Shown in pieces: positions 1-64,000 of a DNA stretch of 64,000 bases. This DNA comes from Zymomonas mobilis. GTDB taxonomy: Bacteria > Pseudomonadota > Alphaproteobacteria > Sphingomonadales > Sphingomonadaceae. The DNA lies in contig NZ_VFOF01000001.1 in assembly GCF_006715975.1 (NCBI RefSeq), positions 878,001 to 942,000 of the forward strand. Direction: 5' to 3'. The position numbers and the translations under genes were made by a program. How positions within the stretch are numbered: position 1 is the stretch's first letter; the number at the start of each line of letters is the position of its first letter. Below the pieces are notes generated by a model. It had not been told where the DNA came from and did no database searches. It saw only the letters and a program-made list of their open reading frames with translations.

Positions 1-1
1 C

Positions 2-799
2 GCTTTACAATTGACGGTCGCGCGTCATGACGGTGGTGCGGTTTCCGGTGTTGATGTCGAACGTGCCAGAATGCAGCTTTCGGCGACACGTTCTGAATTA
101 TCGCAAGTGATGGCACATCGCGCCTTGCTGGAACATGCAATTGCTGTGTTGATCGGTGAACAGCCAAGCAATTTTTCCATTGAACCGGTGGACATGATTA
201 ACACGCCACCGGTGATTCCAGTTTCTGCGCCTGCACAGCTTTTGGAAAGAAGGCCAGACATTGCATCTGCCGAACGGAGTATGGCGGCAGCTAATGCGGC
301 TATCGGTTCAGCCATTGCGGCATTTTTTCCGGCGATTTCTCTTTCTGCTAATGGGGGGTCGGATTCAGCAGCTTCCAGTCTGTTGTCAGCACCGTCAGGA
401 TTTTGGGCTTTGGGACCGGCTATGGGGGTCTTGCCTTTATTCCAAGGTGGTCGCCGCAGAGCCAGAGTAAAAGAAGCGCGTGCTGACTTCGATACAGCAG
501 CAGCAACTTATCGGGATACGGTTTTAAAAGCTTTTCAGGAAGTCGAAGATCAGATGGCAATGGCCAATTGGTTAGCCAACGCCCATGCCGATCAGGAATT
601 TGCAGTTACAGCCGCTAAACGAGCCAATAATCTCGCCACCATCCGCTACAAAGAGGGGGCTGCGAATTATCTTGAAGTCGTGATTGCCCAGACGGCTGAG
701 TTACAGAACCGTCGTCAGGCTTTGATTATCCAGACGCAACGTTTACAAGCGGGGGTAGGATTGATACGCGCCTTTGGGGGCGGATGGAAAGCTTCCTAG
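2..799 (+). CDS. TolC/NodT-family outer membrane efflux protein, C-terminal part
   Basis: This is the 3' part of a gene that begins before the window; the open frame runs off the left edge, so no start codon is seen. About 265 residues remain. They hold the second half of an outer membrane efflux protein: the family's RRPDI segment followed by an AANA-IG-A stretch and an FPAISL segment, then long helices ending in a GGGW motif typical of NodT-type exits. Such proteins form the trimeric outer membrane channel of RND, ABC or MFS exporters. Its pump partners are presumably upstream, outside the window. A LysR regulator follows on the same strand 180 bp downstream. A second NodT homologue lies at 16980-18419. 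Confidence 0.85.
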   Translation, partial: ALQLTVARHDGGAVSGVDVERARMQLSATRSELSQVMAHRALLEHAIAVLIGEQPSNFSIEPVDMINTPPVIPVSAPAQLLERRPDIASAERSMAAANAAIGSAIAAFFPAISLSANGGSDSAASSLLSAPSGFWALGPAMGVLPLFQGGRRRARVKEARADFDTAAATYRDTVLKAFQEVEDQMAMANWLANAHADQEFAVTAAKRANNLATIRYKEGAANYLEVVIAQTAELQNRRQALIIQTQRLQAGVGLIRAFGGGWKAS

Positions 800-979
800 A
801 CTTTAGCCCTGTAAATGTTATGTGGGCTTTAAGGTTATATCGTTATAGCTAAAATAGCTTGTTACAATTGATCTGGATTTATTTTTTGGTTGTTGTGCAA
901 TCTTTCAATAGGTAGGCTTTTTTAGCTAAGCTTGGTTGTTGCTATAAAAGGCAATATTATTAATTAGGAATAGGCGCGT

Positions 980-1936
980 TTGACTTTTATGCGACAAAAT
1001 CAGCTTGATGGTCTGGTCGCTTTTGTCTGTGTAGCCAGACTGGCGAATTTTTCTTCTGCGGCACAAAGATTAGGTGTTTCTCCTTCTGCGGTCAGCCAAT
1101 CAATCCGCGCTTTAGAACAGCGGCTGGGCGTGATGTTGTTCCATCGGACAACCCGAAGCGTCAATCTGACTGATGCTGGCGCTCGCTTTCTGGCACGGGT
1201 TCAGCCTGCGGTAGACGAATTGATTAGCGCTTCTACCGATGTAGGTGACGATAGTGGTCCGCCGTCTGGTCTTTTGCGGCTCATTATGCCCCGATCGGGA
1301 TATCTTTTGGCTTTGCGGCCATTGTTACGGAATTTTCTGGAAGCCTATCCAGAAATGAAAATGGAAATTGCCATTGATAATACAATGGTTGATCTTTCCA
1401 GTCATGGTTTTGATGCCGGTATCCGTTTCGGTGGTTTTGTTGAAAAAGATGTCACCAGCGTTAATATTGGCCCATCAATGATGTGGTCTGTGGTAGCATC
1501 CCCTGAATATGTTGCCCGACGTGGTATTGCCCGTCATCCCCGCGATTTGCTGGGACATGAATGTATTAAATTCCGGCGTACGTCTGGTGAAATTATCCAG
1601 CGTTGGAATTTTACCAATAAAAATGAAAACTTGATGATCAATATTGATGGTCGTCTTGTCTTGGGTGACCTTGCGGTAATGGTTCAGGCCGCTTTAGATG
1701 GATTGGGCGTTATCTATACCGTTAACGGATATGTTGAACGCTTTATCGAAGAAGGCCGTTTGGTCAGAATGTTGGCTGATTGGAGCCCGCCCACTTCGGG
1801 GCTGGTGCTTTATTATCCGGCGCGACCAAGGATTTCGCGTAAGCTGAAAGTCTTGATTGACTATTTACAGGCTCATTCCCAATTTTTGGTGAATGAAACG
1901 GGATCTCACGATTTTATGTTAGATCCGCTTAGCTAA
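980..1936 (+). CDS. LysR-family transcriptional regulator
   Basis: A protein of 315-318 residues with the standard LysR layout. An N-terminal winged helix-turn-helix (about residues 8-65, with the SPSAVSQSIRALEQRLG recognition region) is followed by a LysR substrate-binding domain. The TTG start at 980 has a GGAATAGG-like ribosome site at good spacing; an in-frame ATG at 989 is an equally plausible start. It most resembles the CrgA/AaeR-like LysR subgroup, whose effectors are often aromatic or lipophilic. LysR genes frequently regulate a neighbour, so the efflux gene just upstream is a candidate target, but no operator is evident. A strong terminator follows directly. Confidence 0.9.
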   Translation: MTFMRQNQLDGLVAFVCVARLANFSSAAQRLGVSPSAVSQSIRALEQRLGVMLFHRTTRSVNLTDAGARFLARVQPAVDELISASTDVGDDSGPPSGLLRLIMPRSGYLLALRPLLRNFLEAYPEMKMEIAIDNTMVDLSSHGFDAGIRFGGFVEKDVTSVNIGPSMMWSVVASPEYVARRGIARHPRDLLGHECIKFRRTSGEIIQRWNFTNKNENLMINIDGRLVLGDLAVMVQAALDGLGVIYTVNGYVERFIEEGRLVRMLADWSPPTSGLVLYYPARPRISRKLKVLIDYLQAHSQFLVNETGSHDFMLDPLS

Positions 1937-1958
1937 AGCTATATGCCAATAGTATGAT

Positions 1959-1992
1959 AAAAAAGGCCACCGAAATTCCGGTGGCCTTTTTT
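1959..1992. terminator. Bidirectional intrinsic terminator between LysR gene and gatB
   Basis: A perfect 8 bp GC-rich stem (GGCCACCG / CGGTGGCC, 1965-1972 and 1979-1986) with a 6 nt loop is flanked by an A run on the left and a T run on the right. It can therefore end transcripts from both converging genes, the LysR gene on the plus strand and gatB on the minus strand. Confidence 0.9.
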
Positions 1993-2032
1993 GTTAGCTA
2001 TTTTGTACAATGAAAACCGTTAGCGCTGATAA

Positions 2033-3505
2033 TTAAGCAGCCAGCAGCTTTTTCAACAATTCATTGACAACGGCAGGGTTCGCTTTTCCGGCCATCGCCC
2101 GCATCGTCTGGCCAACAAAGAAGCCAAAAAGCTTGTCTTTACCGCTACGATATTGTTCGACTTTATCCTGATTATCAGCCAAAATTTTGTTGATAACCTC
2201 TTCAATCGCACCGGTGTCGCTGGTCTGTTTCAGGCCGCGCTCTTCAGCGATATCGGCTGGATTCTGTCCGGTTTCCAGCATGATTTCAAAGACCTGCTTT
2301 GCGAGGCTTCCAGACAATGTACCATCGGCCACCAACGCAATCAGTTCTGCGCCCTGTTTTGGGGAAACGGGGCTGTCGGTGATATCGCGTCCCAATTTCT
2401 TTAATGCGCCAAATAATTCCGAAGTGAGCCAGTTGGCAGCGGCAGTCGCGATTTTGGCATCAGGCTCTTTGAAATATTCAAGCATGGCTTCAAACCATGC
2501 TGCGGTTTCATGATCAGCCGTGATAACGGATGCGGTATAAGGCGTCAGATTAAGATGGGTAATATAACGCTGGCGCTTGGCATCCGGTAATTCCGGCAAA
2601 CTTTCGCGACATTCGTCGATAAAGCTTTCCGGTAATTCCAAAGGCAGCAGATCTGGATCAGGAAAGTAACGATAGTCATGTGCGTCTTCCTTAGAACGCA
2701 ATGAACGCGTTTCACCCTTGTCATGATCAAACAGGCGCGTTTCCTGAATAATCTTGCCACCATCTTCGATTACTTCAATCTGGCGACGGGCTTCATATTC
2801 AATCGCAGCCTGCACAAAGCGAACCGAGTTCACATTTTTGATTTCGCAGCGAGTGCCGAATGGTTCGCCAGCCTTGCGAACAGAAACATTGACGTCAGCC
2901 CGCATCGAGCCTTCTTCCATGTTACCATCACAGGAGCCAACATAGCGCAGGATAGCCCGCAACTTACGAAGGTAAGCACCGGCCTCTGCTGGCGAGCGGA
3001 TATCTGGCTTTGAAACGATTTCCATCAAGGCAATACCAGCCCGATTTAAATCAATATAGGATTTAGTCGGATGCTGGTCATGCATCAGCTTACCGGCATC
3101 CTGTTCGACATGGATGCGTTCGATACCGATTTCACGTTCTTCGCCATCGACATCAATCAGCAGGCTGCCTTCACCAACGATGGGGTGATAAAGCTGTGAA
3201 ATCTGGTAACCCTGCGGCAAATCGGCGTAAAAATAGTTTTTACGGTCGAATTTTGAAACACGGTTAATGACAGCACCAATAGCAATGCCCGTCCGAACGG
3301 CCTGACGGATGCATTCGCGGTTCACAACCGGCAACATACCCGGCATAGCGGCATCAATTAAAGAAACCTGTGAATTCGGTTCTGCGCCAAAAGCGGTGGC
3401 AGCACCGGAAAAAAGTTTCGATTTTGAAATAACCTGTGCATGGACTTCTAGTCCGACGACAATTTCCCAACTGCCGGTTGCACCTTCAAGGATATATTTT
3501 TCCAT
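2033..3505 (-). CDS. gatB: Aspartyl/glutamyl-tRNA amidotransferase subunit B
   Basis: GatB is the tRNA-binding kinase subunit of the GatCAB complex. The complex activates Glu (or Asp) mischarged on tRNA-Gln (tRNA-Asn) with ATP and amidates it using ammonia from GatA. The 490-residue protein shows the family's N-terminal [12 protein letters not shown] block, the [19 protein letters not shown] segment, and a C-terminal YqeY-like tail ending in a [17 protein letters not shown] stretch. The open frame extends 21 codons further upstream, but the start chosen is the ATG one base after the gatA stop, with a GGTGG ribosome site; this matches the usual N-terminus. It is the last gene of gatCAB. Confidence 0.97.
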
Positions 3506-3506
3506 T

Positions 3507-4985
3507 TTACCACCATTTTTCCGGCTGGCTGGTAAATCCGGCACGCTCTTCCAGAGCAAGGCCAGCATTTAACACGCTCTGTTCATCCAAAGGCTTACCA
3601 ATCAGCTGTAAACCAAGCGGCAGACCTTGATCGTTAAGACCAACGGGCACTGTCATAGCAGGCAAGCCAGCCAAAGAAGCCGGAACTGTGAAGACATCAT
3701 TCAGATACATAGCAATCGGATCATCTTGCTTCTGGCCAAGGGCAAACGCCGCTGTCGGGGTCGCAGGCGTCAAGAGAAGATCACATTTATCAAAAGCGGC
3801 TTCAAAGTCGCGGGCAATAAGCGCCCGAATTTTTTGTGCTTTGATGTAATAGGCATCATAAAAACCGGCAGACAGCACATAGGTACCAATCATGATCCGG
3901 CGTTTTACTTCATCACCAAAACCGGCCGCTCTTGTTGCAGAATACATATCCGCAAGGTTGCTGCCTTCTGGTGTTTGACGTTCGCCATAGCGAACCCCGT
4001 CATAACGGGCGAGGTTAGAAGACGCTTCGGCAGGTGCAATGATATAATAGGCGGCTAACGCATGACGTGTATGGGGCAGGGTCACATCAACGATTTCAGC
4101 ACCAGCCTCTTTCATCATCTGAATACCGCGCTGCCACAGGCTTTCGATTTCTGGTGCCATACCATCGACGCGATATTCTTTTGGAATACCGATTTTTTTG
4201 CCACGGATATCGGATGATAACAGCTTTTCCCAATTGGGAACCATTACATCGGCAGAAGTAGAATCCTTGGGATCGAAACCAGCCATGACTTCTAACAAAG
4301 CAGCACAATCTTTGACCGAGCGAGCCATGGGCCCTGCCTGATCGAGAGACGATGCAAAAGCGATCACCCCAAAACGGGAGCAACGACCATAGGTCGGTTT
4401 TAAACCAGTAATACCAGTGAAAGAGGCTGGCTGGCGGATTGAACCACCCGTGTCGGTGCCCGTTGCGGCCGGTATGATTTTAGCGGCAACAGCAGCAGCT
4501 GAACCACCGGAAGAACCACCTGGCGTTAAGGCTGCATCATCGTTTTTCTGACGCCACGGGGAAATAACATTTCCAAAAGCACTGGTTTCATTGGATGATC
4601 CCATAGCAAACTGATCAAGATTCAGTTTACCGATCATACCCGCGCCGGCGGCAAATAATTTTTCAGTGATAGTGGATTCGTAAGGCGGAACAAAATTACC
4701 AATAATTTTGCTGGCGGCCGTTGTGCGATACCCATTGGTGCAGAACAGATCTTTAATACCCAAAGGCACACCGGATAAAGCTTTTAACTGGCCAGAAGCG
4801 CGTGCTTTGTCAGCCTCTTCGGCCTGCTTTAAAGCATGGTCAGGGGTAAGCGTGATAAAAGCATTCAGCTTTTCCGCTTCATTGGTCGCATTGATAAAGT
4901 TTTCGGCGACTTCACGTGCCGAAAAATCACCTTTTGCGATACCATCGCGTAAATCTGTAACACCAAGATCAGTAAGACGGGTCAT
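3507..4985 (-). CDS. gatA: Aspartyl/glutamyl-tRNA amidotransferase subunit A
   Basis: GatA is the glutaminase/amidase subunit that frees ammonia from glutamine for GatB. It is an amidase-signature enzyme of 492 residues, the usual family length. The Ser-cisSer-Lys triad is visible: Lys78 in GIKDLF, the cis-Ser near residue 158 in GGSSGGS, and the nucleophile Ser182 in TGGSIRQPA. Its ATG overlaps the gatC stop codon by one base, and gatB begins one base beyond its own stop, so the three genes are clearly co-transcribed and probably translationally coupled. Confidence 0.98.
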
Positions 4986-5275
4986 TATTCGATCACCTTT
5001 GGCACAGTGAAAAAGCCATGCTCTGCTTCGGGCGCATTCGCCAACAGGGCATCACGGATATCGGGAACAGTGACTTCGTCTTCCCTCAGGCGTTGGGATT
5101 GGGCGATGACAGAGGTGAGCGGCTCTACACCATCAGTATTGATGGCAGCTAACTGCTCTCCCCAGCCCAATATGGCGTTGAGTTCAGGAACCATCGCGGT
5201 AACCTCTTCCTCAGTTACAGCGATGCAGGCGAGTTTCGCTATTTTGCGAACAATACTGGCATTTATGACGGACAT
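4985..5275 (-). CDS. gatC: Aspartyl/glutamyl-tRNA amidotransferase subunit C
   Basis: GatC is the small belt-like subunit that wraps around GatA and GatB and stabilises the amidotransferase. It has 96 residues, the normal size, with the family's N-terminal helix ([16 protein letters not shown]) and the conserved C-terminal [18 protein letters not shown] segment. It is the first gene of the operon. Its promoter should lie in the 219 bp divergent region shared with ruvX; no convincing -35/-10 pair was picked by eye. Confidence 0.97.
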
Positions 5276-5494
5276 AACCTTGCGCTAGCACTGGCAAAGA
5301 TTTGCTTCAAGAGTAGAACAGGATCAAATAGGAAAACAGGCCTTATTCCGGTAAAAAGAATTCGGAAAAGAAAGGCTCTTTTATAATTTTTAGAAATTTT
5401 TTTATAGCGGCAAGGGGCAGAGGATTTGATATGGCCTGTCCGACAATAAGCAAGAATCCCTGGTTTTTTATCCTGACAAAATAAAGGAAACAGA

Positions 5495-6034
5495 ATGTCC
5501 TATGATGATGACAACGAGTTTAAACCCTTTCGCTTGCATGATCTGGATGACAAAAGAGAACAAAATATCCTGAAAAAACAGGAAGAACTGCGACTCTTTC
5601 AAGATGCCTTACCCCGTAAAGGTCGATTGGCAGGGTTGGATGTCGGAACGAAAACAATTGGTCTTGCTGTTTGTGATGGCCAGTGGATTATTGCTAGTCC
5701 GGCCGAAACTATTAGACGGAAGAAATTCACACTTGATTTGGAATTGCTACGGCAATTTATCGCTAAACAGCAAATAACAGGTCTGGTTATTGGTCTTCCC
5801 TTGAATCTTGATGGAAGTGATAGTCCGAGGACGCAATCGGTTCGAGCATTTGCCAAGAATATGGCACCTTTATCCTTGCCTGTTTTGATGTGGGATGAGC
5901 GCTGGTCAACCAAAGCTGTCACGAGAACTTTATTGGAAGCGGATGCCAGCAGGGCAAGAAGAAGTGAAGTTGTCGATAAAATGGCGGCAGCCTATATTTT
6001 ACAAGGTGCAATCGACTCTTTTTCGATGTTTTAA
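5495..6034 (+). CDS. ruvX: YqgF/RuvX-family putative pre-16S rRNA nuclease / Holliday junction resolvase-like protein
   Basis: RNase H-fold protein of the YqgF family, linked in other bacteria to 16S rRNA 5'-end processing. Residues 44-60 hold the first acidic motif ([13 protein letters not shown], catalytic-site Asp49), followed by [11 protein letters not shown] and a WDERWST motif, and the family ends with [10 protein letters not shown]. The protein has 179 residues, longer than the usual ~140-150 because of a charged N-terminal extension of about 40 residues. The ATG has an AAGGAAA ribosome site. It diverges from gatCAB, a common sphingomonad arrangement. Confidence 0.93.
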
Positions 6035-6123
6035 TACTATCCCAGCTAAATATTATGATTTTCAATATGTCGCTTTGTTGGTCGATTTTGAGAGTATATC
6101 GCGCGATTGCTGCTTTTCGTTTC

Positions 6124-6138
6124 GGTTCATTATGAACC
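6124..6138. promoter_or_regulatory. Palindrome GGTTCA-TTA-TGAACC upstream of the dehydrogenase operon
   Basis: A perfect 6 bp inverted repeat with a 3 bp spacer lies about 100 bp before the ATG of the dehydrogenase small subunit, inside a 204 bp intergenic region that otherwise looks plain. Its size and symmetry fit a dimeric repressor operator. That reading is inference only; no cognate regulator gene is adjacent. Confidence 0.3.
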
Positions 6139-6238
6139 TGATAGTATTTTACTATATCAACGGAACTGTTTCTTTATTAAAAAGTAATAATATTTAGAGT
6201 AATTAATTGTTTTCACTGTAAGTCATATCGGGGGATCT

Positions 6239-6799
6239 ATGCCGGAATATCCTAAACCTTCTGAAAAAAGCGAGTCCCCCCGACGGCAATTTTTAAAAAT
6301 TGCCGGACTTTCAGCTGGTAGTGCTATTGCAGCAGGCTCTGCACCGTTATTGGCTGAAAGCAAAAATGATGACGAGCGGGTTCAGGATCAATTCTATCAA
6401 ATTTCAACTTTTCTGACCGGCCATAGTGATCTTGATCGGGGTTTGTCTAATCGAGCATTAGCGGCCTTAACCGCTGCAGATGCTAATTTTACGACGAAGT
6501 TTCAGACTTTACAGCAGGCTATCCTGACCGAAAAAGTAAGCGATCCTTCCTTATTGCGAACTTCCCCTATCGGACAAAATGAAGACTTGATGGCAACAGC
6601 CAAAGCGGTCGTTTCTGCATGGTATCTTGGCTATGCAGGCGAACCGGCAATCCATGCAATGGAAGATAACGCCCATTTCATTACCTATAGTGGGGCGTTG
6701 ATGTATCGCCCAACCATGGATGCTACGGTTATTCCAAGCTACGCACGTGGTGCGCCTAGTTATTGGGTTAATCCGCCCGCGAGTATCAAACAGGATTGA
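6239..6799 (+). CDS. Membrane-bound sugar/polyol (sorbitol/fructose/gluconate-type) dehydrogenase small subunit, Tat-exported
   Basis: A 186-residue protein starting from an ATG preceded by GGGGGA. Residues 14-20 carry a twin-arginine motif (RRQFLK) followed by a hydrophobic Ala/Gly-rich stretch and a likely cleavage site near ALLAES. The mature part matches the small-subunit family of FAD-dependent sorbitol, fructose and gluconate dehydrogenases. It includes the late conserved WYLGYAG segment, a TYSGALMY segment, and a C-terminal tail rich in Pro, Tyr and Trp. In such enzymes the small subunit carries the folded large subunit through the Tat pore. It heads a small-large-cytochrome operon. 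The substrate cannot be read from sequence. Confidence 0.85.
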   Translation: MPEYPKPSEKSESPRRQFLKIAGLSAGSAIAAGSAPLLAESKNDDERVQDQFYQISTFLTGHSDLDRGLSNRALAALTAADANFTTKFQTLQQAILTEKVSDPSLLRTSPIGQNEDLMATAKAVVSAWYLGYAGEPAIHAMEDNAHFITYSGALMYRPTMDATVIPSYARGAPSYWVNPPASIKQD

Positions 6800-6859
6800 G
6801 CCTAATTCTTTTGCTATCCGATAGTATCTTATCCTCTTATCTGGAAGAAAAGAGCCACC

Positions 6860-8446
6860 ATGGAATATGATGCCGATGTTATTGTAATCGGTTCAGGCGC
6901 TTTAGGTAATAATGCGGCGTATGAATTAGCAAAACAGGGAAAATCCGTTATTATTCTTGAAGCGGGGAAATCAATTCCACGCTGGAAGATTACTGAAAAC
7001 TTTCGGACATCTCCCCGAAAAAATAACTATAACGATCCATATCCCAATGCCGCTACCGCTCCGACTTCTTTTGCCAAGGATTATATCGAGAATACCGGCT
7101 CTTTTGCTTATCTTCCGGGTATGTTGAAGCTAGTCGGGGGAACAACATGGCACTGGGCGGCCTGTGCATGGCGCTATCTGCCCAGTGATATGAAGTTGAA
7201 AAGTCTTTATGGCGTCGGACGTGATTGGCCGATTTCTTATGATGATCTAGAACCTTATTATTGCCGTGCAGAAGAGGCTATCGGCGTATCAGGGCGCTCT
7301 GATGAAGATCAGAGTGGGCAGGGTAAAAAGAATTTTCCGCCTCGTTCAAAAGATTACCCGATGCCTTCGGATGGCATCAACTATATGACTAACCGGATGC
7401 ATGACCGTTTGGGTAAGTTGGGCTATCGTTTTGTTCAGGAACCGTCTGCCCGTCCAACCAACCAGCCGTATGATGGTCGACCAGCTTGTTCCGGTAACAA
7501 TAACTGTATGCCTGTTTGCCCCATTGGGTCGATGTATAGTGGCGATGTCCATGCCCGTCATGCAGTAAAAGCTGGAGCAAAGTTGTTAACCGAGGCAACG
7601 GCTTTTAAGCTAGAAAAGGGTAGTGGTAACAAAATTGAGGCGGTTCATTATCGCAATGCCAATGGTGAAGATAAAAAGCTGACAGCTCGATATTTTATTG
7701 TGGCTGCCCATGGTTTTGAAACACCAAAACTGCTTTTGATGTCTGATGTCGCGAATTCATCTGATCAGGTTGGGCGCAACATCATGGATCATAATGGTCT
7801 GGCCATACAATTTTTGGCCGATGAACCTTTATGGTCAGGACGGGGTACAGTCGAAGAAGCATGTATTGTCAATATGCGAGACGGCCAACATCGCCGCCGT
7901 TATGCAGCATCCAAACATAATATTGGTAATTCTGTTCCCAACATGCCCGTAGCACAAAGATTGATTGCGCAGGGTATCTTCGGAAAAGAGTTGGATGAGC
8001 GTATCCGGCATGATGCGGCACGTTGGGTTGATATCTCTTCGATGTTTGAAACTCTGCCATCGCCAAGTAATCGCGTCATTCCACATCCGACTAAAAAAGA
8101 TGCCTTGGGATTACCCACTTTATCTATTCATTACGATGTGCCTGCCTATACCGAAGCAGCCAAGGATATCGTTTTGCGCGATTATCGGCGTATCGCTGCC
8201 GGCATGAAGGGCGAGATCGTCAATGAAACCAGTGAATGGCAGAATCATGATCATATTATGGGATCTGTCATTATGGGTAAAAATCCAGCGGATTCAGTTG
8301 TGAATGGTGAGTGCCGCAGCTTTGATCATCATAATCTGTTTTTAGCAACGACTGGCGTCATTCCGGCGGCTGGGGTGGTCAATCCAACTTTGACCGGTAT
8401 CGCATTATCTATCCGTATTGCCGATATTATCGCGCGCGAAGTATAA
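6860..8446 (+). CDS. FAD-dependent GMC-family dehydrogenase large (catalytic) subunit
   Basis: 528 residues. An N-terminal FAD-binding GSGALGNN dinucleotide motif (about residues 11-18) and ILEAGKS are followed by the substrate and C-terminal GMC region. The active-site histidine region is NHDHIMGS, and the end has GVVNPTLTGIALS. Cys210, Cys216 and Cys220 form a C-x5-C-x3-C set, the pattern that binds a [3Fe-4S] cluster in related glucose and fructose dehydrogenases. There is no own signal peptide, so it should be exported with the Tat small subunit. It oxidises a sugar, polyol or sugar acid in the periplasm and passes electrons via the cluster to the cytochrome encoded next. Sorbitol, gluconate and fructose are all possible substrates. 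Confidence 0.88.
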   Translation: MEYDADVIVIGSGALGNNAAYELAKQGKSVIILEAGKSIPRWKITENFRTSPRKNNYNDPYPNAATAPTSFAKDYIENTGSFAYLPGMLKLVGGTTWHWAACAWRYLPSDMKLKSLYGVGRDWPISYDDLEPYYCRAEEAIGVSGRSDEDQSGQGKKNFPPRSKDYPMPSDGINYMTNRMHDRLGKLGYRFVQEPSARPTNQPYDGRPACSGNNNCMPVCPIGSMYSGDVHARHAVKAGAKLLTEATAFKLEKGSGNKIEAVHYRNANGEDKKLTARYFIVAAHGFETPKLLLMSDVANSSDQVGRNIMDHNGLAIQFLADEPLWSGRGTVEEACIVNMRDGQHRRRYAASKHNIGNSVPNMPVAQRLIAQGIFGKELDERIRHDAARWVDISSMFETLPSPSNRVIPHPTKKDALGLPTLSIHYDVPAYTEAAKDIVLRDYRRIAAGMKGEIVNETSEWQNHDHIMGSVIMGKNPADSVVNGECRSFDHHNLFLATTGVIPAAGVVNPTLTGIALSIRIADIIAREV

Positions 8447-8455
8447 GAAAGGCAT

Positions 8456-9973
8456 ATGATGATCAGACCGTTTTTCTATCGTCTGGCATCCGTGGCGGGG
8501 ATGGCTTTTTGTTTGTCGCTTCCGGCTATGGCATCAGCAGGAAATAGTCACACAGGCGATGCTTCTAATCCACCGGTTATAGTCCAGAAAAATGTTGTGG
8601 CGGCTACCCCGACGAATGGCTTTTCATCCGAACTGGAACGCGGTGCTTATCTAGCAAAAGCTGGGGATTGCATTGCATGCCATCGAGGTAACTCGGTTAC
8701 CGCGCCGCCTTACGCAGGTGGTTATGCGATTGCATCTCCCATGGGGAGCATAGTCTCGCCGAATATCAGCCCTTCTAAAACAGCAGGTATCGGCAATTAT
8801 AGCGAACAGGAATTTAGCCGTGCGATCAGAAAAGGTATCAGAAAAGATGGTGCCTATCTTTATCCAGCCATGCCCTATACAGCTTATGCCGGACTAAACG
8901 ATAAAGATATCCATGCTTTATATGTCTATTTTATGCAGGGTGTTGCGCCGGTTGATGAAAAGCCGCAGGCTGTCACAAAGCTCTCCTTCCCGTTTAACAT
9001 CCGCCTTTTGATGTCAGGCTGGAATTTGCTATTTTTGCATGACAAGCCTTTCAAAAATAATCCAAAAGTGAGCGATGAAATTAATCGTGGCCATTATTTG
9101 GTCGATACATTGGCGCATTGCAGCACCTGCCATAGTCCTCGTAATTTCTTTATGGCAGAATCTAGTCGCCGTTATTTGACGGGGGCAGCTGTTGGTGGTT
9201 GGTATGCACCGAATATTACGCCTGACGAAACCGAAGGTATTGGTAGCTGGAGCGAAGAAGAAATCGCCCGCTATCTGAAAACTGGTCATGTCAATGGCAA
9301 GGCTCAGGCTGCAGGAAGTATGGCAGAAGCTATTGAATATAGCCTCCGCTTTTTATCCGATGCTGATCTTCGTGCGATGGCCGCCTATCTCAAAACAGTA
9401 GCTCCCCAAAATTTGACGGGAGCCAAGCAATCCAGATTTAGTTTTGAAACACGAACACCCGTTCATATGGTCGATATTGAACCGGTAACCAGTCGCACGG
9501 CGGCGGCTATGAGCGATTCCGGCTCAGTGGATGGACAACTGCTTTACGAAAATGCGTGTGCAAGCTGCCATGGTCGTAACGGTGAGGGGACAGCTGACCA
9601 TTTTTATCCATCGCTTAATCATAACAGTGCAACAGGTGGCCTTGTTGCCGATAATTTGATTATGACGATCCTGAATGGCATCGAGCGTAAAACAAATGAT
9701 GGTATCGCGGGAATGCCTGCTTATAGCGATGAGCTGAATGATAGCCAAATTGCGGCTATTGCCAATTATGTGCTGACACGTTTTGGAAATAAGGCGATTG
9801 CTCCGATTTCAGCGCAACAGGTTGCAGATTTCAGAGCGAACAAAAGCGATCCAGCTTTATTGATGAAGATGATGCCATGGCTGCTATCTGGTGCCGGTTT
9901 TGTTTTTGTTGTTATTATTATTTTGGGATATTTCCGAATAAAAGGCCTATTCCATAGACGGCGCTCTAATTAG
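8456..9973 (+). CDS. Triheme cytochrome c subunit of the membrane dehydrogenase
   Basis: 505 residues. A signal peptide ends near AMASAG. Three CxxCH haem sites are visible: CIACH (about residue 73), CSTCH (about 223) and CASCH (about 372), each within a class I cytochrome c domain. Residues about 465-490 form a single membrane helix followed by a basic tail, anchoring the complex to the periplasmic face of the inner membrane. This is the layout of the cytochrome subunits of sorbitol, fructose and gluconate dehydrogenases, which reduce ubiquinone. It lies 9 bp after the large subunit and the operon ends at a strong terminator. Confidence 0.92.
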   Translation: MMIRPFFYRLASVAGMAFCLSLPAMASAGNSHTGDASNPPVIVQKNVVAATPTNGFSSELERGAYLAKAGDCIACHRGNSVTAPPYAGGYAIASPMGSIVSPNISPSKTAGIGNYSEQEFSRAIRKGIRKDGAYLYPAMPYTAYAGLNDKDIHALYVYFMQGVAPVDEKPQAVTKLSFPFNIRLLMSGWNLLFLHDKPFKNNPKVSDEINRGHYLVDTLAHCSTCHSPRNFFMAESSRRYLTGAAVGGWYAPNITPDETEGIGSWSEEEIARYLKTGHVNGKAQAAGSMAEAIEYSLRFLSDADLRAMAAYLKTVAPQNLTGAKQSRFSFETRTPVHMVDIEPVTSRTAAAMSDSGSVDGQLLYENACASCHGRNGEGTADHFYPSLNHNSATGGLVADNLIMTILNGIERKTNDGIAGMPAYSDELNDSQIAAIANYVLTRFGNKAIAPISAQQVADFRANKSDPALLMKMMPWLLSGAGFVFVVIIILGYFRIKGLFHRRRSN

Positions 9974-9990
9974 TAAAATAATAGCTAAAA

Positions 9991-10027
9991 TAGAAAAGGC
10001 GCAGTTACTGACACTGCGCCTTTTCTA
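9991..10027 (+). terminator. Intrinsic terminator of the dehydrogenase operon
   Basis: A perfect 15 bp stem (TAGAAAAGGCGCAGT, 9991-10005, with its complement at 10013-10027) closes a 7 nt loop. The GC-rich GGCGCAGT core is followed by TTTT, as expected of a Rho-independent terminator, and it lies 18 bp after the cytochrome stop codon. The symmetry lets it work in both directions. Confidence 0.9.
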
Positions 10028-10159
10028 GAAGTTGGAATATAGAGCCATGCCTTGATTTTTGATAGATAATTTTAATTGATTTGATGATTGTAATATAATC
10101 ATATTGTTTTTTTAAAAAATAATTGCAAACTTATTTGAAATAATATTCAATGCAAAATT

Positions 10160-10500
10160 ATGAAAAAAAATAACCATCTTTTTATTTTTTACTTTAGCTG
10201 CTTGTGCGAGCTCTAATCTTCCAAATAAGATCAACGGAAAATATTATTGGAGCAATGATCATTTCTGTAAAAAAATACAAAGCGTATACAGACGATGTGA
10301 TCGAGTGTTCGGATAAAAAAGGCAGGCATGTCAATTATAGATCTGCAATGAGTAATTCGGAATATCAAATTTACTACAACAGATGGCTGGCTTCAGCATC
10401 AAGATCCAAAGCAGGATTTGAACAGCAATCTGTCCCGTCGCAGAATAATTATCTGTATCCTACTCAATACCCTGCATATTCAGGCAGTACTCACCCCTAA
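10160..10500 (+). pseudogene. Small lipoprotein gene broken by two frameshifts in A runs
   Basis: No intact gene fits here, but a composite one does. From the ATG at 10160, removing one A from the A8 run (10163-10170) gives MKKITIFLFFTLAAC, a lipoprotein signal peptide with an LAAC lipobox, continuing to NGKYYWSNDHFCKK. Removing one A from the A7 run (10269-10275) then joins the frame that reads YKAYTDDVIECSDKKG and ends at 10500. The rebuilt product has about 112 residues with a Tyr/Ser/Gln-rich tail. The long frame usually predicted here (from 10204) lacks the signal and starts inside the gene. Either the gene is decayed or slippage-controlled, or the sequence has two errors. No family is recognised. 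Confidence 0.5.
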
Positions 10501-10749
10501 TAATTTCTGTACTATTGGGGAGATCGAAATAATTTTTATAATTTAGAATTACTTTACTTTCGAGCCTTGGTCGAGTTCTGTTTCGGGGCTTAAAAAATGT
10601 TTTGGTTTCATTGGGCCTTCGTTCGAAATTATAGAGAGTGCTAAGCCTTTCAGATTTTTTGTGTATTTTTCTTAAATTTTTCTATTTCATTCACTTCTCT
10701 CTTTTCTGTTATTGAATGTCGCGAAAAGAGAAGGTAAATCCCTATTTTG

Positions 10750-11709
10750 ATGTCGCTTAATTTACCTTTCCCCCATCGCCATTTACTTGGTATCGCGCCG
10801 CTTACGGCTCCTGAAATCCTTTTTCTGCTCGATGAAGCGGAACGCTGGGTTGCCCTTAATCGGGCGGCGGCTGTCAAACATGATGACAGTTTAGCTGGTT
10901 TGACCCAGATTAACGCTTTTTTCGAAAATTCAACCCGAACGCTGCTGTCTTTCGAGATCGCCGGAAAACGCTTGGGAGCAGATGTAGTGAACATGGCTGT
11001 GGCACAGTCCAGTGTCAAAAAAGGCGAAACGCTGATTGATACGGCGGTTACCCTTGATGCCATGCATGCCGATATGTTGGTTATTCGCCATCAGGCTTCG
11101 GGTGCTGTCCAGCTTATTGCTGATAAAGTCGATTGTCCGGTTTTGAATGCTGGTGACGGCCAGCATGAGCATCCCACGCAGGCTTTATTAGATGCATTGA
11201 CTATTCGTCGTCGGAAGGGACGCATTGAAAGGCTGGTTATCGCTATCTGTGGCGATATTATGCATAGCCGTGTTGCCCGCTCAGATATTATTTCCCTACA
11301 AAAATTGGGGGCGCATGTCCGTATTGTAGGTCCTTCAACATTAATTCCACCGCATATCGAAGCCTTAGGCGTCGAAATTTTTCATGATTTGGATAAAGCC
11401 ATTGCAGGGGCGGACGTCGTTATGATGTTGCGATTGCAAACCGAAAGAATGGCAGGCGGTTTCATTCCTTCCTTGCGCGAATATCATGCTTTGTTTGGCT
11501 TGACGGTCGAAAAACTAAAATTAGCCGCCGAGGATGTGCTGGTTATGCATCCTGGCCCGTTGAATCGCGGTGTTGAAATCGATTCTGCTGTTGCTGATGA
11601 TCTGAAATATTCGGCCATCACAGAACAGGTTGAAATGGGTGTTGCCATGCGGATGGCCTGTCTTGATGTGCTTACTCGCCAGAGACGCGGAGTGAAAGGT
11701 TGGGCATGA
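10750..11709 (+). CDS. pyrB: Aspartate carbamoyltransferase catalytic subunit
   Basis: Makes N-carbamoyl-L-aspartate from carbamoyl phosphate and aspartate, the committed step of pyrimidine synthesis. About 319 residues. The carbamoyl phosphate motif FENSTRT, the second-site motif [15 protein letters not shown], an [14 protein letters not shown] segment, and a terminal [13 protein letters not shown] are all visible. The open frame begins with a TTG one codon earlier; the ATG at 10750 is chosen. Its stop overlaps the ATG of the dihydroorotase-like gene (ATGA), so the two are coupled. No regulatory subunit pyrI is present, which fits the class of enzyme that pairs with a dihydroorotase-like protein. 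Confidence 0.96.
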
Positions 11710-12932
11710 GTTTAATCGCAATTATAAACGGCAGATTGATCGATCCGGCTGCCAAAAATATCTATGCTGGCGGCTTGCTCATCAAAGACGGGCGAATTGC
11801 AGCCTGTGGCGATATTGACCCAAAGGGTGCTGATACAATTATTGATGCCGAAGGCGGTTATATCGCACCGGCCATTATTGATCCGACAGTTTTTTCTGTT
11901 GATGCTCCAGCCTTTATAAAAGGGGGAATTACCCGCGTCGCTTTGATGCCCGATCAGTCGCCGGCTTTGGATGAGGCTACTTTGATTAAGCGCGCTAAGG
12001 AATCCGGTGGTGATGCAGTCGAGGTTTATCCTTTAGCGGCAGGTAGTCGTTGCCTTGAAGGACAGGAATTGGCCGAAATCGGCCTGATGAAAAAGGCAGG
12101 CGCCAAGGCGGTTGCAACGGGGCGGCAGTGGATTGCTGATTCTGGCCTAATGTATCGCTTGCTTGATTATGCCGCTTCGTTGGATTTGACTGTTATCAGC
12201 CATGCCGAAGATGGTGGGCTAACTAAAGGATGTGTTGCAACAGAAGGCTTGATGGCCAGCCGTCTCGGTTTACGGGCGGCTCCTGCTGTAGCAGAAGCTA
12301 TCGTTGTGGCTCGTGATCTGATGTTGGCTGAAGAAACGGGCTGCAAAATCCATTTCGCCCAACTGACGACGAAGAAAAGTTTTGATCTGATACGGCAGGC
12401 CAAAAAACGTGGTATCAAGGTGACGGTCGGGATTAATCCGGCTTATCTGTTGTTATCTGATCGGCATATTGAAGATTTCCGCACTTTTGCCCGTTTATCT
12501 CCACCTTTGCGGAGTGAAGAGGATCGTTTAGCATCAATAGAAGCTATACAGGACGGTGTGATTGATGTGTTTTGTTCTGCCCATGATCCGCGAGGCGCCG
12601 AAGATAAGCGTCTACCCTTTATTGATGCCAAACCTGGTATGGCAGGGGCTGAAACACTTCTCTCCGCTGCTGTAGAATTGGTGCGTGAGTGTATTATTGA
12701 TTTTTTCAGCTTGATGAAATTGCTGTCTGGGAATGCTGCTCAATTATTGGGCTGCCAAGGCGGTTCTTTATCTGTGGGTGAAGAAGCGGATATCATCATT
12801 TTTGATGCTAATCGTGAATGGCAGCTTGATAGTGCAAAAATGGCTGCGAAGGCAGGCAATTCACCTTTTGATGGTCGGATGATGCGAGGAAAAGTGACCC
12901 ACACGATCAAAGGTGGTTACGTTCTGTTGTAG
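11706..12932 (+). CDS. pyrC: Dihydroorotase-like protein, probably non-catalytic partner of PyrB
   Basis: 408 residues in the amidohydrolase fold of class I dihydroorotases. Its ATG overlaps the pyrB stop. The first metal-binding motif, normally HxH in a DxHxHLREPG block, is replaced by [10 protein letters not shown] (about residues 57-66). HAEDG, a His in CKIHFAQL and an AHDPRGAED block remain. Loss of HxH makes dihydroorotase activity unlikely. In several proteobacteria such a protein (PyrC', PyrX) is needed to assemble aspartate carbamoyltransferase, which fits the pyrB coupling. A true dihydroorotase would then be encoded elsewhere. It may nevertheless be annotated simply as pyrC. Confidence 0.85.
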
Positions 12933-12958
12933 GCTTTCAATGGTATAAATGTCAGAGA

Positions 12959-12991
12959 GGCAGGGATGGCTTGGTTGTCCCTGCCATTTTT
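12959..12991 (+). terminator. Intrinsic terminator of pyrB-pyrC
   Basis: An 8 bp stem GGCAGGGA / TCCCTGCC (12959-12966 and 12978-12985) with an 11 nt loop is followed by ATTTTTA, 26 bp after the pyrC stop. Confidence 0.8.
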
Positions 12992-13083
12992 ACATAATGG
13001 GTGTTTTTTCGAAGAGATATTACCCCAACATTTGGCTAGAATAGGTCTCTACCTGTGAGATACTCGCTTGAAAGAGCACTTAC

Positions 13084-13121
13084 ACGAACTGCCAGATAAA
13101 TTTGATTATCCGGCAGTTCGT
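13084..13121. terminator. Hairpin downstream of the prolyl oligopeptidase gene
   Basis: ACGAACTGCC (13084-13093) pairs with GGCAGTTCGT (13112-13121), and the inner GATAA / TTATC bases extend the stem past one mismatch, giving about 15 bp. It sits 13 bp beyond the stop of the minus-strand peptidase gene and is probably its transcript end, although no clear T run follows on either strand. Confidence 0.5.
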
Positions 13122-13134
13122 ATAGAACCCAATA

Positions 13135-15240
13135 TTACATCAATTTACGATATAAATAGGTCATAGTTAAAGCCTGTGTTCTAGCGGTTTGTTTTAAATC
13201 CGCACCGGAACCATGGCCGCCCTCGGTATTCTCATAATAGAAAAAGGGCAGCTTCATTTCTTCCATACGCGCTGCAAATTTGCGGGCATGTTGAGGCCCA
13301 ACCCGATCATCTTTTGTAGTTGTGAAGATGAAGGGCTCTGGGTATTTTATGCCCTGTTTCAGGTTATGATAAGGAGAGACTCGTTCCCAAAAGGCTTTAA
13401 CTTTGGGATCTTGATTAACATCGCCATATTCACCTTGCCATGAGGCACCGGCAGCAATTTTTGATATTCTTATCATATCAAGTAATGGCACCTGAATAAC
13501 AACCGCGTTCCAAAGCTCTGGATGCTGGGTCATTTCAACGCCCATAAGTAGACCACCATTAGAACCGCCTTGGATACCGAGATGTCGAGGCGAGGTTATT
13601 TTTCTGGTAATTAGATCCTTGGCAACTGATGAAAAATCATCATAGACGATTTGTCTTTTTGTGCCGAGACCCGCTTCATGCCAAGCTGGGCCAAATTCGC
13701 CGCCACCACGTATGTTCGCAAGGACGAATGCGCCGCCTTTTTCAAGCCACAGCTTTCCTATCATGGCAGAATAGTAAGGCGTCCGACTTACCTGAAAACC
13801 ACCATAAGCCGTCATTAAAGTCGGCATAGTCCCATCATATTTAATATCTTTCCGGTGGACGACAAAATAGGGGATTTTCGTGCCATCTGTAGAGGTTGCC
13901 TCAAGCTGTTCAACGACGTCTTTTGATGCATCAAATTGTGAAGGTAAGGTTTTTATAGTTTCGATATTATTTTTATGGGTATCAGCCAGATAGACAGTGG
14001 AAGGTGTCAAAAATCCACTAACCTCAATAAAAGCAAGGTCAGATTGGCTGTCAGTTGAACCGAATTCAACCGCTAATTTATCTGGCAAGGGCAGAGTCTC
14101 TTTTACCCATTGACCGTTTGCTGCCGGAGTAAAGGCGATTGCCCGACCTTGAACATTATCAAGGATTGAAATGAGCAGCTGGTTTTTTGTCGAGGCTATA
14201 CCGTTAAAGGCTTCTCGTGCGTTGGGTTGCCAAACAAGATGCGCATTTAGCGTATCTGGCGATTCTAATACATTGTTGAGATCGATGGAGATGATCGAAC
14301 CAGCTGTAAAAAGATTTGAGCCATTTTTCCATGCTTCATCAAGAGAAAGAATAACGCGACCAGCCACCAATTCAACGACACTTACTTTATCAGGAATGGG
14401 AAGTTGTTTTGCGCCATTGCGTGTAAGTACAAAGCTTTGATGGTGAAAGGTATCTATCGGACGTTCGATGACTGTTAACTGATGGTTCTGGCCATCGTGG
14501 AATGTCGTCGGTGAAACGCCATAACCCCCGTCATCTTTGCTCCCCCGATAGACTTCTTGTGCTTCAGAAAGAGATTGACCTCGGGTGAGGCGCTTGACGA
14601 TAAAAGGATAACCGGAATTCGTTAGATCTGCGCTTGTCCAATCCGTAGCTATGAGAAGATGATCTTTATCTTCCCATGCAACACGGTGTTTTCCACGGGG
14701 AAGACTAAATCCGTTTTTCACGAAGTTATTGGTTCTAAGATCGAATTCGCGCAATTCGACCGCATCTTCACCCCCATCGGACAGGGCGATCAAGCAAATC
14801 TGCTGATCTGGTTGTAAGCAATCAATACCATGCAATACCCAACTTTTACCTTCAGCCTTACCCAAGGCATCAATATCAAGAACAGGTACCCAGTGAGGCG
14901 TGGCGTTACGATAATCCTGTAAAGTGGTTTTACGCCATAAGCCGCGAAGATGGTCGCTATCCTGCCAAAAATTATAGATTTCGCCATGCAGAAAACTTGG
15001 CATTGGAATGCGATCTTTGGCTGACCCGATGGCTAAGGCTTCATTATAAAGCGTATTGTAGCGAGTGTCAGATTCCAAAATTTTTGCGCTTGTTTCGTTA
15101 TGGCTTCTGACCCATTCCATCGCTCGTGGCGAGGAAAATTCTTCCAGCCAAATATAAGGATCACTATTCGATAAAGTCGAAGCCATCGCTGGGATAGAGG
15201 CCATTGAGGCCATCAACAAAGCGGGTAAAGTATAGCGCAT
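13135..15240 (-). CDS. Secreted prolyl oligopeptidase family serine peptidase (S9A)
   Basis: About 701 residues: a seven-bladed beta-propeller N-terminal half and a C-terminal alpha/beta hydrolase. The catalytic triad can be placed at Ser560 (GGSNGG), the Asp of DDRVGP (about 644) and His676 (GGHGSG). Residues 1-21 form a signal peptide ending AMAS, so it acts in the periplasm or outside. The frame could start 6 codons earlier at a TTG, but the ATG at 15240 has a GGGGGG ribosome site 9 bases before it. It cleaves after proline in short peptides. It stands alone, with no operon partner. Confidence 0.93.
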   Translation of the reverse strand: MRYTLPALLMASMASIPAMASTLSNSDPYIWLEEFSSPRAMEWVRSHNETSAKILESDTRYNTLYNEALAIGSAKDRIPMPSFLHGEIYNFWQDSDHLRGLWRKTTLQDYRNATPHWVPVLDIDALGKAEGKSWVLHGIDCLQPDQQICLIALSDGGEDAVELREFDLRTNNFVKNGFSLPRGKHRVAWEDKDHLLIATDWTSADLTNSGYPFIVKRLTRGQSLSEAQEVYRGSKDDGGYGVSPTTFHDGQNHQLTVIERPIDTFHHQSFVLTRNGAKQLPIPDKVSVVELVAGRVILSLDEAWKNGSNLFTAGSIISIDLNNVLESPDTLNAHLVWQPNAREAFNGIASTKNQLLISILDNVQGRAIAFTPAANGQWVKETLPLPDKLAVEFGSTDSQSDLAFIEVSGFLTPSTVYLADTHKNNIETIKTLPSQFDASKDVVEQLEATSTDGTKIPYFVVHRKDIKYDGTMPTLMTAYGGFQVSRTPYYSAMIGKLWLEKGGAFVLANIRGGGEFGPAWHEAGLGTKRQIVYDDFSSVAKDLITRKITSPRHLGIQGGSNGGLLMGVEMTQHPELWNAVVIQVPLLDMIRISKIAAGASWQGEYGDVNQDPKVKAFWERVSPYHNLKQGIKYPEPFIFTTTKDDRVGPQHARKFAARMEEMKLPFFYYENTEGGHGSGADLKQTARTQALTMTYLYRKLM

Positions 15241-15887
15241 GGATATTATGCCCCCCAATCAATTTTCCAGAAGAAATATAGACATAATTTCTTCATTGTC
15301 TAAAATTTCCTGATCATCGAGAACTAAGCTGAAATCAGTTCAATTCGATGCCCCGTTATTGCGCCTAGTTGTAGAAAAAAGCGGCTTTTTTGGTTTTATC
15401 TTAAAGTCTAATTATCTGTGTAACATGATGATAATTTTCAGTATCAACAACCTAATGGCATACAGCAATACGAGTAGGGCGACTTGGAACCCGTTTTATC
15501 TTGCATATTTTTTGCGGAAGCGTGTTCGTTGTGCTTATCGGTATAGGTAAAATCGGCGGAGGCGGTTGTTCGCTATCTATTCCTGCAAACAGAAACAACA
15601 AAGGAATTATCATAAAGCCTCATGTTATTTTAAAAATAGACCATACATATGTGGTCTATACATGTTATAACATAACACGAGCAAGCAATTATAAAAACAG
15701 TTTTTTGACTATAAACGTTATTAATAGTGAAGGCTGATCGGCAGATTGAAGGGTAAAATAATCTTTTATTTTTAATAAAGGGTAAGTTTGGATGATCTTG
15801 CCGGAAAAGACCGTTTTGTCTCAGATTCTGATAAAAAACGGTTATTGCCCCTGATATTTCTTCAAGGGCAATAATTAGTCGATTTTT
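15241..15887. other. Intergenic stretch without a convincing gene
   Basis: About 650 bp between two minus-strand genes. Open frames of 63 and 78 codons on the plus strand (15359-15550 and 15501-15737) overlap each other, have no good ribosome site and show no recognisable domain, so they are not called. The stretch holds an 8 bp inverted repeat (ATAGACCA / TGGTCTAT, 15636-15659, 8 bp spacer) and, at its right end, the terminator of the SDR gene. Confidence 0.5.
15832..15874 (-). terminator. Intrinsic terminator of the SDR gene
   Basis: A 9 bp stem TTATTGCCC / GGGCAATAA (15842-15850 and 15866-15874) with a 15 nt loop lies 14 bp beyond the SDR stop. Read on the minus strand it is followed by a T6 run. 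Confidence 0.75.
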
Positions 15888-16673
15888 TTATAAAATCGTC
15901 GGAATGATACCGCCTTCAAGACGGATTGCGGCTCCGTTTGTGATAGCTCCAAAAGGACTGGAAAGCAGAGCGACTTGTGCCGCAATTTCAGCTGGGTCAC
16001 AGCGACGTTGCAACAAGGAAAGGGGGCGCATAGTTTTGAAAAACTCGGCTTCCATTTCTTCTTCAGATGCATTTTTATTCGCAATGGCAGCTTTAATAAA
16101 TGCAGTGCTGCCTTCCGATTTTGTGGGTCCTGGTAAAATCGTATTGACGGTCACGCCCGTGCCTTTTGTCTCTTCCGCCAATCCGCGAGAAATAGCTAAT
16201 TGCGCTGTTTTCGTCATCGCATAGTGGATGGTATCCCCCGGTGTCACCACACCGCATTCACTCGAAACAAAAATGATCCGCCCCCAGTTTTTTTCGATCA
16301 TTTTCGGAAAATAATAACGGGACAGCCGAACGCCACTCATCACATTAACTTCAAAAATATGATGCCATTCATCATCAGTAATATCAGAGAAAGCTTTCGG
16401 TTCAAATATACCCAAATTATTGATCAGGATATCGACTTCCGGCACAGATTTCGCGAGAACATCGATACCATCGGGGCTACCCGCATCTGTTAAAACGGCT
16501 TGAACTTTGTCTTGAGATGGAAAGGTTTTGAGAGCTGCATCAAGTTTTGCCTGACTACGGCCACAAATAACAACATTAGCCCCTTCGGCAATGAATCTTT
16601 GCGCGATGGCGAGACCAATACCGGAAGTTGAACCGGTAACAAGGGCTGTTTTACCTGTTAATTGTAAGTCCAT
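15888..16673 (-). CDS. Short-chain dehydrogenase/reductase (SDR) family oxidoreductase
   Basis: 261 residues with the classical SDR layout. The NAD(P) motif TGSTSGIG is at residues 13-20, NNLG at 85-88, and the catalytic set is Ser137/138, Tyr151 and Lys155 (YAMTK). CGRS after the second beta strand suggests NADP(H) may be preferred, but this is uncertain. The family is too broad to name a substrate; the sequence resembles 3-oxoacyl-reductase-like SDRs of unknown role. It is a single gene with its own terminator. Confidence 0.88.
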   Translation of the reverse strand: MDLQLTGKTALVTGSTSGIGLAIAQRFIAEGANVVICGRSQAKLDAALKTFPSQDKVQAVLTDAGSPDGIDVLAKSVPEVDILINNLGIFEPKAFSDITDDEWHHIFEVNVMSGVRLSRYYFPKMIEKNWGRIIFVSSECGVVTPGDTIHYAMTKTAQLAISRGLAEETKGTGVTVNTILPGPTKSEGSTAFIKAAIANKNASEEEMEAEFFKTMRPLSLLQRRCDPAEIAAQVALLSSPFGAITNGAAIRLEGGIIPTIL

Positions 16674-16979
16674 AAAAGGCTCCTTTCCTAAAGCATTTTT
16701 ATATAGCGTAAGCAGGTCATCCTCATTTAAAAAACGAGAATAGAGCCTCCCCTAAAGGGATTATAAGAAGTGTATTTTTGATAGGTAATTTAAAAAATTG
16801 TGGAATATCACGATAATGAAAAGAAAATTAAATTTAATAAAAATTCTATTGAATTTATGATTTTCACTTAAGATAACAATTCAATTTTTATTAAATTATT
16901 TTCAATAACAAAAAGGAAAACCATGATTTTAAACATAACGGAAATCCTTTTTATTAAGTAAAATATAAGATTTATTTGA
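16674..16979. other. AT-rich intergenic stretch, nothing identified
   Basis: About 306 bp, strongly AT-rich in its right half, between the NodT gene and the SDR gene, both on the minus strand. No supported open frame was seen. A weak repeat AAAAAGGA / TCCTTTTT (16910-16917 and 16945-16952) close to the NodT stop could form the end of the efflux operon transcript. Confidence 0.4.
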
Positions 16980-18419
16980 CTATTTTTGAATAGGGTGAAT
17001 ATCGTTACTCCAACCACCACCCAGGGCATAATATAAATTAATAGTAGCCATTTGTTGCTGATAAACTGTTTGAATAAGGCTATCGGCCTTGTCAATTTTG
17101 TTTAATCGAGCATCAAGCACATTTTTAAATGTGTGCTTTCCGCCCTGATAGAGTCCTTGCTCGATTGTGGTGTTTTGCGTTGCTGTAGCCAGTGCTTCTG
17201 ACAACTGCTCTATGCGTTGATCTTGGCTTGTCCGTGTCTGATAGGCATTTTCAACTTCAGCTAGGGCAGCCAAAAGTTTTTTATCATAAAGGGCTACGGC
17301 TTCATCAAGCTTGGCATCTTCTAAGGCGATATGGGCATGAACCCGCCCAGCGGTGAAAATTGGAAGATAGCTAGTTAAAGCAATAATTCCGCCCGAATTA
17401 GAAAAACCTGATAGGCCTGAAAAACGAATTCTTCCGTCACCACCAAAAAATTGGAGGCCAAAACGAGGAAGCATATCGGCCTTAGCACTTTTAAGGCGGT
17501 TTAAGGCGGCTGTGATATTATCTTCTGCGGCAGCGACATCGGGCCGACGATGTAAAACGGTGTCCGGTAGTTCTCCCGATGGAGCCGCTGGGGTAATCGA
17601 TTCCGATGATATTTTTATCTGCGCGTTTTCTGGTGAGCGACCACCCAAAATTGCGATATGTCGTACCGATGCGGCAATGGCAGTTTCGATGTCGGGGCGA
17701 TAGCTGTGTAGGATTTTTATCGCTTCATTCAGGCTCTTTATATCGGATAAAGTCGCCTGTCCGGCGTTAAATCTTGCTTGCACATAGCTTTTTAAATTTT
17801 CCAGAATGGCAATGCGCTGGTCAAGGAGTGTCAGCCTTTTACGAAGACATTGTATTTCCGTATAATAACTAGCGACTTCGGCGGCGATTGCCATTTGTAG
17901 TTGATGAAGTTGGGCTTCTTGCCCCAAAACAACGGCCTCGGCAGCTTTCGCATCGGCATGGCGCGCGCCGAAGAGATCCGGCTCCCAAGAGGCTGTCACA
18001 CCCGCGATATGACCAGCCGTTGTCGGATCGCTGGAATCTTGGCTGAAAGCATTGAGATAGCTGTTACGGGAATCCGTACCACCGCCCGCAATATTGCCGG
18101 TTATGCCGATCGTCGGTGATAAAGCCGACCGCGTCATTTTAAATCCGGCTTTTGCTTCCTGAATATGATCGCGGGCAATACGAAGATCGAGATTGGCCTT
18201 CAATGTGTCTTCGATCACTTGCGTCAGATCAGGATCATTCCATGCAAGCCACCATCGCGATATGTCGCTTGGCTGCCCCGCTGTCGCCTGCGAAAATTGA
18301 GCCGGTACGGCGACCTTTGAAGGGGGCACCGGTGTTTTGAATGGCGAACATGCAGCCAGTATGAGGGTGGCGATGAATCCCGAATAAAGGGATGTTTTTT
18401 TGATAAACGTAGGTTTCAT
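16980..18419 (-). CDS. NodT/TolC-family outer membrane efflux lipoprotein
   Basis: 479 residues. The N-terminus is a lipoprotein signal peptide with an LAAC lipobox (Cys about residue 24). Two outer membrane efflux repeats follow, with a PDTVLHRRPDVAAAED segment and a GGGW near the end. It forms the outer membrane exit channel. It is the last gene of a minus-strand operon after HlyD, an ABC fusion and an ABC-2 permease; its ATG overlaps the permease stop by one base. Together they make an export machine spanning the envelope. The partial gene at the window's left edge is a second member of the family. Confidence 0.92.
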   Translation of the reverse strand: MKPTFIKKTSLYSGFIATLILAACSPFKTPVPPSKVAVPAQFSQATAGQPSDISRWWLAWNDPDLTQVIEDTLKANLDLRIARDHIQEAKAGFKMTRSALSPTIGITGNIAGGGTDSRNSYLNAFSQDSSDPTTAGHIAGVTASWEPDLFGARHADAKAAEAVVLGQEAQLHQLQMAIAAEVASYYTEIQCLRKRLTLLDQRIAILENLKSYVQARFNAGQATLSDIKSLNEAIKILHSYRPDIETAIAASVRHIAILGGRSPENAQIKISSESITPAAPSGELPDTVLHRRPDVAAAEDNITAALNRLKSAKADMLPRFGLQFFGGDGRIRFSGLSGFSNSGGIIALTSYLPIFTAGRVHAHIALEDAKLDEAVALYDKKLLAALAEVENAYQTRTSQDQRIEQLSEALATATQNTTIEQGLYQGGKHTFKNVLDARLNKIDKADSLIQTVYQQQMATINLYYALGGGWSNDIHPIQK

Positions 18420-19546
18420 CAGGACTGGCTCGTGAGCATGGAACGGAAACGGATAAGGGCGAATGCAAGAAACAGAGCCCCCGAAGCGATAATAGCAATT
18501 AAAGGCATCGTAATGGCGTCAAAACCGGCACCACGATAAAGAATAGCTTGTGACAGATTGACGAATTGAGTTGTCGGAAGAAAGCGGACAACATCTTGTA
18601 TCTGGGTCGGCATATTTTCGACTGGCGTAGCTGCGCCAGAGAGAAGATAGGCCACAGCATAGACTGGCACGACCAATAGACCGAATTGCGGCATGGTCGG
18701 GGCGACCGTTGCCAACATAATGCCCAAAGCCGTTGCAGAGAATAAATAGAGCAAGGCGCAAAGGGCGAAGAGGATGATTAATCCAGACAAATGGACACCC
18801 AGCCAAAGATGCACCACCAGCCAAAGCGATAGCATGGAGGCAATAAAAATAGCGAAGCCGTTAGCGATAATTTTAGCCATGGCGATCTCGCTGGGGCTGA
18901 CAGGCAAAACGAGCAGATGTTCAATTGTGCCATGTTCTTTTTCACGAATGACGGCCGCACCAACCAGAATGATCGAAAGCATGGTGATGTTAGTGACGAT
19001 TTGCATCACCGACATAAAGGGATAGGATTCTGTGTTGGGGTTGAAATAAATCCTGCTGTTAATCTGGAAAGGGAGTGCCGAGCTGATGGCGGCGAGGGGA
19101 ATCGCTGACTGGATTTCACGGAAAAAAATTTCCGTAAGATAAGCCGTTCCCAATCCCGCCTGCGTCATGGCCGTTGCATCAACCCGAAGTTGTATGGCGG
19201 GTGACCTGCCTGCGAGGACATCCCTTTCAAAATTAGGCGGAATATCAACAGCGAAAATATAATCGCCTTTATCCATGCCATCTTCAGCCTGTTGAGTGTT
19301 TGTCAGGACAGGCGGTTTAAAATAGGGCTGTAAAATTGCATCGCGTAGCCGATTAGAAAGGGTGGAATGGTCATGGTCAATAAAGGCCACGGTCGCATTT
19401 GAGACCTCGACTTTGACGCCATCCGCAACCGCCAAAACACCGCCAGTAAAGGCAAAAATAATAAGGATAATCAGAACCTTGTCACATAAAAGGCTTCTGA
19501 ATTCTTTGGCGCATAAAAGAGCGACATTTATAAACCAACGTCTCAT
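18419..19546 (-). CDS. ABC-2 type transport permease (YhhJ-like)
   Basis: 375 residues: one N-terminal membrane helix, a periplasmic domain of about 140 residues, and a cluster of about five C-terminal helices with the family's REKEHGTIEHLLVLPVSPSEI segment. It is the second permease half for the ABC fusion encoded just upstream (4 bp apart). In enteric bacteria the same three-gene set is yhiI-rbbA-yhhJ. Here a NodT exit protein is added. The transported compound is unknown; hydrophobic drugs or envelope components are typical for this family. Confidence 0.92.
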   Translation of the reverse strand: MRRWFINVALLCAKEFRSLLCDKVLIILIIFAFTGGVLAVADGVKVEVSNATVAFIDHDHSTLSNRLRDAILQPYFKPPVLTNTQQAEDGMDKGDYIFAVDIPPNFERDVLAGRSPAIQLRVDATAMTQAGLGTAYLTEIFFREIQSAIPLAAISSALPFQINSRIYFNPNTESYPFMSVMQIVTNITMLSIILVGAAVIREKEHGTIEHLLVLPVSPSEIAMAKIIANGFAIFIASMLSLWLVVHLWLGVHLSGLIILFALCALLYLFSATALGIMLATVAPTMPQFGLLVVPVYAVAYLLSGAATPVENMPTQIQDVVRFLPTTQFVNLSQAILYRGAGFDAITMPLIAIIASGALFLAFALIRFRSMLTSQS

Positions 19547-19549
19547 CTC

Positions 19550-22315
19550 TTATACCTCCTGTTTACGGAGCAGGATGCAGGCCAGTCCCAGATACAGAAC
19601 GGCGAATCCGGTTAAAGCTGCATACATCGTGAGAAAGGCAGGAAAGCCGAGCCCTTTGGTAAAACAACCAAGGCTGATAAGTTGGAACCATGAGGCCGGA
19701 AAGCAGCGTCCCACATGGTAGGAAATGCCGGTTAAAGTCGAAACGGGATACAGTAGTCCCGAAAAATTGACCGCAGGAATCAAGCACAGGATGGCGGTGC
19801 CAAAAATGGCTGCCACTTGAGAGCTGACAAAGGTAGAGATTAAAAGCCCAAGGCCTGTTGCGGCCAGATTATATAAGAGAGCCCCTAAGGTGAGAGCCAA
19901 AAAAGAGCCTTTTAAGGGAACACCAAGAAGCGTGACCGACAACACGACTAGCGATAAATAGGCAAACATCGCAATCGCAACATAGGGCAACTGTTTTCCG
20001 ATAAGATATTGTCGGGTTGATGCCGGAGATGCGTAGAGATTGACGATTGAGCCAATTTCTTTTTCACGTACAACCCCAAGAGCCGTTAACATTGTCGGAA
20101 TAAGGATCAAAGCCAGCATGATGGTATCAGGTACCATCGTATAAATACTGAGAAATTCCTGATTATAGACAAATCGAGGTTCGATAGAAAAAGGCAATGT
20201 CGAAGGCCCTTTATGCGTTAATTGCTGTGCCGATAATTGCGCATATTGCAGCAGAGCATTGGTCGCATAGGATTGAATATTGGCACCGAGAAAAGGCATG
20301 GCACCGCTGATACCAATACCGATAGCAGGATGCCGTCCGGCTTCGATATCTCGTCCATATCCGGCAGGGATATCGAGTGTCATTTGCGCTGTCCCATCGC
20401 TGAGACGCTTGTTCATTTGAGCGATACCGGAAGACGCCGCCGTTTCTGTAAAATAGGACGAACCTTGAAAAACCTTGACCAAGGCACGGCTTTCATTGGT
20501 TTGATCCTGATCACAGACCGTAAAGCTGATTTTGTTGACGTCGAAAGAAATACTATATGCCGACACCAGCAACAAAATAATGGGTCCCGCAATCGCAAAA
20601 GCCAGCCGTAATCTGTCCCTTAATAATTCAATCGTTTCCCGTCTGGCAAAAGCCCAAGTATAGGATAGCCATTGCGACAGTGACGAAGGAGCCTTTTTGG
20701 ACGAATGAGACGAAATATTTTGTAGTGAATTCTGTGGCGTAGTTGTGTTGTTCTTATTGTCTTTATCTTGTGACATCTGATCTTGAAGATAGTCGATAAA
20801 GGCGGCTTCTAAGGATTTTTCACCCCGCTTTTGCATGAGCTCTTCAGGCGTGCCGACCGCGAGAACATGGCCGCGATGCATTAACGAAATACGATCGCAG
20901 CAGGCCGCTTCATTCATGAAATGGGTCGATACAAAAATCGTGACATGCTTGTTACGGGAAAGGTCGATCAAATGATGCCAGAACATATCCCGAGCCGCTG
21001 GATCAACGCCGGAGGTCGGTTCATCCAGAATAAGAATATCAGGCGTATTGATACAAGCGGCGGCAAGCTGCAACCGTTGCCGGATACCTAAAGGTAAGTC
21101 AGCTGGACTGATATTGGCAAAGGGGCGCAATTCAAAATCATCGAGCGAATTATCTACGCGTTCTTCGGTTTCTTTCTCAGCGACCCGATAAAGACGCGAT
21201 TGGAGCACCAGATTTTGTCTGACCGTTAATTCCTCGTATAACGAGAAAGCCTGAGACATATAGCCGATCCGCATGCGCGTATTGAGATCGCTGCTGGAAA
21301 CGGGTTTGCCGAATAACTTGGCCGTACCGCTGGTTGCATCCAGCAAGCCAGTCAACATTTTCATCGTCGTCGATTTGCCGCAACCGTTGGAACCTAGAAA
21401 ACCAAAAATTTCGCCACGTCCGATACGGAAACTGACATTATCAACCGCCGTAAAAGAGCCAAAACGGCAAGTTAATCCATTGGCTTCAATGGCGGGCTCT
21501 GAATCACTATTTTGATAGGGTGGAATCGAAAAACCGCTGGCTTGCGTGCGTTTTTCTTCTGGAAGAAGAGAAATATAGGCTTTCTCGACAGTGGGTTGTC
21601 CGGTCTTTTTTAAAATATCATCGGTTTGTCCACTTGCCAGAATTTTTCCGTCATCCATCGCCACAAGCCATGAAAAACGGGCGGCTTCTTCCATATAGGC
21701 GGTCGAAACGATAACCGTCATAGAAGGATTGCCCGCCTGTAGCGTATCGACCAATTCCCAAAATTGTTGCCGCGACAAAGGATCGACACCTGTTGTCGGT
21801 TCATCAAGGATAAGCAGGTCAGGATTATGGACAAGGGCGCAGCAAAGGCTGACCTTTTGTTTCATACCGCCCGATAGCTTCCCGGCGGGACGGTCAAAAA
21901 AAGGCGCAAGGCTGGTGGCTTCTAATAGCTGGGTGATACGAGCATGACGAAATTCGGCATCGAGCCCGAATAGCCGTGCGAAAAAGTCGATATTTTCTTG
22001 GATAGATAAGGTCGGATAGAGGTTATGCCCTAAGCCCTGTGGCATAAATGCGACCCGAGGCAAAACCGCTTCGCGCTGTTTTTTTTGACCTATATCTGCC
22101 CCAAGGGTGATAACCTTGCCTTTTTGTAGACGTTTGACACCAGCAATGATGCCCAAAAGGGTAGATTTGCCGACACCATCAGGCCCAACCAATCCGATTG
22201 TTTTCCCCGCGGGTAAATCTAGAGAGATTTGGCGCAAGGCTTCATTCTGGCCATAATAATGGCTTAGATCGTGGATAGAAACAGCCGGATCGGAACCGGC
22301 AAAACTTTCTGCCAT
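19550..22315 (-). CDS. RbbA-like ABC transporter: two ATPase domains fused to an ABC-2 permease
   Basis: 921 residues. ATPase domain 1 covers about residues 12-245 (Walker A GPDGVGKST at 44-52, signature LSGGM at 147-151, Walker B LLILDEP). Domain 2 covers about 275-510 (Walker A GSNGCGKST at 308-316, Walker B ILILDEP). A linker rich in Ser/Asn/Gln follows, then a membrane domain of about six helices with REKEIGSIVNLYASPAS. Domain 1 has Ala in place of the H-loop His (STAYMEE), while domain 2 keeps His (STHFMNE) but has LPLGIRQ instead of LSGGQ. So one composite ATP site looks degenerate and the other intact. It works with the separate permease, HlyD and NodT proteins. Confidence 0.93.
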   Translation of the reverse strand: MAESFAGSDPAVSIHDLSHYYGQNEALRQISLDLPAGKTIGLVGPDGVGKSTLLGIIAGVKRLQKGKVITLGADIGQKKQREAVLPRVAFMPQGLGHNLYPTLSIQENIDFFARLFGLDAEFRHARITQLLEATSLAPFFDRPAGKLSGGMKQKVSLCCALVHNPDLLILDEPTTGVDPLSRQQFWELVDTLQAGNPSMTVIVSTAYMEEAARFSWLVAMDDGKILASGQTDDILKKTGQPTVEKAYISLLPEEKRTQASGFSIPPYQNSDSEPAIEANGLTCRFGSFTAVDNVSFRIGRGEIFGFLGSNGCGKSTTMKMLTGLLDATSGTAKLFGKPVSSSDLNTRMRIGYMSQAFSLYEELTVRQNLVLQSRLYRVAEKETEERVDNSLDDFELRPFANISPADLPLGIRQRLQLAAACINTPDILILDEPTSGVDPAARDMFWHHLIDLSRNKHVTIFVSTHFMNEAACCDRISLMHRGHVLAVGTPEELMQKRGEKSLEAAFIDYLQDQMSQDKDNKNNTTTPQNSLQNISSHSSKKAPSSLSQWLSYTWAFARRETIELLRDRLRLAFAIAGPIILLLVSAYSISFDVNKISFTVCDQDQTNESRALVKVFQGSSYFTETAASSGIAQMNKRLSDGTAQMTLDIPAGYGRDIEAGRHPAIGIGISGAMPFLGANIQSYATNALLQYAQLSAQQLTHKGPSTLPFSIEPRFVYNQEFLSIYTMVPDTIMLALILIPTMLTALGVVREKEIGSIVNLYASPASTRQYLIGKQLPYVAIAMFAYLSLVVLSVTLLGVPLKGSFLALTLGALLYNLAATGLGLLISTFVSSQVAAIFGTAILCLIPAVNFSGLLYPVSTLTGISYHVGRCFPASWFQLISLGCFTKGLGFPAFLTMYAALTGFAVLYLGLACILLRKQEV

Positions 22316-22319
22316 CGTA

Positions 22320-23366
22320 TCATCCCCGATCCTGCTTTAAGGTCGGCCATTGGGCAGAAGGATCGGTTCGGACATAGCCGATGCCGGTCATGCCAGCCTT
22401 TAAAATACCGTCAAGATTACGGATGGTATCAGGCATGATGCGAAGCTTGACACGGTAGACCAGTTTTTCCCGTTCGGTTTTTGTTTCGACAAATTTAGGC
22501 GTGAATTGAGCTTCGGGAGAGACGAAAGAGATTCGTGCCGGAATGAGCGTTTTGTTCAAAGCATCCAGTTTTATGCGTGCCTCATCACCGACATGTAGCT
22601 TGCCTGCGACGGCAGATTCGAAGAACACCGTCAAATAAATATCCGAAGGATCAAGCAAGGAAGCCAGTCTGCCGCCCTGACCGAGTACAGAACCTTGTTC
22701 CGCCACTCGATATTCGATTTGTCCACTGACAGGGGCGCGAATAGTCATTTCAGCAAGCGTTGCATCTAACCGAGCGATCTGTGCCGAGGCGGCTTTTACG
22801 GCTTCTTTCGCAGCGGCCACACTATGTTGGCTGGCTTGTTCTGAAAGGCTGCGGGTGGTGTAGGCGGTCTGGCTGTTTTGTAACTCCATATCCGAAACCA
22901 GTGACTGAGATGCCATCTGTTTTGTATGCATCAGTTCCTTTGCGGCCAAAGCCGCCGCAGCATGTGCTGCTGCCTGTTCGGCTTCTGCACGATGCACCGA
23001 TTCTTGTGCTTGTTCTAGATTGGCTTGTGCGGCATCCCGTTGAGCGCGTGTTTCGGCATCATCCTGTTGCGCGAGTATCTGTCCTGATTTGACCAAATCG
23101 CCTTCATTAAAGGACAGTTCGTTAATGCGTCCGGCATATTTGGCGGCAATATCAAAGCGAGTCATTTCCAGCCGCCCGTTGCTGCCTTCTATATGGGGCG
23201 GCAGGTCATTTTTATGTTCAAAATAATGCCATAGGCGGAAACCCGCTAGGGCAACACAAAGCACCAGAATACATCCGAGAATAACCCACAGCTTACCAGA
23301 CTTGTGAGGCGGGGCCTGTTCCGATGAAGGCTGTGGTTTGGAGGCGTCTTTTTTCTGGTTTTCCAT
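22320..23366 (-). CDS. HlyD-family membrane fusion (adaptor) protein
   Basis: 348 residues: a short Pro/Lys-rich cytoplasmic N-terminus, one membrane helix (about residues 27-47), a lipoyl half-motif, a long alpha-helical hairpin very rich in Ala/Gln (about 110-210), the second lipoyl half and a beta-barrel region. It bridges the inner membrane ABC proteins to the outer membrane channel. It is the first gene of the exporter operon; the ABC fusion starts 4 bp later. The promoter should be in the 345 bp AT-rich stretch before it. Confidence 0.93.
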   Translation of the reverse strand: MENQKKDASKPQPSSEQAPPHKSGKLWVILGCILVLCVALAGFRLWHYFEHKNDLPPHIEGSNGRLEMTRFDIAAKYAGRINELSFNEGDLVKSGQILAQQDDAETRAQRDAAQANLEQAQESVHRAEAEQAAAHAAAALAAKELMHTKQMASQSLVSDMELQNSQTAYTTRSLSEQASQHSVAAAKEAVKAASAQIARLDATLAEMTIRAPVSGQIEYRVAEQGSVLGQGGRLASLLDPSDIYLTVFFESAVAGKLHVGDEARIKLDALNKTLIPARISFVSPEAQFTPKFVETKTEREKLVYRVKLRIMPDTIRNLDGILKAGMTGIGYVRTDPSAQWPTLKQDRG

Positions 23367-23711
23367 GTCATAAAACTTTTATTTTGTATTATGTTAAATA
23401 AGAAATAATCAAATATGTACTGTGGAGTATCATTGATAAAAAATATGACAAGCCATAATTTTTTAAAAATATAGTGTAATTTTAATTATTTATTCTTCTA
23501 CTGATCTGAATATTCAATTAGATATATTTTGAAACAATGAAATTCTGTAGAAGAGATGAGTTTTTGGAAAAGTAAAGGTAAAGTCGACACCCTGTCTCTC
23601 TATTGCGGGAAGAGAACACCGACAAAGCTTGAATTTTAGGCATAATAAAGCATTGCGCCCCTGTATATTTGGGGCGCATTCAGGCAAAAATATTCTGAAA
23701 ATGAAGCGCTA
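23367..23711. other. AT-rich promoter region of the efflux operon, no gene seen
   Basis: 345 bp between the HlyD gene and the TPR-SPOR gene, both on the minus strand. It is very AT-rich and has only tiny frames without ribosome sites. It should hold the promoter of the exporter operon and, at its right end, the terminator of the SPOR gene. No clear operator was found. Confidence 0.5.
23654..23678 (-). terminator. Terminator-like hairpin after the TPR-SPOR gene
   Basis: An 8 bp GC-rich stem TGCGCCCC / GGGGCGCA (23654-23661 and 23671-23678) with a 9 nt loop lies 33 bp after the stop on the minus strand and is followed there by a modest T-rich run. Confidence 0.7.
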
Positions 23712-25325
23712 TTATTTCGTTTTTTTATTAATTTTTGGACTGCGAACAGCGGTTTTATAGCTGGAAGGGACGCAGGGGATTTCTTTTTGCATAAGAGCGT
23801 TACAACTTTCCTGTGCCTCTTTGGCAGAGGAAAAACCCGTGAGTAGCAAGCGGTAAACCGGACTGCCTGATTCGCTGTAGGTTATTATCTTGTATTTGGC
23901 AGCGACAGGCCATTTTGCCTGTATAGTTCTTAGCATTTTATTGCTTTGGTCAGTGACCGCTGGAGATATCGGTAATTTATGCGTTGCCAATTGAACTGCA
24001 GGAGAGGTCACCATATGGCAAGATTGGGTGGTTGATATACTGGATGGGCAGTCCTGACCTATCAGCTTGTCTTCTTTTTTAGAATACGCGGCTTCTTTTA
24101 AGGCAAGCTTGTCTTTCAATGGAGTGTCTTTTCTATCCGTCGGATTGGAAGAGGGCAGAGACACCGGCTTGGATGGATTGGTTTTCTTGCTGTTTTCAGC
24201 AAGGATTTCTTTCATCGGCAGATTGAGCGGCTTTTTGGTGGCTATTTCTGTCTGGGTGATTTGCGATCGTGGGGTCGTTTTTTCTTTTTCTGCGGCAATG
24301 GGAGCGATTACGGGATCGTCGCTGTTCGATCGGTGAGTATCGTTATTGGTGACTGGTTTTTCCGCGGGAACAGCATTTTGGGCAGAAGACGGTAAATCTA
24401 TTTCGGCGATAGTGGATGGCGCAGACGGATTAGAAGGCGTTGTCGTCACGGGAGCGGGTAAGGCAGCTGGCTGTGTGCTGCCTTGGGGCGCAGGCGCAAC
24501 TTCAGTTGGCTTTGCCAGAATGACCGGTTGTTGCGTAGGTATGATCGCCGGTTTTTGCTGTGCGGTAGAAGGTGTGACTGTAACGGGTGACGATGCGGTA
24601 GCTGGGCTAGGCATCAGGGGGGGGGGCGCGACAGCTGCGACTGTTTTTGGCGAAGTGACTGAAACTGCGGCGGTGGTTGTTGCCTGTGCTGGAGAAAGAA
24701 AACCGTAATCTTTCGCGGGTGGAACGCCGATAAAAGCCTGAAGTTGCAGCGCGCCATTCTTTTCACGAGTAATGCGGCTCCACTGGGTCAGTCTGGCATT
24801 GACCTGATCGGCGGGTAAATCTTGCCCTGCCATTTTAGATCCGTCATTCCAACGTTCAGCCATAACATAAGCAAAGGCTAAGTTTTGGCGGAGTCTGGCG
24901 GAGTTTGAAGGCGAAGATAAAAGAGGTTCCATTTTTGCAATGGCTTCGGTCGGTTCCCCCGCCAAGGCCAAAGCCAATCCGAGATCGACAGGGGATACCT
25001 TGGTTATCGGTGCCAGAATACGTTGCGCGGCATTTTTGTTATTCGTGCCGATAGCAGCCAGCGCCATATAAAGGCGGGCTTTATCGTTAGAAGGTTCGCG
25101 CGCAACCAGTTTATTCAGGCATTGCCACGCCGAAATATAGCGTCCCGCCATCAAATAAGCGCGCCCCAGCTTGAACTGAGCTTCTGAATTATCAGGCTGT
25201 TGACGGAATGCCTGCTCTGCGCTCGTGACCGCAGAAAAGCGGTCGCTGACGATATCGGCAGAGCATAATGTCGCACCGAGAACGAAGGTTGAGGCAATAG
25301 TCGTTATTTTCAGAAAAGCGTTCAA
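23712..25325 (-). CDS. Secreted TPR and SPOR domain protein
   Basis: 537 residues. A signal peptide ends near residue 23 (LCSAD). Residues about 30-175 hold TPR-like repeats (EAQFKLGRAYLMAGRY and similar). A long low-complexity linker rich in Pro, Ala, Thr and Lys follows (about 210-440). The C-terminal 80 residues look like a SPOR domain (YRLLLTGFSSAKEAQESC), which binds glycan strands stripped of peptide at division sites. It probably acts in the periplasm at the septum. A C10 run lies inside the linker codons (plus-strand G10 at 24617-24626). It has the same architecture as the protein at 61592-63505. Confidence 0.75.
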   Translation of the reverse strand: MNAFLKITTIASTFVLGATLCSADIVSDRFSAVTSAEQAFRQQPDNSEAQFKLGRAYLMAGRYISAWQCLNKLVAREPSNDKARLYMALAAIGTNNKNAAQRILAPITKVSPVDLGLALALAGEPTEAIAKMEPLLSSPSNSARLRQNLAFAYVMAERWNDGSKMAGQDLPADQVNARLTQWSRITREKNGALQLQAFIGVPPAKDYGFLSPAQATTTAAVSVTSPKTVAAVAPPPLMPSPATASSPVTVTPSTAQQKPAIIPTQQPVILAKPTEVAPAPQGSTQPAALPAPVTTTPSNPSAPSTIAEIDLPSSAQNAVPAEKPVTNNDTHRSNSDDPVIAPIAAEKEKTTPRSQITQTEIATKKPLNLPMKEILAENSKKTNPSKPVSLPSSNPTDRKDTPLKDKLALKEAAYSKKEDKLIGQDCPSSISTTQSCHMVTSPAVQLATHKLPISPAVTDQSNKMLRTIQAKWPVAAKYKIITYSESGSPVYRLLLTGFSSAKEAQESCNALMQKEIPCVPSSYKTAVRSPKINKKTK

Positions 25326-25425
25326 AATAGGGCTCTTTTTAGCAAAGCGGGGAGAATTATCCTACAGAGGACATGTTGTTTATTCGAAGGCCACCTTACA
25401 ATCGAAAATCACCTATTAAAGAGGT

Positions 25426-25487
25426 GAGATAGCTTGTTTCAAGACCGTCCTGAAAGATAAAAAGAGCCGTCTGGAACAAGCTATCTC
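25426..25487. repeat. Long inverted repeat between argC and the TPR-SPOR gene
   Basis: A perfect 13 bp inverted repeat, GAGATAGCTTGTT (25426-25438) and its complement (25475-25487), encloses 36 nt that can extend the stem further through CA/TG and GAC/GTC pairs. It lies 9 bp after the argC stop and about 100 bp before the SPOR gene, all on the minus strand. It may be the argC terminator (there is no strong T run) or a structured leader. Confidence 0.55.
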
Positions 25488-25496
25488 GAGGCAAGC

Positions 25497-26435
25497 CTAT
25501 AAGCGTAAACCGCTAGTTTCAGGGCAACCTGCCATCAGGTTGATATTTTGCACAGCGGCACCAGCAGCCCCTTTTCCGAGATTATCGAGGGCCGCGACCA
25601 ACAAAATTTGTCCGGTATCTTCATTGCCGAAAATGAATAATTCCATCCGATCAGTATCCGCACAATGTTCGATTTCAATCTGCGACATATCGGTGGATTG
25701 CGACAAGGGGCGGACTTGGATGGTGGCGGAATCCTGATGATGCGCTGCCATAACCTGATAGATATCGTCGAGGCTGACCTTTTGGGATAATAAACCTGCC
25801 GATAAAGGCACATGCACAAGCATACCACGATAGCAGGGCGCCACCGCCGGAGAGAAAATCGGCGGCATGGTTAAACCAGCATGATGCTGCATTTCTGGAA
25901 TATGTTTATGTTTGAGAGAAAGCGCATAGCTTTTGAAAGCAGAGGGTTTCTCGCCGGATTCATAGCTTTCGATCATTTTCCGTCCACCGCCGGAATAGCC
26001 GGAGACGGCATGAACCGTGAGCAATTGTTGATCGGAGATAAGCGCCGCTTCGGTCAGGGGGCGAACCAAAGACAAAAAGCCGCTGGGATAGCAGCCAGGA
26101 TTGGCCACAAGCCGTGCAGATTGGATACGTTCTTTTTGGTTTTTGGTCAGTTCAGGTAAGCCATAGACCCAATCTTTGGCTGTCCGATGGGCCGTTGAGG
26201 CATCAACAATCCGCGTTTTTGGATTTTTGACCATCGAGACCGCTTCTTTTGCGGCATCATCCGGCAGGCATAAAACAACGATATCAGCCTGATTTAAAGC
26301 TTCTTCTCGTGCGTTTTTGTTTTTGCGGTCTTCTTCGCTTAGCGTGATAATCGAAAATTCAGGCCGGCTAGCCAGTCTTTGGCGAATTTCAAGGCCGGTC
26401 GTACCCGCGCCACCATCAATAAAAAGAGCAGTCAT
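25497..26435 (-). CDS. argC: N-acetyl-gamma-glutamyl-phosphate reductase
   Basis: Reduces N-acetylglutamyl phosphate to the semialdehyde, the third step of arginine synthesis. It has 312 residues, the shorter type 2 form. The NADP motif GGAGTTG is at residues 8-14 and the catalytic Cys115 is in NPGCYPSG. The open frame extends 27 codons upstream, but MTALFIDGG is the family's normal start and lies 4 bp after the NlpC/P60 gene, with which it is probably co-transcribed. Confidence 0.94.
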   Translation of the reverse strand: MTALFIDGGAGTTGLEIRQRLASRPEFSIITLSEEDRKNKNAREEALNQADIVVLCLPDDAAKEAVSMVKNPKTRIVDASTAHRTAKDWVYGLPELTKNQKERIQSARLVANPGCYPSGFLSLVRPLTEAALISDQQLLTVHAVSGYSGGGRKMIESYESGEKPSAFKSYALSLKHKHIPEMQHHAGLTMPPIFSPAVAPCYRGMLVHVPLSAGLLSQKVSLDDIYQVMAAHHQDSATIQVRPLSQSTDMSQIEIEHCADTDRMELFIFGNEDTGQILLVAALDNLGKGAAGAAVQNINLMAGCPETSGLRL

Positions 26436-26439
26436 AATA

Positions 26440-27342
26440 TTATAATCTCCGCCGTGCCAGAATAGGCGAGGGGTGTGTCTGTGATAAGCGTGTAACAACA
26501 TCTGACAAAGCTTCAAGCGTCACACTCATCGAGAAGGCATTGGCATGAAGCAGCGTTTTTTCATCTGCCATAATACCGACATGGCCTGAAAAGAAGATAT
26601 AATCACCGCGCAATAAAGGGCTATCCGAAGGGATTTCGCTTCCCAAAAGGCTACGCTGCATATCGCTGTCACGGGGGGCTTTTCGTCCGGTCATAAGCAG
26701 GCTGAGTTGAACAAGGCCGGAGCAATCAATACCACCCGCACCGCGTCCGCCCCAAAGATAGGGTAAACCGACCATCTTTTCCGCAAAGGTTACCGGATCA
26801 GAGTTTTCTTTGCCTAAATCATCTGACAAGCAGCAATGACGTTTATGGATGTATCCGGCTTCGCTTTTGATGAAATCGCCATCTTCTTCGCCTTGAAAAC
26901 TGCTTCCTAAAGACCAGAAGTGAAGGGGATGTGATTTGATGTCAGCTTGTAAAAAAACGATCGTTTGCATGGCAGTCACAATATAAGAGGATTTATCCTC
27001 TAAAAGAGAAGCCGTGGATAAGGCCTTTAAGGGCAAATAGCCGACATAATGATCGGCAAGACTGTAACCCCAGACCCAGTTATCCGATATTTCTAGAACA
27101 GCGAAAGCTTCACCAGGTAAAAGTTGGCTGACGGATGGGCTATCATCGCTAAGGCTTTTTTGCACAAGGCAGGCGGTTGACCCGCAATAACGAATAATAG
27201 GTTTGACGTAGTGAGAAGAAAAAACACTTCCGGCTAAAGCAATATCAGCCAACCCGTCTTTAAAAGCATGGGTTCGAGGGTCTAGGGAAGATGATTTCTG
27301 CGTAAGACAAAAAACAGGTATTTCTTTTTTAACTTTGGTCAT
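26440..27342 (-). CDS. NlpC/P60 family cell wall hydrolase
   Basis: 300 residues. The N-terminal 160 residues look like two SH3-like domains, and the C-terminal part is an NlpC/P60 cysteine peptidase with Cys207 (GGIDCSGL), His254 (SGHVGIM) and His266. Such enzymes usually cut the D-Glu-meso-diaminopimelate bond of murein peptides. No signal peptide is evident, so it may act on recycled muropeptides in the cytoplasm or be exported by another route. It lies between an M17 aminopeptidase gene and argC on the same strand, and a peptide-recycling role alongside the aminopeptidase is plausible. Confidence 0.88.
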   Translation of the reverse strand: MTKVKKEIPVFCLTQKSSSLDPRTHAFKDGLADIALAGSVFSSHYVKPIIRYCGSTACLVQKSLSDDSPSVSQLLPGEAFAVLEISDNWVWGYSLADHYVGYLPLKALSTASLLEDKSSYIVTAMQTIVFLQADIKSHPLHFWSLGSSFQGEEDGDFIKSEAGYIHKRHCCLSDDLGKENSDPVTFAEKMVGLPYLWGGRGAGGIDCSGLVQLSLLMTGRKAPRDSDMQRSLLGSEIPSDSPLLRGDYIFFSGHVGIMADEKTLLHANAFSMSVTLEALSDVVTRLSQTHPSPILARRRL

Positions 27343-27446
27343 CTTCCCTCGTCCTCACTCTATAAGCCTATTGAATAAAAAGGTGTTCCTATCTCCTGAT
27401 ATTCCTAGATAAATTAATCAAACATTATTCTAATTATAAAAAATTT

Positions 27447-28841
27447 TTACCCGTTTTGGATGAAGCGCGTTTTCAACATCTGCCAAGCGGCACGCAGTCC
27501 ATAAGCTGCACCGCCTTTGGGACGACCCGCTTTGGGAGCAGCTTGCCATGCGAAGGTGTCAAAATGCGCCCATTTGATGGAGTCACCGACAAATTCTTGC
27601 AAGAACAAGGCTGCTGTAATCGCGCCAGCCATGCCGCCACTGCCTGCGTTATTGATATCGGCTATCGTGGATTTCAGCATGGTCAGATAGTCAGCCCATA
27701 AAGGCAGTCGCCATAACGGGTCTTCGACCTTGTTTCCGGCATCGGCAAGCTGTTGTGCCAATTGGTCATCATTTGAGAAGAGGGCCGGTAGATTGGGACC
27801 TAAAGCGACACGAGCAGCGCCCGTCAGGGTGGCAAAGTCGATAATCAGTTCAGGCTGGGGCTCGCTAGCTTTGGTCAAGGCATCGCCTAAGACCAAACGG
27901 CCTTCAGCATCGGTATTGCCGATTTCAACCGTGGTGCCTTTCCGGCTGTTCAGTACATCACCCGGACGCATGGCATCGCCCGAAACAGCATTTTCAACGG
28001 CTGGAATGACCATATGCAGCCGAACAGGAAGCTTCATCGCCATAATCAGATAGGCCAATGCCAAGGCATGGGCTGCGCCCCCCATGTCTTTTTTCATCAA
28101 AAGCATTGAAGAAGACGGTTTGATATCCAGTCCGCCGGAATCAAAGCAGACGCCTTTACCGACAATAGCTATTCTGGGGTGATCGGCACGTCCCCATTGC
28201 AATTCGATCAGGCGCGGCGCTCTATGTGGGGCGGCGGCACGTCCGACAGCCGCGACCATAGGATAATTGCTGTCCAATTCTTTGCCATGGGTGGTCGTAA
28301 CAATTGCCTGAAAAACGGTTGCAATTTCTTCCACAGCCTTTTGCAATTCAGCAGGCCCGCAATCGCAAGAGGGCGTATCGACCAGATCACGCACCAAAGC
28401 GGTGGCTTCGGCTTGGGCGACGATTTCATCAACGAGGCTTTGATCTGCATCCACCAACAGGACACAAGAACGACGGGCAGGCGGATCAGAACGATAACGG
28501 TCGAAATGATGCTGTGCCAGCAACCATCCAAGGGCGAGCCGTTCGACATTACCAGAGCGCAGACGATAAGTGCCTTCGGGTAACAGACTGGCCAGCTTTG
28601 CCAGATCCCAGATTGAGTTATTTTCGCTGACACCGACTAAAATCTGCGCCGGTTGTTTGTCATTAGCAGGTAACAGCAAGGATTCACCGGCCTGACCGGA
28701 AAAATGCGCTAATTGGGCAGCGGTCGCAAAATCGGCATTGTTTTTGGCTAACAATATTTCGAATTCGTCAGACGTGACCGGTATTATTTCTTGTGCCGGT
28801 TGTCCTTTATCGACTGCCAGTAAAGATTTAAACAGACGCAT
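27447..28841 (-). CDS. Leucyl aminopeptidase family protein (M17)
   Basis: 464 residues. It removes N-terminal residues from peptides in the cytoplasm using two divalent metals. The M17 signature NTDAEGRLVLGDAL is present, as is the metal-lysine block VGKGVCFDSGGLDIKPS. The N-terminal domain is short and divergent, closer to PepB-like members than to classical PepA. An unusual symmetric inverted repeat sits 17 bp before its ATG. The NlpC/P60 gene follows 104 bp downstream on the same strand. Confidence 0.92.
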   Translation of the reverse strand: MRLFKSLLAVDKGQPAQEIIPVTSDEFEILLAKNNADFATAAQLAHFSGQAGESLLLPANDKQPAQILVGVSENNSIWDLAKLASLLPEGTYRLRSGNVERLALGWLLAQHHFDRYRSDPPARRSCVLLVDADQSLVDEIVAQAEATALVRDLVDTPSCDCGPAELQKAVEEIATVFQAIVTTTHGKELDSNYPMVAAVGRAAAPHRAPRLIELQWGRADHPRIAIVGKGVCFDSGGLDIKPSSSMLLMKKDMGGAAHALALAYLIMAMKLPVRLHMVIPAVENAVSGDAMRPGDVLNSRKGTTVEIGNTDAEGRLVLGDALTKASEPQPELIIDFATLTGAARVALGPNLPALFSNDDQLAQQLADAGNKVEDPLWRLPLWADYLTMLKSTIADINNAGSGGMAGAITAALFLQEFVGDSIKWAHFDTFAWQAAPKAGRPKGGAAYGLRAAWQMLKTRFIQNG

Positions 28842-28857
28842 TTTTACGCTCCTTTAG

Positions 28858-28895
28858 ACATTTTGAAATAATAAAAAATTACTATTTCAAAATGT
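28858..28895. promoter_or_regulatory. Perfect 13 bp inverted repeat just upstream of the M17 aminopeptidase gene
   Basis: ACATTTTGAAATA (28858-28870) and its exact complement (28883-28895) are separated by 12 bp of AT-rich sequence. The centre-to-centre distance is about 25 bp. It sits 17 bp ahead of the minus-strand ATG at 28841, so it may be an operator over the promoter or a hairpin in the 5' leader. There is no T run or GC core, so a terminator is less likely. Confidence 0.5.
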
Positions 28896-28981
28896 TCTGA
28901 AATCCGGTTTTCTTTTATAATTCATAATTAGAATTTTAAAAAAGATATAAAAGGCAGATACCCGCTGTTACCTGCGTAACT

Positions 28982-30313
28982 TTACGATATCGCTACACCG
29001 AAAAGATCATGTTCATCGGCATCTTCGACACGGACAGTGACGATGTCGCCGATTTGCAGATTTTCAGCATCGCGAAGATGGACTTCACCATCAATTTCAG
29101 GGGCATCAGCATAGCTGCGCCCTGAAGCACCGCCTTCGCCATCAGTGCGGTCGATGATGGTAGGAATATCGCGTCCGATTTTTGCCTGTAATTTGGCAGC
29201 CGAGATATGAGCTGCTTTTTCCATCAGGCGTTGATAGCGTTCTTCTTTGACTTCTTCGGGAACCGCGCCCTCGAAAGCATTGGCAGCAGCGCCTGCGACC
29301 GCTTCAAAGCGGAAAGCACCCACGCGATCGAGTTGGGCTTCATCCATCCAATCCAGAAGATATTGGAAATCTTGTTCCGTTTCACCCGGAAATCCGACTA
29401 CAAAGCTGGAACGAAGGGCGATATCCGGCACCATTTCGCGCCATTTTGCGATGCGGTCGAGGATTTTGACTTCATTCGCCGGACGTTTCATCTGTTTTAA
29501 AACAGAGGGAGACGCATGTTGGAACGGAATATCCAAATAAGGCAGGATAAGGCCGTCAGCCATTAACGGAATCAGTTGGTCAACATGGGGGTAGGGATAG
29601 ACATAATGCAATCTGACCCATGCGCCTAATTCACCCAATCCCCGTGCAAGATCAGTGAGGTCAGCCCTGACCATCCGGTCTTTCCAGCGATATTCTTGGT
29701 GACGGAGATCAACACCATAGGCTGAGCTATCTTGTCCGATAACCAGCAATTCTTTGGTGCCAGCGGCGACCAACTTTTCAGCTTCCCGCAAAATAGCATC
29801 TGCCCGACGCGAGACTAGATCACCACGCAGGGAAGGGATGATGCAAAAGCTGCAACGATGGTTACAACCTTCAGATATTTTCAGATAGCTGTAGTGACGA
29901 GGCGTTAATTTTAAGCCCTGTTCCGGCACCAGATCGAGATAAGGCGAGGCTTCGATCGGGGCTGCGTCATGCACCGCCGACACAACCTCTTCATATTGTT
30001 GCGGCCCTGTGATGGCGAGAATATCAGGGAAGCGCTCCCGAATGCGATCAGATTCATGACCAAGGCAGCCGGTAACAATCACCCGACCATTTTCGGCAAT
30101 GGCTTCGCCAATAGCATCGAGGCTTTCTTCCTTGGCGGAATCGATAAATCCGCAAGTATTGACCAAGACCACATCGGCATCATCATATTGCGAAGAGAGG
30201 TCATAGCCTTCCGAACGTAACTTTGTAAGAATACGTTCGCTATCGACCAAGGCTTTCGGACAGCCCAAGGAGACCATGCCGATTTTCGGAGAGGATGGGA
30301 GTTTTTTTATCAT
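28982..30313 (-). CDS. rimO: Ribosomal protein S12 methylthiotransferase
   Basis: Radical SAM enzyme that adds a methylthio group to the aspartate of ribosomal protein S12. It has 443 residues in three domains. The N-terminal domain holds cluster Cys18, Cys54 and Cys83. The radical SAM motif is Cys150, Cys154 and Cys157 (CNHRCSFC). A C-terminal TRAM domain covers about 375-440. The [12 protein letters not shown] start and [10 protein letters not shown] separate RimO from the tRNA enzyme MiaB. Confidence 0.96.
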
Positions 30314-30528
30314 GTATGGATAGCCAATAAATTATTGCCGTTTTCTTGGCGAGAGGTTTTCTGAAAGCCTGCTTAATAGTCTGTGCCTATATCCATCCCG
30401 ACCAAAATATGTAGATATAAGGCGAGATATTCTCAATCAGCCTGAAAAAAGGCATCAATCTATGGCTCAAAAGAATCTTTGAAGCCGGATATTCGATAGG
30501 TTTTATCAGAAGATAAAGCGTTTTTTAC

Positions 30529-30876
30529 TTAGCTTACCTTGGTGATAAAATCTTCTGCTATTTCGGTCAGCCGTTGCACATCGCCTTTGAGAAGCAGAAT
30601 CTTGATCTTTGAATGTTCACCGGATTCAATGCTGACCGCGCTTTTGGGAACAGAAAAGCTTTTTGATAGATAGGCCATCAGATTTTTATTGGAAGCGCCT
30701 TCAACCGGAGGGGCTGCAACACGGATACGGAACAACCCCCGTCCGGCGCTATCTTTATCAAGCTGGGTAATGCCTGTTTTGCTGGCGCGGGCAGTCACCC
30801 GAAGCGCCAGACGGATACCGTTTTCCACAGGGGTATAGGGTAATTCTTCGTTCTGCGTTGTCTCTGGTTGTGTCAT
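30529..30876 (-). CDS. DUF167 (YggU-like) family protein
   Basis: 115 residues from the ATG at 30876, with an AGAAG ribosome site. A TTG start at 30894 that overlaps the truA stop would add 6 residues. It is a small alpha/beta protein with the family signature RIRVAAPPVEGASNKNLMAYLSK. Its function is unknown even in well-studied relatives. It follows truA with a 14 bp gap and is the last gene of the fmt-truA operon. Confidence 0.88.
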   Translation of the reverse strand: MTQPETTQNEELPYTPVENGIRLALRVTARASKTGITQLDKDSAGRGLFRIRVAAPPVEGASNKNLMAYLSKSFSVPKSAVSIESGEHSKIKILLLKGDVQRLTEIAEDFITKVS

Positions 30877-30890
30877 AGGACTTCTTATAA

Positions 30891-31628
30891 TCAATAAACC
30901 GCTTGCGTAAAATACAGGCCATCTGGTGGGGCGTTAAATCCCAAGGCAGCACGGTTGCAGGCTTCCAAAGCGGTGGTCATGTCATCGGCTGTCCATTGGC
31001 CTTGGCCGACCAAAACGAGGCAACCGACCATTGAGCGCACCTGATGATGGAGAAAAGAACGGGCCGCCGCGATGATTTCGATTTCATCGCCATTCCGTCT
31101 GACCTCGAGACGATCAAGCGTTTTGACCGGACTTCTTGACTGGCAATGCACCGATCGGAAAGTCGTAAAATCATGAAGGCCGATCAGTCTTTTTGCGGCG
31201 ACGTCCATGGCGTCTGCATCAAGCGGTTTGATGACATGCCACGCCCGTCCGGCTTCCAATGTCAGCGGTGGTCGTCGATTGATAATCCGATAAAGATAGC
31301 GGCGACCAATACAGGAAAAGCGGGCATGCCATTCGGGATCGACCTCTTCACAGGATAAAATCGCAATCGGGCGAGGTTTTAGACGTGCATTGAGCGCTTC
31401 CATAAGGCGAAAAGGCGTAAATTCGCGGGCAACATCAATATGAGCGGTCATCGCCAAGCCATGCACACCGGCATCCGTTCGACCGGCAGCCATAACAGGT
31501 GTTGGTTGTCCAGCGATAGAGGCACCAGCTTCTTCGATAGAGCCCTGTATGGTTGCCCCGTGTTTTTGCCTTTGCCATCCCATGAAATTGCGGCCATCAA
31601 ATTCGACCGTTAGACGAAAACGGGTCAT
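30891..31628 (-). CDS. truA: tRNA pseudouridine(38-40) synthase
   Basis: Converts uridines 38-40 in the anticodon arm of tRNA to pseudouridine. 245 residues with the catalytic Asp52 in [14 protein letters not shown] near the start, and the C-terminal [11 protein letters not shown] segment. Its ATG overlaps the fmt stop (ATGA), so translation is coupled. Confidence 0.97.
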
Positions 31629-32530
31629 GAAATTTGGGTTCCGCGCTGAATTGAAAATCCACGAAGCATATCTTCCAGCTTCATAGCTTTACGTCCGGCA
31701 CGTTGGACAATGACGGGTTGAAGAGAATCTGTTCCGCAGCCGATAAGCAGATTGTCGTCGAGAATTTCGCCAACATTACCCGCCTGATTTTTGACGGCGG
31801 CTTCCAAAACCCGAATTCTTTCTTCGTTATAGAGGAAAAAAGCGCCCGGTTTTGAGGCAAAAGCTCGAACTTGTCTTTCGGCCTGCACCGCGCCTTTTGA
31901 AAAATCGAGTAAGGCCTCGCTTTTGTCAATTTTGGCGGCGTAGCTTTCACCGCTTTCAGGCTGTGGAACGGGGGGGTGATTTTCCGGCTGTGCCAGAAAT
32001 TCCACCATCAAATTTGCGCCGATCTCTGCAATTTCATCAGATAAAAATTCAGCGGTTTTATGGTCTATCGGGGTTTTTGCAACTTTAAGCATTGCACCCG
32101 TATCAAGCCCGCGATCCATTTGCATAATAGTGACGCCGGTTTCGGTGTCGCCTGCGAGAATTGCCCGTTGCACTGGCGCTGCACCACGCCATTTAGGCAA
32201 AAGAGAGCCATGGACATTCAAACAGCCAAGACGCGGCATTTCCAAAATGGCTTTGGGTAACAAAAGGCCATAAGCCGCAACGACTGCGACATCGGCTTGA
32301 TGCGCGGCAAATTGGCTTTGCGTTTCGGCATCTTTCAGCGAAACCGGCGTATGCACCGCCAATCCCAGTTCGGTTGCCCGCTTTTCAACCGGAGACGGGC
32401 GGGGTGCTTTTCCCCGTCCAGCCGGTCGGGCTGGCTGGGAATAGACAGCCACTATTTCATGTCCGGCATCAACCAGAGCATTCAATGTCGGTAGAGCGAA
32501 ATCGGGAGTTCCCATAAAAATAATTTTCAT
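31625..32530 (-). CDS. fmt: Methionyl-tRNA formyltransferase
   Basis: Formylates initiator Met-tRNA using 10-formyltetrahydrofolate. 301 residues with the catalytic Asn105 and His107 in NVHGSLLP and Asp143 in the [10 protein letters not shown] block, followed by the C-terminal OB-like domain. The open frame reaches 12 codons upstream, but [12 protein letters not shown] is the universal family start. The gene diverges from recR-def. Having fmt and def back to back, with truA, is a common alphaproteobacterial layout: Def removes the formyl group that Fmt adds. Confidence 0.97.
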
Positions 32531-32676
32531 GCTGCGAGAAAAAGCGCGCATGGAGAAATATTGCAAGCGATGAATAGCGGTAATTTTACAAATACTAAAA
32601 AAATAACCGTGTTTTTGCCCTTTTATCTAGGGGAAACGGACTACCGATTTTTATATAAATGTTTATCTGATAAAGG

Positions 32677-33273
32677 ATGTCTGCTTCTCCTATAGAAAAC
32701 CTTATCAAAAGTCTGGCTTGTCTGCCGGGGTTGGGCCCTCGGTCTGCGCGGCGGGCAGCGCTGTATCTGATTAAAAAGAAAGAAACCGCGCTTTATAATC
32801 TTGCACAGGCCTTGGACGCGGTGCAGGAGTCGCTGGTTGTCTGTCCTGAATGCGGGAATATCGATACCAGCAATCCTTGTTCGGTCTGTTCCGATCCCAA
32901 GCGGGATGATTCTTTACTTTGTGTCGTTGAGGAAGTAGCCGATTTATGGGCGCTTGACCGTTCTCGTTTATTTTCGGGACGTTTCCACGTTCTTGGTGGC
33001 CGATTATCGGCGTTGGATGGCATTACCCCTGATGATCTGACGATAGAGTCTTTGGTAGAGCGTGTGCGGTCTGGAAAAATCAAAGAGGTTGTGCTGGCTA
33101 TGAATGCAACGTTAGAAGGGCAAACAACCGCACATTATATTACAGATCGGTTGGAAAATTATCCGGTACGGATTACCCAACTGGCTCATGGTCTGCCTGT
33201 AGGAGGGGAGCTTGACTATTTAGACGATGGCACCTTGGCGCAAGCTTTGCGTGCTAGACGACCCGTATCCTGA
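32677..33273 (+). CDS. recR: Recombination mediator protein RecR
   Basis: Works with RecO (and RecF) to load RecA at single-strand gaps. 198 residues with a helix-hairpin-helix (about residues 10-30, [14 protein letters not shown]), a zinc finger (Cys56, Cys59, Cys68, Cys71), a Toprim domain and a C-terminal Walker-like part. The ATG follows AAAGG. The usual neighbours dnaX and ybaB are absent; it leads a recR-def pair instead. Confidence 0.97.
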
Positions 33274-33295
33274 AATCTATTTTGAGAAAGTAATT

Positions 33296-33835
33296 ATGGC
33301 TTTACTGCCCATTCTGGAAGTTCCCGATCCCCGTTTGCGTGAAAAATCGACACCGGTTGAGGTCTTCGACGATAATTTGCAGCGTTTGATCGATGACATG
33401 TTCGAAACCATGTATAAAGCCCCCGGTATCGGGTTGGCTGCTATTCAGGTTGGCGTGGCCAAAAGATTATTGGTTATCGATTTGCAGCAGCCCGAAGAAG
33501 AAGGTGGCGAAGCCAAACGCAATCCGTTGGTTTTCATCAATCCGGAATTAACGCCGGAAGGTGAAGAAAAACGCCTCTATACCGAAGGTTGTTTGTCGGT
33601 ACCCGATCAATATGGCGAAGTAAGACGGCCAACGACGATTCACGCCAAATGGCTTGATCGTGATGGGAAAGCCCATGGCGAACGCATTGACGGCATGTTG
33701 GCGACCTGTCTCCAGCATGAGATGGATCATCTGGAAGGCATTCTATTCATTGACCATTTGTCACGGTTAAAGCGTGGCATGTTGATGAAAAAGTTGGTCA
33801 AAGAACGCAAATTGCGGGAAGAATCGTCTTATTAA
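33296..33835 (+). CDS. def: Peptide deformylase
   Basis: Removes the N-formyl group from nascent proteins. 179 residues with the three class motifs: GIGLAAIQV (44-52), EGCLS (97-101, metal ligand Cys99) and HEMDH (141-145, metal-binding His and catalytic Glu). The open frame extends 23 codons back into recR, but the ATG at 33296, 22 bp after recR, gives the normal N-terminus MALLPILEVPDP. Confidence 0.97.
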   Translation: MALLPILEVPDPRLREKSTPVEVFDDNLQRLIDDMFETMYKAPGIGLAAIQVGVAKRLLVIDLQQPEEEGGEAKRNPLVFINPELTPEGEEKRLYTEGCLSVPDQYGEVRRPTTIHAKWLDRDGKAHGERIDGMLATCLQHEMDHLEGILFIDHLSRLKRGMLMKKLVKERKLREESSY

Positions 33836-33919
33836 TCTCCCCGACAATCAAAAGAAGCTTGTTACCGGAAAGGCTGGATATGGCCATTGATATTCCGGCT
33901 TCTTTTTGAAGATGGAATC

Positions 33920-35269
33920 ATGATGACCGTTGTTTTGCCTTTTATCGCCTTTCTGGTCGGGCTGCTTTTTGCAGCCTTGCCATTACTGTTTTTTATCCGG
34001 CAGCAGAAAGAAGAACTGAACCGATGGCAGAAGCAAGCGGTTGAATGGGCAAAAACCGAAGAACAAGCAAAAAGAATTCCAGCTTTGGAACAGGCCGCAG
34101 AAAGCTGGCGTGAAAAAGCTTCGCAATTGATGGCGGAGCAGGCCGCTAATAAACGCGGTGAAGAAGAGCGCGAAAAAGCTTATCGTCAGCAAATCGAACA
34201 ATTGAAGGCCACAGAAGAAGCTTTATCGCAAAAATTCGACAGTCTTGCGGCAAAAACTTTGGAAAAGGCGCATGGCCAGTTTTTGGAACAAGCCCAGATG
34301 CGCTTTTCAAAATCTGAGAGAGAAGGCGAAGCCAAGCTAGAATTGTTGTTGCAGCCGGTCAAAGACAGCCTGAAACGGTATGAAGAATCAGTGAAGCAGG
34401 CAGAACAGCTTCGTCAGACCGAATATGGTAGTCTGACTGCCTTGGTGACAACCATGCGAGAAGGGCAGGAGGCGGTTAAAAACGAGGCCAGCAAGCTGGT
34501 AAATGCCTTAAGAACGGCACCAAAAGCCCGTGGGTGTTGGGGGGAACAGCAGCTTCGCAATGTCTTGGAAAGCTGTGGCTTAAGTGAATATGTGGATTTC
34601 GAAACCGAAGTCAGCATTAATACGGAAAAAGGCCGGTTAAGACCGGATGCGATTATCAGGATTCCAAATGGTTCTATTCTGGTTGTCGATTCCAAGGTTT
34701 CTTTGAACGCTTATCAAGATGCCTATGATGCAGTGGACGAAGATCAGCGTAAACTTTATCTGCAATCCCATAGTAAAGCGATCAAGAACCATATCGATGG
34801 GTTGAGCCAGAAGAATTATTGGGATCAGTTTAAAGAAGCCCCCGATTACGTTATCATGTTTATTCCAGGTGAGCATTTTCTGTCTGCGGCGTTAGAGCAG
34901 GATCATAATTTATGGGAATATGCCTTTCAAAAGCGGGTTTTATTGGCAACGCCGACTAATTTGATCGCGATAGCGCGCACGGTGGCGGCGGTGTGGCGGC
35001 AGGAAGATATTGCCCATAATGCTAGAAAAATTGGGGAATTAGGTAAGGAATTATACGAGCGAATTACCAAGGTTGATACGCATATGCGAGCTTTGGGTAA
35101 TAGCTTGGAAAACAGCGTCAAAAATTACAATAGATTCGTTGGGTCTTTTGAATCCCGTGTTTTGGTAACTGCTCGAAAATTTCGCGAGCTGAATATCGAA
35201 ACCAAAGAGCAAGATATCAAAGAGCTGCCAACCTTGGAAATTATGCCACGGGTTGATGATAAGGATTAA
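33920..35269 (+). CDS. rmuC: DNA recombination protein RmuC homologue
   Basis: About 449 residues. One N-terminal membrane helix (about residues 3-25) is followed by a long coiled coil rich in Glu, Gln and Lys (about 30-180), then the RmuC nuclease-like domain with RGCWGEQQLRNVLESCGL and IRIPNGSILVVDSKVSLNAY. RmuC limits DNA inversions at short repeats in E. coli; it is related to restriction-like nucleases. The start is the ATG at 33920; a TTG at 33887 would add 11 residues. Its stop codon touches the terminator of the convergent gene. Confidence 0.93.
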   Translation: MMTVVLPFIAFLVGLLFAALPLLFFIRQQKEELNRWQKQAVEWAKTEEQAKRIPALEQAAESWREKASQLMAEQAANKRGEEEREKAYRQQIEQLKATEEALSQKFDSLAAKTLEKAHGQFLEQAQMRFSKSEREGEAKLELLLQPVKDSLKRYEESVKQAEQLRQTEYGSLTALVTTMREGQEAVKNEASKLVNALRTAPKARGCWGEQQLRNVLESCGLSEYVDFETEVSINTEKGRLRPDAIIRIPNGSILVVDSKVSLNAYQDAYDAVDEDQRKLYLQSHSKAIKNHIDGLSQKNYWDQFKEAPDYVIMFIPGEHFLSAALEQDHNLWEYAFQKRVLLATPTNLIAIARTVAAVWRQEDIAHNARKIGELGKELYERITKVDTHMRALGNSLENSVKNYNRFVGSFESRVLVTARKFRELNIETKEQDIKELPTLEIMPRVDDKD

Positions 35270-35295
35270 AAAAGAGGCTGACTAACGCCAGCCTC
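35268..35295 (-). terminator. Intrinsic terminator of the small secreted protein gene
   Basis: A 7 bp stem GAGGCTG / CAGCCTC (35274-35280 and 35289-35295) with an 8 nt loop is followed, on the minus strand, at once by T6. It overlaps the last base region of rmuC and lies 10 bp beyond the stop of the 79-residue gene. It may also slow plus-strand transcripts leaving rmuC. Confidence 0.85.
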
Positions 35296-35305
35296 TCTAT
35301 CGAAA

Positions 35306-35545
35306 TTAGTGACCCCGATTGCCCGGCCCACGATCATCATTGCGGGGCCCGTTACGGTCGTTATCCCGACCGATATCGCATTTCATGAATTTGCCCCGGT
35401 TGTCACGGCAACGTTTCGGCGGCATTGGTCTGACACCACATTTAACAAAACGGCCACGGCCATCGCGGCAAGGCGCGCTGAATGCCGGCACGGCCGCCGT
35501 CGTTACAACGGCTAAAGCGGTTAAAGCTGAGAGTAGAATACGCAT
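35306..35545 (-). CDS. Small secreted protein with two Cys-bounded CRD repeats
   Basis: 79 residues from an ATG with a strong TAGGAGA ribosome site, and with its own terminator, so it is a real gene. Residues 1-24 are a signal peptide (ending AFSA). The mature protein has two copies of an 11-residue unit, C-R-D-(G/N)-R-G-(R/K)-F-(V/M)-K-C, at residues 26-36 and 46-56, exactly 20 residues apart. A tail made almost only of Asp, Arg, Asn, Gly and Pro follows. Each unit could form a disulfide loop. I do not recognise a named family or function. Another small secreted Cys-rich gene lies 250 bp upstream on the same strand. Confidence 0.8.
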   Translation of the reverse strand: MRILLSALTALAVVTTAAVPAFSAPCRDGRGRFVKCGVRPMPPKRCRDNRGKFMKCDIGRDNDRNGPRNDDRGPGNRGH

Positions 35546-35670
35546 TAAAGATTTCTCCTAACAAAGGATCAGCGTCGAAAATGTCATGTGATGACACCTT
35601 TGTCGATGAAAAAATCTATCCGAAACGACCCATCTTTTCGATAAGAGTAAATGATGACAAGCTCTGGAAC

Positions 35671-35700
35671 AATAAAAGCCGGATATAAATATCCGGCCTT
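35671..35700 (-). terminator. Intrinsic terminator downstream of the His/Cys-rich micro-protein gene
   Basis: An 8 bp stem GCCGGATA / TATCCGGC (35678-35685 and 35690-35697) with a 4 nt loop is followed on the minus strand by TTTTATT. It lies about 100 bp after the stop of the 54-residue gene and separates it from the next small gene. Confidence 0.75.
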
Positions 35701-35796
35701 TATCGGGTTGACTATATTCTGCAAAGAGTAGGGTAAGGTAGAATTAGGACATTAGAGCTCAGCTTTCAGTTTTTGGAGTGTTGGGGATTGGGTTCA

Positions 35797-35961
35797 TCAG
35801 TGATGATGCATTCGATGAACGGAATGGTGATGGCAGCATCCTTTTTTACAGTGACACTGACATTTCATTTTTGCTGATCTCGGCGGAGCTGCATCAGCAT
35901 AGCTTGCCGGTGCCATCGCCAAAATACCCGCTGCAACAAAAAGTGACATTAGATTCCGCAT
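35797..35961 (-). CDS. His/Cys-rich secreted micro-protein, probable metal binder
   Basis: 54 residues, too short for usual ORF cut-offs. The ATG follows GGCAGGAAA. Residues 1-22 are a signal peptide (hydrophobic core LMSLFVAAGILAMAP, cleavage after ASYA). The mature peptide of about 32 residues holds CQCHCKKGCCHHH and ends in MHHH: five Cys and eight His, which strongly suggests binding of copper, zinc or nickel in the periplasm. A terminator follows. No named family is recognised; roles in metal buffering or sensing are inference. The signal peptide, ribosome site and terminator together support a real gene. Confidence 0.7.
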   Translation of the reverse strand: MRNLMSLFVAAGILAMAPASYADAAPPRSAKMKCQCHCKKGCCHHHSVHRMHHH

Positions 35962-36215
35962 TTTCCTGCCTTCATCCTTCTTAGTGGGTATCTGAAAGTT
36001 ATCAGAGCTTTTATCGTCTGTCTATTGCAAAATACTATCATTAGCATTTTTATTGAGGTAATTTACTTCACAATAAAATGTTGAATGTTTAATTTTTTTA
36101 AATTAACTTGAAAAAAGACGCACATTAACAGGATTTGGCGCTATAAAGCTTATATTATTTTAGAAGTTCCGGTTATTCACCCAAGAATCAACCTCTAAAC
36201 TGACGCGAGAAAAAT

Positions 36216-36572
36216 ATGAGAATTACGCAAGCCTTTACTTTCGAGGCCGCGCATCGTCTCCCGCATGTGCCGGAAACCCATCGCTGCCATCGGTTGCATG
36301 GTCATAGTTATCGGGTTGAACTGCGGCTGGAAGGGCCGGTTAATCCCAAAACCGGTTTTGTTGTCGATTTTTTTGATGTTGAGCATATCTTTGGGCCGGT
36401 TCTGAAACAGCTCGACCATTATTGCTTGAATGATATTGCGGGATTGGAAAATCCGACAGCTGAACATATCGCGCAATGGATCTGGCGTAAAATCAAAAGT
36501 GATCTGCCGCTTTTATCGGCGGTGCTGGTTTATGAAACGCCTCATTGCTGGGCAGAATATCTGGGTGATTAA
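36216..36572 (+). CDS. queD: 6-carboxytetrahydropterin synthase (QueD / PTPS family)
   Basis: 118 residues of the tunnelling-fold pterin synthase family. In queuosine synthesis it turns dihydroneopterin triphosphate into 6-carboxy-tetrahydropterin. Zinc ligands His13, His28 and His30 (RLHGHSY) and the catalytic Cys24 (HRCH) can be seen, as can TGFVVDF and a C-terminal ETP. The ATG is preceded by GCGAGAAAA. No other queuosine gene is next to it. Confidence 0.92.
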   Translation: MRITQAFTFEAAHRLPHVPETHRCHRLHGHSYRVELRLEGPVNPKTGFVVDFFDVEHIFGPVLKQLDHYCLNDIAGLENPTAEHIAQWIWRKIKSDLPLLSAVLVYETPHCWAEYLGD

Positions 36573-36783
36573 CCTTTCATATTCATATCAGTGTCACATT
36601 TTTCTTTTTAATAACTGATCTTAGGGAATTTTCTGGAGATAGCAGGCGTTAGAAGAAATCTTTTTTTCCTGAATATCTCCAGTCCTTTATCCCTCTGTCG
36701 TGGGAAGCCAGCTCTGGCAAAAGGCAATTATAATAACCTGAATAAGACGCCCCTATTTGGTTATGGAGAAGGATAAGAATTTT

Positions 36784-38093
36784 ATGCGTATTACTATGAT
36801 CGGCTCCGGTTATGTTGGGCTGGTTTCAGGTGCCTGCTTTTCTGATTTTGGCCATAACGTCGTCTGTGTTGACCATGACCAGAAAAAATAGAGCTGCTTC
36901 AAAAAGGCGTTATGCCGATCTACGAGCCGGGTCTTGCCGATATCGTAGCCAATAACGTTAAAGCCGGGCGGCTTTCCTTCTCCAATGATCTGGCAGCTTC
37001 GGTAAAAGATGTCGATGCGGTCTTTATTGCGGTTGGCACACCTTCCCGAAGAGGGGACGGCCATGCGGACTTATCCTATGTATTCGCAGCAGCGCGAGAA
37101 ATAGCGGCTTCGGTTTCTGATAATACCGTTATTGTTGATAAATCGACGGTGCCGGTTGGAACGGGTGATGAAGTCGAGCGGGTTATTCGAGAAGTTGCCC
37201 CCGATCGGAAGATATGGGTGGCCTCTAATCCTGAATTTTTACGGGAAGGTGCGGCTATTGGTGATTTTAAGCGTCCTGACCGGATTGTTATCGGGACAGA
37301 ACAGCCTGAAGCACGGGAGATTATGCAAGAAATCTACCGTCCACTTTATCTTAATCAGTCGCCGATTCTTTTTACCAGTCGCCGTTCCGCTGAGTTGATC
37401 AAATATGCTGCCAATGCATTTTTGGCGACCAAGATCACCTTTATCAACGAAATCGCCGATCTCTGCGAAGTTGTGGGTGGTGATGTTCAAGATGTTGCCC
37501 GTGGTATTGGTGCCGATAACCGTATCGGTTCAAAATTTCTTCATGCGGGCCCCGGATATGGCGGCTCTTGCTTCCCCAAAGATACCTTGGCTTTGCTGAA
37601 GACGGCTGAAAATTTTGCAACGCCCCTTCGTATTGTAGAATCGGTTGTTACCGCCAATAATATTAGGAAAAGAGCGATGGCACGAAAAGTGGCACGCGCT
37701 ATCGGTTCAGATATAAGAGGAAAAAAAATCGGGATTTTAGGGCTGACTTTCAAGCCTAATACCGATGATATGCGGGATGCACCTTCCTTGGCTCTTATTC
37801 AGGGTTTGGAAGATGCAGGGGCAGTTATTCATGCCTATGATCCAGAAGGTGAAGCGCAGGCACGCCCGTTATTGCCCAATGTGATTTTTGAGGATGAACC
37901 TTATAAAGTCGCAGAAGAGGCCGAAGCCTTGGTTATTGTAACAGAATGGGATGCTTTCCGAGCGTTGGATTTAAAGCGTGTCGCTGGATTGTTGAAAAAC
38001 CCGTTATTGATCGATCTTCGCAATATTTATACCGCAGAAGAAGCTAAAAAGGCTGGCTTGGTTTATCATAGCATTGGCCGTTCCGAGGCTTAA
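36784..38093 (+). pseudogene. ugd: UDP-glucose 6-dehydrogenase gene interrupted by a one-base frameshift
   Basis: Ugd oxidises UDP-glucose to UDP-glucuronate for polysaccharide synthesis. From the ATG at 36784 the protein starts normally ([19 protein letters not shown]) but stops after 35 codons at a TAG just past an A6 run (36893-36898). Adding one A restores [18 protein letters not shown] and a full product of about 436 residues, the normal length, with catalytic Cys263 in GGSCFPKDT. The frame that stays open (36912-38093, 393 codons) lacks the NAD-binding glycine motif, so without slippage it should be inactive. A true mutation, slippage at the A run, or a sequencing error are all possible. 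Confidence 0.85.
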
Positions 38094-38120
38094 TCAGCTT
38101 TCAAAACAATTTAATTAAAG

Positions 38121-38158
38121 AAAAAGGGCCTGAACCGCTGTGGTTCAAGCCCTTTTTT
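38121..38158. terminator. Bidirectional terminator between ugd and purL
   Basis: AAAAAGGGC-TGAACC pairs with GGTTCA-GCCCTTTTTT across a 5 nt loop, with one internal mismatch. A run on the left and T run on the right fit termination of both convergent genes. Confidence 0.88.
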
Positions 38159-38179
38159 CTGTTCAGCAATATGCGCTGT

Positions 38180-40384
38180 TTATTGCATCAGTTCCGGCAA
38201 GAAGGCTTCGTGAGATTTTCTTAATGTATCCAACGAAACGGCTTGCTTGTTCAAAACCAGATCTTTGCCGCCGGTAACGCCCAAGCGGAAGATAGGCAGA
38301 CCTGCTTTTTCTGCGGCAGAGACCAAGGCAACAGCATTGGAGGTTGCTACCAGATAGCGTCCCTGATCTTCACCGAAATAATAAGCATGTTCAGGTAAAG
38401 TCGTATCATGTGCTTCAACGGTAGCACCGATGTTACCCGCCATAGCCATTTCAGCCAAAGCAACAGCCAAACCACCATCGCTGATATCATGGACAGCGGA
38501 AACCATTTTGTCTTGAATCATCGCACGGATAAAATCACCCGTGGATTTTTCTTGAGCCAGATCGACGGTCGGTGCGGTGCCTTCTTCGCGGCCTGCAATC
38601 TCCCGCAGCCAGATAGACTGACCCAGATGGCCTTTGCCGCTGTTACCAACCAGATAGATTTCTTCGCCGGTATTTTTAAAAGCAACCGTGGTGCTGTTCT
38701 GCCAATTACTAAGAAGGCCGATGCCGCCAATGGTCGGCGTTGGCAAAATGGCAAGGCTGCTGCCATCATCCTGACGGGTTTCATTATAAAGTGAAACATT
38801 GCCTGAAACGATCGGCATATCCAAAGCCTTGCAGGCTTCACCGATACCTTTAATCGCGCCGACGATCTGACCCATGATTTCAGGGCGTTCCGGATTACCG
38901 AAATTCAGGCAATCGGTTGAAGCCAATGGCAAGGCACCAACGGCCGTCATATTGCGATAACATTCTGCAACCGCCTGCTTACCCCCTTCTTCAGGATCTG
39001 CGCGGCAGTAACGTGGGGTAACGTCAACACTCATGGCTAAGGCTTTTTCAGTGCCATGGACTCTGACAACTGCGGCATCACCACCCGGACATTGGACGGT
39101 GTCGGCACCGACCATATTGTCATATTGTTCCCATATCCAGCGACGGCTGGCGAGGTCAGGGGAACCAACCAAGGTTACCAGATTGTCAGTGATGGAACCT
39201 GAAGGAGGCACGTTGCCCAAAGCTTTGGCTTTGGGCGTTACAACCCAAGGACGATCATAGCAGGGGGCGTTATCGGCCAAAGGTGCCAACGGAATATCGC
39301 AAACCGTGTCACCTTTCCATGTCAGAACCATATGTTTGCTGTCGGTGACGCGACCAATGATAGCAAAATCCAGTTCCCATTTTTTGAAGATAGCTTCAGC
39401 TTCGGCCTCGCGACCTGGCTTTAAGACCATCAACATGCGTTCCTGTGATTCAGAAAGCATCATTTCATAAGGTGTCATGCCTTCTTCGCGGCAAGGCACC
39501 ATATCCATATTCAACTCAATGCCGACTTCGCCTTTTGACGCCATTTCAACAGCGGAAGAGGTCAAGCCAGCGGCGCCCATATCCTGAATAGCGACAATGG
39601 CATCAGAAGCCATCAATTCGAGGCAGGCTTCAATGAGGAGTTTTTCCGAGAAAGGATCGCCGACCTGAACCGTTGGCCGTTTTTCTTCGGCATCTTTACC
39701 AAAATCGGCAGAGGCCATCGTTGCGCCATGAATACCGTCACGGCCTGTTTTTGAACCAACATAAACGATCGGGTTTCCTGCACCCGATGCAGCAGAATAA
39801 AAAATCTTGTTAGTTTCTGCAACGCCAACAGTCATGGCGTTAACCAGATTATTACCATCATAGGCTGGATGAAAATTGACTTCACCACCAACGGTTGGAA
39901 CGCCGACGCAGTTACCATAACCGCCAATACCGGCGACAACACCTGAAACAAGATGAGGGGTTTTGGGGTGCTTCGGACTACCAAAACGGAGTGCGTTCAA
40001 ATTCGCAACCGGACGGGCACCCATGGTGAAGACATCGCGTAAAATGCCACCGACGCCGGTGGCAGCCCCTTGGTACGGTTCGATATAGCTGGGATGGTTG
40101 TGGCTTTCCATTTTAAAAATGGCGGCCTGTCCATCGCCAATATCGACGACACCGGCATTTTCACCGGGCCCGCAGATAACCTGCTGGCCTGTGGTCGGAA
40201 GCTCTCTTAAATGTTTGCGTGAACTTTTATAAGAGCAATGTTCTGACCACATGGCAGAGAAAATGCCTAATTCCACCAAATTCGGCGTTCTGCCCAGTGC
40301 CTGTTTAATGGTGTCGTATTCTTCGGGGGATAAGCCATGACTGGCCACAGTCTCGGCGGTTATGCTGCTGTTTTCTTCGGTCAT
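38180..40384 (-). CDS. purL: Phosphoribosylformylglycinamidine synthase subunit PurL
   Basis: The ATP-dependent synthetase subunit of step four of purine synthesis, making FGAM from FGAR with ammonia delivered by PurQ and with PurS. 734 residues, the short form that needs separate PurQ and PurS (not in this window). The [12 protein letters not shown] block (about residues 45-56), the KMESHNHPS active-site segment and the two AIR-synthase-like halves are present. It is a single-gene unit here. Confidence 0.97.
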
Positions 40385-40517
40385 ATTTTAGCCGATAGCG
40401 AAGTGTAACCTTTCTGTCAGCACCCAACCTATCTTTAATGAAAATTATATGCCTTGTGGCTAATATTCTATAGAGTTTTCTGTCAAAACCCTGTTTGGCT
40501 CCGGCCATAGCTCCGCT

Positions 40518-40535
40518 ATGAAAGAAACGCTATGA
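40518..40535 (+). promoter_or_regulatory. Possible five-codon leader frame overlapping the cysK start
   Basis: ATG AAA GAA ACG CTA TGA encodes MKETL and its stop overlaps the cysK ATG (TATGA). Such overlap can couple ribosome re-initiation to the gene. The leader has no strong ribosome site of its own, so this is only a possibility. Confidence 0.2.
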
Positions 40536-41545
40536 ATACTGCTTCTTCTTCTGCGCCTAAAAAGGCCGAAAATATTCTTTCCATGATCGGGAATACAGCA
40601 CTGGTTCGGCTTCAAGGGCCTAGCGAGCTGACGGGGTGTAACATCTATGCCAAATGCGAATTTACGAATCCGGGCGGTTCCATCAAGGATAGAGCGGCTC
40701 TTTCGATTATTGAAGATGCGGAAGCGCAGGGTTTAATTGCCCCCGGTGGGGTTATTGTTGAAGGCACGACCGGTAATACCGGCATTGGGTTGACCTTGGT
40801 GGGAGCAGCCAAAGGGTATCATACCATTATTGTTATGCCGGAAACACAGAGTCAGGAAAAGATAGCAAGCCTTCAAGCATTGGGTGCCGAATTGGTGTTG
40901 GTGCCGGAGACCAGTTATTCCAATAGTGCCCATTATGTTCATATGTCGCGGCGGCTGGCTCAAGAAACCGATAACGCCATCTGGGCGAATCAGTTTGATA
41001 ATCTGGCGAACCGGATGGCGCATATCAAAACGACGTCACAGGAAATCTGGGCGCAGACAGACGGGCAGATTGACGGCTTTGTCTGCGCAGCCGGAACCGG
41101 CGGCACCTTTGCCGGAACGGGATTAGGATTAAAAGAGCATAACGCAGATATCGTGGTGGCTTTGGCTGATCCTTATGGCGCAGCTTTATATAATTATTAT
41201 ACCAGCGGTGAATTGCGTGCCGAAGGCCATTCTATTGCAGAAGGTATCGGGCAAAGCCGGATTACCGCCAATCTTGATGGTGCACCCGTGGATGCCCAGT
41301 TTTTGATTAGCGATCAGGAAGGTTTGACACAGATTTATCAGCTTCTTCAAAAAGAAGGGCTGTCTGTTGGGCTTTCTTCCGGAATCAATATTGCGGGTGC
41401 GATGAAATTGGCAAAAACATTAGGCCCCGGAAAAACAATCGTTACCATTCTTGCAGATTCCGGCTTACGGTATCTGTCTACTTTATATAATCATCATTGG
41501 CTGATTGCCCATGATCTTCCGGTTCCAGAATGGTTAGCGAAATAA
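40532..41545 (+). CDS. cysK: Cysteine synthase (O-acetylserine sulfhydrylase family)
   Basis: PLP enzyme making cysteine from O-acetylserine and sulfide. 337 residues with PLP Lys52 in GGSIKDRAA, the TTGNTG loop (about 79-84) that binds substrate carboxylate, and the glycine loop AGTGGTFAGTG that binds the PLP phosphate. The fold and motifs fit fold-type II. The C-terminal LADSGLRYLSTLYN tail also resembles cystathionine beta-synthase-like members, so the exact sulfur acceptor is not certain. The start follows a weak purine-rich site. Confidence 0.9.
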   Translation: MNTASSSAPKKAENILSMIGNTALVRLQGPSELTGCNIYAKCEFTNPGGSIKDRAALSIIEDAEAQGLIAPGGVIVEGTTGNTGIGLTLVGAAKGYHTIIVMPETQSQEKIASLQALGAELVLVPETSYSNSAHYVHMSRRLAQETDNAIWANQFDNLANRMAHIKTTSQEIWAQTDGQIDGFVCAAGTGGTFAGTGLGLKEHNADIVVALADPYGAALYNYYTSGELRAEGHSIAEGIGQSRITANLDGAPVDAQFLISDQEGLTQIYQLLQKEGLSVGLSSGINIAGAMKLAKTLGPGKTIVTILADSGLRYLSTLYNHHWLIAHDLPVPEWLAK

Positions 41546-41624
41546 TCATTTTCGATAATGTTATAATTTTTTGGGATTGAACGGTTATAATAGTTACTTT
41601 TTCAGGATATATCTTACCGCCCCT

Positions 41625-41990
41625 ATGCCAGATAAACGCCCCATATTTCCAGATAACCAAAGCGGCCAACGCATTAAAGTCGGCCTGACTGGCCTGACTG
41701 GTGTGGTATTACTGGTGTCCTTTGCTGCGTTATTACTTAGTTTGGCGCCAAAAGAAGAGCAAAGTCCGGCTACGGTGAATAGTGAAGTCGAGATGGATGC
41801 CAATGGCCGCGTTAATCTGGATGTGCTGGAAAAAGATATGCCCCATGACCCTTTGGCTGAATTAGGCGTATCGCCAGGGGGCAGCGTTAAGGTTCCATTG
41901 CCGGATATCACAAGCTTGCCAGCCGTAAATCCACAAAATGCAGGCCCTGCTGGGGACGAAGACGTTAATCCGGCGGAAAATAGGCCATAA
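41625..41990 (+). CDS. Hypothetical single-pass membrane protein
   Basis: 121 residues from the ATG at 41625 (the open frame starts 18 codons earlier with no ribosome site). A short basic N-terminus, one membrane helix (about residues 16-40, ending LLLSLAP), then an acidic region rich in Pro and Asp with VDANGRVNLDVLEKDMPHDPLAELGVSPG. The order suggests a membrane anchor with a periplasmic tail. No domain is recognised. The ribosome site is poor. Codon use looks normal for the window, so I take it as real. Confidence 0.65.
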   Translation: MPDKRPIFPDNQSGQRIKVGLTGLTGVVLLVSFAALLLSLAPKEEQSPATVNSEVEMDANGRVNLDVLEKDMPHDPLAELGVSPGGSVKVPLPDITSLPAVNPQNAGPAGDEDVNPAENRP

Positions 41991-42188
41991 GCCAATAATC
42001 GCTACCCGTGTTTAAAATGCCTTTGGCTGAAGAGAATAATAGATTTTGGCCTTCAAAAGGCTGGATAATAGGCAAAAACCATCAATGAATGGGTTCATCA
42101 TTGGCCGTTAGGTTCGTCATCACTAACCCTTTAAATCTAGGTTTTTTTCCTTCTTAAAAAGCTGATCTTTTTCTATTTTACCTATTAT

Positions 42189-42284
42189 TTCTCGTTTGTT
42201 ATTCGAGAATAAACCGTGCATTGCGATGAAAATCGCAGGCTATAAAATTTTTAATAGCCATAATTTTGTTTTAGAGCGATGCTC
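42189..42284 (+). other. Row of four short hairpins, possible structured RNA
   Basis: Four stems follow one another: TTCTCG / CGAGAA (42189-42209), TGCGAT-GAAA-ATCGCA (42222-42237, a GAAA tetraloop), GGCTAT / ATAGCC (42238-42259, starting at the very next base), and GAGC-GAT-GCTC (42274-42284), then a T-rich run. The order of closely packed stems with a GNRA tetraloop suggests an RNA or leader structure. The direction and function are not known. Confidence 0.35.
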
Positions 42285-42404
42285 CTGTTTTTAAGGATTT
42301 TTTACTTCTTCTATTATTATTCTTGTTCGTATTATTTTAGCGGCATTCAATCGCCGCATGTAAAAATACTTTGCTGGCTTGCATGAAAAACGGGAGGCTT
42401 GTTT

Positions 42405-42524
42405 ATGATACTTAAAAAAGGCTGTATTTTCAGCAAGCCTTGTGAAATTTTTTATATTTCATATGAAGAAGAATATTTCTTGGGCATGCTTCGTTCATCT
42501 TGGATGAAAGCCATATTTTCATGA
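42405..42524 (+). CDS. Possible 39-residue small protein
   Basis: An ATG preceded by a near-perfect GGGAGG ribosome site at 7 bp spacing opens a frame of 39 codons that begins MILKKGCIFSKPCE and ends WMKAIFS. It has two Cys, several aromatics and an EEE segment, but no signal peptide or known domain. It lies alone in an AT-rich gap. The ribosome site is the only strong support. Confidence 0.3.
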   Translation: MILKKGCIFSKPCEIFYISYEEEYFLGMLRSSWMKAIFS

Positions 42525-42534
42525 CTAAATCAAT

Positions 42535-42663
42535 AACTGTAAAAACTTTTTTCACGGTAAATATATTTATATTTTAAGAATTTTTATTTTTTTAAAATTA
42601 AAGTTTAATTTTTTATTAAAATTAGGAATTTAAAAAATTAAAACGCTTATTATTTTTACAGTT
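42535..42663. repeat. MITE-like AT-rich element with 11 bp terminal inverted repeats
   Basis: AACTGTAAAAA (42535-42545) and its exact complement (42653-42663) flank 107 bp of extreme AT content; from 42541 to 42660 only 13 of 120 bases are G or C. No target-site duplication is obvious. It may be a miniature mobile element remnant or a large hairpin. Confidence 0.4.
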
Positions 42664-43300
42664 CATATTCTATTTATAACCGTTACGCTATAAATGCCGG
42701 TTATTTTTAACAGCCTTACTTTTAACCCTGACATAAAATATAAAAATCGTTATTTTTCATATGCTTATTCAATGAAGTTCAAAAATATCTCTTTTTTTTG
42801 TAAAGTGGTTTTAATCCCACTTGTCCGCCTTATACGGCTATGATACCCCAAGAAGAATAGTTAATAATTCCATTCATTTAAATAATGATATTGATCAGAT
42901 AGGGTAGGGCGTTGTCGGCTTTGGCTTTCTATTATGGAGAGAATAAAAGAAATTTTGTTTCCAACAGAAAAAAATGCTTTGCGCCCGCGCTTGATGCAAC
43001 AAAATCCAAATATAACTTAATATTATATAATAATGACAATCTATTCGACGAATTTAATTCTTTTGGTCATTTTATAATCAAAATGTTCATGTCGTTATGC
43101 GGATTGTATCATTATATTTTTAAACAGATCGGTTTTCAGTCTGCTTTACCTTTTTCATCTGGTTACAAACAAATCATCTGCAAAAAATTGAATGGCGTTT
43201 TTCTTTCTATCTCCTTTTTCTTTTTCCGATTGTGTTTTTCCGAAGTGATACAGCTTTTTTCAATGAACCGCTTACTCTCCTGTCAGACGGAAGGTCTGGT

Positions 43301-44308
43301 ATGACCTCTGACAACTTTTTAGCCCCCCATATCCCTGTTCTTCTGGATGAAGTGATTGCGGCCCTCAATCCAACTGCAGGCGGTACTTATATTGACGGAA
43401 CTTTTGGCGCCGGTGGATATAGCCGCGCCATCTTGGAAAAAGCCGATAATCAGGTGATCGCTTTTGATCGCGATCCCGATGCTATTCGGGAAGGCGCTGC
43501 GCTGGTTGAAGCCAGTGAAGGGCGGCTTCGTCTGATCAATGACTGTTTTTCTAACATTGGTTACCATCTCGACAATCTTGGCATTGATACCGTTGACGGT
43601 CTCGTTTTTGATATCGGCGTTTCTTCGATGCAGATAGATCGCCCTGAACGTGGCTTTTCCATTCAGGGTAACGGTCCATTGGATATGCGGATGGCGCAAG
43701 AAGGGCTTTCGGCCGAAGAATTCCTGAATAATGCGCAGGAAAGTGAGATTGCCGATGTGCTTTATCTTTATGGAGAAGAAAGACAATCCCGCCGTGTGGC
43801 TCGGGCTATTGTTGCAGCGCGTCCGTTAGAGACAACTTTTGAATTGGCGAATGTCATCAGACATTCTCTTGGCTATCGCTCGCATGATAAAAAAGATCCG
43901 GCAGTTCACTGTTTCCAAGCTATCCGTATCCATTTGAACCATGAATTAGACGAGTTGAAGGAAGGTCTACAAACAGCCGAGCGCGTTCTTAAGCCGCATG
44001 GATGTTTAGCTGTTGTGACTTTCCACAGTCTTGAAGACCGTATCGTCAAGCATTTCATGAAGGAACATGCCGGTCAGTCCGGACAGGTTTCCCGTCATCA
44101 GCCTTTAATTCCGATAGAGAAACCCGTTTTTTTCTCAAAACCCGCTCGCCCTGTCAAAGCAGGGGAGGCGGAACTCGCCCGTAACCCAAGGGCGCGTTCG
44201 GCAACACTTCGTGCTGTCTATCGGACAGAAACGCCTTATTCGGGAAAAGACGAAAATATTTCCCAGCTGGACCACAATACCCCGCGTTCACGGAGAAAAT
44301 CGGCATGA
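43301..44308 (+). CDS. rsmH: 16S rRNA (cytosine(1402)-N(4))-methyltransferase
   Basis: SAM-dependent methylation of C1402 in 16S rRNA. 335 residues with HIPVLLDEV near the start, the SAM motif DGTFGAGGYSR, DIGVSSMQID, and VVTFHSLEDRIVK. The open frame extends 23 codons back, but the ATG at 43301 follows GGAAGG and gives the family's normal start. It opens the dcw cluster; mraZ, its usual first gene, is missing. Confidence 0.96.
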   Translation: MTSDNFLAPHIPVLLDEVIAALNPTAGGTYIDGTFGAGGYSRAILEKADNQVIAFDRDPDAIREGAALVEASEGRLRLINDCFSNIGYHLDNLGIDTVDGLVFDIGVSSMQIDRPERGFSIQGNGPLDMRMAQEGLSAEEFLNNAQESEIADVLYLYGEERQSRRVARAIVAARPLETTFELANVIRHSLGYRSHDKKDPAVHCFQAIRIHLNHELDELKEGLQTAERVLKPHGCLAVVTFHSLEDRIVKHFMKEHAGQSGQVSRHQPLIPIEKPVFFSKPARPVKAGEAELARNPRARSATLRAVYRTETPYSGKDENISQLDHNTPRSRRKSA

Positions 44309-44895
44309 TAGTCACAAGGCATTTTCGCGCTATTTGTTTGGTCGGGTTGTGCTGCATCGCAGCCTTGATCTGCTATATGATTACGCAGCGGGTATCTCTT
44401 GAAAGACGGGCGCTTTTACGCACTGAGCGGGAAATTGTGAATTTGCGGCAGAGTATTCGCCATCTCCAGACCGAAAAAGATACACTGGCACGTTCCGATC
44501 AGATTGATCGTTGGAATGCGGAAGCCTTCGCGCTTGTTTCACCAACGATAAGCCAGTTCGTTTCTGAAGATGCGCAGTTGGCCATGCAGGATAATGTGGG
44601 TGACGTCCCAGCGGCATCCCATAACGAAGATGCGGCTTTCCGTCAGGCAAGCTACATGGTACCGACGCGACGTGAGCCTTCATCTGCCGCCTATAATGCA
44701 GCCGCTACACGGAAAGTGGAGGCAACACATTCAGTCGCAGCTTCTGAAACAACCCTTGCGCCTCCGGCAGCAACGCAGGCTTCTGCTCGGATTTTCTCAT
44801 CGGATGTAATGAAGAGTGAAAATAGCGCAATGACTAAAGCTTCGGCTTTGTCATTTAGAAGCAATCATTATAGCAAGATACAAGCTGTCCGGTGA
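44305..44895 (+). CDS. ftsL: Cell division protein FtsL (long form)
   Basis: Identified by position between rsmH and ftsI and by layout: a short cytoplasmic start, one membrane helix (about residues 9-27), then a periplasmic coiled coil with RTEREIVNLRQSIRHLQTEK. FtsL forms a complex with FtsB and FtsQ that recruits and activates FtsW-FtsI. At 196 residues it is much longer than the usual 90-130; the extra C-terminal part is rich in Ala, Ser and Thr. Its ATG overlaps the rsmH stop by four bases. Confidence 0.82.
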   Translation: MIVTRHFRAICLVGLCCIAALICYMITQRVSLERRALLRTEREIVNLRQSIRHLQTEKDTLARSDQIDRWNAEAFALVSPTISQFVSEDAQLAMQDNVGDVPAASHNEDAAFRQASYMVPTRREPSSAAYNAAATRKVEATHSVAASETTLAPPAATQASARIFSSDVMKSENSAMTKASALSFRSNHYSKIQAVR

Positions 44896-46601
44896 TTACC
44901 CGTTTTAAGTCTAAGAAGGCATTATCCAGCACAGATATTCTTACCAATAGCCATATCCGGCTTATGGTGTTGCTTATCATTTTTTGCTTTGGCATTGCTG
45001 GTGTCATTGCCAAATTGGTATGGCTTGTTTTTATTACCGGCTGGGGTGTCGAAGAGCGCCGTCATCCGCCGGTAGCGCCGTTGCAGGCTCGTGCCGACAT
45101 TGTTGACCGTAATGGCCGGACATTAGCGCGCACCATCGACGTTTGGTCTATCGGGATACATCCCCGCACTTTACAGGCCAATCATATCAGCGATCCTGAT
45201 ATTCTTGCCGCCAATCTAGCGGCATTACTGCCCGAACGAACAGCCGACGAATATCGGAAAATTTTGCGTTCCAATCGTAGTTTTGTGTTTCTACGTCGTC
45301 ATGCCTCGCCTGAATTGGTGCGAGCGCTGAATATGCTGGGTGAACCCGCGATTGATTTTTTACATGAGCCGTCCCGCTTATATCCTGAAGGGACTTTATG
45401 CGCGCATGTCATCGGGTGGATTGGCGAAGATGGTCATGGTCAATCCGGTATGGAGTTCAGCTTTGATAAAGAGCTGACTGATCCAAAAAGACAATCAGAG
45501 CCTTTGGCCTTGTCTATTGATATTCGGGTACAGGCCGCTGTTGAAAAATCACTGGCGGCGGCGATGCAGAAATATAGCGCTGAAGGTGCCAGCGCGATTG
45601 TTCTGGATGTCGATACCGGAGAAGTATTGGCAATGGCTTCTCTTCCGAATTTCAACCCAAATGACCGAAGTAGTTCTGACCCTACGGCCTTTGATAATAA
45701 GGCGACGCTTTCAGTTTACGAATTAGGATCTACTTTTAAACCGCTTACGATGGCAACTGCGCTACAGGATGGGGTCGTTACCTCTTTGGCGAAGCGTTAT
45801 GACGCGACCGAGCCTTTGGCTGTTGGGCGTTTCCATATTCATGATGAGCATGCCCAGAAAAGATGGCTCGATGTGCCTGAAACCTTGGTGCATTCATCCA
45901 ACATTGTGACTGCCCGTATTGCAGATGAGTTGGGCCCTGAAAGAATGCAGGCGATGTTCCGGAATCTGAATTTCGATCATCGTCCGGCGATTGAGTTAGC
46001 AGCAAAAGGTCGGCCTATCTGGCCAGCTTATTGGGCGAGAACTACCGTGATGACGACCGGTTATGGTCATGGTATTGCCGTTACGCCTTTGCATTTGACT
46101 AGTGCCTATGCTGCACTTGTGAATGGTGGGGTATGGCGACCAGCAACCCTGTTAAAACGCAATCCAGACTATCGTCCAGATGGCAGCCGACAAATTATTT
46201 CTGGTCAAAATAGTGCGACAATGCGGCGCTTGTTACGCTTGGTCGTGACAGATGGTACGGGACGGAAAGCCAATGCACCGGGATTTCGCGTTGGGGGTAA
46301 AACCGGAACAGCAGATAAGGCGGAAAAAGGGCGGTATAACCATGGCGCTCGTATTTCGACTTTTGCGGCAGCCTTTCCGATGGATACGCCCCGTTATGCG
46401 ATTGTCGCGATGCTTGATAACCCGCAAGGAATCGCTGAAACGGGCGGTTATGCAACGGCGGGTATGGTGACGGCTCCGATGGTTGGCGATATTGTCCAGC
46501 ATATTGGCCCTTTACTGGGTGTTATTCCTGACCCAAAGCGAGATCTTGATCTTACCGATTTACGGGCTTTGTTATGGAAACCAGCGGCGAAAAAAGAATG
46601 A
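44892..46601 (+). CDS. ftsI: Peptidoglycan D,D-transpeptidase FtsI (PBP3)
   Basis: Cross-links septal peptidoglycan with the FtsW polymerase. 569 residues: one membrane helix (about 23-45), the dimerisation domain, and the transpeptidase with SxxK at 280-283 (STFK), SSN at 335-337 and KTG at 470-472. It starts with GTG, overlapping the ftsL stop (GTGA), which points to translational coupling and a lower initiation rate. It is the target of beta-lactams. Confidence 0.96.
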   Translation: MITRFKSKKALSSTDILTNSHIRLMVLLIIFCFGIAGVIAKLVWLVFITGWGVEERRHPPVAPLQARADIVDRNGRTLARTIDVWSIGIHPRTLQANHISDPDILAANLAALLPERTADEYRKILRSNRSFVFLRRHASPELVRALNMLGEPAIDFLHEPSRLYPEGTLCAHVIGWIGEDGHGQSGMEFSFDKELTDPKRQSEPLALSIDIRVQAAVEKSLAAAMQKYSAEGASAIVLDVDTGEVLAMASLPNFNPNDRSSSDPTAFDNKATLSVYELGSTFKPLTMATALQDGVVTSLAKRYDATEPLAVGRFHIHDEHAQKRWLDVPETLVHSSNIVTARIADELGPERMQAMFRNLNFDHRPAIELAAKGRPIWPAYWARTTVMTTGYGHGIAVTPLHLTSAYAALVNGGVWRPATLLKRNPDYRPDGSRQIISGQNSATMRRLLRLVVTDGTGRKANAPGFRVGGKTGTADKAEKGRYNHGARISTFAAAFPMDTPRYAIVAMLDNPQGIAETGGYATAGMVTAPMVGDIVQHIGPLLGVIPDPKRDLDLTDLRALLWKPAAKKE

Positions 46602-48058
46602 CGGGCACAGAAAAAAAACTGGGATTGTTGGCCTCCGATTACGGACTTAGCGCAATAGAAAAAGACTATCCTGTCCTTGGTTGTGCTGTGGATAGCCGAA
46701 AAGTCGAGGCAGGCTTTATTTTTGGAGCCTTTCCCGGAACAACGGTGAACGGGGAAGATTTTATAGAAAAGGCCATTTTGGCCGGAGCGATTGCAATAGT
46801 CGCGCGTCCAGAAGTCAATATTGACGGTGCGGTTCATCTGGCTGCGGAGAATCCAAGGCAGGCTTTCGCTGAAATAGCCGCCCATTTTTATGCGCCTTTT
46901 CCTCCTGTTATGGCTGCGGTAACGGGCACGAATGGTAAAACATCCGTTGCTGAATTATGCCGTCAACTTTGGACAATGGCAGGGCATAAGGCCGCTTCTA
47001 TTGGGACGTTGGGGGTTATTACAGAAAACACCCAATATTCATTGGGTATGACCACGCCGGATATCGTGACTTTTCTTTCCGGTTGCGCCGATTTAGCAAA
47101 ATCGGGCGTTTCTCATTTAATTTTTGAAGCTTCCAGCCACGGCTTGGATCAATACAGAAGCGATGGCGCAAAAGTTATTGCGGGGGCGTTTACCAGTTTT
47201 TCTCGCGACCATCTGGACTACCATGAAACGATGGAACGCTATCTTGAAGCTAAGCTGAGGCTGTTTGATGAGCGCGTTGCACTGGACGGCACAGCTGTTG
47301 TTTGGGCTGATGATCCTGCGGCAGAGACCGTTATTGCCCATATCCGCAAACGCGGTCTGAATTTAATCGATATTGGGAAAAATGCCGAAGCTATCCGTAT
47401 TCTTGACGTGCAAGCGGATAGTAAAGGGCAGGATATTACTCTGTCTATCAAGGATAAGCCGTATCAAATTCGTCTGCCATTAATTGGAGGCTATCAGCTT
47501 TCCAATGCTTTGGTCGCGGCGGGATTAGTTATGGCGACAGGCGGCGATGTTGAAGAGACGATGGCGGCCTTGTCTAGATTAAAGCCTGTCAGAGGGCGGC
47601 TGGAACGGGCAACTGATACAGAACAGGGTGCTGAAATATATGTCGATTACGCCCATACACCGGACGGTTTGCGGGCAGCGATTGAAGCTTTAAGACCGCA
47701 TACCGAAGGTCGTCTTTTGGTTGTTTTTGGTGCTGGTGGTGATCGTGACCGTGGCAAAAGACCAGAAATGGCAAAAATTGCAGCCAGCTTGGCCGATCAT
47801 GTGATTGTTACCGATGATAACCCCCGTGGCGAGGATGCTGCTGCTATCCGAAAAGAGGTTCTTGTCGGAGCACCTTTAGCCGAAGAAATAGGCGGGCGGA
47901 AAAAGGCTATTTTTTCTGCTGTCAGACAAGCTCATAAGGGCGACATTGTTCTAATCGCTGGTAAAGGGCATGAGCAGGGCCAGATTATAGGCCGCGGAGA
48001 TGATATGCGGGTTTTACCTTTCGATGATGTAACTGTAGCCAAAAAGGCCGTTTTATGA
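46598..48058 (+). CDS. murE: UDP-MurNAc-tripeptide ligase, meso-diaminopimelate adding
   Basis: Adds the third residue to UDP-MurNAc-L-Ala-D-Glu. 486 residues with the ATP loop TGTNGKTS (109-116) and a DNPR motif at 407-410, the mark of meso-diaminopimelate rather than lysine specificity. The frame is open 8 codons further upstream, but the ATG at 46598 overlaps the ftsI stop (ATGA), as at most junctions in this cluster. Confidence 0.97.
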   Translation: MTGTEKKLGLLASDYGLSAIEKDYPVLGCAVDSRKVEAGFIFGAFPGTTVNGEDFIEKAILAGAIAIVARPEVNIDGAVHLAAENPRQAFAEIAAHFYAPFPPVMAAVTGTNGKTSVAELCRQLWTMAGHKAASIGTLGVITENTQYSLGMTTPDIVTFLSGCADLAKSGVSHLIFEASSHGLDQYRSDGAKVIAGAFTSFSRDHLDYHETMERYLEAKLRLFDERVALDGTAVVWADDPAAETVIAHIRKRGLNLIDIGKNAEAIRILDVQADSKGQDITLSIKDKPYQIRLPLIGGYQLSNALVAAGLVMATGGDVEETMAALSRLKPVRGRLERATDTEQGAEIYVDYAHTPDGLRAAIEALRPHTEGRLLVVFGAGGDRDRGKRPEMAKIAASLADHVIVTDDNPRGEDAAAIRKEVLVGAPLAEEIGGRKKAIFSAVRQAHKGDIVLIAGKGHEQGQIIGRGDDMRVLPFDDVTVAKKAVL

Positions 48059-49446
48059 AGGCTTTATGGCAATCCGAAGCTATTGCAAAAGCAGTAGAGG
48101 GCAAGGCTTCGGCCCATTTCTCTGTGCGTAATGTCGCCTTTGATTCTCGTGAAATTCGAGATAGAGATTTGTTTTTTGCTTTGAAAGGGGCAGAATCTGA
48201 CGGTCACCGCTATGTCGATGTTGCTTTTCAGAATGGAGCAGCAGGGGCAGTTGTCATGTCGCCGGTGCCTTATCCTCATATTCTCGTGAAAGACAGCTAT
48301 CAGGCATTGAAGGCTTTGGGGATTGCATCGAGAAAGCGCAATCACGGCAAGATTATCGGTATTACTGGATCAGTCGGGAAGACCAGCACCAAGGAATCCC
48401 TACGTTTAGCTTTAGAACGAAGTGCACCGGGGAAAGTCCATTATTCCCTTAAAAGCTATAACAATCATGTCGGTGTGCCGCTTAGCCTTGCCCGTATGCC
48501 GGAAGATAGTCGTTTCGGTATTTTCGAAATGGGTATGAACCACGCGGGTGAGTTATCTGAATTAACCGATATAGTTCGTCCTGATGTCGCTTTAATTACG
48601 GCGATTGCGCCTGCACATGCGGCTTTCTTCAAAGATGAGACGGCTATTGCCGAAGCCAAGAGCGAAATATTCGAAGGGCTTTCATCGGGGGGCATTGCGA
48701 TAATTCCCCATGATTCACCTTATCGTGATTTGTTAACGGCCAAAGCCAAAGAAAAAAATGCGGAGATCCGTAGTTTTGGTTTTGAAGAAGGGGCAACGAT
48801 CCGCGCCCAAAATATTGTTCGTGAATCAGATGGCCGTGTTTTGATAACGGCCGCGGTGCGTGATCGGCAATTGGTCTTTTCAATGGGGATGGCCGCCGAG
48901 CATTGGGTTTCGAATGCGATGGCTGTTTTAGCCATTGTTGATGCCGTTGGCGGTGATTTGGCGCTGGCCAGTTTGGCATTGGGTGATATCACCGGCTTTC
49001 ATGGGCGGGGGCAACGTTTTGATGTTCCTGTCGGAGAGGGCAAGGCGACTGTTATTGACGAGAGCTATAATGCCAATCCGGCCTCGATGACGGCGACGAT
49101 CAAGGCTTTGGAAAATGAGCCAAAAGATAAAAGACGTATCGTCTTATTGGGCGATATGCTGGAATTAGGGCGGAATTCTGCCGATTATCATCGGGCTTTG
49201 GCCGATCCATTGACCCATGCAGAAATTGACCATGTTTTATTGGTTGGTGAGGAAATGAAAGCGCTGGCACAAGATTTGGCCGGCAAAATCACCTGTGACT
49301 GGGTTGCTGATGCCGGACAGGCAAAAGAAGCAATTTCGGCCTTGTTGAAGGCAGATGATATTTTGTTGATTAAAGGGTCGAATAGTCTGGGATTATCCGC
49401 AGTGGTTTCGTCTCTTTCGGAAAAGGGCTGTGCATGTTCTATTTGA
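48055..49446 (+). CDS. murF: UDP-MurNAc-tripeptide:D-alanyl-D-alanine ligase
   Basis: Joins D-Ala-D-Ala to UDP-MurNAc-tripeptide, finishing the cytoplasmic stem peptide. 463 residues with the ATP loop GSVGKTST (about 105-112), [10 protein letters not shown], and LLGDMLELG. It overlaps murE by four bases and mraY by 13 bases. Confidence 0.96.
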
Positions 49447-50504
49447 TTGCCTCTGCGGAAGGGTTCTCCCGATTATTTAACCTGTTCCGCTATATTACTT
49501 TCCGGACAGGGGCTGCCGCGATTACTGCCTTGTTGATCGGATTGATTTTTGGCCCTCGCTTTATCGGCTGGATGCGTATCCATCAGCATAAAGGGCAACC
49601 TATTCGGAGTGATGGCCCAAAAACCCATCTGGCAAAGGTCGGCACCCCAACCATGGGTGGGCTGATGATTTTGATAGCGGTTTCGATATCGCTTTTGCTT
49701 TGGATGGATTTTTATGATCGTTACGTCTGGGCATGTATTGCCGTGATGTTGGGTTTTGGTGTGATCGGCTTTATTGACGATTATGACAAAGTAACCCAGA
49801 ATTCTGCCCGTGGTGTTTCGGGGAAAGTTCGGCTTTTATGGGAATTTGCGCTCGCCTTTTTTGCCTGTTATTTGATTTTGAAAGACGGCAATACCCAGCT
49901 TTATCTGCCTTTTTATAATGGCCCTGTGATTGATCTTGGGTGGTTTTATTATCCCTTTGCCGCTTTTGTGATTGTAGGCACGGCCAATTCCGTCAACTTA
50001 ACCGATGGTCTGGATGGTTTGGCAACGATGCCGGTGATTATCGCTAGCCTTGCCTTTTTCGTTATCAGCTATGTGGTTGGTAATGCAGTTTTCGCCCATT
50101 ATCTGGGTATTCCTCATGTCCCCGGTGCCGGAGAGTTAACGATTTTAACGGGTGCCATCATCGGCGCGGGCTTTGCCTTCCTATGGTTTAATGCGCCTCC
50201 TGCAGCGATTTTTATGGGCGATACGGGTAGTCTGGCTTTGGGTGGATCCCTTGGCACCATTGCGGTCGCGACCCATCATGAAATTGTGTTAGGGATTGTT
50301 GGCGGTCTTTTCGTCGCAGAAGCTTTGTCGGTCATTATTCAGGTGGGCTTCTATAAACGCTTTAAACGGCGCGTTTTCCGCATGGCACCGCTCCACCATC
50401 ATTTTGAACAACTGGGCTGGTCTGAACCAACTGTGGTTATCCGTTTTTGGATTATCAGTTTTGCTTTGGCTTTGCTCGGTTTAGCAACGTTGAAACTAAG
50501 ATGA
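49434..50504 (+). CDS. mraY: Phospho-MurNAc-pentapeptide translocase
   Basis: Integral membrane enzyme that moves phospho-MurNAc-pentapeptide onto undecaprenyl phosphate, giving lipid I. 356 residues and about ten membrane helices. The metal and substrate motifs [17 protein letters not shown] and [11 protein letters not shown] are present. It begins inside the end of murF. Confidence 0.97.
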
Positions 50505-51826
50505 TTACTAGCCCCGTTTTTTCCGGTCAGTTCTATGCTGTTTTAGGATTGGCGCGTTCCGGTATGGCAACCGTTGCTGCTCTGTTGGCGTCTGGTGCCA
50601 AGGTTATGGCATGGGATAATAATCCCGACAGCCGGAACCGCTTGGAGCAGCAATATGAAGCGGCCATTGGCGAAGGGCAACTTATTATTGCTGATCCGAT
50701 GATTGCCGATATTTTCGGAGTGTCTGCCTTTGTGGTTTCCCCAGGTATTCCGATCAATCGCCATCCGATAGCAACGCTTGCCAAAGAAACGGGTATCCCG
50801 ATTATTGGTGATATCGAATTATTTGCCCAAGCTCATGATTTTTGGGAACGGCATGGTCGTCATTGTCCAGTGATTGGGATTACCGGCACTAACGGGAAAT
50901 CGACGACAACTGCCCTTATTCATCATATTTTGAAAGAGGCGGGTATCCCGTCTCTTATGGGCGGGAATATTGGGTTACCGTTATTGGCTGCCGATCCGTT
51001 ACCCGATGGTGGTATCTATGTATTGGAATTATCCAGCTATCAGATTGATCTGACCTTTACCCTTGATTGCGATATTGCCGTTTTGACCAATGTTACCCCT
51101 GATCATTTGGATCGACATGGTGGTTTTGAAGGCTATCGTAAGGCTAAAGAGCGGTTGTTTCTGCTACAATCATCGCCGCATTATGCTGTGATTGCGACAG
51201 ATGACATTCCCAGTCAGGTTATTGCCAAACAATCCGCTGCCCATTTGGTAACGGTGCATGCTGATAATGTGCCTTTGGCAGAACAACTGACTTGGCCAAA
51301 TTTGCAGGGCCCGCATAACGCCCAAAATGCGGTTTTGGCGATTGCCGTAATGCATATTTTGGGTATTTCGGATGAGGTTACCTCAAAAGCTATGGTGAGC
51401 TATTCGGGCTTGCCGCATCGGATGCAGAAGGTCGGAGAACGTCGAGGTGTTCTTTTCGTCGATGATTCCAAGGCAACCAATGCGATGGCAACAGCGCCCG
51501 CTTTGGCTGCCTTCCCGGCTATTCATTGGATATTAGGGGGCGTGCCGAAAACGGCAGACCTTGATCCTTGTAAACCCTTCTTTAACCATATCCGGCAGGC
51601 TTATACCATTGGTCAAGCCGGGCCAGATTATGCCGAATTGCTTCGTGAAGCGGGTGTGAAGGTTGTGGAATGCGGTGATCTTGAAAATGCCGTTAAATTG
51701 GCAGCGAAAGAGGCTCAGCCTGAAGAAGTTGTGATGTTGACTCCAGCTTGTGCGTCTTTTGATCAATTCAGCGATTATGAGGCCAGAGGGCGCGCATTCA
51801 AAACAATAGTGGAGGCTCTTGATTAA
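50501..51826 (+). CDS. murD: UDP-MurNAc-L-alanine:D-glutamate ligase
   Basis: Adds D-Glu to UDP-MurNAc-L-Ala. 441 residues with the ATP loop GTNGKSTT (about 129-136), LELSSYQID, and [10 protein letters not shown]. The open frame starts 18 codons earlier within mraY, but the ATG at 50501 overlaps the mraY stop (ATGA) and gives the usual N-terminus. Confidence 0.97.
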
Positions 51827-51827
51827 A

Positions 51828-53063
51828 ATGGGGTCTATGCACCATTCTCGCCCCGATCCGGCCAAGGAATTGGCTGGGACAGAACGCAGAAAAGGAAAAA
51901 CGCGGGAAGATGCCAAAAATCAGAGATTTGGCCGTGCCGATCGTTCTGCTTTTGGGCGATGGTTTTGGGAAATTGATCGGTTCCAGCTTTTCTTGATTTC
52001 TCTTTTGATTGCGGTTGGCATTATTGCAGTGGCCGCCGCATCGCCTGCTATTTCAGCACAAGAGGGTAAGCCGGCCTTTTACTATTTTACCCGACAGATA
52101 TTCTGGTGCGCTATTGGGATACCAGTCATGATTGGTATTTCCATGGCACCGAAAGACCTAGCCCGCCGCGCCTGTATTCTGGGAGCGGCCATCTGTTTTT
52201 TTCTGTTGCTGCTTGTGCCTTTTTTAGGGGTGGAAGTGAATGGTGCTAAACGCTGGCTTGGTTTTGGAATGTTTAAAATCCAGCCTTCAGAATTTTTGAA
52301 GCCTTTTTTTGTGGTCACAATGGCATGGCTATTATCCTTTCGTTTTAAGGATAAATCGTTACCCGTCATTCCTATTTCGATGATATTCGTGATTATTATT
52401 GGCGCATTGCTGATGAAACAGCCGGATTTCGGGCAGACAGTTATCTTTGGAACTGTCTGGCTAATCTTGTTAATCTTATCAGGTATTCCAATTTTATGGA
52501 TGATCGGTCTTGGCGCGCTGGGTTTCATTGGTGTTCTGGCCGCGTATCAATTCTATTCGGTTGCCCATACGCGGATTGATGCCTTTTTGAATGGCACCGG
52601 CGATCACTATCATGTCGATCGTGCTATGGCGACGTTGACCAATGGCGGTTTTGTTGGCGTTGGCCCTGGAAGTGGCATTGAAAAATTCCGGTTACCAGAA
52701 GCGCATAATGACTATATTTTCTCCGTTATCGGTGAAGAATTTGGCCTTTTGGCCTGTATTATTATTGCCCTTATATATGGAACTATTGTTATAAGGGTTT
52801 TTAGACGCCTGCTTGGCGAAGATAACGGCTTTCTGTTATTGGCCTCTGCGGGTCTTGCAACTCAGTTCGGGTTGCAGGCTTTAATCAACATGGCGGTGAA
52901 TGTGCAGTTACTGCCTTCAAAAGGGATGACCTTACCATTTATCAGTTATGGTGGGTCTTCTCTGGTCGCCATGTCTATCGGTTTTGGATTGTTACTGGCT
53001 TTTACCCGTCGCAATCCCTATCTCGCCCGATCAACCTATCTTCCGAAATGGCAGCAAAAATGA
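51828..53063 (+). CDS. ftsW: Lipid II polymerase / cell division protein FtsW
   Basis: SEDS-family glycosyltransferase that polymerises lipid II at the septum together with FtsI. About 411 residues; a charged cytoplasmic start of about 45 residues precedes ten membrane helices, with GVEVNGAKRWLGFGMFKIQPSE and the terminal PFISYGGSSL. A TTG start at 51819 within murD is possible; the ATG at 51828 is chosen, one base after the murD stop and after a GGAGG site. Confidence 0.95.
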   Translation: MGSMHHSRPDPAKELAGTERRKGKTREDAKNQRFGRADRSAFGRWFWEIDRFQLFLISLLIAVGIIAVAAASPAISAQEGKPAFYYFTRQIFWCAIGIPVMIGISMAPKDLARRACILGAAICFFLLLLVPFLGVEVNGAKRWLGFGMFKIQPSEFLKPFFVVTMAWLLSFRFKDKSLPVIPISMIFVIIIGALLMKQPDFGQTVIFGTVWLILLILSGIPILWMIGLGALGFIGVLAAYQFYSVAHTRIDAFLNGTGDHYHVDRAMATLTNGGFVGVGPGSGIEKFRLPEAHNDYIFSVIGEEFGLLACIIIALIYGTIVIRVFRRLLGEDNGFLLLASAGLATQFGLQALINMAVNVQLLPSKGMTLPFISYGGSSLVAMSIGFGLLLAFTRRNPYLARSTYLPKWQQK

Positions 53064-54223
53064 ATGGCAGCCGACAATATATTCTCGCCGCTGGTGGTAC
53101 AGGCGGCCATATGATTCCAGCCCACGCATTGGCTGTAGAGTTGATGCGTCGTGGTCATCATGTGGCTTTGATTACTGATGAAAGAGGGACGCGTTTTCCC
53201 GATCTTTTTAAAGATGTTCAAATCCATCAGCTTCCTGCCGGACGGCTAACGGGCGGTGTCAAAGGCCTATTTCAGGCGATGCGCAATATCTGGGCTGGGC
53301 GAGAGCGCGCCTTAACACTGTACGAAAATTTCACACCCGCTGCGGTTGTCGGTTTCGGGGGATATCCAGCGTTACCAGCTTTGTTAGCGGCATTTAGGGC
53401 GAAAATTCCGACAGTTATTCATGAACAGAATGCTGTAATGGGGCGAACAAATCGCTTTCTCGCGGGAAAAGTGGACGCCATTGCTACCGCTTATCATCAG
53501 GTTGATCGGTTAAAAAAACGATATCGTCGGAAAACCGAAGTTACCGGCAATCCCGTGCGTGACGAAGTTTTGTTTTTGCGTGATCTGCCTTATCCGCCAT
53601 TAAGCGATAACAGCATTTTTCGGATATTGGTTGTCGGTGGTAGTCAAGGCGCCAGCATTCTGTCGGAAGTGGTTCCCGAAGGATTGGGCTTATTGCCGCT
53701 TCATCTGAGACGGCGGTTGCAGGTGACTCAACAATGTCGGCCAGAGGATTTGGAAAAAACCCGCGCTCAATATGCAAAATTGGGTATCCCAGCTGATATA
53801 TCGACTTATATGGCGGATTTGCCGCAGCGTCTGGGTTGGTCACATCTGGTGATTTCACGAGCTGGGGCATCAACGATTGCGGAATTGGGTGTTGCCGGAA
53901 GACCGGCTCTTCTTATTCCTTATCCGGCAGCGATGGATAACCATCAATATGCCAATGCCCGTGAGTTAGTTTCTGCTGGTGGAGCGCGTTTGATCGACCA
54001 GCGTCGGTTCAATCCTTTCGAGCTGGCAAAACAGATTCAAAAAATGGCCTTGGAGCCTTCTGCCTTGAAAAATGCGGCAGCAAGGGCAAGGCAGGTCGGT
54101 TATCCCGATGCCGTTGAAAAGCTGGCAGATCTGGTCGAACAGGCCGGAGGCGATACGCCGGATCAAAATTTGGATCAGGATAATTCTGCTTTGAATGAAA
54201 ATATAGAAGGAGCGGTTGCATGA
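53060..54223 (+). CDS. murG: UDP-GlcNAc transferase making lipid II
   Basis: Peripheral membrane glycosyltransferase converting lipid I to lipid II. 387 residues in the GT-B fold, with GGTGGH at 12-17, HEQNAVMGR, and VVGGSQGAS between the domains. The ATG at 53060 overlaps the ftsW stop; an in-frame ATG four codons earlier (53048) is an alternative. Confidence 0.96.
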
Positions 54224-55650
54224 AGGGTGTCGGCACGGATATCGGCCGAATTCATTTCGTCGGGATTGGGGGTATCGGCATGTCCGGTATCGCCGAAGTA
54301 ATGCATAATCTCGGCTATCAGGTTCAAGGTTCTGATATTTCAGAAGGCTATAGTGTCGATGCTTTGCGCCAGATGGGCATAAAAGTGCTGATCGGGCATC
54401 ATGCCGAGAATGTAAAAGATGCGGCGGTTGTTGTTGTATCGAGTGCCATTCATCGCGGTAATCCCGAAGTTGAAGCTGCCCTTGAAAACCGTATTCCGGT
54501 TGTCCGCCGTGCAGAAATGTTGGCTGAATTAATGCGGTTAAAATCTACGGTTGCCGTGGCAGGCACCCATGGGAAGACAACCACGACTTCTATGGTTGCA
54601 GCCTTGTTAGATGCGGGTGGCATTGATCCTACCGTTATTAATGGCGGCATTATCAATAGCTACGGCTCTAATGCGCGTTTGGGCGATTCCGATTGGATGG
54701 TTGTCGAAGCCGATGAAAGCGATGGTAGCTTCCTGCGTTTGGACGGAACGCTGGCGATTGTTACCAATATTGATCCTGAACATCTGGATCATTATGGTTC
54801 ATTCGAAAAAGTGCAGGATGCCTTCGTTGAATTTGTTTCCAACGTGCCTTTTTATGGGGCGGCTTTCCTTTGTATCGATCACCCCGTAGTGCAATCAATC
54901 CTGCCACGTATTCGTGACCGCCGGATTGTAACCTATGGCTTTTCTGCCCAAGCGGATATCCGTGCGACAGATATTACGCCTGTTACCGGTGGAAATCGTT
55001 TTACAGCCGTTATTCGTAGCCGTGACGGTGATACCCGCCGGATCGAGAATATCTTTTTACCGATGCCCGGTCGGCATAATATTCAAAATGCGTTGTCGGC
55101 GATCGGTGTTGCGTTAGAATTTTCAATTCCTGATGCCGCCATCATTGATGGTTTTGCCCGCTTTGGCGGCGTAAAACGGCGTTTTTCCCGTGTCGGTGAA
55201 ATCAAAATCGGCAAAGGCAGCGTATTGGTTATTGATGACTATGGTCATCATCCAGTCGAAATAAAGGCGGTTTTATCCGCTGCACGGGAAAGTGCCCAGC
55301 AGCGTGTTATCGCCGTCGTACAGCCGCATCGTTTTTCTAGATTGCATGATCTGATGACCGAATTCCAAAGCGCCTTCAATGATGCCGATATGGTCTTTGT
55401 TGCGCCGGTTTATGCCGCGGGTGAAAAGCCGATAGAAGGGGTCGATTCCCAAGCCTTGGTTTCGGGTTTGAAACAGCATGGGCATCGTTTTGCGCAAGCC
55501 GTGGATTCGCCCCGTTCTTTAGCGATTGCATTAGCCGATACGATCAAAGCTGATGACATTATTATTTGTCTTGGCGCTGGCGATATTACTAAATGGGCAG
55601 CAGGTCTTGCTGCAGATATTACCTCAATCAGAGAGGTGCATCACTTATGA
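54220..55650 (+). CDS. murC: UDP-MurNAc:L-alanine ligase
   Basis: First of the amino acid adding steps on UDP-MurNAc. 476 residues with an N-terminal [11 protein letters not shown] nucleotide motif, the ATP loop GTHGKTTT (115-122), and [10 protein letters not shown]. It overlaps murG and murB by four bases each. Confidence 0.97.
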
Positions 55651-56567
55651 CGACTGTTTCTTCAAGCAAATTACCTTCCATTCGTGGCGAGATAGAAGCC
55701 AACGCACCCTTGGCTCCGCTGACATGGTTTCGGGTCGGCGGCAATGCGGAATGGCTGGTTAGCCCCTATGATACCGAGGATTTATCTGATTTTCTGAAAA
55801 AAATTGATCCGGAGATGCCGGTCAGAACATTGGGTATTGGTTCCAATGTTATTATTCGGGATGGTGGTGTTTCGGGTGTCATTATCCGTTTACCTCGCCG
55901 TTTTTCATGGATCAAAAGAGAAGAAGGTAACCGTCTTCGCTGCGGTGGTTCGACTTTGGGCATGATGATTTCGAAGGTGGCCGCCGATGAATTCTTGACT
56001 GATCTGGAATTTATGCGCGGCATCCCCGGTTCTATCGGTGGTATGATCCGCATGAATGCCGGTGCTTATGGCGGCGATATTTCCAAGATTCTGTTACAGG
56101 TTACCCTTGTCCGCCGGAACGGGGCGATTGAAATTTGGCCAGTTGAAAAACTGAATTTTGCCTATCGCTATTCAGAGTTGTCAGAAGATGCGATTGTGAC
56201 CGAAGCCCTTTTTCAAGGTCGGGAAGGTGACAAGGCAAAGATCGAAGCCCAGATGGCAAAAATTATTGCCGAGCGAGAATCTAGCCAGCCGGTTCGCAGC
56301 CGGACAGGGGGCTCTACCTTTAAAAATCCAGAAGGCCATAAGGCATGGCAGCTTATTGATGAAGCGGGTTGTCGTGGTTTAAAAATCGGGGATGCGCAAG
56401 TATCAGAAATGCATGCGAATTTTCTGTTGAATCTGGGTGATGCAACCGCTGCCGATATTGAAAATCTGGGCGAAGAAGTGCGGGCGCGAGTGAAAGCCAA
56501 ATTCGGCATTAGTCTTGAATGGGAAATTAAGCGCATCGGTCATAAAGCCGATGGAGATAAGGCATGA
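55647..56567 (+). CDS. murB: UDP-N-acetylenolpyruvoylglucosamine reductase
   Basis: FAD enzyme reducing the enolpyruvyl product of MurA to UDP-MurNAc. 306 residues with [40 protein letters not shown], and the catalytic Ser in [14 protein letters not shown]. The frame is open 18 codons further back, but the ATG at 55647 overlaps the murC stop. Confidence 0.97.
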
Positions 56568-57544
56568 CCGGAAAGAAACATGTCGTTGTTTTGATGGGCG
56601 GATGGTCATCAGAACGCGAAATTTCTCTTTTGTCAGGCACCAATGTTGGAAAAGCGTTGGAGACTGCTGGTTATCGGGTGACGCTGCTTGATATGGATCG
56701 CGATATCGCGTTCAAGCTTCAGGAAGCCAAGCCGGATGTTGTGTTTAATGCGCTCCATGGCACCCCCGGTGAAGATGGCAGTATTCAGGGCTTGATGGAT
56801 TTAATGGGCATTTGTTACACCCATTCGGGTCTAACGGCTTCGGCTATTGCCATTGATAAAGAGCTGACCAAAAAGATTTTAACCCCTGATCATATTCCAA
56901 TGCCCACGGGAGTGGTCGTTTCGCGGGAAAGTCTTTATCAAAAAGATCCTCTGCCGCGTCCTTATGTTTTGAAACCGGTCAATGAAGGTTCTTCTGTCGG
57001 GGTGGCTATTATTGATAAAGATTTCAATGATGGGCAGCCTATTCGGAAAGATCAAAAAGGCCCGTGGCAGAATTTTAAGACGCTTTTAGCTGAATCTTTC
57101 ATCAAAGGGCGTGAGCTAACGGTAGCCGTCATGGGTGATAAAGCTTTGGCTGTGACCGAGTTATGCCCGAATAACGGATTTTATGATTATCAGGCCAAAT
57201 ATACGGATGGCATGACGACCCATATTTGTCCTGCCGATATTCCGGAAGAAATCGCGGACGCGGCGATGGCGATGGCGTTAAAGTCACATCAACTTTTGGG
57301 GTGCCGAGGCCCGTCCCGTTCAGATTTCCGCTGGGATGATGAGGCGGGATTGCAAGGATTGTTCTTGCTGGAAGTTAACACCCAGCCCGGCATGACGCCC
57401 TTGAGTTTGGTGCCGGAACAGGCAAAGCAGCTTGGTATCGATTATGTTGGTTTATGCCGGATGATTGTTGAAGAAGCCTTGGCTGAACCGTCTTTGTCCC
57501 AGATAAAATCACAAGAAACCAAAATGGCAGGACAGAGTGGCTAA
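56564..57544 (+). CDS. ddl: D-alanine:D-alanine ligase
   Basis: ATP-grasp enzyme making D-Ala-D-Ala for MurF. 326 residues with [16 protein letters not shown] at the start, [12 protein letters not shown] in the ATP region, SRSDFRWDD, and [16 protein letters not shown]. It overlaps murB by four bases and ftsQ by eight. Confidence 0.96.
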
Positions 57545-58487
57545 AGCAGCACGTAGGACAAAGTCGACACCGGCAAGACGTTCCGCAAGGCCTCGCGCCC
57601 GCCAATCCGGTGCGGCGCCCCGTCATCCCAAGCGGCCTATCAAGAGTAATGAGAATATAACCCTGCCTACATGGTTAGGGTTTCTTTCTCATCCGTTATT
57701 AAAACGGCTTTTGCGTCAATTTCTGATTATTTTGGTTATTATCGGATTTTTTGCGGGGCTGTGGGCTGCCCGTTGGCCGCAATTATTGGCGACTAAAACG
57801 GGTGAGTATTTGGGACGGCAGGGATTTTCTGTCCGTCATGTCGAAATTGTCGGGCTGCATCATATGGATCGCCAAGCCATTTACGATATTGCTTCTACTC
57901 AACAAAATTTGGCTATGCCTTTAGTTGATCTCAATTCTATTCGAGATCGCTTATTGCGCTTTGGCTGGATTGAAGATGCACGTGTATCACGCCGTTGGCC
58001 GGATACTTTGGTTGTCGATATCGTTGAACGCAATCCAGCAGCGGTCTGGCAATATCATGGCCATTTGAAACTGGTCGACAATAACGGCATCATTATTTCC
58101 GATGTTGATCCTCATGCCTCACCCGATTTACCTTTGGTTATTGGGGCCGGTGCCAATTTGCATCTGGAAGACCTTGGTCATCTTATTGAGGCGGCGCCTT
58201 CATTAAAACCGATGATTGATGCGGCTAGCTGGATTGGAAATCGGCGTTGGGATCTTCATTTTGCGTCAGGTGAAACTTTGGCTTTACCGGAAGGGAATGA
58301 AGCTGAAGCCGCTTTGGTGCGTTTCTCTCATGTTAACCACGAACATCATTTGTTAGAAAGGGGCTATGTCAAATTCGATATGCGTGTTCCGGGGGCGCCG
58401 ATTACGGCTAGAATATCACCGGATCCCGTTAAGAAAATGACAAAGCCTGCTAAGGCTGCCGAGCCTTTGATAAGTGATCGAATATGA
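57537..58487 (+). CDS. ftsQ: Cell division protein FtsQ
   Basis: Single-pass protein of the FtsQLB complex. 316 residues: a basic, proline- and arginine-rich cytoplasmic start of about 55 residues, a membrane helix (about 60-80), a POTRA domain (about 95-165, beginning FSVRHVEIVG) and the FtsQ domain. It starts with GTG inside the end of ddl, after an AGGA site. Confidence 0.94.
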   Translation: MAKAARRTKSTPARRSARPRARQSGAAPRHPKRPIKSNENITLPTWLGFLSHPLLKRLLRQFLIILVIIGFFAGLWAARWPQLLATKTGEYLGRQGFSVRHVEIVGLHHMDRQAIYDIASTQQNLAMPLVDLNSIRDRLLRFGWIEDARVSRRWPDTLVVDIVERNPAAVWQYHGHLKLVDNNGIIISDVDPHASPDLPLVIGAGANLHLEDLGHLIEAAPSLKPMIDAASWIGNRRWDLHFASGETLALPEGNEAEAALVRFSHVNHEHHLLERGYVKFDMRVPGAPITARISPDPVKKMTKPAKAAEPLISDRI

Positions 58488-59767
58488 AGGAACGACATCA
58501 CAGTATGACGCCGGTAAAAGAAGGCAACCTGATAACCGCACTTGATATCGGTTCTTCTAAAATTTCTGCCCTGATTGTTGAGAAACGGGCGGACAATGTC
58601 TTGCAGGTATTGGGCAGCGGTCAGCGCGAGAGCGTTGGGGTTAGGCGCGGCTATCTTTTCGATATGGAATCGACCGAAAAAGCAGTGCGAGAAGCGGTTG
58701 AACAGGCGGAACGGATTGCGGGCACCAATATCGAATCTGTCTGGGTTTCTTTTTCTGCAGGCGGGCTGATTTCTGATCTTAGTTCGACTGAAGTCGCTCT
58801 GAATGGTCAGAGAATTGAAGAAATCCATATGGAAACCCTGTTAGCAACAGGGCGGGATGCGATTGATCCTGACGGGCATATGGTGCTTCATGCGCAACCC
58901 GCGCTTTATACTTTGGATGGGTTAAAGGGCGTTAAAAGTCCGATTGGGCTTTATGCTGATCGGCTGGGCGTTGATATCCACGTTATCGCCGCCGAACCGT
59001 CTCCGGTAAGAAATCTTGAATTGGCGGTTCGGTCTGCTCATTTGGAAGTGCAGGCGATTGTTGCCGCGCCAATTGCGGCAGGTATGTCTTGCCTTTTTGA
59101 AGAAGAACGGGAATTAGGCGTAGCGCTCGTTGAATTGGGGGCAGGGGTCACCAATGTGTCGCTTTTTGCGGGCGGGTTGCTTGTGGGGTTAGCGTCTATA
59201 CCGATGGGGGCATCCGATATCACTGATGATATCGCGGCGGCTTTTGGGACAAGGCGGTCGGATGCTGAAAGGCTGAAATGCTTTTACGGTTCGGCGCAAA
59301 GCTCACCGCGTGACAATCATGAGATGATTGATGTTGCCCCAATTGCCAATGTTGAAGACGTGATTGATCCACAACGGATAAGTCGGGCGCAATTGATCGG
59401 CGTTATCAGGAAACGGCTTGACCATTGGATGAATCATATCGCTGAAGCATTAAAATCTTTGGGATATAATGGTCCTGTCGGACGACAGGTTGTTTTAACA
59501 GGGGGAGGTGCAGAATTGAAAGGTATTGCCGATTACGCCCAGGGTGTCTTGGGGCGTTCGGTCAGAATTGGGCGACCACATGGCCTTGTAGGGCTTCCTG
59601 ATGCGCATAGCGGACCTGCTTTTGCGACTTTAACAGGACTTGTTCTTCATGCGGCTTCGGAACCTTTTGACCTTAGACCGCTTTCTTATAATAATAACAT
59701 GAGCAGTAAAAACTCTTTGATGGGATCTTTTAAACGTCTTTTTCAGATGTTTCGTCGTGAATATTAA
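58484..59767 (+). CDS. ftsA: Cell division protein FtsA
   Basis: Actin-like ATPase that ties FtsZ to the membrane. 427 residues, with TALDIGSSKISALIV (phosphate 1), GAGVTNVSLFAGG (phosphate 2), VLTGGGAELKG (adenosine motif) and a C-terminal amphipathic helix (SFKRLFQMFRREY). The ATG overlaps the ftsQ stop; a second ATG seven codons later also has a nearby ribosome-like site. Confidence 0.96.
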   Translation: MKERHHSMTPVKEGNLITALDIGSSKISALIVEKRADNVLQVLGSGQRESVGVRRGYLFDMESTEKAVREAVEQAERIAGTNIESVWVSFSAGGLISDLSSTEVALNGQRIEEIHMETLLATGRDAIDPDGHMVLHAQPALYTLDGLKGVKSPIGLYADRLGVDIHVIAAEPSPVRNLELAVRSAHLEVQAIVAAPIAAGMSCLFEEERELGVALVELGAGVTNVSLFAGGLLVGLASIPMGASDITDDIAAAFGTRRSDAERLKCFYGSAQSSPRDNHEMIDVAPIANVEDVIDPQRISRAQLIGVIRKRLDHWMNHIAEALKSLGYNGPVGRQVVLTGGGAELKGIADYAQGVLGRSVRIGRPHGLVGLPDAHSGPAFATLTGLVLHAASEPFDLRPLSYNNNMSSKNSLMGSFKRLFQMFRREY

Positions 59768-59984
59768 AAATATATTCAAAATTAAGGTTTTATCTCACAT
59801 TTTTACGTGCTTTTAATGATAGCTTCAGGCAATATAAGGTTTAGTCACTAGGTAACAGGGTGAAATAGCTTTGTTTGGTCAGATCCGGTAATCTTTTCGA
59901 TAAAGAGTAACTTGTTAAATCCGATTTTGTAGCATTGTAGCCTAGGATAAGCCTGACAAAATGTATTTGGGACGGAGAGCGTAA

Positions 59985-61397
59985 ATGACCATCGAATTCA
60001 TGCGGTCCAGTGATAGCGGCGAAGTAAGTGAACTGCCCCGGATTAGCGTGATAGGCGTCGGTGGCGGCGGCGGAAATGCCGTTGCTAATATGATTGCATC
60101 TGATGTGCAGGGTGTCGATTTTATTGTAGCGAATACGGATGCCCAAGCCTTAAATATCTCTCCGGCAGAGCAGCGGATTCAGCTTGGCCCCACGACAACC
60201 CAAGGGTTAGGTGCCGGATCAAGACCGGAAGTCGGTAAGGCTGCCGCAGAAGAAACAATCGAACAGATTCAAGAAGCTATTGAAGGGGCAAGAATGTGCT
60301 TTATCGCAGCCGGTATGGGCGGCGGTACGGGCACGGGGGCCGCTCCTGTCATTGCTAAGGTTGCGCGTGATCGGGGCATTCTGACCGTTGGTGTTGTCAC
60401 GAAACCTTTCAACTTTGAAGGTAAACGGCGCGCACGGGCAGCTGAAAGCGGTATCGAAGAACTGCAAAAGCATGTCGATACGCTGATTGTTATTCCGAAC
60501 CAAAATCTGTTCTTGATTGCCAATCCGAATACCACCTTCAAGCAAGCCTTCCAGATGGCAGATGAAGTTCTGCAGCAGGGTGTACGTGGTATTACCGATT
60601 TGATGGTTCGCCCAGGCCTTATTAATCTTGATTTTGCTGATATCCGCTCGGTTATGAGTGAAATGGGCAAAGCCATGATGGGAACCGGCGAAGCGTCCGG
60701 CGACAATCGTGCGATCGAAGCCGCAGAAAAAGCCATCGCCAATCCGTTATTGGATGGTGTGTCTATGAATGGCGCACGTGGTGTTATCGTTTCTATCATC
60801 GGTGGTGAAGATATGACCCTGATGGAAGTCGATGAAGCCGCAACCCATATCAAGGAATTGGTTGATTCAGACGCCAACATCATCTTTGGTTCGGCATTCA
60901 ATGAAGATCTTGATGGTCGTATCCGTGTTTCGGTTGTTGCAACCGGCATAGATTCCAGCAAGAAAGAAGAAGGCGAAGACGAAAAATCCTATAGCAACCC
61001 GACCAGCTCGGTTTCTGGCTATAGTTCAATGTCATCGCCTGCAGCTTCCTCCATGTCACAGCCAAGCGCGCATGTTGCGGCTCCAGCGCCTAAGGTCGCA
61101 GCGCCGCAGCCACCGGTTGAAGATGAATTGGTTCTTGGAAAAGAAGCGGTTTCACCCACTGAAAAAAAAGATAATGCAAAGGTTTCGCCTACACCGTCTT
61201 CCGATAATGGCGAAAATGCTGCTCAGGCCGGTTGGAATAACGAACCTAACCGTCCGGCTCCAAGACTGGTAAGAGAAGGCAGCACGTTATTTGAACGGAT
61301 GTCGAATATTGCGCGCGGTAATGATCGTAAAGATAATACCGAAAATCGTGGCCGTGTGGATATCCCGCAGTTCTTGAATCGTCAGGGTAACTCCTGA
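59985..61397 (+). CDS. ftsZ: Cell division protein FtsZ
   Basis: Tubulin-like GTPase that forms the division ring. 470 residues, with the GTP motif GGGTGTG at 112-118, the T7 loop [10 protein letters not shown], a variable linker rich in Ser, Pro and Ala (about 325-450), and a C-terminal peptide DIPQFLNRQ that binds FtsA. It has its own 217 bp upstream region, which probably holds an extra promoter. The ribosome site is GGAGAGC. Confidence 0.98.
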
Positions 61398-61427
61398 TCT
61401 CCTGATTTAATTTAAAATCAGAGAAGG

Positions 61428-61476
61428 CAGGCTGTTTAGGATAACCTTATGGTTATCTGGGCAGCCTGTTTTTTTG
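61428..61476 (+). terminator. Intrinsic terminator after ftsZ, end of the dcw cluster
   Basis: CAGGCTG and CAGCCTG bound a stem whose inner part is GATAACC / GGTTATC around a TTAT loop; T7 follows at once. Confidence 0.88.
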
Positions 61477-61591
61477 TCTTTGGAGCAAATCAGCAAGCTA
61501 TTTTCTGTAATAGTTTGCATTTAATCCGATCTTCATCTTTTTTGTCGCTTTATGCTTGCGTTCATAAACACAGTTAGCTTTTTACGGTAGC

Positions 61592-63505
61592 ATGGCTATC
61601 GATATAAAAGATTCTAAGATTGGCGACATTTCATGTCAGCCCGTTCCATCGGAATTTGTCAAAACAACGGTTTCGGCAAAAGGGAAAAAGATATCTTACG
61701 AGAAGATACGATATATTGTTAAATCAACTTGGGTATCTTTTCTGGTCTTAACGGGTGTGCCTTTCTATCCTGCGCCCCTACAGGCACAAATGTCCCAGAC
61801 GGACACCGACACGACGACTGATAAAGCAGATTTAACAGTTTATCTGCGCCGATTGGCCGCGCAACCCCATGATACCAACGCTTTGATTGGTGCTGGTCTA
61901 GCCTCTTATCGAGCCGGTGATCTCCATGCAGCCTATGGCTTCTTGTCTCGTGCCGAAACATTGGCTCCCCGTGACGGAAAAGTAAAAGCCACCTTGGGAT
62001 CAATTTTTATTCAAGAAGAAAAGCCGCAACAGGCGCTGAAATATTTTCACGATGCCATTGTGAATGGCATACCGGCCTCCGTTGTCGCCAGTGACAGCGG
62101 GTTAGCCTATGATTTGCTAGGCAATAAAGCCAAAGCCGAAGCCGCCTATACCATGGCGTTATCTTCCCATCCTGATGATGAAACAGAAAGACGTTTTGCG
62201 CTTTCTCAAGCCATTGCGGGACGGGGGAGCAATGCGCTTGCTTTGATTGATCGCCAGTTAAGACAGCAAAACCGTGCCGCATGGCGCACCCGTGCCATGA
62301 TTTTGGCATTAACGGGGGATGTTGCCGGTGCCAATGCCATTATTAAAACGACGATGCCCGCGGGTTCAGCCGATGCGATGGCCTCTTTTTTAAGTCGTTT
62401 ACCGCATTTATCCGCGTCAGAAAAAGCCGCCGCTGTCCATTTCGGTGACATGAAAGTCAAAGGTAGCCCTTCGACCTCCATTTGGGCTGGGAATGATAAA
62501 TCAGGGCCTGCCGATACCAAAGAGCCAGTTTCAGATTTTAATATTGATAGCGTATCGACAGCGAATGATGATTACACGGCAGCGGCGCAACCTATGCCGA
62601 TGGCACCGCAGACGCCAAGACCTGAAGTAGGTGAAGACCCAATCCGGTCTTTAACCGTTAAAGATGATGAGAATGATAGCGCAACGCCTAAGGTCTTGTT
62701 AAAGCCAAGAAAAACGGTGGTTGCTGATAACAAGCCTGCCACGGTGCCGCCCGTTGCAGCCGTATTGTCGAAAACAAAAGACAAAGGAAAAACGTTACCA
62801 TCTTCTGTAGCGGAGAAGGCTCCGGAAAAAGCGCTTCTTGGCATCAAGAAAACGTCTATCAGAAGTGATGCTGAAATAAAGGCCTATTGTAAGCTCACCG
62901 TTGAAAATGGTCTTAAGTTACCGGCTAAAAAGACAACAAAGGGTAAAGCTGCACCGAAAAAGACGGTTATTGTTTCTAAAACGCCCAGCAGAATAGAACT
63001 TTTGAAGATCAATCAATGTATTTCAACCCAGAAAGCCTTGGATCAGAAGGCTGAAAAAAGCCCAAATAAAAAGACCAGCAATCTGGCTGTAGAGCCAGTT
63101 GAGAAAAATCCTAAAAATATCATTGGCAAAAAAGAGGTAGTCACCAATACGCCTGCTGCTCACATCGCGGAAAAGCCTGCCGCCCATAATGTTGCAGAGG
63201 CCAAAGTCACTGCAAAATCTGCCCATGAAGCTATAAATGAGCGCTATTGGGTTCAGGTTGCAAGCGGTGAGAATAAAGCCAATCTTTTGGCGGTCTGGCA
63301 GAAATTATTGATTCGGTATCCATTGCTGAAAACAACGCAGCCTTGGACAACACCATGGCATAAGTCGCATCGTTTGTTGGCGGGGCCTTTTACCTCGGAT
63401 GAGCAGGCACAGGATTTTGTCAACAAACTGAAAAAGCATGGTTTTTCCACGATACAGTTTACTTCCCGTAAAGGCATAACGGTAGAAAGACTGACCGCGA
63501 AATGA
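61592..63505 (+). CDS. TPR and SPOR domain protein next to ftsZ
   Basis: 637 residues. A basic N-terminus of about 45 residues precedes a hydrophobic signal or anchor (about 45-65, ending PLQAQ). Residues about 80-240 hold TPR-like repeats (LHAAYGFLSRAETLAP, PQQALKYFHDAIV). A long Lys/Ala/Pro/Thr-rich linker follows, and the last 80 residues are a SPOR domain (RYWVQVASGENKANLLAVW). It should sit in the periplasm and bind septal glycan. It has the same layout as the protein at 23712-25325. Its stop overlaps the next start by four bases. Confidence 0.78.
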   Translation: MAIDIKDSKIGDISCQPVPSEFVKTTVSAKGKKISYEKIRYIVKSTWVSFLVLTGVPFYPAPLQAQMSQTDTDTTTDKADLTVYLRRLAAQPHDTNALIGAGLASYRAGDLHAAYGFLSRAETLAPRDGKVKATLGSIFIQEEKPQQALKYFHDAIVNGIPASVVASDSGLAYDLLGNKAKAEAAYTMALSSHPDDETERRFALSQAIAGRGSNALALIDRQLRQQNRAAWRTRAMILALTGDVAGANAIIKTTMPAGSADAMASFLSRLPHLSASEKAAAVHFGDMKVKGSPSTSIWAGNDKSGPADTKEPVSDFNIDSVSTANDDYTAAAQPMPMAPQTPRPEVGEDPIRSLTVKDDENDSATPKVLLKPRKTVVADNKPATVPPVAAVLSKTKDKGKTLPSSVAEKAPEKALLGIKKTSIRSDAEIKAYCKLTVENGLKLPAKKTTKGKAAPKKTVIVSKTPSRIELLKINQCISTQKALDQKAEKSPNKKTSNLAVEPVEKNPKNIIGKKEVVTNTPAAHIAEKPAAHNVAEAKVTAKSAHEAINERYWVQVASGENKANLLAVWQKLLIRYPLLKTTQPWTTPWHKSHRLLAGPFTSDEQAQDFVNKLKKHGFSTIQFTSRKGITVERLTAK

Positions 63506-64000
63506 AGATACGCTACATTCTAGCTTGCCTTGCGGTGGGCTGTCTAACCGGTTTGGGAGGCATGGCGCTCTCATGGATACTGCATGCTGTTCAGCATATC
63601 GCTTATGGCTATAGCTTGCAGCATGTCATTAGCGAAGAAAGCTTCTTGAGGGGCAGTATCGCCGCAGCGCCTTTAAGACGGTTATCTGTGCTTGTTTTTT
63701 GTGGTGCTGTGGTCGGAATCGGTTGGGGCTTACTCCGTCATTTCGGTTCGCGTTTGGTCTCGATACCGCAAGCGGTAGCGGCCAATAAAAGTGTGATGCC
63801 TTTTTGGACGACTTTAATCCATGTCCTGTTGCAGATTGTGACGGTTGGCTTGGGTTCCCCTTTGGGACGGGAAGTAGCGCCTCGTGAATTGGGTAGCCTT
63901 ATCGGTGAGAAATTCGCTTTTTTAGGCCATTTATCTGAAAATCAACGGCGGATTTTAGTAGCCTGCGGGGCAGGAGCAGGCTTGGCATCCGTCTATAATG
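63502..64000 (+). CDS. ClC-family chloride channel/transporter, N-terminal part
   Basis: The first 166 residues of a gene cut by the window end. The ATG overlaps the SPOR stop (ATGA). Membrane helices are seen at the start (ILACLAVGCLTGLGGMAL), near 65-85 and near 105-125. The block GLGSPLGREVAPRELG matches the ClC selectivity region; the Glu of GRE is the gating/proton glutamate position in ClC exchangers. ClC proteins move chloride or fluoride, usually in exchange for protons. The rest lies outside the window. Confidence 0.85.
   Translation, partial: MKIRYILACLAVGCLTGLGGMALSWILHAVQHIAYGYSLQHVISEESFLRGSIAAAPLRRLSVLVFCGAVVGIGWGLLRHFGSRLVSIPQAVAANKSVMPFWTTLIHVLLQIVTVGLGSPLGREVAPRELGSLIGEKFAFLGHLSENQRRILVACGAGAGLASVYN

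Follow-up and report, generated by a model that had tools for sequence, protein, structure and literature searches.

Does a short, Cys- and His-rich open reading frame (ORF) on the Zymomonas mobilis chromosome encode a genuine exported protein and, if so, what might that protein do? The ORF lies within a 64,000-nucleotide stretch of contig NZ_VFOF01000001.1 (the window). A previous interpretation of this DNA, made from its letters alone (the sequence-only reading), had placed a secreted micro-protein at 35797-35961 and proposed periplasmic binding of copper, zinc or nickel, with which the predicted ligand-rich peptide is indeed compatible. In what follows, we call the genome of the window G000, two close Zymomonas relatives G001 and G003, and a divergent Zymomonas G002.

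The gene and its signals

The predicted 54-codon ORF was confirmed on the minus strand, where it runs from an ATG at 35961 to a TGA stop ending at 35797 and fills the interval exactly, the plus strand from 35797 being interrupted by stops. The encoded protein, MRNLMSLFVAAGILAMAPASYADAAPPRSAKMKCQCHCKKGCCHHHSVHRMHHH, begins with a basic MR followed by an uncharged stretch, LMSLFVAAGILAMAPASYA, ending S-Y-A, and by the (-3,-1) rule, judged by eye, S-Y-A at A22 forms a plausible signal peptidase I site. The signal peptide was called by eye and with a crude script rule rather than with SignalP; the rule accepts it and predicts cleavage at residue 15 for the close copies and at residue 22 for the divergent copy. 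There is no Cys at the predicted cleavage site, so the protein would not be a lipoprotein. As the sequence-only reading had it, the mature part, counted after A22, comprises 32 residues with five Cys and eight His.

Features of the locus in the window copy
Feature	Position	Strand	Comment
Cys/His-rich ORF, 54 aa	35797..35961	-	signal-peptide-like residues 1-22 and 32-residue Cys/His-rich part
Shine-Dalgarno-like sequence GAAGGCAGG	35965..35973	-	
Intrinsic-terminator-like hairpin	35670..35705	-	3' arm runs into TTTTATT
Possible promoter, operator or leader	35991..36055	-	best-conserved part of the intergenic region on the queD side, roughly -94 to -30 relative to the ATG
79-aa exported-looking protein	35306..35545	-	next same-strand gene downstream; two CRDxxGKFxKC repeats
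queD	36216..36572	+	divergent neighbour, flank outside the finding
rmuC	33887..35269	+	convergent neighbour, flank outside the finding

For both the ribosome site and the terminator claimed for the gene, a matching candidate is present. GAAGG at 35973-35969 ends 7 nt ahead of the ATG; the Shine-Dalgarno-like sequence is identical in the two close relatives, while the divergent one keeps AAGG with the remainder changed. The hairpin (16 pairs, core GCCGGATA-TTTA-TATCCGGC at 35697-35678) sits 90-100 nt past the ORF stop and has a minimum free energy of -22.3 kcal/mol (z -4.57, none of 200 shuffles being equally stable), yet a simple consensus scan does not list it among minus-strand terminators; the same scan gave no promoter for the gene. 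A strong hairpin also separates the Cys/His-rich and 79-aa ORFs in the divergent genome (z -5.58), whilst those of G001 and G003 are known from alignment letters only. An antisense frame of 68 aa (35778-35984, plus strand) is free of stops in both the window and G001, but it was rejected, G002 having no listed counterpart of at least 50 aa.

To gauge how often such an ORF arises by chance, 60 random 64-kb sequences with the dinucleotide frequencies of the window were searched for ORFs of 35-110 aa. Eight of the 39,758 found have at least five Cys and at least eight His, and none of these eight passes the crude signal-peptide rule; in the window, one ORF of 448 passes both the Cys/His and the signal-peptide criteria.

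Conservation within Zymomonas and beyond

An orthologous ORF is found in all three of the other Zymomonas genomes searched (E 2.2e-29, 9.8e-29 and 3.0e-6), at 91%, 89% and, for the divergent genome, 47% identity to the window protein, which as a query gives a single match in its own genome. The closest named record, that of Zymomonas sp. isolate W26, is 89% identical; G003 yields the same protein and the two are possibly one assembly. All four Zymomonas genomes share the order queD, Cys/His-rich ORF, 79-aa exported ORF, rmuC.

Counted from the ATG, the precursor is 66, 66 and 64 aa long in the relatives, although in G002 an in-frame TTG start would give 71 rather than 64. The terminal MHHH of the sequence-only reading is that of the window copy. 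G001 and G003 continue HHHDEPSPNTPKTES beyond its end; in the window, a single base is added after CATCATCAC and a further one in a C run 12 nt on, bringing TGA TGA into frame after MHHH. This +1 insertion ends the window copy 12 residues early relative to the close relatives, and may be either a sequencing error or a real mutation. A UDP-glucose 6-dehydrogenase frame nearby (36784-36912, plus strand) is also broken in the window, after DQKK beside a six-A run (36883-36888), and is intact in G001 and G002, suggesting that single-base sequencing errors are possible, for the shortened copy too.

Invariant in the alignment are SLFVAAGIL, A22, C36, C38, C43, H44, H49 and H54. Cys/His conservation in related genomes, to which the sequence-only reading had looked, is complete for the five Cys of the two close relatives (89-91% identity), although G003 carries an H46R substitution, and partial for the divergent copy, which in the MAFFT alignment keeps three of five Cys (C36, C38, C43) and three of eight His positions (H44, H49, H54). 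With gaps, the Cys matching is ambiguous: MAFFT aligns CxCK, while an alignment by eye would also allow MKCxC to be paired with C34 and C36. In G002, SLFVAAGIL is followed by KSMMKCKCKGCHGAASHKDVSH, the HHH cluster reads HGA and the mature part has three Cys and four His. A small Cys(-His) core thus looks old, with the dense His cluster specific to the close copies. The frame is kept in G002, its length changes being whole codons, and the amino acid changes between the window and G001 fall at residues 23, 25, 26 and 28, just past the signal peptide, and at residue 48.

Substitution rates (NG86) point the same way in every close pair. The dN/dS values are 0.048/0.209 for G000-G001 (54 codons; five nonsynonymous and four synonymous codons), 0.056/0.386 for G000-G003 (54 codons; six and eight) and 0.013/0.108 for G001-G003 (66 codons; two and four), ratios of 0.12-0.23 that, from small counts, indicate purifying selection; for codons 1-22 of G001-G002 they are 0.30/0.75. 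Taken together, the ORF is very probably a real, conserved gene for an exported-looking mini-protein, to judge from its sequence. The earlier interpretation of a selected, exported-looking, ligand-rich small protein holds up to this point, with the qualification that the Cys/His conservation by whose absence it could have been refuted is seen only in part.

Beyond the genus, the gene soon disappears from view. A single-sequence search of 40 genomes gave matches in 28 at E<=1, those below 0.001 being the four Zymomonas only. Profile searches returned 22 non-Zymomonas genomes among 149 of the family at E<=0.1, and two besides G000 among 385 of the class at E<=0.001. The 11 loci inspected from the former and both from the latter are mostly a lone signal peptide, unrelated frames, a cytochrome c or frames with stops. 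Among them, locus L031 (genome G132, E 0.064) has an exported-looking frame in which Cys and His are spaced out. No convincing relative was found beyond Zymomonas in the 149 family and 385 class genomes, whose weak matches were inspected in part, and none in a plasmid collection or in 269 stretches of viral contigs. A scan of GTDB contigs by short exact words gave one locus; it missed G001 and G002 and so is not exhaustive. In the sets searched, therefore, the gene has so far been found to be restricted to Zymomonas.

Nor do family resources place the protein. Pfam gave no family at E<=1 (which also sets aside a Pfam-curated metallothionein), PHROGs a best E of 0.022 and solved structures two matches (E 0.12 and 1.4), all taken as chance. 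The periplasmic chaperone Spy (NF007769), suggested by NCBIfam, was rejected, its score of 13 bits (E 0.091) falling far short of the cut-off of 174. The predicted structure has a mean pLDDT of 54.4, without a usable model. Our literature search, which covered papers without their supplements, found none on the gene. The sequence-only reading thought that the gene may be unannotated; no annotated Zymomonas record was found in the collections used. For Z. mobilis ZM4, the available part of a proteogenomic paper describes just one gene new to the annotation, on a plasmid (PMC7566282), implying that the Cys/His-rich gene was there either already annotated or not detected.

Possible function and its rivals

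We consider that the protein, so far restricted to the genus, may buffer soft metals in the periplasm in the manner of a metallothionein, most likely Cu(I) or Zn(II), and give this a probability of about 0.5, metal binding being read from composition only. A precursor of 64-66 aa (54 aa in this assembly) would be exported by the Sec pathway, cleaved by signal peptidase I after A22 and retained in the periplasm, where the mature peptide would wrap soft or borderline metal ions through its CxC and a Cys-His core (C36, C38, C43, H44), with extra capacity from the dense His cluster in the close copies. Such a buffer would work alongside a CopA-type exporter. A copper-exporting ATPase of this type was found in three of three Zymomonas genomes, whereas a COX1 search for heme-copper oxidase and a search for the NiFe hydrogenase family were negative in all three, so that sequestering fits slightly better than copper or nickel supply. 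Nickel looks the least likely metal, NiFe hydrogenase being the nickel enzyme searched for. Against the buffer, the ORF list of 28-44 kb shows by eye no evident metal-transport gene (four neighbours were family-checked), and the periplasmic Cys may be oxidised instead of metal-bound.

A different proposal is that the protein serves, after export, in the envelope or in redox chemistry, its Cys forming disulphides or having some other use and its His being incidental. The meagre ligand set of the mature divergent copy would suit such a protein, as would the paired Cys of the neighbouring exported small protein, but CxCxC..GCC-HHH is, in our judgement, closer to metal-ligand clusters than to a redox motif, and we think this explanation unlikely, if worth keeping in mind. 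More doubtful is a nascent-chain metal sensor like CutF, CruR or CopL, in which metal binding during export would stall translation and change expression of the 79-aa gene. In favour, the ORF is small, exported and rich in Cys and His, a gene follows on the same strand after 251 bp (179-211 bp in the relatives), and a strong hairpin lies between the two in both window and divergent genomes. The window hairpin, however, is terminator-like and lies 90-100 nt past the stop, sequence immediately ahead of the 79-aa ORF folds unremarkably (z -1.56, 11 of 200 shuffles folding as well), and no copy of four has a PP motif in its last 15 residues. Around relatives of the 79-aa gene in other genera (six loci at five places) there is no exported-looking Cys/His-rich ORF, the four Cys/His-rich frames seen there not being signal-peptide-like by eye, and the 79-aa gene itself has no known metal role. 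Its protein matches 5 non-Zymomonas genomes of 59 searched, has two or three CRDxxGKFxKC repeats in the four examined and reaches no Pfam cut-off (DUF3716, 15.1 of 22 bits).

A small regulatory RNA locus with an incidental ORF would also account for a short unit with a terminator-like hairpin and a conserved upstream block, and sRNAs have been mapped in Z. mobilis intergenic regions (PMC6970203), although none described in the part of that paper available was matched to this locus. Close copies with dN/dS below 0.25, a frame kept in the divergent relative through whole-codon length changes and the lack of any Rfam match in the window make this very improbable. Least likely by far is a precursor of a MNIO-modified copper-binding RiPP, or bufferin: the signal peptide and Cys-rich mature part are as expected, but the protein matches no Pfam family and the MNIO family PF05114 was found in none of the four Zymomonas genomes, as against 5 of 20 genomes in the same search. 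According to the part of the source available, some bufferin genes lie away from any MNIO gene (PMC12452194); here there is none in the genome.

In the region upstream of the gene, 25-nt segments starting at -94 to -54 share 17-20 identities between G001 and G002, with 8-18 in the other upstream segments. The Fur consensus has no match in the 64-kb window at up to three mismatches. Across whole genomes, counted per strand so that near-palindromic sites appear twice, it matches 9 times in G000, 7 in G001 and 10 in G002, against 0, 1 and 1 for backward-pattern controls. One of the ten in G002, GATAACGATAATATTTATC, matches at 16 of 19 positions and lies 90 nt upstream of the Cys/His-rich gene, inside the best-conserved block. 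A weight matrix was built from 10 of 26 listed sites, two of the ten overlapping, picked by eye for iron-type neighbours, whose gene kinds were likewise judged by eye without a family call. It scores the G002 site at 15.0 (training sites 20.0-26.0), a value reached by 5 of 500 shuffles and by 1 of 63,982 window positions. The best upstream scores elsewhere are 4.5 in G000 (reached by 164 of 500 shuffles), 4.5 in G001 (168 of 500) and 2.7 in G003 (306 of 500).

These results do not support control of the window copy by Fur or iron, there being no consensus match and a matrix score at shuffle level; nor does the Fur matrix scan show a metal-responsive operator there. Only for the divergent copy does Fur remain a lead, and a weak one. 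All four Zymomonas genomes have a strong Fur-family gene, and three have a weaker one. It is a rather remote prospect that the protein is a metal sponge of the periplasm, peculiar to the genus, and that iron starvation once governed its expression through this Fur-like site, with control lost in the close copies, including that of the window. On that view, cells taking up iron would produce the peptide, which would bind soft metals entering along with it.

Two other Fur-box-like sites emerged from these scans. One (around G000:C1:288713) precedes a frame resembling, by eye, a TonB-dependent receptor whose N-terminal part, RRHRHHHDGQGRFDHGDKHRQDHPHDHHGHNN, is rich in His and which may be a further exported metal-ligand protein. 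The other, kept in three Zymomonas genomes (G000:C1:1515736, G001:C7:1971926 and G002:C1:1935169), lies some 1 kb beyond the strong Fur gene, before a frame resembling, again by eye, an inositol monophosphatase.

Comparison with known systems

If the protein does bind metal, as in the soft-metal buffer we favour, an industrial ethanol producer would have a minimal exported metal buffer that belongs to none of the named families tested. The gene would then be an example of lineage-specific metal handling and of the pace at which ligand-rich peptides alter their His and Cys content. Otherwise it would be an ordinary small orphan gene.

Like CutF, CruR and CopL, as far as the available text describes them (PMC9973294), it is under 150 aa (54-66 aa), with a signal peptide by crude rule and eye and a putative Cys/His metal site. 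The filter given there for CutF-like proteins asks for fewer than 150 aa, an N-terminal signal peptide, PP among the final 15 residues and a same-strand downstream gene within 1,000 nt (PMC9973294), and the Zymomonas protein shares the downstream gene at such a distance. By that filter it is not CutF-like, the PP motif being missing in all four copies, and it differs further in the terminator-like hairpin and in a downstream gene of no known metal role. With bufferins, going by the available part of their description (PMC12452194), it has in common export, richness in Cys and a proposed part in metal buffering; in the absence of MNIO enzyme and family match it stands apart from them, and a bufferin identity was rejected. 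In being short and dense in Cys or His it resembles bacterial metallothioneins and His-rich metal stores such as SmtA and Hpn. SmtA and Hpn are cytosolic, however, whereas the Zymomonas protein matches no Pfam family and has a signal-peptide-like start.
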